64,000 nt of DNA from Brachyhypopomus gauderio (Eukaryota; Chordata; Actinopteri; Gymnotiformes; Hypopomidae). Below, in pieces: positions 1 to 64,000 of the stretch (position 1 is the first letter of the stretch; every line of letters begins with the position of its first letter). Under the pieces are notes generated by a model. It was given only the letters and a program-made list of their open reading frames with translations. It was not told where the DNA came from and did no database searches. The stretch covers positions 7,562,193 to 7,626,192 of the forward strand of contig NC_135211.1 in NCBI RefSeq assembly GCF_052324685.1. Direction: 5' to 3'. The position numbers were made by a program, and so were the translations under genes.

Positions 1-271
1 ACTGCAAAAAATGACTTGTGAAACGTGCTCACGCCCTCACAGGGTCGCGCGCAGCGTGTGGAGTCGAGCGCTACGGTCAGACGCAAAAGTAGAACTGAGC
101 CAAGAAGAAAGCAAAAATATATATTTTTACTAGGAAAAATAAAAATAGTAATGCACAGTTACTTGGATAAGTAACTTTAATCTGATTACTGGACTGGAAA
201 TAGTAGCGCGTTATATTACTCATTACCGAAAAAAGTGGTAAGATTAGAGTAACGCGTTACTGACATCACTG
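1..271. mobile_element. hAT-like transposon end (partial)
   Basis: The segment ends at 248-271 in AGTAACGCGTTACTGACATC followed by ACTG. Its reverse complement starts CAGTGATGTCAGTAACG, a terminal sequence style common in teleost hAT elements. No coding sequence is visible. The other end would lie outside the window, so neither the element length nor a target-site duplication can be checked. The family assignment is from memory of similar ends. Confidence 0.4.
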
Positions 272-289
272 CTCCCAGGTACTAGCAGA

Positions 290-602
290 CCACTTTTGGT
301 CGAGCTTCATCCGCTCATACTTACCTGGTCTTCAGTCACGCCAGAAGTGACGTTCTACACTAGCGGATCTAACAGAGGACTCTGTAGTTATGATTGTCGA
401 CCCCCAGCTCCCCAGAGCTCTGTGGCCAATTGGACGGGTCATCAAGGTCCACCCTAGTCCGGACGGACGCATTAGATCGGCTGATGTGCAGGTAAAGGAT
501 AGAGTATACACACGACCTGTCGCCAGGCTGGTCCTCCTTCCAGCTCTCCCGTCTGATGAAGGTGAGAAGAGTGCCGCAGCTCCAACCAGTGTGCAGCCAT
601 AG
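290..602 (+). pseudogene. BEL/Pao retrotransposon integrase C-terminal fragment
   Basis: The reading frame that is open from 390 to 602 encodes a basic domain with PQLPRALWPIGRV, SPDGRIRSADV and YTRPVARLVLLP. This is typical of the C-terminal domain (DUF5641 type) at the end of BEL/Pao pol polyproteins. The same frame can be followed upstream to about 308, but a TGA stop interrupts it near 345. The fragment is therefore a broken copy with the rest of gag-pol missing upstream. A purine-rich tract (TTTGGGGGCGGC, 638-649) follows and leads into the probable LTR, as expected for the 3' end of such an element. The fragment is too short to say which BEL/Pao clade it belongs to. Confidence 0.75.
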
Positions 603-647
603 AGCCCTTTTGTTGTGAGCAAATGTATTCTATACATTTGGGGGCGG

Positions 648-1355
648 CTGTACAAAAGGCCCTACAGGGGCATAAGAGTTCTAGCTGACTGGACGTGACA
701 TCATCACATGCGCCGCTCTGGCAGTGGACGGCTCTGTTCGAAATAGCCTACTACATACTGGATACTGCATACTGGACTCAGTATATACTGGATACTGCAT
801 ACTGGTCCTTGTAGCAGTATGCAGTACAGTGTCCAGTATGCGACAAAAGCAAAGCATACTACGGTGTCACGTGAATGTAGCGTTGCATGATGGGATGCAG
901 TACACCACGAAGATAGCTCTGTTCACATACTGGAATATTTTGCAGAAGTAGTAGGTCATCCGGGAATGTTTTGCGTACTGGAAAATTTCATTTTGGTCAC
1001 ATACTGCATACGGCATACTGATTTGGGGCTCGATCACTATGCCAGTAGTATGTAGTAGGCTATTTCGAACAGAGCCGACAAGTTCGTTTCAGTGTTGATA
1101 TTTGTGGGGAGCACATCGTCGTGCGATGTTCATCGAGGGGAATTTAACTGTATATAGTGCATCGTTCGTGTGTACATGACTTACAATTTGCACTATACAC
1201 AGCCATCCTGGAATACACACCTCACATTCATATCCCTGCCTTGAACTGGAGAATAAAGAGTTGAATGCATCCTGGCCTCAAGTGGTGTTCTGGCGAACAC
1301 ACCGGGGTTGAATACAGCGAAAGAGGGTAGACCAGTGACCATCTCTAACTCTCAA
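648..1355 (+). mobile_element. Probable 3' LTR of the BEL/Pao element
   Basis: The segment starts TGTACAAAAGG right after the purine-rich tract that ends the internal region. It contains an AATAAA signal near 1252. The right edge is uncertain because no second LTR is present for comparison. A separate inverted-repeat element (730-1076) is inserted inside it. Confidence 0.5.
730..1076. mobile_element. Small inverted-repeat element (MITE) nested in the LTR
   Basis: The left end GGCTCTGTTCGAAATAGCCT (continuing ACTACATACT) is matched by its reverse complement at the right end, AGTATGTAGTAGGCTATTTC (continuing GAACAGAGCC). The terminal inverted repeats are thus about 30 bp and nearly perfect. 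The trinucleotide GAC flanks both sides (727-729 and 1077-1079), which suggests a 3-bp target duplication. The interior is AT-rich and repeats TACTGGATACTGCATACTGG. It encodes no transposase, so it is non-autonomous. Confidence 0.75.
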
Positions 1356-1380
1356 ATTTAGTATTCACTACACTCACTGT

Positions 1381-2239
1381 CCAAATAGATATGATGTTAT
1401 GCATGGTGACTTGCAGGGGATCACACAACTAAACCCTCTGCATGATTTTCTTACCTTCATTTCAGTTGCAGATGTTTACCTTATTTGTAGAGGCCAAACC
1501 TGTAATTGGATTGGAGCCAAAGAGTAATGTTGGTGCCGTAGTGCTGCCACCATGTGGTCATTATAATTTCCAGAAAAATAAAAACTTCCTCACATTTTGG
1601 CAGTCACAGTGCTGAAATGTGCTGTTGGCATCAAGTGACCTTTTTAAATCTGGAATTGCCTGCTGGCCTTCTGAATTTACTGTGACCTGATTCTGTATAC
1701 TGCAGTTTTACTCTTTTTTTTCCTTCCAAAGGAAGGAATCTCATCACAGGATAATGTCTGAATCCAAAGCTGTTTGTACGTGTTCAGTCAAGTACCTTGA
1801 GTGTTCTATGCTGTATCTGAGCAGTAACCAACCTACAGAAGAGGGGGTCGGAGGAAAAATGTGTTCTGCAAGTGGTACGTTAAAAACATGCTCTGCAATT
1901 GATCTGTCTTAATCCACTTTGCAGAAACCTGTCTTAACTTCACACACTGTGTAAACTGCGTGCATTCATCCCACTGACCGAGTGCTCCAACTGCACCTAG
2001 ACTCCTATGAAATGTTTTGCTCCATGGAGTAAAATGATCAACAGGACTTGTAAGTTGCCTGCTGCCCACACCATGATATACTAAATCACAGAAATCCAAT
2101 ACATATTAACTAATACAATTATGTTGGTGTTGTAGCCAAGGTTTGTGTGTCAGCCATCATATTGGACAAAAACACCCTCAGAATTTTGAGAGAAGCAATG
2201 CTATGTTTGAGGAGGTTTTGTACAATTTGAGATATTTAT
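1381..2239. other. Intergenic, no gene seen
   Basis: This is AT-moderate single-copy-looking sequence. The short ORFs on either strand match nothing I recognise. No promoter, RNA gene or repeat boundary is evident. Confidence 0.5.
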
Positions 2240-3626
2240 GGCACATTTCCACTAGGGCCTGCTTGGCGCGGTACGGATCGATTCGCAACGGAACGGTCGT
2301 GTTGTGTTTCCATTACAATGGTGGACCACCACAATGTGGGTGGAGTCGCTGTTGGCGCGCGGGTTGTAGTGTCGTCACATCATTTGTATGCGACCACAAC
2401 ACCGGTCGATGCCCCTTAACACATACCATTATTGTATCTTATTTAACTTTATCTTCATTATTGTATGTGGTTGCTCTAATTATTGATAATAATTTGGTAT
2501 TACTCAAACAGGCTGAACACACCCTGCATAAAAAGCATCAGTCATACAATCAAATGAAATCAAACTTTATTATGAAATATAGATATTTAAAGTACAAAAT
2601 ATGTAAATTATATAGTTATAGTAAAAAAAAGTGCAAAAAGCGAATTACCTAAAAATAACGTATAGCTTTATATGAAATAAATATTTATAGTACTACAAGC
2701 AACATTTTGTGTGCTTTTACTGGCGTCTGTCTCGCATGGTGTTCACAAGTTCGCCAAGCACCCCGAGGAAAGCCCGGTTGAAGGAAACATTTTCCGCCAA
2801 CTCCGCTCACCTCGTCAGTGGAAGGGGAATCTTGAACGTAAAAAATAACAAATATTAAACACAAGCATTCCCGTGAAAGCAACAACAATATAGCGTAACT
2901 GCACAAAATGTGTAGCACGTCATCGCTGCTCATGCTTTGTTTATGGCTACAGCTAACTAGCAACTAGCAAGGCTAAGAGCTAGCTATTGTACAGTAGTGA
3001 CTGTGGTGGTAACATTAACTACAAACACTCTCTTCCGTTACTGGCTGGCCGGTGACCGTATATGGCATCCATTTGCTGGAACCATTTCCAGTCTTTGCGG
3101 TTTGCTCCGCTGCGTCCGTTATGGTCCTTCACAGCCCGGTAATTGCTTTTAAGCTTTTTTAGCTTGGACCGACCGGCACTGCTGAACGGACCGCTGGTAG
3201 CCATGAGTGGCCATTAGCGCGGAAACCTAGCTAAAAACCTTTACATTTCTAGTGGCCCCGTCCAGTTCGCCCTGGATTTTTTGATCGCTGATTATTAACA
3301 GAAAGGTTTGTACCTCGGCGTTTGACCAGGGAACAGACTTCTCTCCTTGGGTTTTAAAAATGGCTGAGGAGTCCATAGCGGAGGAGTCGGAAGAGTCGCT
3401 CTCCTGTTACGCAACCTGTGACGACACTCCCTGGCCAATCAGTGTCATGCTGTTCTTCCACATCACAAAACTGTACCGCTTTGGAACAGTTAGAACCTCA
3501 AGCGAGTAGGTACGAAAATAGTACCTGAAGGTACCGGCAAACTGGGACCTGGTACTAATGGAAACACTCACAAACCGTCGCGAATCGAACCGTACCGCGC
3601 CAAGCAGGCCCTAGTGGAAATGCGCC
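2240..3626. mobile_element. DNA transposon with about 50-bp terminal inverted repeats
   Basis: The left terminus GGCACATTTCCACTAGGGCC (running on through GGCGCGGTACGG) is the reverse complement of the right terminus, which ends CCGTACCGCGCC...CTAGTGGAAATGCGCC. Only a few mismatches occur over about 47 bp. The dinucleotide AT flanks both ends (2238-2239 and 3627-3628). A Myb/SANT-like ORF lies inside on the minus strand. The superfamily is not certain: inverted repeats plus a Myb-like ORF fit the Harbinger/ISL2EU style of element, and I see no intact transposase. Confidence 0.75.
3022..3204 (-). CDS. Transposon-encoded Myb/SANT-like DNA-binding protein fragment
   Basis: The ORF starts ATG at 3204 and ends just before the stop at 3019-3021, giving 61 residues. 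It contains KLKKLKSNYRAVKDHNGRSG followed by a W-K-W-F-QQMDAIYGHRPAS stretch. This pattern (basic helix, NGRSG turn, aromatic run, 'D-IYG-RP' end) is typical of the Myb/SANT-like domains encoded by fish DNA transposons and by the host genes derived from them. Only the front of the domain protein is present, and the acidic tail normally seen after it is missing or in another exon. It probably served transposon end binding and is unlikely to be a host gene. Confidence 0.55.
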
Positions 3627-3628
3627 AT

Positions 3629-4140
3629 TACATTGTTGGGTGTAAGATCTCAAATGATGGTTAATTATTTAGCATGACCATAAAGGATGTTCCTGACATC
3701 TGTCCTATTTCACATTGCATTGATAGCGGCATTCATGTTGTGTACGGTTATTTCTGTGAGTGATCCCATGCCGATGCATCTATAAAATTATGAAGAATTT
3801 GATCAGCTAACTACTTTGAATGGGTCTGACTGAACACAATCTTTGGGTTGACTGGAGCACTGGAAAATGAAAATGAGGGCAAAGGAAACAGCCTGAGGTT
3901 GGAGCAGGAGATGATTAGTAATGTCTGATCGGCCTGCAGAGAACAGTAAGGTCCTCCCAAGGCATACATGTATCTCACTCAGGTTCAAGTGGAGTGGGTG
4001 GTGGGTGTTGCACAGATTCAACCATCTCATCAACTGTGTCTGCAGGTAAGCTACTGGTCTCTAACGCATTTTCCTTATGAACAAATATAAACATTTTATG
4101 AAGATAACATTTTATAACAATAGAGTTCAATCTCAATAGA
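3629..4140. other. Intergenic, no gene seen
   Basis: This stretch lies between the inverted-repeat transposon and the 5'-truncated LINE. The small minus-strand ORF at 3803-4033 has no recognisable domain and is probably chance. Confidence 0.4.
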
Positions 4141-6498
4141 GATCTGAAGGAGCCAAGTATGAAGCAGGTTGAGGAGGTTGTCAGGGCAGCCCGCTCGGCT
4201 TCTGCACCAGGGCCAAGTGGAATTCTTTATCTCGTCTACGAGCACTGCCCAGGGCTTTTACGGCACCTGTGGAGGGTTCTGAAGGTGATTTGGAGAAGCG
4301 GGAGAGTGGCCGACCAGTGGAGGTGTGCTGAGGGAGTTTGGATCTCGAAAGAGGAAAACTCAAGAGACATCAGTCAGTTTCGCTCCATCTCACTACTGAG
4401 TGTAGAAGGGAAGGTTTTCTTTAGCGTGGTCTCATGAAGACTGACTAAGTTTCTCCTCAAGAACAGCTACATCGATCCATCAGTACAGAAAGGAGGAATC
4501 TTTGGTGCACCCGGCTGCCTGGAACACACAGGAGTTGTCACGCAACTGATCAGAGAGGCTCATGAGAACAGAGGCGACCTAGTTTTGTGGCTGGACATGA
4601 CCAACGCCTATGGGTCCATACCACACAAGCTGGTTGAACTTGCTCTTCACATTCACCATGTTCCCAGTAAAATCAAGGACCTCATCATGGACTATTACAA
4701 TGACTTCAGTATGAGGGTCACATCTGGGTCTGGAACATCGGACTAGCATCGCATAGGGAAAGGGATAATTACAGGCTGCACTATCTCTGTTGTCCTCTTT
4801 TCCCTAGCCATGAACATGGTGGTCAAGTCAGCCGAGGAGGAGTGCAGAGGGCCGCTGTCTAAGACAGGTGTGTGACAACCCCCTATCAGAGCCTATATGG
4901 ATGACCTTACTGTAACAACGTCAGTCCCAGGGAGCAGGTGGATCTTGCAAGACCTTGAGAAACTCAACATCTGGGCAAGGATGAGTTTCAAGCCCGCCAA
5001 ATCGAGGTCCATGGTGCTGAAAAATGTGATCGACAAGTTCCAGTTCTCCATTTCAGGAACTGTCATCCCAACCATCACAGAACAACCTGTCAAGAGTTTA
5101 GGGAAGCTCTTCGACTCCAGCCTGAAGGTCTCAGCAGCCATTCAGAAGGCAAGCTTCGAACTTGGCACCTGGCTCACCAAGGTAGACAAATCTGGCCTGC
5201 CTGGTAGGTTTAAAGCCTGGATCTACCAGCATTCAATCTTGCCTCGCATCCTGTGGCCCCTGCTGATTTATGCAGTCCCGATGACAGCAGTAGAGTACCT
5301 AGAAAAGAGGATTAGTGGCTTTCTTCGTAGATGGCTGGGCCTCCCTCGCAGCCTTACCAGTGCTGCCCTCTACGGAACAAGTAACATTCTGCAGCTCCCC
5401 CTTAGTGGAGTCAAAGAAGAGTTCATGGTGGCACGCACCAGGGAAGCCCTACAGTACAGGGATTCGAAAGACGGCATGGTGTCAGCAGCTGGCATTGAGG
5501 TGAGGACAGGAAGGAAGTGGAGGGCGAAAGAAGCAGTGGAGCTGGCAGAGTCACGCCTTAGACAGAAGGCATTGGTAGGCACTGTGGCAACAGGTAGAGC
5601 AGGTGTGGGTTACTTTCCAAAGCCCATCATCAGCCAGACCCATGGAAAGGAAGGACACCATCTGATCCAGGAGGAAGTTGGAGCGGGTGTGGAAGTGGAG
5701 CGAGTGAGTAGGGCAGTGGGTCTACGACAACAAGGAGCATGGATGAGGTGGGAGAGTGCACTACAGCACAGGATCACATGGACCAACATCTTGCAACCAG
5801 ATTTCCAGCGGATTCGCTTCCTGGTACAAGCCGTCTACGATGCCCTACCAAGCCCAGCAAATCTCCATGTGTGGGGAAAAAGTGAGACACCCTCCTGCCC
5901 TCTGTGCTTGGGTAGAGGCTCTTTAAAACATCTCCTCAGCAGATGCCCGAAGGCTCTGGCAGATGGTCGCTACCACTGGCACCATGACCAAGTACTCAAG
6001 ACAGTCGCTGGGAGTGTGGCCTCAGCCATTAGCTCCAAAAAACAACATGATCTCAAGATGGCAATCTCCTTTGTCAAAGCTGGAGAACAACCCAAAACAC
6101 AACAACAGAAGACAACTGGCCTACTCCACACAGCACCTGACTGGTCGAACCTGGAGAAGCAGCTGAGGTTCCCTCAGCACATCGCAACAACAACCCTCCG
6201 CCCAGATATGATCATGACCTCTCAGTATACAGAACAGCTGATCATACTGGAGTTAACAGTGCCCTGGGAAGAACACATTGAGGAGGCCAACGAGAGGAAG
6301 AGGGCTAAGTACCAGGAACTGGTAGAGGAATGCAGGGAGGGAGGCTGGAGGACCTTCTACGAGCCCATAGAGGTAGGCTGCAGGGGATTTGCCGGCAGGT
6401 CTCTGTGCAAGGTCTTGAGTCGCTTGGGCATCATAGAAGCAGCAAAGAAGAGGGCCATCAAATCCACAAGTGAAGCCGCTGAGAAGGCCACCCGGTGA
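4141..6498 (+). pseudogene. LINE reverse transcriptase with R2-type restriction-like endonuclease (5'-truncated, stops)
   Basis: One continuous frame runs from about 4141 to 6498 and is broken only by in-frame stops at 4435-4437, 4744-4746 and 4873-4875. The last 533 codons (4897-6495) are uninterrupted. In order it carries an RT start (SAPGPSGI), an RT palm segment (LVLWLDMTNAYGSIPH), and a YMDDLTV catalytic box at about 4894-4914. A thumb region and a C-x2-C-x8-H-x4-C knuckle (CPLCLGRGSLKHLLSRC) follow. A PD-(D/E)XK-like nuclease (RPDMIMTSQ...LELTVPWEE) and a GCRGFAGRSL motif close the frame. RT followed by CCHC knuckle and restriction-like endonuclease is the layout of early-branching LINEs (R2/NeSL/Hero and relatives); I cannot name the clade. 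The final TGA (6496-6498) may itself replace a tryptophan codon, since similar residues continue for about 10 codons. It lacks the 5' part and is surely inactive. Confidence 0.85.
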
Positions 6499-8371
6499 CT
6501 TTGGATGAAAAGGGCAGATCTGTGGGCTGTTACTGGGATGCAAGTCGGATGATCACCCCCGGCTGGGTCACCTGGGTGAGGGTGTATGATGTGAGACCCG
6601 AAACACCCTATGACCCCAGGATACATCACTGAGGATGCATCCCAGGGCATCCATGAGGTGTTTCTTAAATATGTTATGTTGCATGCTATAATGAACATTT
6701 AGCCTTTCAGTATGAGTGTTTTTTTCCATTATTACTCTCGTTAATACCATTTTCACACAGAAGAACATTCTTTTAGTCAGAGTAAACAGTTAGACGATGG
6801 TTGTTTGGGTTGGGGTTGCAAGAAACCTAAATCCTCTGCTGTATGAAGTTGAATACATAGTGCACAAAAAAGGCCAAAAGTTAAAGGATGGTGTCACATA
6901 GACACATATGGTATAAAACGTCACACTCCTGCATGCCTGGATATTAAAACTATAATTTTCTAAGAAAGCTACAAGTACACTTAATATTTTACTGCTGTAT
7001 GGAGCATAGTTTAAAAAGATATTAATAATGCAAACCATCAAATTCACAATAATCATAATTTTTGACAGTGCTAGACAAAGCCAGACCACTTTTTAGTTTA
7101 AATGCTGTTTAGATTTCTAAATGTAATTTTCAATTCTAAATGTTATCTCGATGTTATCTTGACCATTGTGCTGTCTGGTCTCTGTCTTCATTTGCTGTTT
7201 TCTGTTCCTCGTGGAAATTCCTCGTGTAGATCTACCCAATGGTTGCCTGATTTTGGAATGTTGTAACAACCACAATTAATGGATTTCCCCTAGACACCTG
7301 TTCTTAGATACTCATCCCTGTATTAATCTGCCATCTCAAATAGAAACAGAACTCTTACATAACTCTTATGAGTCCTGGGTAGGCTGGCTATCCTCAGCCT
7401 TCATTACAGACTATTTTATTCCAAACATCAGACACTGTTGTGTAGCATAAATATCAGCCAAATTTAGTATTATCATGGGTGGAATTTCATACCAGGCAAT
7501 GAAGCACAGAAAATACATAGATCCAACTATCTTCTCCAAATTACACCATGCAGTTACTATCTTAGCAAGATAGATGTAACTTCAGGGCTAGCTGAATCAC
7601 ATAAAAACATTGGTGTTTGCATGTGTGATATCTATACATGTATTTATGAATCTACGTCTAGGCTCACACATGTAAAATGTTCACTTATGTACACATGAAA
7701 ATAATACGTCAAGGCAGTTGTTGTTGGGATATTTTGGCTCTATTGGTGTAACATGCTAAAAACAGGTTCCATACACATGAAATACGTGCATTACAGTGCA
7801 GCTGTTAACCAGCAAGTGTAAACCCCTTTAGCATCACTAGATGGTGACAAAGATTTACACATAAAAATAATATTAACAAGTTTTGGCCGTTTGGGCGCTC
7901 CATACACCGTGATACGGCTGCAACATAGATGGCTCCACACACAGTAGTTTTAATGCTGGTTACTTAAACTCGTAGAATCAAATAGCTAGCTTCCCAGCTA
8001 GATTGAGCCAATTTGTCAAACCAGCAAACTTGAGTATTTGTGGATATTCGGTTATAGATTACGATTATGTCTGAAATTATTAAAGTATTTAATAAAGAAA
8101 TTTCGCCAAACCCTATGCACAACCAATACAGTTGGAATCTGCTAAACATATTCTTTGTTATTCTGTAACTCTAACTTAGGCTAATATTTACAAATTAATC
8201 AATACTGGTACCTCATAAAGTGCCTCAGCGCTTTACATTTTGTGCTAATTCAAAAGTAGTTATCCTTTCAGTTAATGTTAATGTTTTAACCTAAGTCTAT
8301 ACTAAAATGCTCCGTAACATTTTAACAGAACACTTTCGTCGGTCAGGAACAAGAACTTCGACGAAGCAAAT
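6499..8371. other. LINE 3' tail then unannotated intergenic DNA
   Basis: About 150 bp after the LINE frame probably belong to its 3' untranslated tail (to about 6660). The remainder is AT-rich sequence without recognisable genes, tandem repeats or transposon ends. Confidence 0.4.
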
Positions 8372-8449
8372 GAGTAACATATGAGAGAAAGAGAGAAGAA
8401 TGGAAGTAGTGAGTAACATATGAGAGAAAGAGAGAAGAATGGAAGTAGT
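8372..8449. repeat. Perfect 39-bp tandem duplication
   Basis: The unit beginning GAGTAACATATGAGAGAAAG occurs at 8372-8410 and again, without a mismatch, at 8411-8449. It lies about 650 bp upstream of the snai3 start codon. Confidence 0.95.
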
Positions 8450-8833
8450 GTGTCTCTTCCACCACTTCACACCAGCTATTCGGTGAGCGCTAAAGGGGAA
8501 CGTTTGTTTCTCTTAAGCGCGAGGAAAGTCTACACACACGTGCCCATCCAGCAGACCATAAGCCGGCCTCTTTAAAATTATTTTTTTGGTCACCTATCTC
8601 ATTTTAGATTATAGTATTTTTTAAAATATCTATTATTATTTTTTAAGGTTAAACGAGTCGAGAATTCAATATTCAGTATTCCAGGACAACGGCACTTTCT
8701 GTAATCTATGAACGGCGGAGTACTCAGAGCTCTGGGAGTACTGCGCGAGTGTAAGGAAAAACTGAATAGCCTGGGTGTAAATACCATAACACACCGCATG
8801 TGGCAAAGTTATGCTATTTTGATCACATGCATG

Positions 8834-8950
8834 CACCTGTTTTGTTGGGAGTATGCCGCTAGACACCAGGTTCCTCCCCCTTCCACTTGTCCTTTCATTC
8901 TAATTGGCTCTGCGGGATGTCTGTCAAATTTCCGACGACCCCTGCACCTG
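8834..8950. promoter_or_regulatory. Two CACCTG E-boxes upstream of snai3
   Basis: CACCTG occurs at 8834-8839 and 8945-8950, 150-270 bp before the snai3 ATG. CAGGTG/CACCTG is the known binding core of Snail-family zinc fingers, so the pair could support self-repression. The hexamers are directly visible; function is inferred. No clear TATA box was found. Confidence 0.35.
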
Positions 8951-9099
8951 ACTCTCTCTATGTAGTGCGAAGACAGCGTTCAAGCATCAGATATTTATTA
9001 AAACGGCCACACGTAAACGCTCGTCCTGCAGACGCTAGGAGTTGTGTGGTCGTGAAAGACGCCAGTTATTTGCGTAATTTAAAAAAGTGCGATTGTAAG

Positions 9100-11052
9100 A
9101 TGCCACGATCTTTCTTGGTGAAAAAACACCTCAGTCACAAGAAGCCAAACTATGGCAAGTTGGATTCAAAGAAACACGGTGAGTTTTTGCACCCTTGCCA
9201 CTGTTTTATATCAACCATCTATATCAAACTCGTGATCAAACAAATACATAAACCAAACTGTACTAGACTATTTATCTGTTTTTTTTATCGTAGTTTAGTT
9301 ATTGTCTCTGTGAACTCAAAAGTTTATTTTTCTTGAACTAACTAGTCTGTCTGGCACCTCTGTGGATTGTATTTTGAAACCTTGATTCAAAGTGTGATAA
9401 TAACTATGCGCTCCTCAATACGAATATCCTGCGCATTCAATTAAATAAACACGGCACGTTAAGAAGATCGTCCACGTGGGCTGGCAGCGATGATCTAATG
9501 TTGATATTGATTATACTCACTCTATAGTTTGCTGATGCTCTGTGCTGCAGACGACTCAATAATGGAGAGATTCAAGGCAATCCTTTGCAACCAATACGGT
9601 AAACGCGGCTGGGCTTTAGCAGGTGCAGGGTCCAACACAAAAGAATAACTTATTGTTGCTCCTCGCTTTGGGGGTTCTGAAGGGTCCTATTAAGCCCAGT
9701 GAAGGGGGCAGTAGGTGCCCTCCGAGGTTCCTTTTACCCCACGACCCGCCTGAAATCTGTGGTTTTGTTCCAACGCTTTCTCTTGAGCAAACGGGCCCCT
9801 TAACCTCTTCCGAGAAAAGGACGCGCTTACTATTCAGTGGTGTAAGGATGGAAAACGCGATGAAATTATCTGGAATTAAACGCCCAGGCAGCAAATATTG
9901 GGGAAATTCTCTGTCTGAGGCGTAATCTTTACTATAGTAGAAATGCGATTTAAATGTCTCCACTTCACTTCACAGGATTCCAGATTGGTTGAGTTTAGAG
10001 ATTTTAAAGAATTGTTTTTTCGGGAGTGATATTAATATATCGTAATAATTATCTTTATTTTATTGTTATTTTCACAAAAAAAAACCAAACCCAACTATTT
10101 AGTAGTTTGAAATATTTCATTATTTCTTTATATAAATTGATAACCTGATGAGACAAGCTGAAAAATTGAACTATAGTTTTACTAATGCATTATCTTAATT
10201 AATCTCTCCTTGTATGTATTGTGTAAATATTATTAAAATAAAAGTACTTTATCCTTTTAAGGATTGCAGTCACAGCCTTCTTATCAAAGTGAAACTACAT
10301 CATGACCTTTTGGGAACTGAATGAAAGTTTGAAATCTGACATTTATCCTTTCAGTGATTGTCAAGGGAATCTCAGAGATTGACAGAAGCCTTATTGGTGA
10401 TTCACTTTACAGATGACGATACACACATGACCCATATGCATTCGGCGTGCTCCAGACCTTGCCGCTTGCATCCCGAGGAGATCCCGCTGCCTGACCCGTG
10501 CCCCATGACTCCACCCGTACGCACCATCGTACACACAAGTCCCGCCGATCCAGTGATCCACCCCCAGTCTTCCTTGGACCCTAGCCCTCCATCCGAAGGC
10601 CCGGCACCGGGTCTCACCTATCCACTCCCAGCGAGTCACTGCCTCCTCAGAGAACCGCAGTCTGCCCTGACCCTGTTGGACCTGGCTGGGACACAGCCAC
10701 TGGAGAACAGTCACAGTGGAGGACGTGTGGAGGACGGAGGGGTGCCCGTGGTCACCGTGTCCCTGCTAGGGCTCGACCACTCCGGCGGGAGCAGCAGCCA
10801 GGAGCGCTTTGAGTGTTTTGACTGCCACAAAGCCTATTTCACCTTCTCAGGCCTGGCCAAACACAGACAGCTCCAGTGTGAGTGGCAGTGTCAGAAATAC
10901 TTCAGCTGCAAGTACTGTGAGAAGGAGTACGTCAGCCTGGGGGCTCTGAAAATGCACATCCGCACACACACGCTGCCCTGTGTGTGTAAGCTCTGTGGAA
11001 AGGCCTTCTCCCGACCCTGGCTTCTTCAGGGACACATACGTACACACACAGG

Positions 11053-11094
<42 letters not shown>

Positions 11095-11644
11095 CTCACA
11101 CACACAGACAGAGTTTTACACACCCTCATATACTTGAGAAGCATGGAAGATTTTGTTTTCACTAACAATGAGTGTACTGTAAAAATAACTTGTCTTAGCT
11201 GCTCTAAAATTATTACTGAGATGAACTGAAGAATAATCCATTAACTGAAATTCAGTTAACCAAAAAAAAATAGTAAAAATTAAAGTTTATAACTTTTGAA
11301 GTTAGCCGTTAATGCAACTTGCAACTTTTAAATACTTGACACTAGCTGAAAGAAAATCAATTTTAAAAGGAGTTAATTAGCCTAATATGTGTTTTTTGAG
11401 GGTTTGGGGAAGAAGGGTTTCTAGTTGTCAAGATGTAAATGCCCCTGTTCTGATCTCGGCAGGTGAGAAGCCGTTCTCTTGCCCTCACTGCAGCCGGGCG
11501 TTTGCCGACCGCTCGAATCTGCGGGCCCACCTGCAGACGCACTCTGACATTAAAAAGTACCAGTGCAGAAGCTGCTCGAAAACGTTCTCCCGGATCTCCC
11601 TCCTGTCCAAGCACGAGGAGGCTGGCTGTGGCCCGACGGCCTGA
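9100..11644 (+). CDS. snai3: Snail family zinc finger transcriptional repressor 3
   Basis: Three coding exons are 9100-9178, 10413-11051 and 11463-11644, all GT-AG and in phase, giving 299 aa. The protein opens with the SNAG repression motif [10 protein letters not shown], which defines Snail/Slug/Gfi proteins and recruits corepressors such as LSD1. It has a proline-rich middle and five C-terminal zinc fingers: F1 C161/C164/H177/C182, F2 C192/C195/H208/H212, F3 C218/C221/H234/H238, F4 C246/C249/H262/H266, F5 C274/C277/H290/C295. [19 protein letters not shown] is the Snail signature across finger 3 and finger 4. It would act in the nucleus on CAGGTG E-boxes. snai3 is preferred over snai1/snai2 because of the neighbours rnf166-ctu2-piezo1. 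The exon 2 acceptor (ag at 10411-10412) was chosen because the one at 10353-10354 gives a frame that stops. The exon 2 donor runs directly into a (CA)n tract. Confidence 0.88.
9179..10412 (+). other. snai3 intron 1
   Basis: The donor is GTGAGT at 9179 and the acceptor TTTACAG ends at 10412. It contains only short ORFs with no recognised domain. An open stretch on both strands at about 9616-9963 looks like a repeat fragment but I cannot name it. Confidence 0.6.
11056..11091. repeat. (CA)n microsatellite at the snai3 exon 2 donor
   Basis: The tract starts five bases after the exon ends (AG|GTATACACAC...), so the 5' splice site merges with the repeat. Confidence 0.9.
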
Positions 11645-13068
11645 CCGTCTCCCCGGCACCCCTGGGCATCCCTTCGCCGAGCCGACGTCGCCTCTCAGGA
11701 GCTGAGCGGCAGAACTGCCGAGTTCGACACGCACCGAGCCAGCGTACGCCATACTGCACGTTTGTGCAGACTGACTGAGGAAGTGTTGCATGCTGCAAGA
11801 TGTACTTGAATTTCTTTGATTTTTTTTTTGTGAATGTACATAATAAGCTAATGAAATTTGTACTGAAACTTCAAAATAAGATTTTGTATGAAGTGATTTT
11901 ATATGAGTGATGAGGAGAATACAAAATAGTTTTGTAGATTTTGTCTGGAGCTTCATGTTTCTTCATAAAACAACAAACGCAAACATCCCTGTGCATGCCT
12001 GCACGACTCCTGCCCTCCATACATTACCTACAAGCATGGTCAAACTCCTGAGACCGATGTGATGAAGTGATTGATAATTAGCTGATGAGTTCAATTAGGT
12101 GTGTTTATTATGGGACAAACACACAACCTGCAGGTCCACTGCTATTCATATGATCATGAAGTTGCGTTTTAAAAGAGCTTCATTCATTGATTGAAACACA
12201 TATTTCTCCCATTGTCTTGGAGCCCCACGGGGATTCAAACCAGTGAATTTGTGTAGAACCCATTGCAATGTCTTCCCTGTCTTCTGTGTTTGATTGGTCA
12301 TACACACGTAAGGTTCTTTTTGTTTTAGGTGCTAAAAGCCTAGTTTCAAAGTAGGGAAAGTACAGCACAATTGTCAGAGGACCAATGGGCCATGTGACCC
12401 CACTTGTCCTTAACGGGACTTCCACTTCCCGGCTCTGTTTTTGTCTTCGGCTAATTAATATGTCCAATTGGAGGGCAGATGGGTGTAGGGAGGAATTTTA
12501 CGAGTCTAAATAAAACCCTCAATGTTTCCCATTTGTAATGGTGCATGGAAAATTCCTTGTATATATATCTGTTTATTGGCAGGTGGAAGCGGTAGGCCAG
12601 CTGCGTGGCAAACTGGCGCCGCGCCAGGGCCATGTTGGTGGAGGGCGCGGTCACTGGGGGGAGGGGCAACAGGGAGGTCACCTGTTTCCAATTGCTCAGC
12701 ACAAGTCGGGGTAGAGAGAGAGAGAGAGAGGGGGGTTGGAGAGAGAGTGGGTGATTTAAGGAGAGGGGGAAAGAGAGAGACAAGACAGGAAACTGAACAA
12801 AGAAGAGGAGGAGGGAAGAAAGAATACAGGCAGAGGAAAGAAAGGAGAGAAGAATGAAAGATTAAGATAGGGGAGGGTAGGAGGGAGCACTTAGCCACTG
12901 GACTGAAAGAAACGCCGTTTTTCTTATAACGAATCCCAGCCATGACTGGCATGTAGGAGCTTCTGGAATCACAGGGGACCGGAGTCACTGAGCTGCCCGG
13001 TTTAGTGTCCACAGACAGAGGAGAGGAGTCAGACTGGGCGCTGAGGGTACTCTCTTGGTGCCGTCTGT

Positions 13069-13107
<39 letters not shown>

Positions 13108-13830
13108 ACACATGCACTTACAAACACGCACACACACGCATCTCACAGGTCAAAAGTGTCACACACAGTGAGACCAAGGCAGTCAGACCCTGGGACTGAT
13201 AACTTGGCTTATGTCTATAAGAACTTTGACAAAACAGGAAACCTATAAACTGTAACCTGGCATTGTTTCCTACCTGCACGTTCACAGGTATCGATTCTAG
13301 GTGAGGACTAGCTATACTTTCTCAGAACATCACTACTTTCTCATTATCAGAACATCACTACTACCATATTCAAATTCATAACTGGACATTCATAAAAAAG
13401 GTAGTTATGGTTCTGTGTGTGTGCATTGCAGCACTGAGGGATGTATGACTAATCGGCTGTAGTCAGGAACTCCCGCAGTCTACAAATATGTTTGAAGACC
13501 TCGTCCCCCGTAAGAGAGCCATGCTCTGGGTAAGAGGGCAGGCATCAGGTCAGGGGTCCGGCTCCGTCTGCAAGGTTCCCTGGGATTTACTAGAGCCCTG
13601 GCAGCGCTGGCACCAGCCAGACGGATTCCTGGCCAGATCCCAAGCGGAGCCGCTCAACCCATCCTTCACCTTTCTGGATTTATACCCGCCGCATTCTTCT
13701 GAATCCGAGCGAGAGCTTCCACGGCCGGACGTGACAGCTGCAGTTGCCTCCACCTGCCCACAGGTGCTGTGCTGAGCGCTGGAATAACAGACATGAATAA
13801 CAGACATGATTGTGACCCCACCCCCAGCCC

Positions 13831-13883
<53 letters not shown>

Positions 13884-16799
13884 CTCCTCTTCTGTCATTG
13901 GGCCTCAAATATTTGCATCAGCTGATGCCACAACTTCCTATCTATAGTCAGTGTGACTCCACAAAAGAGCTCACTGTGCCTAAAAATACCCTGTAGCCAT
14001 GCTGAAGGAGACATGGGCCCACTCCTCAAACCACACCGGCTGGATCAAAAATAGGGCTTCAGGGACTATTTCTGACCAAGTGCAAAGCAGGAGCAGGAAA
14101 GGGGCTTCCATCATTCATACACCCCCCCACCACACCCCTCTGGCACACAGCAATGGAACTCAGTTTCCAGTGCGACGAGCGGAGCAAGCTGTCTGCCCAG
14201 TCCAGGACAGGACACCTGTGCCTCCTCCTCTTCAGGGAAACAATTCCAGAGCGTGGACCCCTGTCTTCCTGTCAGGGTCCCCCCCCCCCCCACAAACGCC
14301 TTTACATGCAAACATACAGTCCACTAAGCATTAGAGATAGTAAAATGTTCAGTTTTATCCTACATCAAAAGGGTTTTGACACTGATGGTATTTGTAAACA
14401 GGTCATCTTTAGACCGACTGTCATACCAGAGTAAGGCCTTCCATAAACTTCCTACAGACTTCACAGAGAATGTGTTCAGAGCATGCCTCATCACTGCCAT
14501 TTTCCATTCAGTACATGGTCCATTTTCAACATTTATTGTTTCCAAAGGGGAATATTTTCTGTTTTGCTCACACTATTACTGGCCTTTTCTGAACTGATCC
14601 TTGGCAGTAGTGGATGGAGAACTCAAACTCAGTGCTTCAGTGAATGCAAATATAGCTCTGATAAAAACATGACAGGTCCACCATACAGTTTACAACTTTC
14701 TTTTCCAACTCATTTTTAACATACACATGTGCCAGAAGTAAAAAGGAAAATTATTTAAATTATTATTTTTTTTATTAGAATTATTTAGTTGATTAACATT
14801 GCTTATGAAATTATGCTATTTTTTTTAGTCCTTCTTGGTTAATCTACATATTTCAGGTGAGGAAGGAATTCTAATATTACTCACCCAGCAGACACAGGAT
14901 CTACTAAGAAAACATTAAATTAGTCGGCCATTAACATTATTGAAGAGAAAACATGCATTTGAATTTAGGGAGATTTGTGGGGCTGCATTCATTAAATAAA
15001 CAGGATTTAAGAATGACAAACTTCCAGAGATGATGACAATTCATCATTGTCATCCTTTTCTCATATTTGTCTGACATAGTTCGAATATGTCTAACAGCTT
15101 TGGATCTAACGGGGCAAGGAAAATTAGCCAAATGCCCTGCGATGTTGTCAGTTGGATTCAGTTAAAGAGCGTCAAATATTTTCCAAGTTATTCTGAAGTG
15201 ACGAGGAAAGATGCATCATAAATTAAGATGAGTCTAAACTAATTTACATTTAATTGTAGTTGAGTGGAAATAAGAAAGTTTTTAAATAATGACAACAACA
15301 TAATTTATTACTGATTTTTGAAAAATGTACCTACATTTTTGTTCACTACTCAGCCTTGGTGACTCTCTGCAACAGTGAAACATACATTGCCGAGAGAGAA
15401 TCAATGTTAGTTAAAAGTAATCACAGAATGTATAATTTAATATTAATTATTTTAATATTTTTATTATTAATTTTACGTGTGTCTATACAGGTTACAATAA
15501 TGCCACTCCATGGGTTATTTAAGATATAACTACTTCATGACAGCAGCTTATACTTTGCATCAGGACACAGAAACACATTAACCAGAAGTCTGTGGAAAAG
15601 TAATGAAGCCGTATTTAAGACAGGAGATGTAGCCGGTGGAAACGTTTGAAGAAGTTACTTGGCAGTATCTTTAAGATTTAAGACTAGCTTGTAGGTCAAA
15701 GTTTATTTTATGCCTGCATCCATAATCAACCTCAAAACACAACTGGAACTCATGACACCATAACCAAGGCACGTGAAGGATATGTAAAAATAATGCTAGG
15801 TTTCCATGGGCTTGACAGGATAACCAGTGAGCCCCTTTCTCAGATATTAATACAAACTTTTAAGTCTATAAATATACAGCCACACACCATCTCCATTGCA
15901 TCGTGGCACAATATTACAATCCCTGTTGCCACTTTTAGCAGTGTGAAGACAAAGTTGGCCTATTATTAGCCCAGCCATCGGATGCTATCCGACCTGAGGG
16001 GGATATTTAGGTGGACGACCTCCGAGAAGCCTCACAGTTGAATATTTTCCACAGTGAGCGCTGGCAGTGTATAAATATCGAGCTCCTACGGCTCGCTGAC
16101 ACACTGTATGAGTGCAATGTGCTGCACTTGTGTCCCCTGCTCCGGCCAGGAGGGAGCGGATCGCTGCTTATATCTGTCCACTTGTTGTGGAAAAAAAACC
16201 CCGAACAGGTGCAGCATGCTAACATTTCGAGTCCTGGTCCAGTTCTCTGGCGTACTGCGCCCTATTTTCTGCCTGCTGTCCGTCCCCAGCTGCGTGCTCC
16301 CGCCGGATCACTACGTTCGTTTCCCATGCCGTGACCTTTAACCTCAAAGGTCAAGTGGCGGCACCACTCTGGAGCGGGTGTCTGTGGTGTTGCCCCGGCT
16401 CGAGAAACATCCAGCTCACTTTCACTTGACGCTTTGACCAGACCGTAAATCTCACTCACTGTCACGGAGCCACAGGCTGCTCGTTCATCACAGAAAGACA
16501 AAACAACGAAAAGCAGTCTAATCCATTCTAGACTCCATTGGTTTTACACAACATGCAATAAAGCCTAATAACCATGGCTTTTATCATTATTTCTAACTTT
16601 TAGTGTCAACATAGATCACAGTAATTCTGCCACAGACTACTGTAACCTGAGCTTATTTGATCTTCACCTTAATAATATTTGTTTTAGAACTGTTTTGGTC
16701 TATGTTAGATAATGTGAACAATAATGTTAGATATAAATTTTTGCTCCTCTTCAACAGACAGAGATGGTTAGACAGAGCTATGATTTCTTCCTTTAAATC
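11645..16799. other. snai3 3' region and intergenic DNA
   Basis: This holds the snai3 3' untranslated sequence and then gene-poor DNA. It contains a GA-rich stretch (12715-12850), (CA)n tracts at 13071-13105 and 13832-13881, and AT-rich sequence. The longer ORFs (13488-13775 +, 13999-14334 +) have no recognised domain and partly read through repeats. No canonical AATAAA is seen soon after the snai3 stop; the first clear one is near 12508. Confidence 0.45.
13832..13881. repeat. (CA)n microsatellite
   Basis: About 25 uninterrupted CA units lie in intergenic DNA. Confidence 0.95.
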
Positions 16800-18470
16800 T
16801 TCAACTTGCCTTCAACTCCTTCATCTATTTTATCAGAAATGATCAAGCCTCTCTTAACACTAGTAAACTCTTCTCATGGTCTTGGCTATATTTCCAAACC
16901 TCTTAAGGTAGCAGTAATCAAGCATATTATCAAAAACTCAACCAGTGTGAGCTTTCACATTCTAGACCTTTTTCATATCTGCCATTTATATATACGATTA
17001 TATGGAACGTTGTAGTTCAACTGATGTGCAAGTTCACACCTGCATAAAATCACCTTTTTGAAACATCTCAGTCAGGATTTAGGCCACATCGCACTACAGA
17101 GAAAGCTTTAGTGAAGTTTATGATTTTTGACTATCTTCTGATCAAGGTTACATTTCTTTGCTGGTTAATCTCAGCATTTGACATAAGTTAATCTCAGCAT
17201 TTGACACAAGCGCTGTCCTACTAGACAGGCCTGAAAGCCTAATAGAGTCACAGGTAAAGCCTTTTCTGGGTTCAGATCCTGTTTACCAGTTAGTAAATTG
17301 TGAAGAACACATCCCCATATGGAAACCCTGGAAGTTCTTTGACCTGGTTTTGACACTAGGCTATACATATTACTTCTTGGTAGTGCTATTCGTAAACATA
17401 TTAGTTTCCACTACCATGCTGATGATTCAGAATTCAAATTTCGAGTCCATAGAATAAACTTCAGCATAATAAAACCGAGGTCTGTGTATAAGAAGTATAA
17501 GTAATTGCCTGTTGTGCGGCATGATTTATAATACACACAAAACCAATCTAGGGTCCACAGCGTCAGCTACGGATATACAGGTAGGAGAACGTGGAGAGAG
17601 ACTGCTAGCTAGTTGAGCATGTTGTGTCTTTGCTCAAGACCTTTCATAAAATGACTGACTGCTAGACAATTATGTTAAAATAGCGTAGGGAATATCGTTT
17701 ACTCCTACTACAAGGACGCTCAAACTGACAAAAGTAGCTAGCTAGTATGGAATTACAGGGTGAATAAAAGTCGTAGTCCAGAACAGCTGACTCAGCTGGA
17801 CCGTGTAGCTTAAAGGTAGCTAGCAGGTGTGTTCTCTGAATGGTGAAACCATGGCAGGTTAGAATCAATAACGAAACTGTATCTCAGGGTACTGGAACTA
17901 CTTTTATTAGTATATTCTTTTAGCCATCTAAACTCTAGGCAAATTACAATTTCAACTGATTTCAACATTTACATTCAAACTCTTCATGGCCTTTCTCCTC
18001 AGTATTGAAGTGAACCGTAACACTTTGATCACAAGGTGATGGTTATATTAGCACCTAGAATTATTAACGTTAACAGAGGCAAGAGCATTTTCAGTTTATC
18101 AAAATTACAGTATTGGTCAAAAGTCTGGATTGACTTGGAATAGCTGTGGAATATCCTTCCAGTCAATGTTTGGAACTCAAAGAGTCTATTTTTAAGTTTA
18201 GATTGAAAATGTATTTGTGTGGACAATTTTTTTAGTTTTCATGTTATATAAATGGTGTGGATGTTGGGGTTCAGTCATATACATTTTATAGCAAGTTAAA
18301 AGCAAAAGGAACTTTATTCATCCTGCATTTACTCTCCAGTGTCAACCAGAAGAGAATGGGCTTCCCTTCTGAGATTTTGTTCCCCTCAAGGTTTCTTCTG
18401 ATTTCTCTCAGGGAGGTTTTTCTTTGCCACTGGTGCTGTTAGCTTCCTTTATAGGTCTGGGTCTAGATTC
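16800..18470 (+). pseudogene. Decayed non-LTR retrotransposon reverse transcriptase
   Basis: Scattered in-frame shreds match conserved RT phrases of common fish LINEs. These are SKPLKVAVIK at about 16890-16930, SQSGFRPHRTTEKALVKF at 17071-17120, a duplicated LISAFD (the 'DLSAAFDT' catalytic segment) at 17165-17210, and HYADDSEFK near 17410-17440. A WNSLP-like tail piece sits near 18145. Many frameshifts and stops separate them, so it is a very old copy. A 23-bp tandem duplication (17165-17187/17188-17210) lies in the catalytic segment. Confidence 0.55.
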
Positions 18471-18729
18471 TACCTGAGTATGATGTATGTAAATGTATGT
18501 ATGATATACGTGACAAATAACTTTTTAATTAATTCAGCAGATCAAATGTTACTGAGTGTTACTATCACCAGTATCATCTCTCTGACATTAATGACCTGTT
18601 TACAGAGTGCTACAGTAACCCAAATTGGTTTAATCAGTCACTCTACAACATACAAATATAAACCTCGCTTCAAGTTTTCAGCAACACATGCCTTTACTCA
18701 GTTAATTAAAGGTAAATTGATTTGTGCTG

Positions 18730-18731
<2 letters not shown>

Positions 18732-18773
<42 letters not shown>
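18732..18773. repeat. (GT)n microsatellite
   Basis: About 21 GT units. Confidence 0.95.
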
Positions 18774-18775
<2 letters not shown>

Positions 18776-20404
18776 TGCCCTCTCCCACCCCTTTTGCCCA
18801 TGTTTGAGTTCTAGTGGTGCACTTCACCCCCACAAACCCATCTTCTGGAGAACAACCTATGAATACAGCTGCCCTCAGACTACGTCCAATGACTGACCTC
18901 CCCTGTTATGGTCCCCAAGGAGACGAGAGGCGGGGCACTCGTTACACTAATCAAATAAGACCTTATTTAACCTGTTGATTAACAATGAACAATCAGGCAG
19001 GTGTTCACCTTTGATGAAAATCTTACAATTACAAAAACATTAAGAAAAGCTAGTAAATGAAGGAATCCTGTTCACAGGACAAAAAAGAACATACTAGAAA
19101 ATAGGTCTTCAAAGAAAAAATAAAGATGTATTAAAGTGAGCAACTTTCTCTGCAACTAAGAACAGTGGATTACAATAGTTCACTCTGTACGTATTCACTC
19201 TAATGCAAATATAGATGCAACTCTTTCCGAACTGGATAGAAACGCCCCCCATGTGCATACAGTTTATATCCAACATAAAAGCCCCCCCTTTTGACATAAA
19301 ATACAACTCCCAGCATCTGCCTGACAGCCTCATTTGCAAACCAATCCCTTAGTCCATTCATTAGGTGAACAGCAGATTAGAGCATAGCACAGTGATTCAG
19401 TAGGCCCCATCTACGGCGTGTGGAGCGGGAGGAGCTCCGGACCTGGCTCTGCGTGGGTAGGTGCCTGGGCCCAGTGCGAGCAGGTTGGGAGTGTCTGCGT
19501 GCTTCTTCCCAGACCGCCATCTCCCAGGAGGCACAATGTTGTCTCAGACGGCCACACCAGCTTCCAGCTCTAGTACCTCTAAAGGCAGCTATTGCCCAGG
19601 CAACCGGCAATTGTGAGTAGGCTTGTGTGGCCTGCGGAGGGTTCAGGGTGCCCCCTTCTCTCTCTTTTTTTTATTTTACGAAAAAGAATCTCCCCACTAG
19701 AGGAGATTGTCAGCGGTCTATTCAGGGCCGGTGATTAAGCCGCACTCCACCAAGTGCACCCCAAACCACGCAGGTCTCATTTGTCCCCTAACCCCCACCA
19801 TACACGCACAAGCAGGAACAGAGACAACCACGCCGTTACCAGCAAACCGAGCGCTGTAGGCATGTCCCATCTGTAGGTGCGACCGAGAAACCAATGGGTT
19901 TCATAAAGGAACACTTTGCATGCATGACATATGTTATTATTAATAAACTATATCAAAACTGCTGGGTCATGTTAATAACTATTGGCTTTTATGCACTCTT
20001 TGATGTATCAAGATTTTGTAAATATATTTTGTAAACATATTACTTTACACTTCATAACTTAAAATGATCCGTGTAATGTAAATGTAAAGCACAACAGCAA
20101 CTTCACTTCCCATTGGCCGGCTAACACACCACTTGCTGAGGACTGTGGGAGACTTTAGTTTAGGAAGGTTGACACAGCACTTTCAATGTTCATGCTGTGT
20201 TTTGAGTGGAGCTAATAGAAGCAGAAAGGAAACAAGTTTGGCTTAACTGGGATGGGTCAGTGGTTTTATTGAGAGAGGGAAATCTGCTACAAATACATCA
20301 TATAAGTGTCTTATGAAACCCCAAACAAGCATTACAGCTTGAAAAACTCACAGCGCTATTAGCGTCTTATCAGTCTTATTGTTATTACTGTTATGTTATT
20401 ATCA

Positions 20405-20435
<31 letters not shown>

Positions 20436-23400
20436 GTCATGAATACATAATCCCACTGAGATCAGAATGCATGCGTATGTGTACATGCACACATACACCT
20501 TAGAGCCGTCAAATCACCGATGGAGCATTGTACCCATGAGGCGTCGTGCTGGGATGAGCCGATCAAAGTTCAGCTGCTTTCTGTCTTCATCACCCCTTCT
20601 ACACAGGGAGACACTGCTCCAACTGCAGCTGCAGCGCCCTCAGGCTGATGTAGTGTGGCATGACACCCAGTTTTTCTGCACCTTCTTGAAGAAAGGCTAG
20701 AGTCCAAGAGTCTCTGTTGAGCAAACCATGGCTGCAGCCTCACTCTTGGCTGACTGAAATCTGAGGCCATCCACTGAGTCTGTAGTCCTCATCTCCTCAT
20801 CCAGCATGGATTATTCCATCAGTATCCCAATGCTGTCCCAAGCCACTGACACCTGGCAAATCATTCTTCATTCATGCAGAGTGCCAATGAATCTGCCAAG
20901 TGATTTTGATTTCTAAAGCACTGTGTTGAATGTGTGGTCTGCTGTCTGCAGCGTGGAGACACAGTCGTCTCCAGTCCCACAGTGCATGAGATACAGAAGG
21001 TTGCTATGGGGTACAGTGATGAAACATGATTGTTAAATACAAAAAACACGTGAAAAGTACACCTCATAGGGTTAATTGTCAAATGGATCTGAAACAGAAG
21101 GAACAGGGACCGCAATATCAAAAGTTTAAAAACCTACATTATGCTACAGCTGTGAACTTGAACATTTGCACATGGTATTTAACAAACACTTAGAAAATAG
21201 CCTTAAATGAGTAAAAAAGTGGGGGGGGAGGGATGAATTATCCAATTGCAAGACAGCTTCTAGTTACACAACAAGAGAAACCCTCAAATGCTTTCAGAAG
21301 ACTTTTGCTCCAAAAAAATCACTCGATTTCCCTCGTCACTTAATTGTTCTGAAGGTGTTTTAACAGTCACACTGTGTACCTCCATAAACCCCTCCCTACC
21401 AACCTTACACCAGTTCAGCACATTAATGCACTACTCCACATAATACATCGAATACATTTCTCAAAGGCTCTTTTTTGTTTGAGAACAGCTGTATTTTCTG
21501 TTGCTATTAAATAAGACATTATATTTTAGTTTTTCTTCCATCATTGTACTACTGGTGGCAAATGGTTCATTTTATTCATCATACACAAAAACACACAAAC
21601 TCCAGCTGCACTCTGAGCCGATCCAAAAAATGATCTTGTTTTATCTTGCTTTTTTCAGTAGAACAATGACACAATGCACATTTCTGTGATTGTTGTAAAA
21701 TGCACTAGGCAGTAATTACTAAAACAGAGGTAAAATATTTCTTACATGTTCTCCAAGACATTTGAGTTAACCAAAGTGCAAAGTTTTAAAAACATGCTTC
21801 TTCATAAAAAGGGGATCCTGCCTTAATCAGGATTTAAACTTATACCATGACAATGAGGCAAAACCCCTTAATCTCTTTGTTTACAAGAACAACACATTTC
21901 CATGTCTTCCATGTACACATAGCATCTTAGAAAGAGCCCTTCCACGGTTCATCTAACATGGTACTGAGCAAAGCCCGCTAGTCCCAGAAGCCTGACAACT
22001 ACACACAGTGGTGGAGCCAGACAAGCCCAGTCTCCTCCTGTGTATACACTATGTAAAATTAAAAAACACAATTTCTCTTTAAAGGATGTACAGCCATACA
22101 CAGAACATAAGACATAATATAGATATAATTATTTAACCTTGATTGAGAATCAAACCACCTCACACGCTAGATCTTTACAGGAAATCAAGAACGATCATTC
22201 TAAACAATAAAAAACACACTAGAGAAATTTGAAAGTAATTTCACTGCATTAAACCCTTATATATATAATTCTTTGTTGTTTTCTCCAAATTCTCTTTATT
22301 TGTAGTTATTCTTCTGCAGTCTGATTCTTCAGAACAAGCTGATTTCATATTTGTGCCATTAATTTCAACAAACATAATACAATATGATTGTGACACGCAT
22401 AGGATAAAAGCTTGATTAGCTAAAGCTAAATTAAATACATTATGCAGACAAAAACAAGGGTGTGTAAAAACACACAGGCTGACATTCAAACAAAACATAT
22501 TCACCCACCCCCCACCACACACATACACACACACAAAGGATCTTTTGAAATCCGTGTTCACTTTTCAGTCTTCTCTCCTTACAAACGCCTCACACCTGAC
22601 CAGGAGGGTGTTTGCACGCACCTCCAAAGAGGTTCCATCAGTCCAGGGTTCTAATTCACTTCAGTTTGCCATCATTTCATCCAATTTTTCACTTCAGAGC
22701 AGTATAGCTGATGAACCAAAAATGGTTCTTGACTGTTGCTCATGTATTTATTTATAAGCCACATGAGCCAAGTTCATCTCCTTTATTAAATAACCTATCT
22801 ATGGCTCAATACAATAGACAAAATCATTGCTAATGCCTAATTAAGCCTAATTCATTGATGTAACAAATTAACTACGAAAACAATTATCAAGAGTTCATCA
22901 AGAGGTTATCCATCACTTTCTCACATTGACATCCAGATCCACATCTGAGCTCCCTGCAAATACTGTACATGGGTCTGGGCCCAATACAGGGTCCAGTACT
23001 ATTCACAAAAAAACGACACATCATGCAAGCTGTAAATAAGAGACATGAAACTTTGAATGGCTATGGTTCATGCTTGCCTTCCCATGAAGCGAACACTTAT
23101 AACCAAGTTCCACCTAGTGGTTGAGCTTTGCAACTACACATCCACTATAGCATAAGGGCAGCCTTCAGCCTTTTGTCTATGTAAGGTATAAAAAAGGTTA
23201 AACAAATGGGCACATTCCTCAACACATGTTTTACTTCTTCAGTATTAGTGCACCATTTGAAACTGAAACTTTTTTTTCTCCAAAAATATAGATTTTTCTC
23301 TAATCTGATGCTTCATAAAAAATATTATTGTAGCAAGGTAACCAGGTAAGAGCAGAGTGAAGAATAAATGTAGTACTAATAAATCCTGTTGGAGAACTAT

Positions 23401-24401
23401 AAAAGAACGTCTATACTAGAAGTCATGTATAAAACCACAAGAAGTGTCAGACACCTTGCAATAAAAAAAAGCGTGTGTGTGAGAGAAGGGGTTGATTTTC
23501 TAGAATGGATGATGTTGGTCCTGTAATGGTGTGAACACTGAATCAACTCTTTTCTCTGCACTGCTGGTATCGTCTGACGCCAAGTCATTGCCACAAGGTA
23601 AGCCAATCGGTCTGTACCATGATCATTCAACTCAGGATCTTCTAGAATAAAGTGACATACGGTCGCGCGTGCTCTTGCGCACTCGCTCTCTCCCTCCCTC
23701 CCTCTCTCTCTCTTGTTCCCTCTCTTTCTCACCCGCTCAATACTGAATACTGAGTGTGTTACCAAGGCGTTCATCTTTAATATGGAACCATGGCAATAAT
23801 GGAACAGTTGGCGCAAGGCCACCTGTTGCAGCTTAGCAACCGTAGAACAACACAGAACCATTATCCAGCGGTGGTAGTACCGTTCTGCTCCAGTGCGATG
23901 TGCTCAAAGTCCGCCATCTGTACAATTTTTGAACACCAGAGAGCGGCAGAAGCAGAAGTGGGGGGGGGGGGGGGGAATTGTGGTCCCTTTGTGCCACCAA
24001 ATATGAACCGGACGTTTTGTGTGTCATATATCAAAGTAAGAAATTCATGATCACATTGTCATGTTGTTGTTATCGACTGCAGCGAATATAATGTATTATA
24101 ATGTCCCGCCTCCACATTCACCATGCTCCACCCCCCACTCTGTGTATGAAGAGGAGGGGTCGGGATGGGACCTTGTTCAGAAGATACGAGGTCATGTGAC
24201 CACCATCATGTGACTGGCACACCAAGTATAAAACCAACAGAGCAGCTACTAGGTGTAGATTTTTTAAATTAAGGGAGGGAGCGAGGAAGAGAGAGAGAGA
24301 GCCAAAGAGAGAGAGAGATAGAGTAAACAAAAGAAAGGGAAAATATATCAGAGGACGCTTAGACTAAAGGGGGATTGGTAGAGGGTGCAGGGTCAGGGTT
24401 C
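18774..24401. other. Intergenic DNA plus probable rnf166 3' UTR
   Basis: No coding gene was recognised. The part next to 24402 must hold the rnf166 3' untranslated region (minus strand). Minus-strand AATAAA signals (TTTATT on the plus strand) occur near 22747 and 22782. Small tracts are (ATC)n at 20404-20433, a CT-rich run at 23680-23725 and poly(G) near 23950-23967. An ORF pair at 19377-19620 is open on both strands but has no recognised domain. Confidence 0.4.
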
Positions 24402-27400
24402 TCAGTTCTCAGAGAGGGACAGGGCCAGGGCTGCTTGCAGTGCGGCCTCCTCATCAATACTATAATCCTGCAAACACACACACACACACGACATAATACA
24501 CTGAGGGTTCATGTAACATATGAAAAAAATACTACTAAGACAGAACTAAGAGTAATTAATTACACTTATGATGTGTGGGTGAAACAGTGATATAAGTTAG
24601 CTTTATGTAACTCAACGTGTTTGCTGGTTCCCACTAGTTCTTATTAACTATTAGCCAACGCTTAGTGAAGTATCCCTTTGATTGCAACAAAGAGAAAAAA
24701 GTGTGTGTGTGTGTGTGTCTGCTTACCACAAATGTGTCATAGGAGAACTTGTGCCGGTGCAGGAGGTGCTGCAGGAAGTTGGAGCTCTTGTAGCTGGGGT
24801 CACCCCAGGGCATGGCCGAACACACTGGACACACCTAACGACAGGAGCACACAGACCCACAAGGCTCAACATACTGACAAACAGAGGAAATCCTAAATTT
24901 CCTAAAAGAAATATGGTTTCTTATGAACATGAAAAAGAAAGTGAATTGTGCGGTAGGACTATGTAGGGAAATCCACTGCAGGCTGTGACATGTGTTTTGA
25001 CTCAAACATGCGAGTGACCTGGTAATGTGGCGAGCATCATCTACCTGTAGGTGCTTTCATAGTGGTTCAGGTGTAGGGCTCACATTTCACATTTCACATT
25101 TCTTTCAACAGGAATATGCAGGTACGGGTGAAATTAGACACTGCTCTGACAGCTACACCGCTGGATGCTAGCACGCGCGTGTATGTGTGTGTGTGTGTGA
25201 TACACCGCTGGACGCTAGTGTGTGTGTGTGTGTGTTATACACCGCTGGACGCTAGCGTGTGTGTGTGTGATACACCACTGGACGCTAGCGGTGACACCTC
25301 AGATTCTACCTCGTTTGCTTTCTAGCTGTCTGACTGTGAGATGATTTTTGTTTTTTTTTCAAGAATCATACCATTGCTGGGATCATTACATTGATGATAT
25401 TCTCTATTTTTTAAGAAGACCTATTGGATTGTTACAAATATCTCAGTTCAAATATTTGTTAAAATAAAAAACTATTTATTTTAGAAATTCACTTGTCACG
25501 GTGACAGCCTGGACCCTTCCTTGTGGGTGTGTCGTTACGTTGTCTGCGTCTGTTCTAGTTCTGTCCATGTTTGTAGTTCCGTGGGTGTGGGTTGTTTGTG
25601 AGCATGTTCGTTAGTCTCACCTGTGCCTTGTCTCATGATCACATGGGTATGTGTTCTACACCTATTTAATGTGCGTTCGCGTGATGTCTCGTGCTCGTCT
25701 TTGTCTAAAGCTCGTGCCTTGTAAGTGTTGTGTGTAGAGTGCTTGCGCTATCCGCAATGCACTTTATTCATTGTACTGCACAATAAACGTTTGTCTATTG
25801 ATGTTACACGCTCGTCAATAGACGATGACAGTCCCACGATGAGAGTCAAGTTGGGATGTAAAATTAGTGGATGTTTTAAATCCGTCAAATGTGTTTTGTG
25901 TTAATATTGTAATAATCTAGTTCAAGGTAAACTTCCTGATACAGTGTCTAACAAAGACTGTACAATTAAACATCTTATCAACCGTAATGCTGCCCATTTT
26001 ATAGTTTTATAGACATAAGACTTCTTGGCAGCATGTTTCAGGAAAGGTAAAGATGATGCTATAGCAAGGCATTTTAAATTAAAACATTCAAATACTCCTT
26101 CTGTAATATATCTATATTCATCATATTCCAGACACATGTAGGAAAGGTAAACAAGAGTAACTTGACCACACTGAAACGTTTTGGATTCATTTGAAAGCTA
26201 TTTGTCCTGGATTAAACTAAGTGGTTGCTTAGACCATAGACCATATTTAGAGATGTATATTATTATACTGGTGCCCACTAGGGTTGACTAAAGACATTCA
26301 GGTCTTTTGTGTGGGATTTCGATGATCCAGTCTTGTCAAGTTAATTAATTGATTGCTAAATGTGTGATTAATAGTGCCATGGGGATTTGTTGTTTAAGTT
26401 TGAAGATGCATTTTCCATCTCGTTGCAAACCTATTTGGAGTCATGCATACTACATTGAAGCCATGGATATCTGCATTTCTGCAAATGTATTACTTAAGCA
26501 GTTATAGTTTTCGGATGTGGACCTAGCTTAATATTAGTCCCATCACACTGAACATGGGACAATCAACATTATACTTCAGTTATGTTACTTTAGGTGTCCC
26601 CCAGGGGTCAGTATTGTGACAAATTTTATTTCTCATTTCTTGCCTCTGTGGGGTAGGCATGATATTAGGTCAGCATGACATCTCTTTCTATTGCTATGCT
26701 GATACACAAATTGATTTTCAGACTGAAGTGTGTGCCAAATGTGTGCTTGATATAATCAGAGGTTTCTCTGTCTTGAGGACATATGATATATGCGAGCAGA
26801 TCCTCCATAACAATATGTGGATGAAGACTTATAAATGCTTGTAGGCACTTCTTACCACATACCACTTCATACTAGAATAAAAAAGATTTAAATTACTTGC
26901 ACTGCCATAAATGGTCTCTGAATTCTCATAGTCTTCTTTCGTTACAGAAAATGGATTCTACACTATCATTCGGTTACCTCTGATAGGACGATTTTCTTTC
27001 ACAAGTATAGAAAAAACTATTTTACTATTCCTAATGCTGTGAAGCTGATAGGTTCATTTACATCTTGGAGGTTTCGACCATGTGCATTCAAAGGTTTCAG
27101 CAAGTCCAAAACTGCAACATGTTAAAGTAAACATGGTCAGGTTATTCTACGTTTATATCACCTGTGCACTGGCTTTGTTATACAGAATACTTTACTACTG
27201 AGAATCCATTACAAGATTACAAGTAAACAGCATTTTCTTCATAGGTTATCTGTAGAATCTTACCACTTCTCAGGCATATACTAAACGCTCTTTAAGATCC
27301 ACATCTTCTTATCTGCTGATTGTCTAGGTAAGAGGTCATTTCTAGCTGACTATACCCCTGTTTGTTAAATGGGCCTCCTGAGTTTTTAAGGACCTCAAAA

Positions 27401-29822
27401 ACAAAATATTCCTAATAAAAATTAAAGGTTTTACTATATAAATAAAATATTTATATGATTAAGAAATGTATATTTACATGCTTGTATTATTCTTATTATA
27501 TTTACATTATTATTACAATTACAAATCATTATTAGTAGTAATAGGTCATGTAATGGTCATTTAATTACCACTTTGTTGGGGTCATTGCGATGGTTTTCCA
27601 TGCAGTGTTTCACCAGCTCCTGTTGGTCCAGGTTTCGTGCTCCACAGTAGGGACACACAAATGTTGATCGGTTTGGAATATTGCTGAAAGGAAAGAATAA
27701 AAAACAGGGATTCTGTTTGTCATCACAAAGACAGACAACTCCCCACTGTGCCCCAAGGGCTGGCCAACACCCCGCGCTCCGCCCTAGGGGCCGGCCAACA
27801 CCCCGCGCTCCGCCCTAGGGGCCGGCCAACACCCCGTGCTCCGCCCTAGGGGCCGGCCAACACCCTACTCTCCGCCCTAGGGGCCGGCCAACACCCTACA
27901 CTTTGCCCTAGGGGCCTGGCGAACAGCATGCCCCAACATGTTACCCATCTCACATCTTAAAGGTCACTTTCAACACTAAGCTAACAGGTAGGTTTCAAAC
28001 AACAGTGGCAATCTGCAGTGCTACTAATATAATTTTCATTACTGTAACCCAAATGTTTGAAAAGTAACAAACACACACATTACGTGTTGGAAGATATAAA
28101 AAAAGGGTCAGCATAATAAGTGACCTGCAATGGGTCAGTCATTAACTAATCTTTCTAATCTTTTCTTAAAATGAACACAGCTTACATGCAGATTATAAGG
28201 CATGCTGTGGTGTGAAGACATGGGACATGGAATAAAAAACATAATGGCATAAAAGATTACTAACTAACTAACTGCCTATGGCAATGCGTTTGTGAGGGCA
28301 TCAAACATGAGGGCATCATAAATCACATTCTGTTTCACCACCATGGCAGTACACAAAAGCTGTTACTGTACCTCACGTTTACATGTTTATCTTCTACTCT
28401 GTTAACAGGTTGTGCTGCCTATTAGCTCACTGTAAATCTACCAAGAATATTTTGGATGGGAACAAACCCTTCTCTGGAGGAAGACCTCCGTCTGCCAGGT
28501 GAGCTGTGGTCTTTGAATTCTGTCCCACATTTTTTTTTAATCACATTTAATATGTCTGCCCCTAGCGATCCCTAGCGGGGTGTGTAGCACCACCCAGGTC
28601 CACATACACAAGCAGCCGGGTGAACACAACCCTGTGCTGACCAAGCCCACGTAGACACCAAGGGCTGATTCTAAGTGGCCTCCGCCATCACTCTGATGGA
28701 GCATTTCCAATCACCACACAGAGCTCACAGTCTGTAGCACAAACCAATCAAATTAGAGTGCACTGGTGTCTACAAAAGCCGCTCAGTATGTCTCTTTTAC
28801 AAAGCTATATGAACAGTAGAATCATGGGCTCCTGATAAATAATAGGAAAAAATGATGATAAAACAAATTGCATAAACAATTATCATTAAATAATACACGT
28901 ACATCAGGGAATAAAACACATCACATCTAGCATAAAACAGCTGTCAAGAGAAAGTGAACTCGGATGAATCTAGTACTCTTGTGTCAACAATGTCTGAATG
29001 AGTTGCTCGCGGAGAGCAGCAACTGTAGTGATGGAGCACGCTGGATCCCCTGGAGGTTGAACACATGCCACTGAAAGTGAGGCTGGGAGCAGGTGGTGTC
29101 ATCTGAGACGACCGAAATTGAACTTTTTGGTCACTGTGGCAGGTGTATTTGGCAGAGGAGTGATGCGCAAATACTGCACAGGTCCCTGTAGCTAAAGTGA
29201 AAAAAGGGGTTCAGTGTTCCTGTGCTGATCTACTGCAAACACGACTGCAGTCATTAGGAAGATCACCGGGACGATGAACTCACAGATTAGGAGGCCGCAC
29301 GTTGAATCTTTAAAAATAATCAATTAAATACATTATTTAAATAACTAAATAAATAAATGAAAAGCATGAAAACGGACAGAATAAGAGCCCCATGGTCATT
29401 AAATGTTAGATACTGTAGAAATCAGTCCTCAAAATAGCCTTAATAACAGTTCCAAACACGAGGCACTCACCAAGTTTCAGAAGGAAATCAATCTCACTTT
29501 AAACTGGAAAATGTGGCTGCACCACTTAAAGCTCAAAGTGTGAATGTACAGTGATAGGCAGGGGCCACCAAGACATCTTTATATAGCGTGATAATGTAAT
29601 GAGATCTGTGAGATGCTCCCTGAGCAACCCGAATCTGCTCCTGCATCTTGTATTGGACTGTATTAAGTCACTTATTAGCACTTAACTCAGGAGATATTTA
29701 TGTGATGTGCCCCACAAACCCAGAGAGACGGAGGCATCCTACACAGAATTGTGAGAGAATCTTCATGTCCTTCTACATTTCATGCACTCTCTGGATCAGC
29801 ATCATCATCAAAAATGTAGGGG

Positions 29823-29912
<90 letters not shown>

Positions 29913-29921
29913 CATAGTAGT

Positions 29922-30001
<80 letters not shown>

Positions 30002-33000
30002 TGTGTATGAGTGTGTGTATGAGTGTGTGTGATAGCAGGTCTGAACAGTGAAAAGCTTCCCTGGTTCGTGTGTTTCAGAGTCATTTGTTCCTCTGAATGT
30101 GTCGTCCTAGGGAGAGCAGCGCCTAGCAAGGAGCTGTGAGTCATAACAAGCGTTTCCCTTCAGGTTAAACAAAACTCGGCTACCAAACAAACAACAACAT
30201 GACAAACTCTACAGCCTCCACACACTCACACTCCCTCCACAACAGTTCAACTGACACCCACTCAATCTTGCTTGCCCAGGCTGGGAAGTACCACCTGACA
30301 CCGCTGTCACCACGGCCAGTGGTGGACGAAGTACACCAATTATGTACTTGAGTAAAAGTACAGTTACCTTGCATTGAATATTACTCAAGTAAAAGTAAAA
30401 GTATTCACCTCAGTTTTTTACTTGAGTAGAAGTACAAAAGTATCTGCCTTCAAAAATACTTAAGTATTAAAAGTAAAAACCTTTTTTTTCTTAGCGTCAC
30501 ATCAAAACCACTAGGCCTACTCGATCAACAGGTGAACAACAAAACAGTGCCTTACATTTGCCTAGCAAACACAAAATACTCAAAACTATATTATATTTAA
30601 GTAAGACCAAGTGCTTTTGAAGCAACAACACAAAAAACACTAATTCAAGTTTAATTATTTTATTTTTCATTTATTTCAGTTGTCAAAAAACGAATAACAA
30701 ATAACAAACACCATCACAACTGATGAAAATCAATAAAAACACAACTGATAAATTATTCACTATAAACATTACATTTGATGAAACATTACCCAAGTTTTGA
30801 AGAGGCGATACACTATATGAAGAGGTTATACGTTGTTCACCTAGCTCTAGCACCTAGGACTAGAACTGAGTGCAGCCCAACCAACTGAACTCATAATATT
30901 ACAGTCCCACCAGGATTTCGCGGGCCTTTTTTGTGATTGTTGCCTGCTAAAATGTTTGATGTTGCGGGTGTTTTTCAAAAAAATTGCGATGGAAGTTGCA
31001 GTGTGTTTTTGCTTTTTTGTGAGTACATTGCAATAGGGAGTAAATGTTGTATGGTTTCCTCTATTTAGTAGTCCATTTTAATTATATATTTACCTATTTA
31101 TTCAGGGTTGCCAACTTTTCAAGATCGCTTGGAGTGAGATTTGAACCTGGAGGGGGTGGCGAACATTAATTGTTGACGGGGGGGGGGGGGGGCGGGTTTA
31201 GCGAACGTAAGTTGTTACCGGGCGGCCTGTAAAATGGACACAAATTAAGTATTATATCGAGATCGATGGCAACCCTGATTTATTTATTTATGGGTATTAT
31301 GCTTCTTATAAAACCCATGGGTTTATCACTTCACGCAATCATTGAATGAATCATTTCCAATCATTTCGACTATATGTATAAATATTTAACTTAATTAAGT
31401 TTAACTGGTGCGCAACACCGCCTTGAATTCGCGGAGTTTGCTTGAAGTTGCGTTGAAGTTGCGAATCGCAACATCGCGACTTTCTGGAGGGTCTGATATT
31501 AAACTTGGCCAAATAATTAATATTATGCTGCATTCAAATGGTGTCGGTTTTATGGGAAAACCGAGTTTCCCACCAGAGGGCACGACAAGAACACCCTCTG
31601 ATGTCGGAAGCTGAAGTCGGACACATGGAGATTTTCGATGCAGCACGAACTGCCCGAGTTGTGACGTAAACGCTATTTCCAAAATGGCTGAACAGTACAT
31701 TAACAGTAAGATGCTAAATAATGATGTACAATTCGTACGCTAATTCCAATAGTAACATTATTTTAAACCTCTATTATCAACACATATTTTTGCTGCATTT
31801 GTGTTCAAAAACTAAAATCAACAGCTAATGTTTTGCTGACAGAAAAGCATTATTTTAAATTTTGTTCACATACCTATAAACATTTATGAATAGTGGCAGC
31901 TACTGTTAAGTATCGTGTACATTACATGATGAATTGACGTGTATGCAATGTGTAAATACTGATGATTAGCCAAACGACGAACAAACGTTCGACAGCCTCC
32001 ATTTTTCTTTCATTTCACACACACAAACCACATGAACGCGAGCAAGTCGCGTAAACGAGTTTTCACCTCGGAGAAATCTACTGCCCGACTTCCACTTGAA
32101 TGCAGCATTATACCACAGTTAGTTCCGACCCTACAATGTGATTGGCTGAGAGGCGATCTAGGAGTGCCAATATTACACGTTATAGCACTGTAACCGAAGC
32201 TCTCTATGTATTACTCCGCCACATACAGGTAACCTAGCAACGAAGCAGCGTTTACAAACCAAACAGCGCAACTACAAACAAGCAACAACATTATCAAAAT
32301 GAATTACAGGGAGTTTGTTAAATCTATTGGCATTTGTTTCGATATGAAACTGGAGGATGAAGCTATAAATGACAAGCCTGATTCCTCCAATGAGCCAAGG
32401 TTTGGCTCTTACAATGTTTGTAACACTTACAAACAATGATTTGGATGAGCTGGAAATGCAGAGAAACGAAGTTAATACCGTAAAACAAACGTCCTGAGCT
32501 CTTAATGTATTTACATCCTGGTTAAAGAGCAACGACATTGCAGTCGATTTTAGTAATCATCAACAAAAATGAAATGAATCAGCTTCTATGACGTTTTTAT
32601 GGATCCGTCAGAAACGTGAACGGAGAGTTATATAGCATCAGCAGCTATATTATATAGGCTATATATATATATATCAGGGCCGGCGCTAGGGGGGGGCAGA
32701 GGGGGGCATTGCCCCCCCAAATTGTGTCTTTGCCCCCCCAAGCACAATGCAAGCAACGGCTTTTTTTATTATCTCTGAACCAATCACAAAAATGCATTTT
32801 GCTTTACAGCGTGAAGATATTTCCTTGCTTATTCCTGATTGGCTCTTTGAGTCATATAAAAATCGGCAGACCGCCCCAAACGGTTCAGTTCGGCAGTATA
32901 TGTTCTGTTAGTGTGAGTGAAAGGCAGGTATACTGGTAAACACTCTTCTGAGTTTAAACTGACTTCCACATGGTAATATTTGCTTAACTGTGGTTTTTCG

Positions 33001-35426
33001 TTGCTTTAATGTTACTCACCTCTTACATAGGTGTTGCTTAAATTATTTTATTAGCCGTTAGCGGTTAGGCTAACTTGGTTCTCCTAAACCTGCGCGAACG
33101 GCGGAAGCGTTTAAATACTTGCCGCGCAGTGTTGTCCGAAACGATATGTGGTAATAAAAAACAGGGGAATGAACATTTACCTGACGAATTTTAATGTTGC
33201 TTTTTCAGATTTGAAAAGTGCTGGAATTTAGGCTAAAGTACTTGAAAATGTTGAAATTGTAACTACTTCGTTTCACAACAAATATCTGTCTGAATGAACA
33301 GTTCTCTTGTCTTAGGTTAACAAATACGAGCCTCTTGTAATTCCAGGACGAAACATGAGAGAACGTGAAGACGTTAAGATTGGGCGTTTTGAAAGTGTGA
33401 TTAAAAAAGCGAATTATTTTGAGTATATGTATAAATATTTAACTTAATTAAGTTTAACGTGCTGAGAAATATTGAACTGGACCTTTAAAGTGAGGTACAA
33501 GTGCTTTAATTCCACCTTGTATAGGTGTATGAACCCGGCAAACATGACATTGTTCATTGCGCTGAGGCGCGGCGCGCGCGAAGTTACAAAATTCGAGAGG
33601 TGCACGACAGCGCGCGAGGCTGCTCTTTCCCCCGTGCAAGCCGTCGCGGCTCATGGTTTAAACCACATATGTCAAAGTCAAAGCCCGCGAGCCAGATCCG
33701 GCCCGCGAATTGATTATCTATGGCCCCCTATGGATGATATTGAATTACTATTAGAACCGGCCCGCAGGCCACAGCCGCCCGATGGTGTTTTGTACGCACA
33801 AACACTACATTCCCCACAATGCAACGGTAGCCCGCGAAGTCACTGCAGCGCGAAGCGTCGCCAGGGTCCGCGCGGCGAAAATGACGTAATCGCAGTGGCT
33901 CCGCCAGCGCAATGAACAAAGTCATGTCTGCAGGGTTCATACACCTTTATAAGGTGGAATTCAAGCACTTGTACGTCACTTTAAAGGTCCATTTCAATAT
34001 TTTCCAGCACGTTAAACTTTAATATGTTAAATATTTATACATATACTCGAAATGATTCGAAATAATTCGCTTTTTATTCACATTATTTAATGGTTGTTTA
34101 TTTTCCCCAATCTTAACGTCTTCACGTTCTCTCATGTTTCGTCCTGGAATTACAAGAGGCTCGTATTTGTTAACGTAATACAAGAGAACTGTTCAGTCAG
34201 ACAGATATTTGTTGTGAAACGAAGTAGTTACAATTTAAAACATTTTCAAGTACTTTAGTCTAAATTGCAGCACTTTTCAAACCTGCAACACAAAGCAACA
34301 TTAAAATTCGGAGTCGCGCACTATGGTCACTCGCGAAAGTATAAACCTAAATCAGCAGTCAGAGCAGACATCAACGTTCAGCTATCCCCCTTCTCAAAAA
34401 TGACTAAACGTAAGGTGGACACTGAGAACGGGTTTCAAGCCAGGTGGGAGGCAGAGTACATGTTCACGGAGGTAAAAGGTAAACCTGTGTGTCTTCATGT
34501 GATTTTTCTTTGAAGGAAGTTTGCTTTTATCTGTTTGCCTGTTGAAAAATGTTTTCACTTGAAATTACTGACAGATCCATAAGAAAATAGTGCTTTATTC
34601 ATTTAAACATTAAATAATATACACTGTGTTAGGTCTTGGTTCAATAGGCTATGTGCAATCATTTCAATATGTTTTAATAAACATTGAACCAGTCCGGCCC
34701 TCGGCTTGTAGCAAATTAGTTTTTTTGGCCCTCTGTGTTTTTGACTTTGACATCCCTGGTTTAAACGATTCCTCGCCATCACAGCCAGTATTGTTATACT
34801 GTGCATAAATACCGCATTGTACCAGTACGTTTCATAACATCAATAAAAACTTCAATACTTTACCAGATTTTTTACCATTAAAGTGCAGTAGATAGATTTC
34901 TTATTTTATGTACTTTCATATTTTTTTCTTTTTCAAAATAGAAATGTGACGAATACTCCCTTTTATAACAGAATTTGTATTCTTTTGTTTTCTTTATATT
35001 TTAATTTCCCAGTAATATAAATATTCTCACTCATTCCTATTTCCATGTTTGAATATTCTCAGTCTGTGTATAGGTACATTTGTCAGCCTTTCAAGAAATA
35101 GAGTTGTTCTATTAGTAATGGCAGTATTGAAATGAAATACAATTAGATAATCTTTGTTCTCCATTTACATAATCAACATGTATTTTTTAATCATTGTGTT
35201 TTAAGTTTTAAGTTCGAAAATGTGCATTTTTATTTCTTTACCTAATACATCACTTTAAGCCAGTATCAATAGTCATCATTCATGCACAAATCAAGCCTTG
35301 AATATATTTCTGGCTTCATAAACATGACTATCAACATGCCCCCTCATTATGTTTTACTGCCCCCCCAAGCAAAGCAGTCCAGAACTGGGGCTGATATATA
35401 TATATATATATATAGAGCCACGTCGA

Positions 35427-35464
<38 letters not shown>

Positions 35465-36320
35465 ACCGGGTCTGTTGTCCCGGGCCCTAGGGCCAGGGGG
35501 GCCCATCAAAGAGCCCAGCAAATTATTTTTTATTTAAAGTCTATAATTTTTAAATAATCTTGAAATCTTTCATTAATATAAAATTATGTACTCATAATAA
35601 GCTCAATGGCTCAAATATATATGTTTTTTACCTATCTTCATATTTTCCATTAAGTGCATACACCCCCGCCTCCCACTGGAAAATGGTTTGATCCAGCACC
35701 GACTGTAGCCGGCCGGTATCCGCCCAACAGCGGGAAATACAGTGGTGGATAGTTAAAGTAAATACAGAAATCTGGAGCGCAGAAAAGAAAGGAAAAACAT
35801 TTACCTGACGAATTTTAAAGTTGCATTGTGTTCCAGGTTTGAAAAGTGCTGGAATTTAGGGTAAAGTACTTGAAAATGCTTGAAATTGTAACTACTTCTT
35901 TTCACAAAAAATAGCTGTCTGACTGAACAGTTCTCGTGAAGACGTTAAGATTGGGCGTTTTGAAAATAAACAACCATTAAATAATGTGATAAAAAGCGAA
36001 TTATTTCGAATCATTTCGAGTATATGTATAAATATTTAACTTAATTAAGTTTAACGTGCTGGAAAATATTGAAATGGACCTTTAAAGTGACGTACACGTG
36101 CTTTAATTCCACCTTATAAAGGTGTATGAACCCTACAAACATGACTTTGTTCATTGCGCTGAAGCGCGGCGCGCGCGAAGTTACAAAATTCGAGAGGTGC
36201 ACGACCTCGCGAATCGACAGCGCGCGAGATGCTCGCGCACGGGCGGAGCCACTGCGATTACGTCATTTTCGCGCGAACCCTCGCGCCGCTGGGGGGGGGG
36301 GGGGGTACATGAATCTTTCT

Positions 36321-36395
<75 letters not shown>

Positions 36396-37658
36396 CTGTA
36401 CTTTATTTTTAATAAATACAATTTTATCAACAGTTGTTTTTGTGTATATTTACCTCTATAATATTTATTGGGTAAGGCTGTTCCAGTGTTGTGTAAGTTT
36501 AGCAGCGAGCCATTGAATGGAACTATTTTAACTGGCGGAGTGTTTTAACCAAACAGGTCGTATTTTTTCGTCCTCTTTAACTCAAAATCTTTCAATAAAC
36601 AGCGATAATGGAACTGTGGTATATTCGCAATAATACACTCGAGGTTCGTGCTATAACGTGTAATATTGTCACTGCTGTGCTGCGGTTGTAGGCACGAGGC
36701 CGCAGGCCGAGTCCCGTAGATCAGCACAGCAGTGCCAATATTACATGTTATAGCACGAACGAATAAAAAAGGAAGGAGATGTTTCTGTAAATGTAGCGAA
36801 GTGAAAAGTAAAAAGTTTCGCTTTGAAATGTAGTGAAGTATAAAGTCTTACCAAATAAAAGTACTTGAGTAAAGTACAAATACATGGAAATGTTACTTAA
36901 GTACAGTAACGAATTACATTTACTTCGTTACTGTCCACCACTGACCACGGCAAACCTGACCCGACCCACCTGCTCCTGGGCCAGTGATCATGCTGGACTC
37001 TGGATTTAACCCGAGGTGACCTAGGTCCAGCTGGTGGCTAACTACGGGATATGGAGCTAATGTTATTTGATTGCTAGCGTGGTCGGCATAGTAGAAGCCG
37101 CGGTCGGTTAACGGATCCGTGTTAGAAACGGGGTCAGAAAGGGGTAACGGCTGTAAAAGTGATACGAAAGTGTGTGTGAGGACCTCCGTGCTCACCTGGG
37201 AATGGGCTGAGAGGTGGGGACTACAGGCATGAACTTTGGGCAGTTAGCCATCTGCTCCTGGACCTTTGTGCAAGATGAGATGTGTGACCTCATTTTGACC
37301 AGTGTGACCTGGAGTGGATTGGGGGGGGGGGGGGGGGGATGGCAGAACAGAGGGGGTAAGAAGGTGAAGAAATCTTTTAACTTTAACTTTTTTAACTTAA
37401 AGTGTGTGTGTGTGTGCGTGTGTGTGAGAGAGAGAGAGAGAGAGATCTACTCTTGCTGCATCCAGTGTGTTTGTATGTGTATGAACTCACTTTTTTACTG
37501 CACCCCCGGCACGGCGCTTTGTAAGAGGAGAGCTGCTTCTCCACACTGGAAGACTTGTCCACTTTCTTTGGGTCAAAAGGCATGCGGCACAGGGGACACA
37601 GCGGAGATGTCACCTGGAGACATGGCTGAAGACAGTCCCCACAGAATCTAGACACACA

Positions 37659-37697
<39 letters not shown>

Positions 37698-40600
37698 CAG
37701 TGAATACCTTTGGAAGCTAAACAGTAACTTCCAATTCTAATTCATTTACATTCGCCTAATTTAAAACATCTTTCATACAGGTTATTAAAAAGGAACGAGA
37801 CAAGTTGACGCACATTTCCCAAATCTATCTTAACACAAGTGAGCACAAGAATGACACTCTCTGTGTGTTCCAACTGGAGTGAGATCACCCAGATTCAAAC
37901 CAGCACCACAGCCAAACTGTAAACTCTATACTATAGACTATATTTGTATATATTTATATAGACTATATAAGTCCGTGTGCCCTCTAGACACAAGCCGTGG
38001 CTGTGTGACAACACACAGAAATCAATCTTTTACCATGTAAAACCTTCTTGTTCAGGTTCACCAACAAGCCCAAATGTCTAATTACGAATAACACAATTGG
38101 AAACTCGATTTTTAAATTGTATTTGGTTTAAAAAATAAATAAATAAATAAAAACATCTAGAATGCATAACATTTCTGAGCTCGAACATTCAAAACCGCTT
38201 CCCCAAACAAAGCATTTTGGAGAACTCCAGGTAGCCTCTGTGATCTTTGGAGAGTGAACAAGGTTTTTTCCAGCTGCAGCACTTCTGTGCAACTGGTCGC
38301 CATCCCCCTCTGTCATGGCGGGTTCCGGAGGTCAGCTACAAAGCACGATGATGGACATGTATAGGGCTCTCAGCCAAGGCACTCCATGACGGCATGACTC
38401 AGCACTGGAGAAGAGGGGCGGGGCCACAGGGCCACATGGGCGGGGCCCCTCTCTCACTGATGAGTCTGGGCTTTAAAGGACAGCTGAGGCAGTGGATCAC
38501 TCAACGTCTCTCTGCCAGCACGGCACTGCGGATTATGGGCTCCACGACTCCCATAGGGGAAGACTCTAGAAGATATTGTGCGTGTGTATGTGTGTGCACG
38601 CACGCGCGTGCGCGTGTGTGTGTGTGTATGTGTGTGTGTGTGTGTGTGAGTGAGAAAGAGGGAGGCATGAGTAGATGTAGGTCTGGTGCTCGGTTAAGAG
38701 GTCTTTCCATCTGTAAGACGTACAGTCTTGACCAGAGCTCAAGGAGATGTGGGAAATTGATGCATATGAAGCTGCAGTGCTAGACGATGCCATGGAGTTA
38801 CATTTCTCTGTCTCATCCCTGCTACATAAACTCCCTATTTGTGATTAATGTTCCGTGTGATGGGGCGTCACACCCCCACACCTCCCTGTTCTCCACCACT
38901 CCTACTCAATGCTCTAGATCTTCAGCAATGGGGAGTCAAAGAGTTTCTAACACAAAGCAGAAGCCTCCCAGATCTCCACATTTTCTTAATCACTTCCTCA
39001 TTATAGAGTTTTGAATTCACTCCCCCAACCAAAATTGTTTTGTATATTCATGGATCCCTTTCTCATTAAATAAGGTCAGCGTTGCTTCAAATAGTTCCCA
39101 CTTCCAACGATCACACCAGCTTGTCTCAGCGGATGAAGGACCTATGGCCAGATGTTTTTTTCCTCTTTATTTGTTTGATTGATTTTTAGAACTAGGCCCT
39201 GGGCTACTTATGATCTTGGCAAACACTTTCTGAACATGCATTGGCCACAAAACAAACCAATCCCACAGTTCCCTGCAGGGGTAGCCTGGTAGGCAGAGGG
39301 GTCAGGTACAGATTAATGCAACCTGACCCTCAACTTCAGCCTGTGCACACGGTCTGTAGAAGATCAAAGGAAATGCCAACCCTAGTTGTTTAAAAGCACA
39401 GAGAACCCTAGGAACCATCCCAAACTATAATATCAGTAATTCAACAGAGGGTTGAATTACAGATGCTTCTAATAGGCCCAGCCTCAAAAACAATGAAGAC
39501 ATGCATCTGAAAATGCAACTTATTGCTCACTGAGGATTTATTTACTTATTTAAATCAAAAGGAAACAGACAGTCTGGAGAAAGGTGCTGAGCATAAAGAG
39601 ATAAACACCAAGGTCATTGCTACAGGAAACATCTCTGAAATACTAATGGCTTAAGACCAATTTCAGAGTTGCGTTGAATCCCGCAATCAATTTTGCACCG
39701 ACACAGCCTCCAAGGCCACAGAGTGGGAATGATTACAGGGAGCTCAGGGTCTGCCCCCCAGGAACCACAAACCTGAACAGTAATCATAACAGAAATTTGC
39801 AGTCTGCTCAGAAAGATGTTTTGAAGGTTGTTGCCCCCCCCCCCATTCCATTCTTCAACACTTGAATCATAGTAATGAGGGCTCCTGATTCACTTGCTTG
39901 TGCCAAACGCAAATCTGTAAATAAAAAACAATATATAAATCTGTCGAGAAAAGAGAGGAAACACAGCCCAGTTTCCTACAGCAGGTGCAAAAGAATCTTA
40001 AACATTGCATATTTTTGTCAAAATAATTAAATTAAAATGTTTAAAAATTTACAGTTTTCAACTTTCCATAAATAAAGTCTTCAAACACATGTCTGGTGTC
40101 ACTTTTCTGTTCTGGTCTTGTGTCTACAGCAGTTACGTTAGACTACTAGCAGTATTGAGCTAACAGCAGGTCAGCCATATTAGGGGCAAGGTGAAACTTG
40201 TGTAAATCAGATTTTCTTTTGCTAAACCATTTAAATGCATTTCACATTACAAATGTAGTAGTAATATCTCTTAAATAGACACCTGTTTGTCTCTCCAGTG
40301 TTTGGCAAGAGGACATAAGACCAGTTATGTCTACCTAACACCACACACACACACACATCTACACCCAAACCACAGAACTCTAAGCTAAGCAAAGCAAAGA
40401 TTGAGAATAAAACATCATGACATGCACGCACACATCTGCAAAGAACATCATGTGACAGAGCATGATAAAAATAGAAAAAAACAAAAAAAAAACAGCAAAA
40501 AGGCAGAAAGTATGTCCCTCATTGAGGTCATGAAAGACTTCACGTCTTCAGGACAGCTCTGGCTGTCTTTGTGATTAGTGAAGGGACAGGAATAAATGGT

Positions 40601-41206
40601 TCGCACAGAGCGGTCCCCACATAGAGGTCCCATATGACTGCAGCTTATTTAAGTGTTAAACCACATTGATGTATTTGGCATATAGACCAAACTATGTTAC
40701 AGAATTTAGACCAGGTTAGACCAGGGTAAAAAAAAACTTTTAGCTATTTATTTTTTAAAGTACATGCACAATTGTTTCAAATGTATGATGTACATCTGGG
40801 CTTCCTTAACGGTTTCCTCAATGGCATTATGAACTGTACTGTCCAAAAACAAATAACAATGAATTCAGCTTTATTTGGCTTTTCAAAAGCACGACAAAAA
40901 AATGGCCTCTGGGAAGAGTCCGTCCAGTTTCTCTTATCAGGGTGTAGATCCCAACAACACCAGGAGCCTCTCTGAACCTGCACGTCTGCCCTGCAGTATT
41001 AGTTACTCTGCACTACCTGCTCCCTCAGCACAGCAGAGGTTTCACTGCAGGTCAAGCGAAGGTTACTAATGGGGTATTTTGGCATGTTACTTTCTTTGTA
41101 AACATGAAGCACCAGCTTAGGGCTTCAGTGTACTCTCTCTCCCTCTCTTTTTACCCATCTCCCTCTCTCCTGCTCTTTCACCCTTCATGCCCAACCAACA
41201 GGCCCA

Positions 41207-41286
<80 letters not shown>

Positions 41287-44200
41287 GCTTCCTCCGTAGC
41301 AGAGCGACCGAGGGCCGAGACGTGTGTCCTTCTTTTACCCTCCACTCTCTGCATCTCCCCCTCTGTACTGTTCCACCCCACTGGCCAGCACCGGCCACTC
41401 CCCGCCTTCACAAATCCACAAATCAGCTCCACTCGTCGGCGCCTCGCTCTTCCGCCACCCAATCAGATAAGCAAACACTCCCGATGACGTTCCGTGCTCT
41501 CGAAATGAGGTTCAGTGGACGCGCTGGTGATGAATTTACTGCTTACTCAGCTTTCGTCTTACGCACGTGCACAGATGGAGTTTTTTTGTTTTGTTTTTAT
41601 GCCAAAACAGAATTCAAACAAGCGCGCCATCAGATGCCAACGCACCATGTCTTCACCACGGGCAAAATGTACTCGCCTTTCACTTTTAACCAAGTTAAAA
41701 CGGCCTGCAATTAACCCAGCTGGTCTCAGGTGAGCTTCGCCGTCCCGGGCTGAACCGAGCAGCATTCTGCAGCGTACGGAGGAGCGGGTGGATGTTGTGT
41801 CTGGAGACATCCCTCGTCCTCCCTGTAATGTCTGTGCATCACTTCAATTGCTTGCTTAGACGATCTCTGCCATCACCGAAGCCTTCACCAACCCCAAGGA
41901 AGCCCCCTCCCCTCCCCCCAACCCTCTCCACATAACAGGATTCATGCTTTGCCATTTCATTTTGCAGCGGTGAATAATTCATCAGATTGCTTAGCTACAC
42001 CGCTGCCTCTGGTTTGCCTGACCATGCGATAGTGAAGCAGAAATAATCAAAGACGCATTCTGGCAGAGATCTCAAAGTGAGCCCAGATTACCGTTCTCGG
42101 GTGAAAATGGCTCCCTACTCTTCTAGCGACACGAAATTAACCAACCCACTGCAAAATGGACTCAGGAAGGAGTAGGAGGCCTTGGTGGAGTCTGAAAATA
42201 GCTTTGTGCTGTTTTCAAAAGGATAAAATTAGCACAAAGCAGGGACAAGCAGGAATTACTTCATGTCTTCAGAAGCCAAATCAAGCTCATTTTAGAATTT
42301 TAACACACAGGAAAATATACAGCATATCACAGCATGTAGTTTAACTAGTAGTAATGTTGTCGTTCCCCCTACAAGGAGGAACAAAGTACAAAGAAGCAGA
42401 AAGACTCCACGACACCATGTTTTATCGTGTTGTTTTTTTGTGTGTTCTGTGCTGAAGCGTTCTGAACAAGCGCCAACATTCCTGGCGTTTACTTTGTGCA
42501 CTGGTGAATCACTGCAACGAACATCAGTAATTTTGGTCAAAGTCATGCCGGTCACGTCACATCTGTGCTCCACTGCTTTTTAATATTTAGTGATGTTACA
42601 TTGTGATGGTAATATGTAATATCATTGCAGTAGTCGAGATATGACTGACAATCTCATTCAATCTCATCTCTTTTCTGCTGACTGATAAACACCTGGTGAC
42701 TACCACCGAAAACAACAAAACCTGTTACCAGATGAAATGACACTGACACTCTTGCTCTGGCAAAGGTTAATTGATTATTTTTACTCTCTGCTTCAGATGC
42801 TATGTCTGGGAGGGGGAGGGGGAGGAGCCCCCCCCCCCCCCCCCCCCCCCTTCAGTCTAACCAGGACACAAAGCGCTCAAATTCAGCTGAAGCATCTGTC
42901 ATTCAGAGAGTGTGAGTAGTGATGGCAGCTGGCCAAATACCTCCAGGGCTACGCAGGTGGGTGTGTGTGGTAAGAGAGGAGAGAGAGAGTGAGAGACAAA
43001 GACTGAAATAGACAGCGAAAAAGAGGTGTAGAAAGACAAAGAGCCGAGTAAAGAAAGCTGGGAGAGAGGCACATTCCTTCTGGGGGGAGGAGGGACGGAC
43101 GTACAGCGTACTGCTCTTCAGTCCCGCGGCCCATTTGAAGAGAACGTCTTTCCTCCTTTGAGCAGGTGTGGAGGACAGAACAGAGCAAATGTTCTGGCAT
43201 AGATTGACAGACTGTTAGAAGTTAGGGCTCGCACATCATAGGTACATCTCCCCATACCCCCCCCTCCCCACCCCCACAGCACAGCCAGGCATAATTGAAG
43301 GTAACTGGATTCATTATCCAGGTCATGCCTTTAAAGAAATATCAGCAGTGATATATTGCATTAAAATGATTCTCTCCATTTATTGCTCTCCGCTGACATT
43401 TGTCATTTCGGTGGATCAAGTTGTTTTATGTTCCTACACAAAGAAATGAAAGCTAGCAAAGGCAGACAGAGAGAAGTCCTAAGGTGAGGCCAACCCACTC
43501 CTGTGACTAGCCACTATCATGCACGTTCCATGCAGGGTCACATGACTGTGGTTCACTCAGAGCCCGTGAGAGTCCACCGCCACTCTGCACTGATCTGCTA
43601 TAAGGAGCACTGCGTTACCTCCTGCAGATGGAGTGGGCGGAGCCTGCCGTGTGGCTGGTTTAGGACTAGGACTAGGTCTGCTCTGCTTCAGACCTTACTA
43701 CTCCGTCTTGTCTGTGGGCCGGCAGCAGGTGTGTGTGCACTGGTGTGTGTGCACGGAGGTGTGTCCTTTTATGCAGAGGGGTGCAGATAGCCTGAAGGGA
43801 CTGGCTGGATGATACTCCATCTCCTCACTCATGCTGAATGAGTGTGTGTGTGGTGCGTACATAATGCCTCAATGCCAAAACAAACGCGTGCACGGACCTG
43901 CGCTCGCACACGCACGTTCACGCACCCGCGCTCGCACACGCACGTTCACGCACCCGTGCCTGCATGCACAGGTACATATGGGACACGCCTACGCGCACAT
44001 GTACATATTCACACGTGCACGCACACACCCAAGCGCACACACACTTCCTGGCAGCCCCTGTAGATGGCTGAGAGAAAAAACAAAACAAAACAGTCTCGAA
44101 AGCGACATGTTGGGAGTTTATAAGATCTCCATGGAGACAGCGTTGTGCTTTCACAAGTCTGAGAGGCGGTCAGTTCTGCCGTGCCTGTTTGAGAAGGGAA

Positions 44201-47200
44201 AGTGAACTTAGAAACCCCCGCATCTCAGCATGCAGTCAGCAAAAGGCCCCGCAGTGTCGGCGTGGGGAGAAGAGTCTACCCCTCTCTAGTGCTAATACTC
44301 ATCACCAGCTCTTACTGAGGGAGGGGAAGTGACAGCCCCCCCACCCGTATTCACTACTACACGCAACTGCCTTTACATGACACCAGAAAGAGAGCTTAGC
44401 GCGTGTGTGTGTGAGTTTATGTGTGAATGACAAAAAGAGGCTCACACTGTGTGTGTGTGTGTGTGTGTGTGTGTTTATGTATGTCTAGAAATTAAGCTCT
44501 AATGAAATTTTGATGCAGTTCTGTCCCTGATGTGGGATTCTAGTACTGAGTATAAGGGTGAGATTGGTGTTGGTGTCTGTGTGTGTGTGTGTGTGTCACC
44601 TTCACCACAGGTGCTAGGATGTTTTGCATTTGTGTCTAACCTTTGCAACTGTGAACATATGCTGTTTGATGTGTGGATTTACCAGCCATAGGCTGCCACA
44701 CCTGCCCAAGGTCATGGAGGTGGAGATGGTATATGGCCACCATGGAGAAGAGAAACCTCCCTGTGGGGGTGAGGGTTTGTAGGAGTGGTGGGTCAAAGCC
44801 CAGGGGCACTAGCAGTGCAGCGCTCACGAGCCCCATCGGGGACCAAGACTGGCACTGCAGCTCGATAAAAAGACACCATCACGAGGGGCAGACGGTTGCA
44901 AAGGGGCAGACGCAAGAACACGCCGTTCTAAATTTCCCCATCAGCAACTTGAAGTTTCTGGGCGAAAAGCAGCGAGAGACTCACAGTAGACATCACCTCA
45001 GCCCGCTCAAGCTCCATTATTTATATAATCCCCCCTTTTGTTTCACTCTTTCCTATCTCACTCTTACAAAAGGGCAGTGACATCACGTTAAACGCTACAG
45101 CAGGAAGTGGCCGATAGCGATCAACACGGGGTCACCTCAGAAGCGCTTGCGTTAGCCGTCGTGAGGGTTTGTGCTTCTCGCGAGGCCTTTACAACACGAC
45201 CCCACCGCCAAACCCTTCAAACAGCACACATTTATTTTACCATCGATAAAATGTTATTTTGGAGAATAATAGGGAAATGTACTTGAATATACAAACCGAG
45301 CAATTAACAGGCAACCCAAGTTTTGTGCTCCAGAGTAGACAACATTAGGGTCAAATAACGCTGGGCTAAACTGGCTGTCTGAGCACACGCAGACAGGCTG
45401 GATGAGACGGCTGCCTGCTCTAGTCAGCCTGTGTGCTCTGACGAGGCGCACCAGAACATACAGCATTGCTGGCTCATGAGGGATCCCCCTAACATGCCAT
45501 CCACTTTTAGAATTTCAATACTGAATCATGTTTCTTGGTGTAAGCGCAACAAACTGCAAATCATTTAAAAAGAAACAATACAAATATATGCAATGATGCC
45601 AGCAGGTGTGATCCATTTTTATTCATTGTTTTGCCATATTACTGCTGCACCAGAAAGTAATGCCAAGTGTTTAGCATCAAAGCCAAGTGATGCTAAGCGT
45701 ACTTCTAAACGTTATTATTTTGTTTACATAAAAGTGGGCATTGAAAACACTGAAAATAAATTTTTATGCATATGTCAGACATTTTAATTTAGATTAGATT
45801 ACTATATTTAATATGATTTGGGCAGAAATGGTCTAATGTTTTGTTAATCTGTTTAACAGTGATAACATGGGCTTAAATGCTTAATTAACTGACTAAGTGC
45901 TTCTATAACAAGTGGTCATTCCAATCACAATCTTTGAGCGTATGTCAGGCAGAAACGTACGCTGCCCCCGTGTGGCCGGGCATATTACAACATGCATTCA
46001 CTGATCACCAAACAAACACCAAGATGCCTTTGTCTTAACCATTCCCTATAACAGTTTCAGTTTCAGTTCTCACGAGCCAAGAATCTGTAAATATTTATCT
46101 GAGATGACGAGGCTATTTATTTAAAGTGTTAAAATATTCAGTTCTCGTAATGGGCTATTTTAGATGCGTCTGACGTCTATATGGGTCTCATTTGAACCGT
46201 CTTCATTCTAGTTATCATCGGGGTTTCTGATGGGTGGCGCTTTTGACCAAGTTATAGCCTATATGTCATACAAGGACCCTTATGTAATATCCAACACTAA
46301 AGAAAGAAAAGAAAAAGAAAACAATTGGGGGTGAAAAAATTGATTAATAAACGACACGGATGTGTTATCACTCGACACGCACAAACGAGGTAATAAATCA
46401 CCTCAGACTACTGCATCACCACACCAATACATCTGTGGCCCACAAACACAGCGTCTTCGGCTTTACAGCCGGACAGCTGGAAACTTATCACCCACGGACA
46501 TGCCCTTCCTCTATTCCCTTCATCCTACGCAATAGTCGTCTCACTTCCACTTTGTCTACTTTTCCCCCCCAGATCTCTCCATTTTTGTGCCGTTTCCTCC
46601 ACACGGTCGCGTGAATTCCACCATCGCGCGCGCGCCTCGCGTGCTTTGTTCAATTCTGCAGCCCAGGCTCTGCAATCCGTCCAGCAACTATGCACATCTT
46701 AAATTTAAATATCAACTGCATTAAGTGCATTTTTTATCATGCAAAAAAGTCACAATATTTAAAAACATTTACTTAACAAAATATATATATATATAAGGTC
46801 CACTGAATAGCACAGTAAACATGGCTTGATGTGCCAGGGCTGGGTTACACTGAAACTGGCCAGCTGACAGACAGATAGACTACAGTAACAAAGAATCATC
46901 CGTGTTGTAGCTGGTAGGCACCAACAGAGGCACAAAGGAATGGAGGCACCATCTTTGGTTGTAGCTCCTGGCTTCAAAGAGCGATGTCATAGTTCACGAA
47001 ACGACAACTGCCGTTTGACATATTCAATAATAAAACTAAAGTTAATACTCGGTAGCCGTCCAATTGTTGAATTTATAGTGCCAGCTGACAATTAACAAAA
47101 GGCTCGTTGAAAGATCGTTAAAAAAATACTTAATTTCAATGAAATTGGATAAACTCGCACGTTCTGTGGTTTGACTACGGACAAAAATAATAAACAGTGG

Positions 47201-47464
47201 CACAGTTGTTGTAGAAAAACGTTTTATTCCACCAAATATGGTGCGTGGAGTCAACAAAGGAGGACGAGACGGAGCACAACAAACTCACGTATGTGCGCAG
47301 CTGGCGATGCTGACGGGTTTGTGGTACACCTCCAGACAAATGGGGCAGGAGAACTGGCTCTCCAGGCCGTCCGCGGCCGTTCCGGCCCCGCTCTGCTGCT
47401 GCTGCTGCTGGTGCTGATGCTGCCTGAGCTGGGCAGCCGACACGAAACTGCGGAACATCGCCAT
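24402..47464 (-). CDS. rnf166: RING-type E3 ubiquitin ligase RNF166
   Basis: Six coding exons in transcript order are 47464-47289, 37647-37491, 37308-37196, 27683-27569, 24834-24727 and 24467-24402, with phases that join to a 244-aa protein (human about 237). ATG is at 47462-47464 ([12 protein letters not shown]). The RING finger is C40/C43/C56/H58/C61/C64/C76/C79. It is followed by a C2HC finger (C105/C108/H120/C124), C2H2/Di19-type fingers (C159/C162..., C189/C192...H210/H215) and a C-terminal ubiquitin-interacting motif ([16 protein letters not shown], 228-243). This is the layout of the RNF114/125/138/166 family. In mammals RNF166 ubiquitinates p62/SQSTM1 in antibacterial autophagy and supports RIG-I/TRAF signalling (known from the family, not seen here). 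A Q/H-rich run (16-24) is encoded by CAG-type triplets. It is divergent with ctu2. Intron 3 is swollen by transposons, and several splice sites abut CA/GT repeats. Confidence 0.95.
24474..24489. repeat. (CA)n tract at the acceptor of the last rnf166 exon
   Basis: On the transcript strand this reads (UG)8 followed by UUUGCAG and the exon. It replaces the usual pyrimidine tract. Confidence 0.85.
24701..24718. repeat. (GT)n tract at the donor of rnf166 exon 5
   Basis: On the transcript strand it is (CA)9, starting 8 nt after the exon 5/intron 5 border. It is complementary to the (UG)8 at the other end of the same 259-nt intron. Confidence 0.85.
25155..25292. repeat. Minisatellite with embedded (GT)n
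   Basis: Four copies of TACACCGCTGGACGCTAG (with small changes) are separated by (GT) runs of shrinking length. They lie in rnf166 intron 4. Confidence 0.85.
25494..25830 (+). mobile_element. Possible solo LTR
   Basis: The segment begins TGTCACGGTGACAG and ends GATGACA, so TG...CA-type ends are present. It is GT-rich with a CAATAAACG polyadenylation-like signal near 25780. This resembles Gypsy LTRs of fish. No matching target duplication was found, so the call is weak. Confidence 0.3.
25920..27150 (+). pseudogene. Decayed LINE reverse transcriptase fragment
   Basis: GVPQGSVL is encoded at about 26593-26616 and [12 protein letters not shown] at about 26685-26720. These are the conserved RT motifs '[10 protein letters not shown]' and 'YADDTQ' of a non-LTR retrotransposon, here with one catalytic D changed. 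An earlier piece ([10 protein letters not shown], about 25970-26000) looks like the region normally found after the RT domain, so the copy is rearranged. It lies within rnf166 intron 4. Confidence 0.55.
27750..27925. repeat. 31-bp GC-rich minisatellite
   Basis: Five full units and one partial unit of GCCCTAGGGGCCGGCCAACA plus CCCCGCGCTCC start at 27750, 27781, 27812, 27843, 27874 and 27905. Units are nearly identical and contain the palindromes CCTAGG and GGCCGGCC. They lie in rnf166 intron 3, about 70 bp upstream (transcript sense) of exon 4. Confidence 0.95.
29824..30030. repeat. (CA)43-spacer-(GT)38 inverted microsatellite
   Basis: A pure CA run (29825-29910) is followed by a 13-15-base spacer (TGCATAGTAGTGG) and a pure GT run (29924-29999). 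They form a near-perfect inverted repeat of about 75-bp arms. Confidence 0.95.
31526..32107. mobile_element. Harbinger-like MITE
   Basis: The inverted ends TGCTGCATTCAAATGG (left) and the reverse complement of CCACTTGAATGCAGCA (right) differ by one base. TTA flanks both ends (31523-31525, 32108-32110), which matches the TWA target preference of PIF/Harbinger elements. It is non-coding. Confidence 0.75.
33180..33620 (+). repeat. AT-rich dispersed repeat, copy 1
   Basis: It starts ATTTACCTGACGAATTTTAA, passes through AAATATTTAACTTAATTAAG (33433-33452) and ends in a GC-rich block with GCGCGCGCGAAGTTACAAAA. The same order recurs at 35795-36220 (plus) and, reversed, at about 33900-34305. A short piece is at 31370-31405. 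Confidence 0.75.
33664..34758. mobile_element. Third hAT element, palindromic 8-bp target duplication
   Basis: The left end CACATATGTCAAAGTCAAAG pairs with the right end CTTTGACATCCCTG (reverse complement CAGGGATGTCAAAG). GTTTAAAC flanks both ends exactly (33656-33663 and 34759-34766). 'CCGGCCCGC'/'TCCGGCCCTC' motifs sit inside each end, as in Charlie-like hATs. It carries a reversed copy of the AT-rich repeat family also found at 33180 and 35795. Confidence 0.8.
33890..34305 (-). repeat. AT-rich dispersed repeat, copy 2 (inverted)
   Basis: This is the reverse complement of copy 1, from GCGCAATGAACAAAGTCATG through CAGCACGTTAAACTT to GCACTTTTCAAACCTGCAAC. With copy 1 it makes a long imperfect inverted repeat with about 400-bp arms. 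Confidence 0.75.
35428..35462. repeat. Poly(G) run of 35
   Basis: Thirty-five consecutive G residues follow a (TA)n tract. Run length in an assembly may be unreliable. Confidence 0.9.
35795..36300 (+). repeat. AT-rich dispersed repeat, copy 3
   Basis: It has the same order of motifs as copy 1, including AAATATTTAACTTAATTAAG near 36030 and GCGCGCGCGAAGTTACAAAA near 36170, and ends at a poly(G) run (36290-36305). Confidence 0.75.
36322..36391. repeat. (AT)n microsatellite
   Basis: About 35 uninterrupted AT units; self-complementary. Confidence 0.95.
36648..36761. repeat. Imperfect palindrome (hairpin)
   Basis: CGTGCTATAACGTGTAATAT (36650 region) followed by TGTCACTGCTGTGCTG is inverted as CAGCACAGCAGTGCCAATAT followed by TACATGTTATAGCACG at 36722-36758. 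Arms are about 36 bp with two mismatches around a 35-40-bp loop that is itself GC-rich (GGCACGAGGCCGCAGGCC). A related single arm occurs near 32150-32190. Confidence 0.8.
37652..37696. repeat. (CA)n at the acceptor of rnf166 exon 2
   Basis: In the transcript this is a UG-rich tract ending GUGUGUCUAG directly before the exon. Confidence 0.9.
41209..41285. repeat. (CA)n microsatellite
   Basis: About 38 CA units in rnf166 intron 1. Confidence 0.95.
42807..42850. repeat. (GGGGGA)n followed by poly(C)
   Basis: GGGAGGGGGAGGGGGAGGAG is followed directly by about 22 C residues, so the G-rich and C-rich halves can pair. Confidence 0.9.
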
Positions 47465-48129
47465 CACGGACGCGGATCTCGGATCTCCGCTCCCGGAGGA
47501 AAAAACAGGGGGGGGGATGTTTCTTCTGTGTGCCGTTAGTAAACTCTCGGCCCGCGGGATTCCGAACCGTTCGGGGAAATAAAGGAGTCAGATGTCATTT
47601 AGACGGAGCGTCTGTTTCCGCCGCACGGCCGCCGTTGACCGGGAGGACACGCCGCCGTATCGGAGAAGTAAACATTACAAGGTAGCTTTAAGCGAACGGT
47701 TTAAAACCCCCGTTAGACGAAGTGCGTGGTGGGTGTTGTAGTTTAGTTCGTCGCCAGTTTGGCAGCGCGGCGACGTCAAGAGACTACATTCCCAACATGC
47801 TTTGCAGCACAATTTTTACGGACAATGGATGTGTTTGGAGCTTTGACAAATTAATCATATGATATTAACTATTAAATACCCCATATTCTGGCTTCAAAGA
47901 TACTGTACTAAAAAAAACCGATCTATCAGATCTGATGAAAACGCAGAACGGTCTCGGACACAGTTGCAGGTCAACAAGCCTGCGCGTGATCTTCCACGTC
48001 ATCAGAGAGCGCCAGTGTAGAGACGTAGCGGCAGGCATGGACGGACGCGTCGCATCATGATACTACCTTTTCTTTCTGGACTACAGGCATTTCAAGGACG
48101 TATAGCAAAACGTTATCTGCGTTAAAATC
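47465..48129. promoter_or_regulatory. Bidirectional promoter of rnf166 and ctu2
   Basis: 665 bp separate the two divergent start codons. The left half (47490-47780) is GC- and CpG-rich. Two ZNF143/THAP11-like motifs are present: ACTACATTCCCAACATGC at 47783-47800 (plus; one base shorter in the spacer than the usual ACTACAnnTCCCAgnATGC) and ACTACAACACCCACCACGC on the minus strand at 47724-47742. RNF166 and CTU2 are also head-to-head in human as far as I recall. No TATA box was found. Confidence 0.65.
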
Positions 48130-51100
48130 ATGTGTCAGGTTGATGAAGAGTTCAGCGTCTGCTTAGAAAAGACACCTGTGCCGACGTAAGTTCACTTCAG
48201 GATGGTTAGATAAAGTCAGCTGCAAGAAGACCTTCATTCATACAGCCTAACACAGATGTCACAGCAGCTCTAATGTGTGTGTGTTCCTAGGGTCTCCAAG
48301 AAATGCATGAAGTGTAAAGAGAACACAGCAGTGCTGATTATCCGCGTGGGAGATGCCTTTTGCAGGTAGATTTGCAATCCAAGCTAATTAGTATCAAATC
48401 AACCCATTATTCAACAGGTTATGTTTCATGACAGTATTTAACTTCTAATATTACTGGTCATAATGCATCATGACAAGCTGCAGGATTGTATCCGCTTAGC
48501 GTGATACAGGTTTTTGGTCTTTGATCAGGGAATGCTTCAAAGAATATTTCTTACACAAATTTCGAGCGATGTTGGGGAAGAATCGTGTCATCTTTCCTGG
48601 AGAGAAGGTAGGCAGAAATCTAATGTAAACAATACCTGCAGATCTTCTGCACAGCATTCAAACTCTTAACGCTGTTCTTCTAGGTGCTTCTGGCTGTTTC
48701 TGGTGGTCCGGCATCTATTTCCATGTTAACCCAAGTTCAAGAGGTATGGACAAGCATTACATCAAGTATGATGTCACGTGACATAATAAACAATGATTTG
48801 ATGTGACTAGGTTTTTTAATGAATCACTCTTTGCAGGGTTTAAGTCGGAATGCCCTAAAGAAGCTCAGATTTGTGCCCGGCATTATCTACATAGACGGTA
48901 ATTGCAGTTTTAATATTTGAAAGTGATGAACACTGGAACTTTTCAAAAATACAATGTAGTGGCAATATTGAGAACTGATTGACTGACATATTATTTCATA
49001 ATGTTTCCAGAGGGTGGTGCCTGTGGTCAGAATGCTGAGGAGAGGGAGAAGACACTGTCTCAGTTGGAGACCATCTTCAGAAAGACCGGATTCCCTTACT
49101 ACATGGTTTCTCTAGAGCAGGTAACCAGGCTTGGGCAAGAGTAATGTAATCACCCATACTGTATAGGGTGACATGATAAAGATACAAATGTTGTTTTATA
49201 ATTGAACTATTTTGCAAAGACTCGCAGTAGAGCAAAATGATTACAGTAATGGATTCTGATGCTAAAATATATATAGGAAAGCGTGCATTATTTGACATTG
49301 TTCGTTCACTTGTGACATGGATCATGTGAATGACAGGACTCATCAAAATACTGAAAGAACATTCTGGAAGAAAATTGGTCTGTGTGGTTACAGCATACGT
49401 AAAATATTGTGATTTGTCGGAGTGCTCATCTGTGTCTTACAGCTTTTCTTTATATCAGTATCTAAAGAAAAGTATCGCAATGACTAAAAACTGATATATC
49501 GTGCAAGCTTACCGCTGACCCTATTCAGACCCTAATGGTGTAAAATGTTGAATCTGTCACTGTGTGACTGAAACCCTTCTGAGTTTTATATCCTCTCAAA
49601 AAAAAACATCCTGCTCTTTTAGCTGCTAAAGTTTTCAGCACTGCAGTTCAGCAAAAGTACTCATACTTCAGGAAACATAGCCAGTCTCCCTCCTACAAGC
49701 TTAAGCACAGGAGCTGGCAAACTAGACTCCTCTGTTGAGACACAGCACTGAAACCATATTAATCAAAGTGCCGTGCAAACTAACATTACCATTACCTGTG
49801 TTTGTTACAGCTTTGATCTTTGTAACATGATTTGGGTCGCATCATTATTTCATCTTGTTCATTTTTTAGCGTGGTTTGGGTGTGAACTCTTTTGTGTCTT
49901 ATTTCAGGTAATTGGATCATCTTGTCCATTATCTCCTACATTGCCAAACAACACCCTTTGATGCCGGCAAGCAATTGTTGTTACTTAGATAAGAGGAAGC
50001 CCTCTTTGTCCTCAGCAGTTCTGAGTTGTGGCTATGTTTTGGCACTGGCTGATCTAACTGGTGCGGTTCTTGTGTGCATGGCTGCATCCCAGGTCTTTGG
50101 TCTTCCTGACTCCACTCTGGAGCCTGTGTCCTGTGGTCCAGAGAGGCCAGGCTCCAGCTATAAAGAAGCAGTGGATCGATACATTCAGCAGAAGGAGCTG
50201 GAGCAGAAGCTGGGGGAGCTGGCCGTAGAAGAAACCCAGAATGCAGTGGATCTTCTCAGTGTCCAGGCCTCTCGGGTTCCCCTTGAGCACAGCCTAGCCC
50301 TGGAGAAACTCTTCTCTTCTTTGAAGACCCTGACAGCCAAAGACGACATGCTGCAAACGCTGAGGTGAGCCTTACTGTCAGAGTTGATCAGTGACTGATC
50401 AGAGGTCAGCTATTGGCTAATATTTTTAATTTTTTGAGTGGCAGTCCAATCTCAACCTAAGCAAAGATGGTGGTATGTGTAAAACTCATGTAAGCTCTAC
50501 TTATACCAGTGGACAACAACTACCTCCATGCTACAGCTATGTCGGAGTTACTGCCCTGTTTAAAATGGTCTGCCACGCAAGCAATATCTAGTGAGTGCTG
50601 GAAGGTAGCTGGCACATTATTTATGCATTTAAGGCACTACAGTAGGTATCTGTACACCTGCAAAACTATGAGATGTATCAGGACATTTTGTTAAGTTGTT
50701 CAGGAATTTTCATCGTTTGAAAAAAAATCCAACAAAGGTAAAGCCAAAAAAGCAGATTTTTATTCATTGATATTTTAAAGATATTTTCTCTTTTGCAGTT
50801 AATTTCTTATATCCCCCCTCATGTGAAAAGGGAGTTATTTGTAAGGCTTGAAGGTTTTGTTTTGGTCCCCATCGTAAACACACTGTACACATTATGGAGC
50901 TATAGAGAAACCCGTCATAGTAGACACTTGAATGGCGGAGTGGTGGTGTTCTCCAGTTCTCTCTGTGTGAGTTCTCTCCTGTCTCTCATAACGCTGCCCC
51001 CACCCCCCACGTCCTCGCTGCCTCTTCTGTGCTGCCCCCACGTCCTCGCTGCCTCTTCTGTGCTGCCCCCACCCCCGTCCTCGCTGCCTCTTCTGTGCTG

Positions 51101-51263
51101 CCCCCACCCCCCACATCGTCGCTGCCTCTTCTGTGCTCAGTCAGCACCTGAGGCTGAGTCATAAGAGAAAAGCAGGGCCTTGAAGTGTGCTGGGAGAGCT
51201 CAGACTCAGTCAATAACTCAGGAGTGCATGCAAAGTTTAATGAGGGAGAGCAAAGTGTTGGGG

Positions 51264-51354
<91 letters not shown>

Positions 51355-51520
51355 GAGAGGGGGGGGGGGGAGCGAGCGAGCGAGCGCGCATAGCAGAACG
51401 TTAGCAGCTGAGAAGAGCTATGGCCTTCCTCCAGATTTCCCATAAAAGCTGCAGAGATGTTCCAGTGGATGTATCTTGCTGGCCACCTCTTCACATATGG
51501 CACTTCTCATGCACTCATGG

Positions 51521-51605
<85 letters not shown>

Positions 51606-51752
51606 GGGAGTAGGCAGCACCTGATTCTACACACTGCCCGGCTGAATGGGTATTCCAAGGTGATGATGGGAGACAGCTGTACACGGCTGGCTATCAAGCT
51701 GCTCACTACCATCTCTCTGGGGAGAGGGGCAGCTGTGGCAGCTGACACGGTG

Positions 51753-51785
<33 letters not shown>

Positions 51786-52288
51786 CTGTTACAGTGGCAA
51801 AAACAACTTTGTTGAGATTTGGGGAGCTGTTAAAAAAATTAACACATGCATTATTGGTGGAAAGTTGTGCAGGTGAAGAAATGGAGGAGTGCAGGCCATT
51901 CCATCCATCCACACACACACACACACACACACACCCCATGAGCAACAGCAGTGCAATCAGAACACAGACTAGATGTAGTTAATAAGTGTGTGTTTGCTGT
52001 CCTCTACTGGCAGGGTTTCTCTGATGCTCGGTATGGGGACGTGGTGATCGTCCGGCCCATGAGAGACTACTCTTCCAAAGAGATCGCCTTCTACAACCGC
52101 CTGTTTGGCGTGCAGTCCCTTTTCATCCCGGGCCTGGACACCAGGGTGAGAACGGGTCTCTAATGAGGCTGGTACCCGCCCCTGGTTGCCGTTAGCGCTG
52201 GAGCTCTCTACCGATGAAGGCAGTGATTATCCCTTCACTCATGCAAATCTCTTATTACTGCCGGGGTGTAATTACACAATTCATCATG

Positions 52289-52344
<56 letters not shown>

Positions 52345-55300
52345 TAAGTAAAAGTTGAATGGCAGTAAAGTGCCCTTCCACTTTGGGCCCAGGGCCATAC
52401 TCCCTGCACTGTTTTGTTGCTGTAAATTGATTCTCCGCATTCATTAAAGTGAAAGGGCGGGGCTATGGCTGACTGCACAGCCTGCCCGTCTTCCAGCAGG
52501 GGGCGGGGCTTGCCCGCTCTGATCCCTCCTCCACCGTGTCCTCATTGGCTCTGCTGCACCATGAAAGCCTGGAAGCCAGTTCTCTTTCATGTGTCAGTCA
52601 GGCTCAGGCTTTGGTGCACACCAACTCTGCTGGCTCTGTGAGTTTGCTCCAGTGCACTATTGGAGTATAAGGAGTTTGGATCCAGTTCATCAGACCTGGA
52701 GCCCCTCTGTCAGGAGAGCAGCCGACTCTGAAGTGACCCGAGACCATGCACGTTTCATTCAACTTTGTAATATGTTGTGATACAGAAACTAAAGGAATGC
52801 ATTGCCCAAAATTGCTAATGCTTGTGATATCAAATGCCGGTCATTAAGGATGCATTAGCATTGGTCTTTTCTAGCTTTCTCCTCTACTTTTCACTGATGT
52901 CAGCATTTTTTAATAAAGGATAGTTCAAAGTGGTTTGGTCTGCATCTGTCTGTATTGGTTTGTCTCCCCAGGCTCCCGAGAAGGCGAGTATCCAGCGTCT
53001 GGCTGAGAGCTTCGTGATCAGACTTCAGGCTGACTTCCCTTCCACAGTCAGTACCATTTACAGGTAGCTATGAGTCAGAAAACCCTCCACTGGGCGTGGG
53101 CTCAGACTCGCATGCCGAGCTTGAACTTCGGGTGTTCAAGTGGTTGTGTTTGTGTTTCCTAGAACAAGTGAGAAGCTCCACACTGCTCGTCCTCTTCAGA
53201 CCTCCACTGCCGAACCTTCTGCCAAGTGTCTGCTGTGTCTGTGTGCCGTCCACAACAAGGCAGGCAAGACAAAAGCCCACGGCCTTTAATAAATGTACAA
53301 TGCGCACATTATGACGCATGGGATAGGTGCGCCTGATGAAATGGCCGGTGATCACCGGAACGAAGTAGATGCGTTTAATAAAGTGGCCAGCACGTTTTCA
53401 TTTTGAAAAGACGCCGCTACTGTTTCGTCTCCAAACGTTTCGTAGACGCGGCCTCTGCTTTCCACGCCACCGTCATCTCCGAGCAGCTGTCTCGGGGCCA
53501 GTTCCGGGAAGAGGCCCGGACGGATCAAGTTCCCCAGGGCCCCTTTGGGACCCCAGGGGCATCCTGCTGTCAGGGGGAGGGGCAGAGCTGTGGGGGAGGA
53601 GGCTGCTGTACCACGGAGAGGTAAAGCCAGCACGCTCACCTCCCTGCATCCTCCACAGTGGGTGCTGAGTCACGCCACTCCAGAGACGCTTGCTCTCCAC
53701 TGACTCTGCGCTTGTCTCCTCCATCAGGACACCTGTACTTCCAGACCTGAACACTCTCTTGTGCTACAGCTGCAGGCTTACCATTAAAGACATGGTGAGT
53801 GAAGCGGTGCGTGGGACAGAGTGAGCGCTGGACTGCACCCGTTTTGCTGGTACCTGCAGAGCTCCGTGGTAGGAGGGTTTTCTGACAGGGCCGGTGTGTA
53901 CCCACTCCCAGTCCTGAAACCAGCCTCGCATGGAACGTCGGTGATCTTTAACCTCAGGAAGGGCTTTGTTAATTTGCCGATGTATTAGGGGGCCTGAACG
54001 CAGAGAGAGTCGATTGAACAGGGATGTGTGAGAGCTGGAAGTCGCCTGCTTGTGAGACTAATCACGGCTCCTCCCGCAGGCAGCAGTAGACTCGCTTCCC
54101 CGGTACATAACGTCCGAGGCAGAGAGGCGCAGAAGGAGGTGAGTAATGGCGGTGTTAGCTAAGTCAACGTCAACACTCACACTCCTTCACCAAATCCTAA
54201 GAAAACGTCTAGGTCGGATTCATGACGTGTTCTTAAATCGCAGAATTGGTCACATCTATCTTATAATGATAAAATACCATTGTCCTCATGCACATGCTAG
54301 CGGTTCCAAATTAGCATAAGCAATCGGCCACCAATCTTCACAAACAGGCACGTGCCTGAGCGCTTGTACCCAAATGTACGGAAGCCTGTTTTGGCCACAA
54401 GGCTTAATTAATCCTTCAGAATAGCGACTTATTTGTCAAATCTGGCCTGGGGTGACACGACTGGGTTTTTATATTCGGAGATCGAGCCTAGCCACAAAAT
54501 CGTTTTCCTTTAGAAAGAATTGAGCGTAACGTTACTCAATGATTACAAAATGTATCAATGGTAATTTAAGCGAACGTTTGTCTTTTGAATCTGTTTGCGA
54601 ACACACAGCATTAGTAATGGTATTGGGTCACGTGTTCATATTTACTAACACTAAAAAGCTATTTTCATTCTAAATTTTTATTTATAAATCTGTTAACTAT
54701 AAATTATAATACCATAAAATTTTATAGAGGCGTAATACTGTAGCATTATGTTTGTGTCAATATGCTAAATCGCACTGTTTTAATAAACCTGAGGAAAAAT
54801 GGATAAGGGGAATAAAATGTATCAATGCTTTAGTTAATTTATTTAAGTCACTTATTTGCAGCTTCTGATTGGCTCCGTATTCAAATTGCACAATTACAAT
54901 TGCTTACATTTACATTTATGGCATTTGGCAGAGCGACTTACATTTTTATCTCATTTTTTTTTATACAAGTGAGCATTTGAGGGTTAAGGGCCTTGCTCAG
55001 GCACCTCAGTCATGGCCTCAGGTCTGGGAATAGAACCCATGACCCTCCGGTCACAAGACCAGTTCCCTAACCACCAGGCCATGACTGCCTGTTTAGAGAC
55101 ATACTAAATGAAGATGTGATCAGAAATGTAAGAATCGATCGTTTCTCATCATGATGTCAATGTAAAATGTTTTAGATTGAAATGCAATTAAAATATTTAG
55201 TTTGTAAAAGAATTTATTCTCATTAATTCAAAGTGTGTAATTTCAATATGCACAGTTTATGCTGTGTTTTTCCTGTAAGGAAAACCTACTTTCAGTGTGA

Positions 55301-56621
55301 CTGAGAACATGATTCATTCAATGACCGTACACAAGTTGATGGAAATACTAGCTGTGATTTGAGAATGATCACATTTTACAAATGCAGTTATTGAAGCATA
55401 GCCGAATAAAGACTAGCCTCAAACCAGATGTTTTTTCATAGAGTGATGGATTTATTTGTCTGGTCTTACATGAATAAGGCCATCACTATACCTCCCAAAT
55501 CCCCCATTTGAATCTGTTTACCCATATTCACATTGCTCAGTGTGCCATGCTGCCAGTGAGACCTGAGGTGTGAAATGATCTTGGCCAGCATAAAAAACGG
55601 GGTATTTTTTGTACTGGGTGGGACCAGTTCTGTATGAAAGCTCAACATGAATAAGGCCATCAAATTCTCCTTACACAAATTAATCACTTATATGAAAAAT
55701 TATATGTCTTGTCTGTGGCCATTTAAACTCTAAAACCTGAGGACAGACTAAAAAATTGGTTTTCCTTACAGTAGCCTGACCAATTTGGATTTTGAAATGA
55801 CATTATACACTGAATTAATTGAAATAATGTTTTTTTTTCCCCAAAAAATATTTTAATGTATTTTTTTCAATTCACAATAACAGAGCTAATTCTTAACAAA
55901 TATATCACATCTTCATTTAGTTAATCTGTATCTGTAAAATCAAGTGCAGTAAATATGCAACATGAACTTTTATGAATACTGAGCAAACTTCAGCTCCCAA
56001 ATAAGAAGCTGGGAACCACTAAACACACAAATCAGAAGCTGCAAATAAGTGACTAACTTAAGCGACTAACATTGAAACATTGTAGTGGAAATATCCCTCA
56101 GTACTGGCATAGAAACATTCAGGGCTTTAGCCCCACAAGCCAAACCCAAATGATTCCCCCAGGATTTTGAGTTTATTTCTTGAAATGCTTCTCTTTCTTA
56201 ATTACTGTACAATGGATACAGACAGATGTAACTTTATTTTACTGGTTACTGAAACCATGGTTCCCAAGCAACAATGTGAATTTGTATTGGTGTGTTTTAA
56301 AAGACCACAATGCTTTGTAAAATAATAATGAAAATAACTAACAAAATTATAATTTAAGTTCTATAACATCATGTAACTAACTGTAGAATTGAACAACATG
56401 CAAGCAACTATTATTTTGCACAAGCATGTCTGTCCTAACCCACGATCAAATCCCCAGAAAAGGAACCGTTGGTGAATGTCAGCATGTTCACGAGTCCTGC
56501 GTAAGTGGGCATTAAGAAGAACATTCTTAAGATCGGTTGGTGAATTGTGCGTTATAGGGCTCTGTTGAAGGAGCAGGTCAGCGAATTTCTTTTGGAAGAT
56601 GGGGAGGAGGAGCAGGAATAG
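48130..56621 (+). CDS. ctu2: Cytosolic tRNA 2-thiolation protein 2 (CTU2/NCS2)
   Basis: Fifteen exons: 48130-48185, 48291-48365, 48529-48607, 48684-48743, 48837-48897, 49011-49120, 50093-50364, 51611-51749, 52014-52145, 52972-53063, 53163-53263, 53446-53620, 53728-53794, 54080-54138 and 56558-56621. All phases join and the total is 513 aa (human 515). CTU2 partners CTU1 in the cytosol to thiolate U34 of Lys/Glu/Gln tRNAs, using sulfur from URM1. Visible are zinc-type pairs C24/C27 and C43/C46, an ATP-pyrophosphatase-like loop LLAVSGGPAS (72-81), GYSKVMMGDSCTRLAIKL in exon 8, and C-terminal pairs C381/C384 and C463/C466. Exon 12 is Cys/Gly-rich. Oddities: intron 11 uses a GC donor (AG|GCAAGA at 53264), the exon 8 acceptor follows (GT)41 with no pyrimidine tract, and a 38-bp minisatellite starts at the C-terminal codons. 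It is divergent from rnf166 and convergent with piezo1. Confidence 0.95.
50994..51138. repeat. Minisatellite in ctu2 intron 7
   Basis: Four copies of a unit containing CCTCGCTGCCTCTTCTGTGC with variable C-rich linkers (about 28-40 bp per unit). Confidence 0.9.
51267..51337. repeat. (GT)n microsatellite in ctu2 intron 7
   Basis: About 35 GT units, followed by (GA)n, poly(G) and (GAGC)n. Confidence 0.95.
51523..51604. repeat. (GT)41 directly upstream of ctu2 exon 8
   Basis: Eighty-two bases of pure GT end six bases before the exon (CGGGAG|). No pyrimidine tract lies between. Confidence 0.95.
51754..51783. repeat. (CA)15 directly downstream of ctu2 exon 8
   Basis: The tract starts four bases after the exon border (ACG|GTGAACACAC...). 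Confidence 0.95.
52291..52343. repeat. (TG)n microsatellite in ctu2 intron 9
   Basis: About 26 TG units. Confidence 0.95.
53264..53445 (+). other. GC-AG intron 11 of ctu2
   Basis: Joining ...GTGTGCCGTC..GGCAG at 53263 to ACGCGGCC at 53446 is the only in-phase connection that keeps the conserved downstream 'ASAFHATVISEQLS' frame. The donor then reads GGCAG|GCAAGA, a good match to the GC-donor consensus. Reading straight through instead stops after nine codons (TAA near 53288). Confidence 0.75.
54903..55092. mobile_element. Teleost dispersed repeat (SINE- or MITE-like)
   Basis: TTACATTTACATTTATGGCA, TTTGGCAGAGCGACTTACAT, GGGTTAAGGGCCTTGCTCAG and CTAACCACCAGGCCATGACTG follow one another. This is a very common interspersed repeat in fish genomes as I recall it. 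The class is not determined here. It lies in ctu2 intron 14. Confidence 0.6.
55093..56557 (+). other. Rest of ctu2 intron 14
   Basis: AT-rich intronic DNA. A short direct repeat 'ATGAATAAGGCCATCA' occurs near 55469 and 55646. No coding exon was seen. The minus-strand ORF at 56361-56849 is mostly the complement of the minisatellite. Confidence 0.5.
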
Positions 56622-56801
56622 GAGCTCTGTATGGTGCAGCCGGAGAAGATTGGGTGGAGGAGCTCTGTATGGTGCAGCAGGAGAAGATTGGGTGGAGGAG
56701 CTCTGTATGGTGCAGCAGGAGAAGATTGGGTGGAGGAGCTCTGTATGGTGCAGCCGGAGAAGATTGGGTGGAGGAGCTCTGTATGGTGCAGCCGGAGAAG
56801 A
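56595..56801. repeat. 38-bp minisatellite at the ctu2 stop codon
   Basis: Units of AGGAGCTCTGTATGGTGCAG plus CCGGAGAAGATTGGGTGG repeat about 4.5 times with A/C variation. The first, divergent copy (GAAGATGGGGAGGAGGAG, 56595-56612) is the end of the ctu2 coding region. Later copies lack 12 bases (CAGGAATAGGAG) that include the stop. Confidence 0.9.
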
Positions 56802-56992
56802 CTCCCCCTTCACACTGCCGGGGAACGCTGGGCCGTTTTTACTCCACACCAGGAAGCCGCTCTCTTCCTTTTGAAAGAGCTGCTTGTTTAAATAATTTTA
56901 TTTAACTACAAATCAACGTCAAGTTTACTAAATGTAAATTACTTGCAAAAGTGTCTAATTATGAAAATATATGGCTTGTTTTATTGAGTTTT

Positions 56993-57009
56993 TTTATTGC
57001 CCTAATAAA
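56993..57009. terminator. Opposed polyadenylation signals of ctu2 and piezo1
   Basis: AATAAA on the plus strand (57004-57009) lies 383 bp after the ctu2 stop. AATAAA on the minus strand (TTTATT, 56993-56998) could serve piezo1, about 1.1 kb beyond its stop. The two convergent genes may overlap or abut here. Confidence 0.5.
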
Positions 57010-58089
57010 GTTATTTTAAAGAGCATGCTGCATTTGTGATACTTTTATGGAAGCTAACAGATCCAGGAGCCCATATGTGCAACGTTATTTTTAATATATA
57101 ATGTAAATTTGCAAATTGACCCCATGTCAATCACATGATCACATTTGATTTTTGAAAATACAAAACAATGAAAATGTGAATAAATAGAAGAAAATTTCTG
57201 ATAGTTATAATAGGACGTTTCTATTTGTAAATGTACAGTAAGAACCCCAACCATCGCTGCTGAAAGTTAGTTGGCACAATGGCACAATTATTTAAAATTG
57301 TCAGTTAAGACAAACTTAACAATGTGTAAAAATCTTCCATACAAAATAACTTGACACTATAGCAGACAGCAATCTTCTCTGAAGTGTTTTGCATTTTTCC
57401 CTATGTCTTTCTAAATCCTCCAGCTAAATATAAATTCAAGTCTTTCATTTACCAAAAAATACATAACCTTTTTTTTTTAAACAGCTGTACGTAAACAGTT
57501 TTGCTGTAGTAATCATCATGGTGAAATACAATAGTGTTTGTGGTGCTGTGTAAAAAGGTCCTGTAAGTATAGCTCAGCCTCATCCTCCAGTGGGCTGTGG
57601 CGAGCTGCGTTGCGAGGAAGACCCCAGACAGTAACGTATTCAAGGTCAGACCTGGGCTACTCCCACACACACATTAAGTCTGTTCAGGGCCACTGCCTGA
57701 AATAGGATTATGTAAGCATGACTCGATCTTAATGAAAAACCTAAAGCCTCCATAATCCAGGCTTCAGATTCATAACCCACTCTCCCACATATCTATCACA
57801 CACACACTCTCCCTCTCGTTCGCTCACGCACACACACACACAGTCAGCATAGCTCAGCAGCATCAGAAAAAACAAAAAAACAGCTATGGACTCTGTGCTC
57901 ATTGAACATCGTTGCAAACATCAGTCGAGTCAGTATGTCGCGCTTAGGGGCCCAACTCTGATCTCCTATGGCATCCCAGAAACACCTCACCGACGCGGAA
58001 GCACTTTGAACAGAACGACCTCACTCGGGTGGTGATGTTCTGAAAGAAACCGGTTTGCGGAGGTGGGGGGGGGGGGGGGGGGGCAGGGG
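57010..58089 (-). other. Probable piezo1 3' UTR
   Basis: Non-coding DNA downstream of the piezo1 stop. It contains short CA-rich tracts (57801-57842) and a poly(G) run (58063-58083) just after the stop codon. Confidence 0.45.
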
Positions 58090-60198
58090 TTAGTCGCCGT
58101 TCTTCTCCCTGGTCCATTTGATCATGGTCTCTGGCGAGCGGTAGAGGAAGATCAGCTTGGAATACAGTTCCTCCTCCAGCACAAGTTCTCCCGTCTCACG
58201 CACCAGGAAGATGTCCGTGCACAGCTTGAGGATGCGGTCCACACACGGTAGCTCCTCGAACATGATGGAGTGGGAGATCTCGCTGAAGAAGCCTCTCACA
58301 AATTTGCCGATCACCAGAACCACCGAGACGTACAGACCCATGATCCTACAGTAGGGCAAACCACCACAGTCAACAACGCAGTTAGCCATAAACTTTGATG
58401 TACTGCCAACTATGTTAACATTTGAAGTAAAATTTTAACACTTTAATACACCAAAATTGCAATGCTTCAGTTTAGAAGGTCGGGGTGGCCAGAGCTTATG
58501 TTTAAGACCTGGGTATGGTTACTCCCTCAGCTTTCATCACAAATGGCGTCAGAAATGGGATGCTACTGTGATCGAGTCCATCACTCAGAAAGATAATGCT
58601 GGTGCTCTGCCTGCTGTGTCAGGGCGTTCACGTTTAGCACCCGGAGGAACCAGGTTCAAGACCCAGCTGTGGTTGCTGCATATGCATCCTGTGTGTGTGT
58701 GTGTGTGTGTATTCACTCCAGATGGGTTGAATGCAAGAAGGGGATCATTAAAAAGTTCCTGTACCTCTAGAGTGCTGCCGAGTTTAAGCATTTTTCCTGA
58801 TCTATAACCGCTGCTGATTCATCTCTGTGGATATTTATAAAGCATGGTGGAGAAGGGAAAACACTAATCTCTGTCGTGCCCACGAGGAACGCAGGCTGGT
58901 GGGAGCAAACAGCCCCTCAGGGCAAAGCCGTCGTTCGGGATTTATTTCACCGTGCAGGTGTGAGAGTTAGTGTTCCTGAGGCCTGGAGCTTCTTACCCAT
59001 ATCCTGCCAGAAAGCCCAGACTGGGTGGACTGACTTTGTCGTTGAATATGACCATGGGTAAGACCCCACAGTCTGCTGAAGACTGGTCACAGTCTGCCAT
59101 GCTGATATCCCACCACTCCTGGGCCGCAGTTCCGTTCTGAGAGACGTCCCTCATTAAGGTCAGCGTCACGTCCAGGTAGCCCTCTTCATCTCCTGCCACA
59201 AACCAACCCCCACCCCAAAAACAAACAAAAACCATCAGCACCTGTTCAAAGCCGCTAAAGAACTTCAATGTCTACTTGAGCCTGAAATGTTAACTTGGCT
59301 AACAGCGAGTGAAACGTGACTCGTTTGCATCACGATGTCTCGTCCCCATCTGGTCCCATTCCCTCGCTCCTAGCATTTTTGGCTTCTCACACTGAAGTAC
59401 TGTTTCAAACTTCATTAGTTTCGAACAGATTGAATTTTCTTAATGATCTTTCTTTAAGCGGCTGCCGTGGAGCAGATGTAACTGCTCAGTCATGTGTCCG
59501 TGGTGAACGCAGTGCTGGGCTCACCCTCGTACAGTTGGTTCACGGGCTTCGCCTCTGCTCCGTTGGGGGCTCGGATGTAGTTGGGAAACATGTGGGGCAC
59601 TCGGCTAGGGGCAGAGAAGACCACACGCGGGGGTTAGCTCAACACGCACAGGGGGGTTGGCCCAACACGCACGGGGGCTGGCCCAACACATACCGGATCG
59701 ACCCACAGATGGGGTTAATCCACACACGGGGCTAGTCCACCACACACACGGTGTTAGTCCACACACTGTGCACTAACCCAGACAGGACACTCTGCCATCT
59801 CTAAGCTAAGACTTACACTGGCTCTGTGCGTTTCCCCAGCAACAGCGAGGCCAGGTCTGCTCTCACATGGTTTCCGTGCTCCAGGTTGATCGAGTGTTTG
59901 TCAAAAGTGTTCTCCACCGTTCCACCCTTCCCCAGGTCCCTGCGAAACACACACAGAGTTTTATATATCGTCAAGATGTGGGAATAACATATATATGTAA
60001 CATACAACATTCTTATTACATAATGTTTTTTAAGTCTAATCCCAACCTTTCCTTACCTTAACTCTTTAACGTCAGTAAAATGTTTTGGCCTTCCGAGTTT
60101 TGCAAAAACCAAATGCACATCTTCTCTAAATAGTATTTCACCTCTCTGTGCTCAGTCTGTCTATGGTTTCACATTATATCTCACTCTCTTCCAATCTT

Positions 60199-60240
<42 letters not shown>

Positions 60241-63200
60241 CTGGAAGGTCCAGGCCAGCCGTAGGGTCATGTCAGCGGGGCTGTCCAGAAGTTCTCTAAT
60301 GACCTCCTGTCTGCTGGGCGGGCTGATCCTCCATACGGACCCCGAGCTGCCCTCGATGTTGGCTGTGACAATGTCCTCATAACCGTACAGTGTTATGAAC
60401 TGCATGGCCACCTGCATGAAATGCATACAGTCAAATTATTGCAATAATTCTAGCAACCCATGTCATATCCAGTGTACTAATAGGGTGTCCACTGGCAGAA
60501 TTGTATTGCTTAGATGCAGCAACTAAAACCCTAGCTGTATTAATAGCAACATAATGGAAGCTAGAGAGACCAATGTGAATACAGTAAAATCTAAAATTAA
60601 CTCCATTTATAATTTCCATGATACATCATGATAATATTTCGTTGCTGTGTTGCATATTTGAAATGCCTAGAGAAAACCGAAATGAAAGTACTGTATAATC
60701 TATGATGTGGATCCTTGTGCACTGCTAATAATCTGCTTATTAGTCGCATCTATTTCAGCACTAATATAGCCAAAACAAAACAACTGAACCCCCACAACTG
60801 GCACACGTAGACCACAGAGGAGGTGGTACTCACTGCATTGTTTCCGAACGTCTTGGTGAGGCTGTTGTAGTTGTCTTCGGTAAAAGGCTGTATGGACTGC
60901 TGTTGTGCACTCATGGTAAACAGGGGCTGAAGAGACAGACACACAGTCACGTTCCTTCATCTTTAATAGCTGCTCATGCGTGCCATTACCGTGTTGAACT
61001 TCTAGAATATTCTACAGCCGGTTGCCTTTAACGGAAGCCTGATGATGATATGTGGACAGTTACCTCGTAACCTCCCAACTTGACCGTGACCGTGACGTCC
61101 ACGGGATGGTTGACCACGCCCACAACCGATCTGACCAACGAAATGAAGAGTAGCGGGAACCAGATGATGCAGATGAGGAAGATGATGATGAGCCCGCCCA
61201 TTCCGTATTTCACGATCTTTTTCTTTTTCTGGCCCTTTGGCTGAGGGTTTTTCTGCAGAGACAGAGGTTGGGATCCAGAACTCAGCAAAATCACAGCATG
61301 GAACGTCTTATTTTGTCTTGCAGCATCCATAACCATTAATACTGCTGAGTCAGTTGTGTTGGTAGCAAACACTGAAAAGAAGTCTCCAGCAGTACTGGTG
61401 TGTGTCTACATTCTTGTAACTGGTTCATATAATGAGAACCATAACTCTGCACCGAATTTGGAATCAACGGCGTCCGCTACACACGTCCGTTTACCTTCTC
61501 CGCCTCTCGGCTGCACTTTATGATGAAGATGTTGGCGTAGATGTCCTCCACGCACATCCAGTTAGGCAGGGACAGGGTGGTGTCGGTCCAGACCCAGTCC
61601 ATCACCGCCCGAAGCTCCACCAAGAAGGGAACCAAGCGGAACCTGAAAGCAAACTCCTGAAGTTATCTGAAACTTCCTTCTCTCGGCTGACGTTCAGAAA
61701 AGTTTTTCAGCTGAAAAAATATTAGAGCTGTGAAAAATCTCACCCTTGGAAGAGGAAAAGGTTGAGGTGGTTGTACTTCTTAGTGAGGAAGTTTCCAAGA
61801 ATGCGGGTGGGATAGCCACAGCGGATCTGATAGGCTGACAGGGCGAAGTAGATGCACTTCACGAAGTACCACAGCTGGGCCACCGAGTTCTGTCTCAACA
61901 TTCTGCACAGATCAAGACGTAATACAGCGGCTTTGAGATCCAGCTGCTTCCATTTTGACATTTTTTTTTCTTGTGCCTTTGTTTTTGTTTTTTTTAGTAA
62001 AGGCAATTTTTTTTTTTTTACCTCCAAGATGCTTAGAGTCTCCTTAGTGTACTGATGATAACAATCATTCACGCACACGTCCACCGACACTGACTGAACT
62101 TAAACTCTCCCTGACCCCGATCACCATCACTGACCCCGCGGTCCAGCATTACATCAGTCAGCTGGAGTCTCATTCATGCTTTTTGAACACTCCAGTAGAA
62201 GTGCTACAGTAAGTCCCAGTAAAATGCCTCCTAGTAAATATTTCACATCATTATTCTGACCCTCGACACTTTTATACATACATTAATGATTTATGGCACA
62301 ACGGCAGAACTCTGGCCCCTTCCTCACCTCTCGGTAACGGCAGGCAGGATGAAGAACATCCAGAGATGGATGCCGAGCACCAGGAGGAGCTGGAAGATGA
62401 GTTTCCCCAGCAGGGCCTTGCGCAGGTAGAGGGCGCGGTCGATCACCATGGTGCTGAACTGGATCAGGAGCATGACGAGGAAGGCCTCGGGCACCTGGTC
62501 CTCCGACAGCGTGGAGGCGATGTCCGCCGCTGCCGAATGTTTCTGGGGGAGCATTGCACACAATTGGGCTCACGCGCTATGTGGCTCACGCGCTATGTGG
62601 CTCACGTGCTATGTGGCTCAAGCGCTAGGTGGCTACGCGCTAGGTGGCTCACACGCTAGGTGGTTACGCGCACACTAGGTGGCTCACGCGGTAGGTGGCT
62701 ACGCACACGTGAGGCAACGCGCCCCCTTATCAAGATTTGTTTGTTTTGATTTTGATTGATTAAACCAAGACTCAATCGGTGCAATTTGATTTTGGATAAC
62801 TGGGTCAAGACAGCGTAAAGCTTAGACATGGTTATTTTGTAGACAGCTAAAACATGCAAAAAATAAGATTAATCAAAAGCGATGATTAAGATCAATTTGA
62901 TGTATCTGATAAAAACAAAAATGCCAAATTTTAGGTGTTTTGCTGAGATCTTAAAATCAGTGCCACAGCATCGCAAACATCTTTATACACATTGAGACGC
63001 AGCCTCAAGACTCACTCCAAAAGCCCAGAATCCGAACACGATGATAATGAAATCCACCACATCAGTGAGGAACATCAGAGCGTACACGTCAGTGGCGGCC
63101 CGATCCTCCTCATCGCGTTTCCTCTTCAGGAGTTTCTGGAAGAATCTGTGTATTGGCATATAGACGTTCCTCACTCTGAGAGAGAGGGAGAGACAGAGAG

Positions 63201-63976
63201 AGAGAGATGAGAAGGAAGAAATGAGAGGGAATGCAAGAAGGTGGGGTGGGGTGGGGGTGTTGGTGTGTTTAGGATCGTTTCGGCTCCACACCAGAAGCCT
63301 ACAACTGCTTCACATCATGACTCAGAGCCGTGCTGTAGCAGCGCGCTAACTAGGTCAAGCCTCACAGACGCAGTGAATACGCAGGAGGTTTTTACTTACA
63401 CAGAGATGAAAAGGCCCTTGAGTTTCTCCCCAAAAGCCTTCAGCTTTTTACTGGCTTCTTCTCTGCGCTGTGCTTTGGGCTTGGTCTTCTTGGCCTCTTT
63501 CACTGTGGTATTTGGGGGGTGATATAAATATAATACAAATTAAAAAAATACATTAATTAATTACAATAGTGTGTGAACCCTAATTACTGAAAAGCTGTAC
63601 GCGGTAAGCAAACAGCAAACGATCCTTTTAATAACTAATTAAACCCCGTGCAGGTCAGCTCACCTTGGTTTGACGCTTTCTTCTTGCGGAAGCGTAGCAG
63701 GCCGCCCTTCCGCTTGCCCTGACCCTCGTGCGGTCCCGGCGGGTCAGGGGTCACGTCTGCGCTCTGGTTCTGTTCAGGGTCTGGCTGGGTCTTGCTCGGC
63801 GTCTCTCCTGGAGCCAGGTCTTCCCCGGCAGCCGCAGCCGTCTGACTCTCTGGCTCGGGGAGACCGGCGCACACCTCCTCTCCCTCCGTTTTGGTCTTCT
63901 TCTCCTCCTCCTCCTCCTCTGAGAAGGCACTGGGCTTCTTCTTCAGAGGCCCGCCCTCATCCCACAGCCCATAGCG
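58090..63976 (-). CDS. piezo1: Piezo-type mechanosensitive ion channel 1, C-terminal part
   Basis: Thirteen exons in transcript order: 63976-63664, 63502-63400, 63175-63016, 62542-62328, 61902-61744, 61642-61495, 61252-61064, 60926-60834, 60411-60239, 59939-59817, 59604-59525, 59192-58997 and 58345-58090. They total 2208 nt in frame, the last 735 residues plus stop (full vertebrate PIEZO1 is about 2500). The gene continues beyond the window edge; an acceptor precedes the first exon here. Piezo1 forms trimeric stretch-gated cation channels in the plasma membrane. Visible are an acidic/basic cytosolic linker in the first exons, membrane segments ([53 protein letters not shown]), the anchor/outer helix ([27 protein letters not shown]), the extracellular cap from PLFTMSAQQ (about fragment residue 430), and GFLAGYG leading into the inner helix [18 protein letters not shown]. 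The C-terminal domain ends [18 protein letters not shown]. Piezo1 rather than piezo2 is called from the cap wording and the ctu2 neighbour. One donor lies inside a (GT)14 tract. Confidence 0.95.
58480..58760 (+). repeat. Possible tRNA-derived SINE fragment
   Basis: GGTTCAAGACC near 58650 resembles a pol III B-box and follows 'TCAGGGCGTTCACGTTTAGC', with a (GT)n tract after it. It lies in the last piezo1 intron. Evidence is thin. Confidence 0.25.
59629..59770. repeat. Degenerate tandem repeat in a piezo1 intron
   Basis: Six or so units of the type GGGGTTAGTCCAACACACAC, about 20-25 bp each, with many changes. Confidence 0.7.
60211..60238. repeat. (AC)14 forming a piezo1 splice donor
   Basis: In the transcript this is (GU)14 starting at the exact exon border (AGAG|GUGUGUGU...). 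Confidence 0.9.
62567..62710. repeat. 16-bp minisatellite in a piezo1 intron
   Basis: About nine copies of GGCTCACGCGCTATGT and variants (GGCTACGCGCTAGGT and others) begin 24 bp upstream (transcript sense) of the exon 62542-62328 acceptor. Confidence 0.9.
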
Positions 63977-64000
63977 CTGAAGAGCATGGAACAGAAAAAA

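Follow-up and report, generated by a model that had tools for sequence, protein, structure and literature searches.

Exon 8 of ctu2 in Brachyhypopomus gauderio lies directly between a long GT array and a complementary AC array, and this repeat-bordered exon is another case of an arrangement found at other exons of the same genome. Judging from the sequence, it is somewhat probable that exon 8 is essential, constitutive and normally included, with repeat-type splice sites and a distant branch point. The arrangement is probably a tolerated repeat-type splice site and not a special switch, and measurable skipping of the exon has a modest chance of occurring. The main rivals of this reading are repression by a GU-binding protein and pure chance, while looping of the exon or circle formation is weaker.

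Exon 8 of ctu2 and its bordering arrays

The window, which is the whole stretch of 64,000 nucleotides analysed here (G000:C1:7562193-7626192 of a 796.5-Mb assembly), contains, on its plus strand, the complete tRNA-modification gene ctu2. Based on the exon model and its translation, the gene has 15 exons and encodes 512 residues, and Pfam CTU2 (PF10288) covers residues 333-466 of the product (E 3.6e-19). All 13 of 13 matches at E <= 0.01 in a protein search of the genome fall on the window's own gene, so that ctu2 is present as a single copy. The same search was inspected for a second copy or retrocopy that might record splicing, and none was found at E <= 0.01. A PDB search with CTU2 returned six distant TtuA/thiolase-type sequences (E 2e-6 to 0.008) over query residues 20-181, which are uninformative for exon 8.

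Several further features were observed in the window. The ctu2 stop codon (56619-56621) contains the first bases of a 38-bp minisatellite (56620-56801, 4.8 copies, 98% match), which would belong to the 3' UTR. On the minus strand, tail to tail with ctu2, lies the 3' portion of a Piezo gene (58093-62099); it matches the Piezo_cap and THU9/anchor Pfam families, and its closest PDB entries are Piezo1. Additionally, (CA)43 and (GT)38.5 at 29825-29999 are separated by 12 nt and could fold into a long dinucleotide hairpin. Two further open frames are one of 540 aa (4876-6495), which has a retroelement-like zf-RVT match below threshold, and one with C2H2 zinc fingers (10358-11134).

Exon 8 (51614..51749, plus strand) is 136 nt long and codes for Q239-T283 in 45 codons (QHLILHTARLNGYSKVMMGDSCTRLAIKLLTTISLGRGAAVAADT), including the GDSCTRLA segment that the preliminary description had placed there. 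Three tandem AGs lie 3' of the GT array: GAG at 51608-51610, TAG at 51611-51613, and CAG at 51615-51617. The TAG (51611..51613, plus strand) was taken as the acceptor from the reading frames of the three starts and their scores. Exon 7 (50093..50364, plus strand; donor GAG/gtgagc) ends in phase 2 (CTG AG), and the TAG start therefore yields the junction TLR-QHLIL and the residues Q239-T283. Use of the GAG gives TLS-RQHLIL, in frame, with an exon of 139 nt, and use of the CAG shifts the frame. Without exon 8, the frame is shifted as well and translation runs ...TLR-VSLMLGMGTW-stop, in agreement with the frame shift that the preliminary description had foreseen.

The orthologous human exon offers a second view of these boundaries. 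The human CTU2 variant c.873G>A, p.Thr291, in exon 8, is described as "affecting splice site" (PMC10859881) and is also written p.(Thr247AlaFsTer21) (PMC10423509). We infer that the latter name reflects loss of exon 8. From the variant names, human exon 8 would span Thr247-Thr291, 45 codons, the same count as in the fish, and c.873G>A would be the last base of the orthologous exon. The phase of exon 7 together with this 45-codon match gives an exon 8 of 136 nt with an acceptor nine bases past the repeat. The earlier values, 139 nt and an AG six bases after the repeat, correspond to the GAG three bases upstream and are replaced. In the homozygous state, c.873G>A is reported to cause a severe syndrome (PMC10859881, PMC10423509), and large constitutive skipping of exon 8 would thus be costly.

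Both bordering arrays are present exactly where they had been described, and both are 100% pure. The 3' end of intron 7 is occupied by (GT)41 (51523..51604, plus strand), which contains no A and no AG and ends 9 nt before exon 8; CGGGAGTAG follows the repeat. The 5' end of intron 8 carries (AC)15 (51754..51783, plus strand), separated from the end of the exon at 51749 by four bases, gtga, as previously noted. Further arrays on the plus strand are (GT)35.5, the second GT array of intron 7 (51267..51337), (CA)12.5 in intron 8 (51910..51934), and (TG)26.5 in intron 9, beyond exon 9 (52291..52343). Exon 9 (52014-52145) is therefore also flanked by complementary arrays, with (CA)12.5 at 79 nt upstream and (TG)26.5 at 145 nt downstream. 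The first 902 nt after exon 7 contain no GT/AC array of at least 8 units. A C-rich minisatellite with units of about 31 bp (50993-51137) also lies in intron 7, and introns 7-9 are thus repeat-rich.

When the 23 arrays of the window were placed at random relative to the 13 internal exons, at least one ctu2 exon had complementary arrays no more than 10 nt from its two ends in 0.011% of 200,000 placements; the analytic expectation for the same placement is about 1.6 exons per 200,000. The five arrays within 1.1 kb around exon 8 form a cluster in themselves (P = 0.007). Together, the genome searches and confirmed exons presented below show that the flanking arrangement is commoner at real exons than under the random-placement null.

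Splice sites, branch point and predicted pairing

Both splice sites of exon 8 are weak by simple score matrices. On the acceptor matrix, exon 8 has the lowest score of the 14 ctu2 acceptors (-3.5, the next being -1.4). The region from -23 to -4 is 40% pyrimidine, again the lowest of 14, and its longest pyrimidine run is 2, tied with exon 15; the acceptor indeed lacks a pyrimidine tract, as first described. The donor gtga (51750..51753, plus strand; ACG/gtgaac) is the second weakest of 14 ctu2 donors (5.0 on the donor matrix). Elsewhere in the gene, exon 11 apparently ends in a GC donor, CAG/gcaaga (53261-53269), which has the lowest ctu2 donor score on the same matrix (4.3).

The nearest A at least 15 nt from the start of exon 8 is 92 nt upstream, and because the GT array has no A, an adenosine branch point would lie at least 92 nt upstream. 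A scan for the branch-point motif yUnAy points to two CTCAT motifs (51506..51518, plus strand) with candidate adenosines A51509 and A51517, 105 and 97 nt from the exon start. The length of the A-free array would consequently determine how far the branch point lies from the AG, barring a branch point at a base other than A. A51522 and the G that opens the GT array together make an AG (51522..51523, plus strand), which is the upstream limit of the AG exclusion zone and a possible competing acceptor. Ignoring tandem AGs within 12 nt, this zone is about 90 nt long by the definition in PMC1431707. Intron 7 would then be spliced through the distant branch point A51517 or A51509, with the AG-free GU tract serving as a spacer where a pyrimidine tract would usually stand, and the acceptable AG after the GU tract, the TAG, would be used.

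Similar to the distant-branch-point exons of Gooding et al. 2006 (PMC1431707), exon 8 follows about 90 nt that hold no AG other than the tandem acceptor, with A residues found only beyond the repeat. It differs from them in that its zone is below the 100-nt cutoff, the spacer is one dinucleotide repeat, and the branch point is a motif guess. Among human exons with an AG exclusion zone of at least 100 nt, 68 of 235 are reported as cassette exons, compared with an average of 19.8% (PMC1431707). By analogy, this cassette excess at long zones would favour some skipping, with ctu2 exon 8 just below the cutoff.

The two arrays are strongly predicted to pair across the exon. The RNA was folded with ViennaRNA, with neither pUG quadruplexes nor proteins modelled. 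In 5 of 5 contexts of 321-2041 nt, 29.9-30 of the 30 bases of the CA15 array pair with GU41 across exon 8, and the isolated 30-bp GU:CA duplex has a free energy of -58.5 kcal/mol. For comparison, CA15 with the last 30 nt of intron 8 reaches only -15.5 kcal/mol, and the expected number of CA15 pairs is 29.9 across the exon versus 0.0 within intron 8. The first 101 nt of intron 7 give only scattered pairing with GU41 (-13.6 kcal/mol). Neither neighbouring intron supplies a good partner repeat, given that the intron 7 donor is without AC and intron 8 has only a short GT run near its acceptor; the facing arrays are therefore predicted to pair across exon 8. The fold of (CA)12.5 depends on the context: in the longest one it pairs with (TG)26.5 of intron 9 (22.3 of 25), and in two shorter ones with the (GT)35.5 array of intron 7.

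The preliminary description had proposed that repeat length could tune CTU2 levels and tRNA thiolation. In silico, at least 29.5 of the 30 CA bases are still paired when the GU array is cut down to 15 units. CA15 therefore limits the strength of the duplex, and a change in GT length would alter the spacing between branch point and AG but not the pairing. Moreover, the folding model leaves the donor core gtga unpaired. Positions -3 to +6 of the exon 8 donor are unpaired at 45% with both arrays, at 60% without the GU array, and at 24% with the GU array but without the CA array; the fall from 60% to 45% indicates that occlusion by the duplex is modest.

Pairing across the exon had originally been taken to favour skipping or a circular RNA. 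The duplex itself is strongly predicted, whereas the consequence is not supported: the same sandwich, often lacking a pyrimidine tract, borders exons of core genes such as U5-116K and STAT. A model in which the 30-bp duplex loops exon 8 out, giving skipping or a circular RNA of 136 nt, is highly doubtful. A single-exon circle of this size would be small. The almost certain prediction of the duplex in all five contexts and the absence of a competing partner in intron 8 speak for looping, as does the report that complementary regions across exons suppress inclusion in yeast (PMC9198270). In contrast, the same flanks occur at confirmed coding exons of functional proteins, with CA15 present the GU array takes donor accessibility no lower than 0.45, from 0.60, and proteins probably occupy the GU array ahead of transcription of the CA array, as the binding data of PMC12697283 suggest.

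Recurrence of the GT-exon-AC order in the genome

To reveal how common the arrangement is, the genome was searched with the pattern (GT)6 N1-12 AG N116-146 GTRNN(AC)5, and counts were compared on those strands where match starts are fixed and cannot slide along an array, with a few starts still doubled. The pattern gave 63 reverse-strand matches genome-wide versus 24 for a backward control. A variant in the other AC phase, which matches ctu2 exon 8 itself, gave 190 versus 82. On the sliding strands, the counts were 359 versus 101 for the first pattern and 818 versus 229 for the variant. The mirrored CA-exon-GT order had 61 fixed-start matches versus 92 for its own backward control, and 199 versus 244 on the sliding strands. 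The backward controls are rough, and that of the mirrored order can match inside a GT array; as the controls are not clean, the recurrence rests mainly on confirmed exons. A GTAAGT donor followed by (AC)8 was not enriched (124 versus 388 backward on fixed starts, 409 versus 1056 on sliding ones), although its control word may be commoner.

Among the matches listed, contigs C1-C4 contain at least 32 distinct GT-exon-AC loci, compared with 18 mirrored ones. Of these 32, 30 were fetched; C4:7402103, a GA repeat, and the repeat-like C4:36804113 were dropped. All 18 mirrored loci were fetched. An open frame did not discriminate as a mark of an exon, being found at 22 of 30 GT-exon-AC and 11 of 18 mirrored loci. 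With one frame per locus, 20 of the 22 open GT-exon-AC loci (L018 and L061 left out) and 9 of the 11 open mirrored loci (the repeat-like L048 and L053 left out) were scanned against Pfam; PDB was searched with two of the GT-exon-AC loci and with none of the mirrored ones. Ten of the 30 GT-exon-AC loci match known proteins, eight through Pfam and two through PDB; a sub-threshold FPP match at L021 was left uncounted. The Pfam-confirmed exons belong to TMEM43, an FXa-inhibition/EGF-like module, an F5/8 type C domain (L030), an UNK-type zinc finger, STAT (L058), a myosin head, a sterol-sensing domain, and CUPID, and the PDB-confirmed exons to U5-116K/eftud2 (L035) and tropomodulin. No Pfam match was found among the nine mirrored loci scanned. 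With Pfam only, the comparison is 8 of 30 versus 0 of 18 (p = 0.018). A Pfam scan of ctu2 exon 8 alone also gave no match, so a Pfam miss is no proof of a non-exon.

The flanks of the confirmed exons resemble those of exon 8. The acceptor is literally (GT)nAG in 6 of the 10, and no A is present for at least 67 nt before 5 of the 10. The STAT-family exon at L058 has flanks close to those of ctu2 exon 8, with (GT)33 AG before it and gtacaa(AC)27 after it; ctu2 CA15 is shorter than this array of 27. In ten open-frame loci examined over 8 kb of sequence, of which five are confirmed by homology, GT41 is exceeded at two, and CA15 exceeds all (6-13).

These counts bear on the possibility that neutral microsatellites abut exon 8 by pure chance and have no influence on splicing. 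The genome is full of GT arrays (752,093 overlapping 30-mer matches on one strand), the arrays cluster in introns 7-9, and the raw counts of the two orders are alike, 63 for GT-exon-AC and 61 for CA-exon-GT, so that polarity is absent from raw counts. The latter result makes the reading of a normally included exon slightly weaker and chance slightly stronger. In contrast, Pfam-confirmed exons occur in the GT-exon-AC order only, this order lies above its backward control with both patterns, and 82 nt devoid of A ahead of the AG would hardly leave the choice of branch point unaffected. We therefore regard chance as a minority possibility. GT upstream and AC downstream may be the compatible order, as a GT array offers no decoy AG and an AC array no decoy GT; AC...GT bridging introns have the same polarity.

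Relation to bridging introns and other repeat-dependent systems

The eftud2 exon indicates that an exon with such flanks can belong to a functional protein. Together with the next exon, it aligns without gaps to the U5-116K chain of PDB 6qw6, differing at one of 81 residues. The gap-free join indicates that a core gene uses a (GT)nAG acceptor devoid of pyrimidine tract, which argues against the view that the lack of such a tract leads to skipping. Furthermore, the 186-nt intron 3' of the eftud2 exon runs from gtacaACAC... to ...GTGTacacag (L035 3896-4245), the anatomy of an AC...GT bridging intron, and in the folding its AC array finds its partner inside that intron (15.7 of 16), with no pairing across the exon (0.0). 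A core spliceosome gene may thus itself be dependent on repeat-type splice sites.

AC...GT bridging introns were reportedly described for zebrafish by Lin et al. in 2016. Like these, ctu2 has AC by a donor and GT by an acceptor, in the orientation of the class, together with no pyrimidine tract and a long perfect complementarity of its arrays. Unlike these, the ctu2 arrays sit in two introns, 7 and 8, and face each other across an exon, while in the class they occupy both ends of one intron; complementary boundary arrays within the same intron are found at neither intron 7 nor intron 8. Fish AC and GT tracts at opposite intron ends are reported to form a structure that allows splicing without U2AF2 (PMC7404189, PMC9198270).

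An exon-wise counterpart of this intron bridge can be envisaged, in which the arrays would pair across exon 8, join its acceptor and donor, and define the exon without U2AF2, with the A-free GU spacer fixing the branch-point distance and inclusion depending on the duplex. We consider such a bridge quite improbable. The F5/8 type C exon at L030 and L033, which is unconfirmed by homology, are perhaps further candidates: these 2 of the 10 open-frame loci with 8 kb of sequence have no downstream GT array and no upstream CA array within 1.5 kb. At ctu2, the same 1.5-kb span contains one downstream GT array, (TG)26.5 in intron 9. Among titles and abstract openings, no literature was found on splicing of fish ctu2 exon 8 or on exon-spanning AC/GT repeats.

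CFTR provides a comparison for a UG tract at a 3' splice site. Similar to the (TG)m(T)n tract of CFTR intron 8 before exon 9, a long UG tract directly precedes the ctu2 exon 8 acceptor, and loss of the exon inactivates the protein. The CFTR TG range is about 9-13 units. In contrast, ctu2 has 41 units, lacks a T tract separating the UG repeat from the AG, and carries no perfect copy of the GGGGAAU silencer in its exon. In a TDP-43-type model, (GU)41 would recruit TDP-43 at about 12 nt per molecule, block the 3' splice site, and lower exon 8 inclusion as in CFTR exon 9, so that the TDP-43 level and the repeat length would set CTU2 output. The RNA-binding part of TDP-43 is reported to bind (GU)12 with a KD of at most 5 pM and to capture it before folding (PMC12697283), and TARDBP is more often bound at longer GT repeats (PMC13174678). 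The effect at CFTR, to which the preliminary description had appealed, is documented: a UG-rich sequence upstream of exon 9, a TDP-43 target, lowers inclusion and leads to skipping, together with hnRNP A1 on an exonic silencer (PMC12171016). The weak acceptor and donor of exon 8 fit this model as well. Against it, the eftud2 and STAT exons are bordered by the same (GT)nAG acceptors, and the CFTR silencer GGGGAAU is not found in exon 8, where only GGGGAGA occurs. Repression of this type is accordingly unlikely at exon 8. For the normally included exon that we prefer, GU-binding proteins of the TDP-43/CELF type and CA-binding proteins of the hnRNP L type would probably occupy the arrays and make inclusion somewhat fragile.

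The GU tract is also long enough for a pUG fold. With 41 units it is above the 12 that one quadruplex requires and the 24 that two require, as in pUG-fold RNAs (PMC12276007), although the folding of the latter is reported in vitro and in C. elegans (PMC12276007). The reported half-life is about 15 min (PMC12697283), which would be slow relative to splicing.

With neither a pyrimidine tract nor a nearby branch-point A at its acceptor, ctu2 exon 8 offers a clean natural experiment on the working of such an acceptor, in an exon whose human ortholog has a splice variant linked to disease. As the arrangement recurs at other coding exons, exons bordered by repeats, in addition to introns bridged by them, would seem to be a class worth counting in genomes of this kind.
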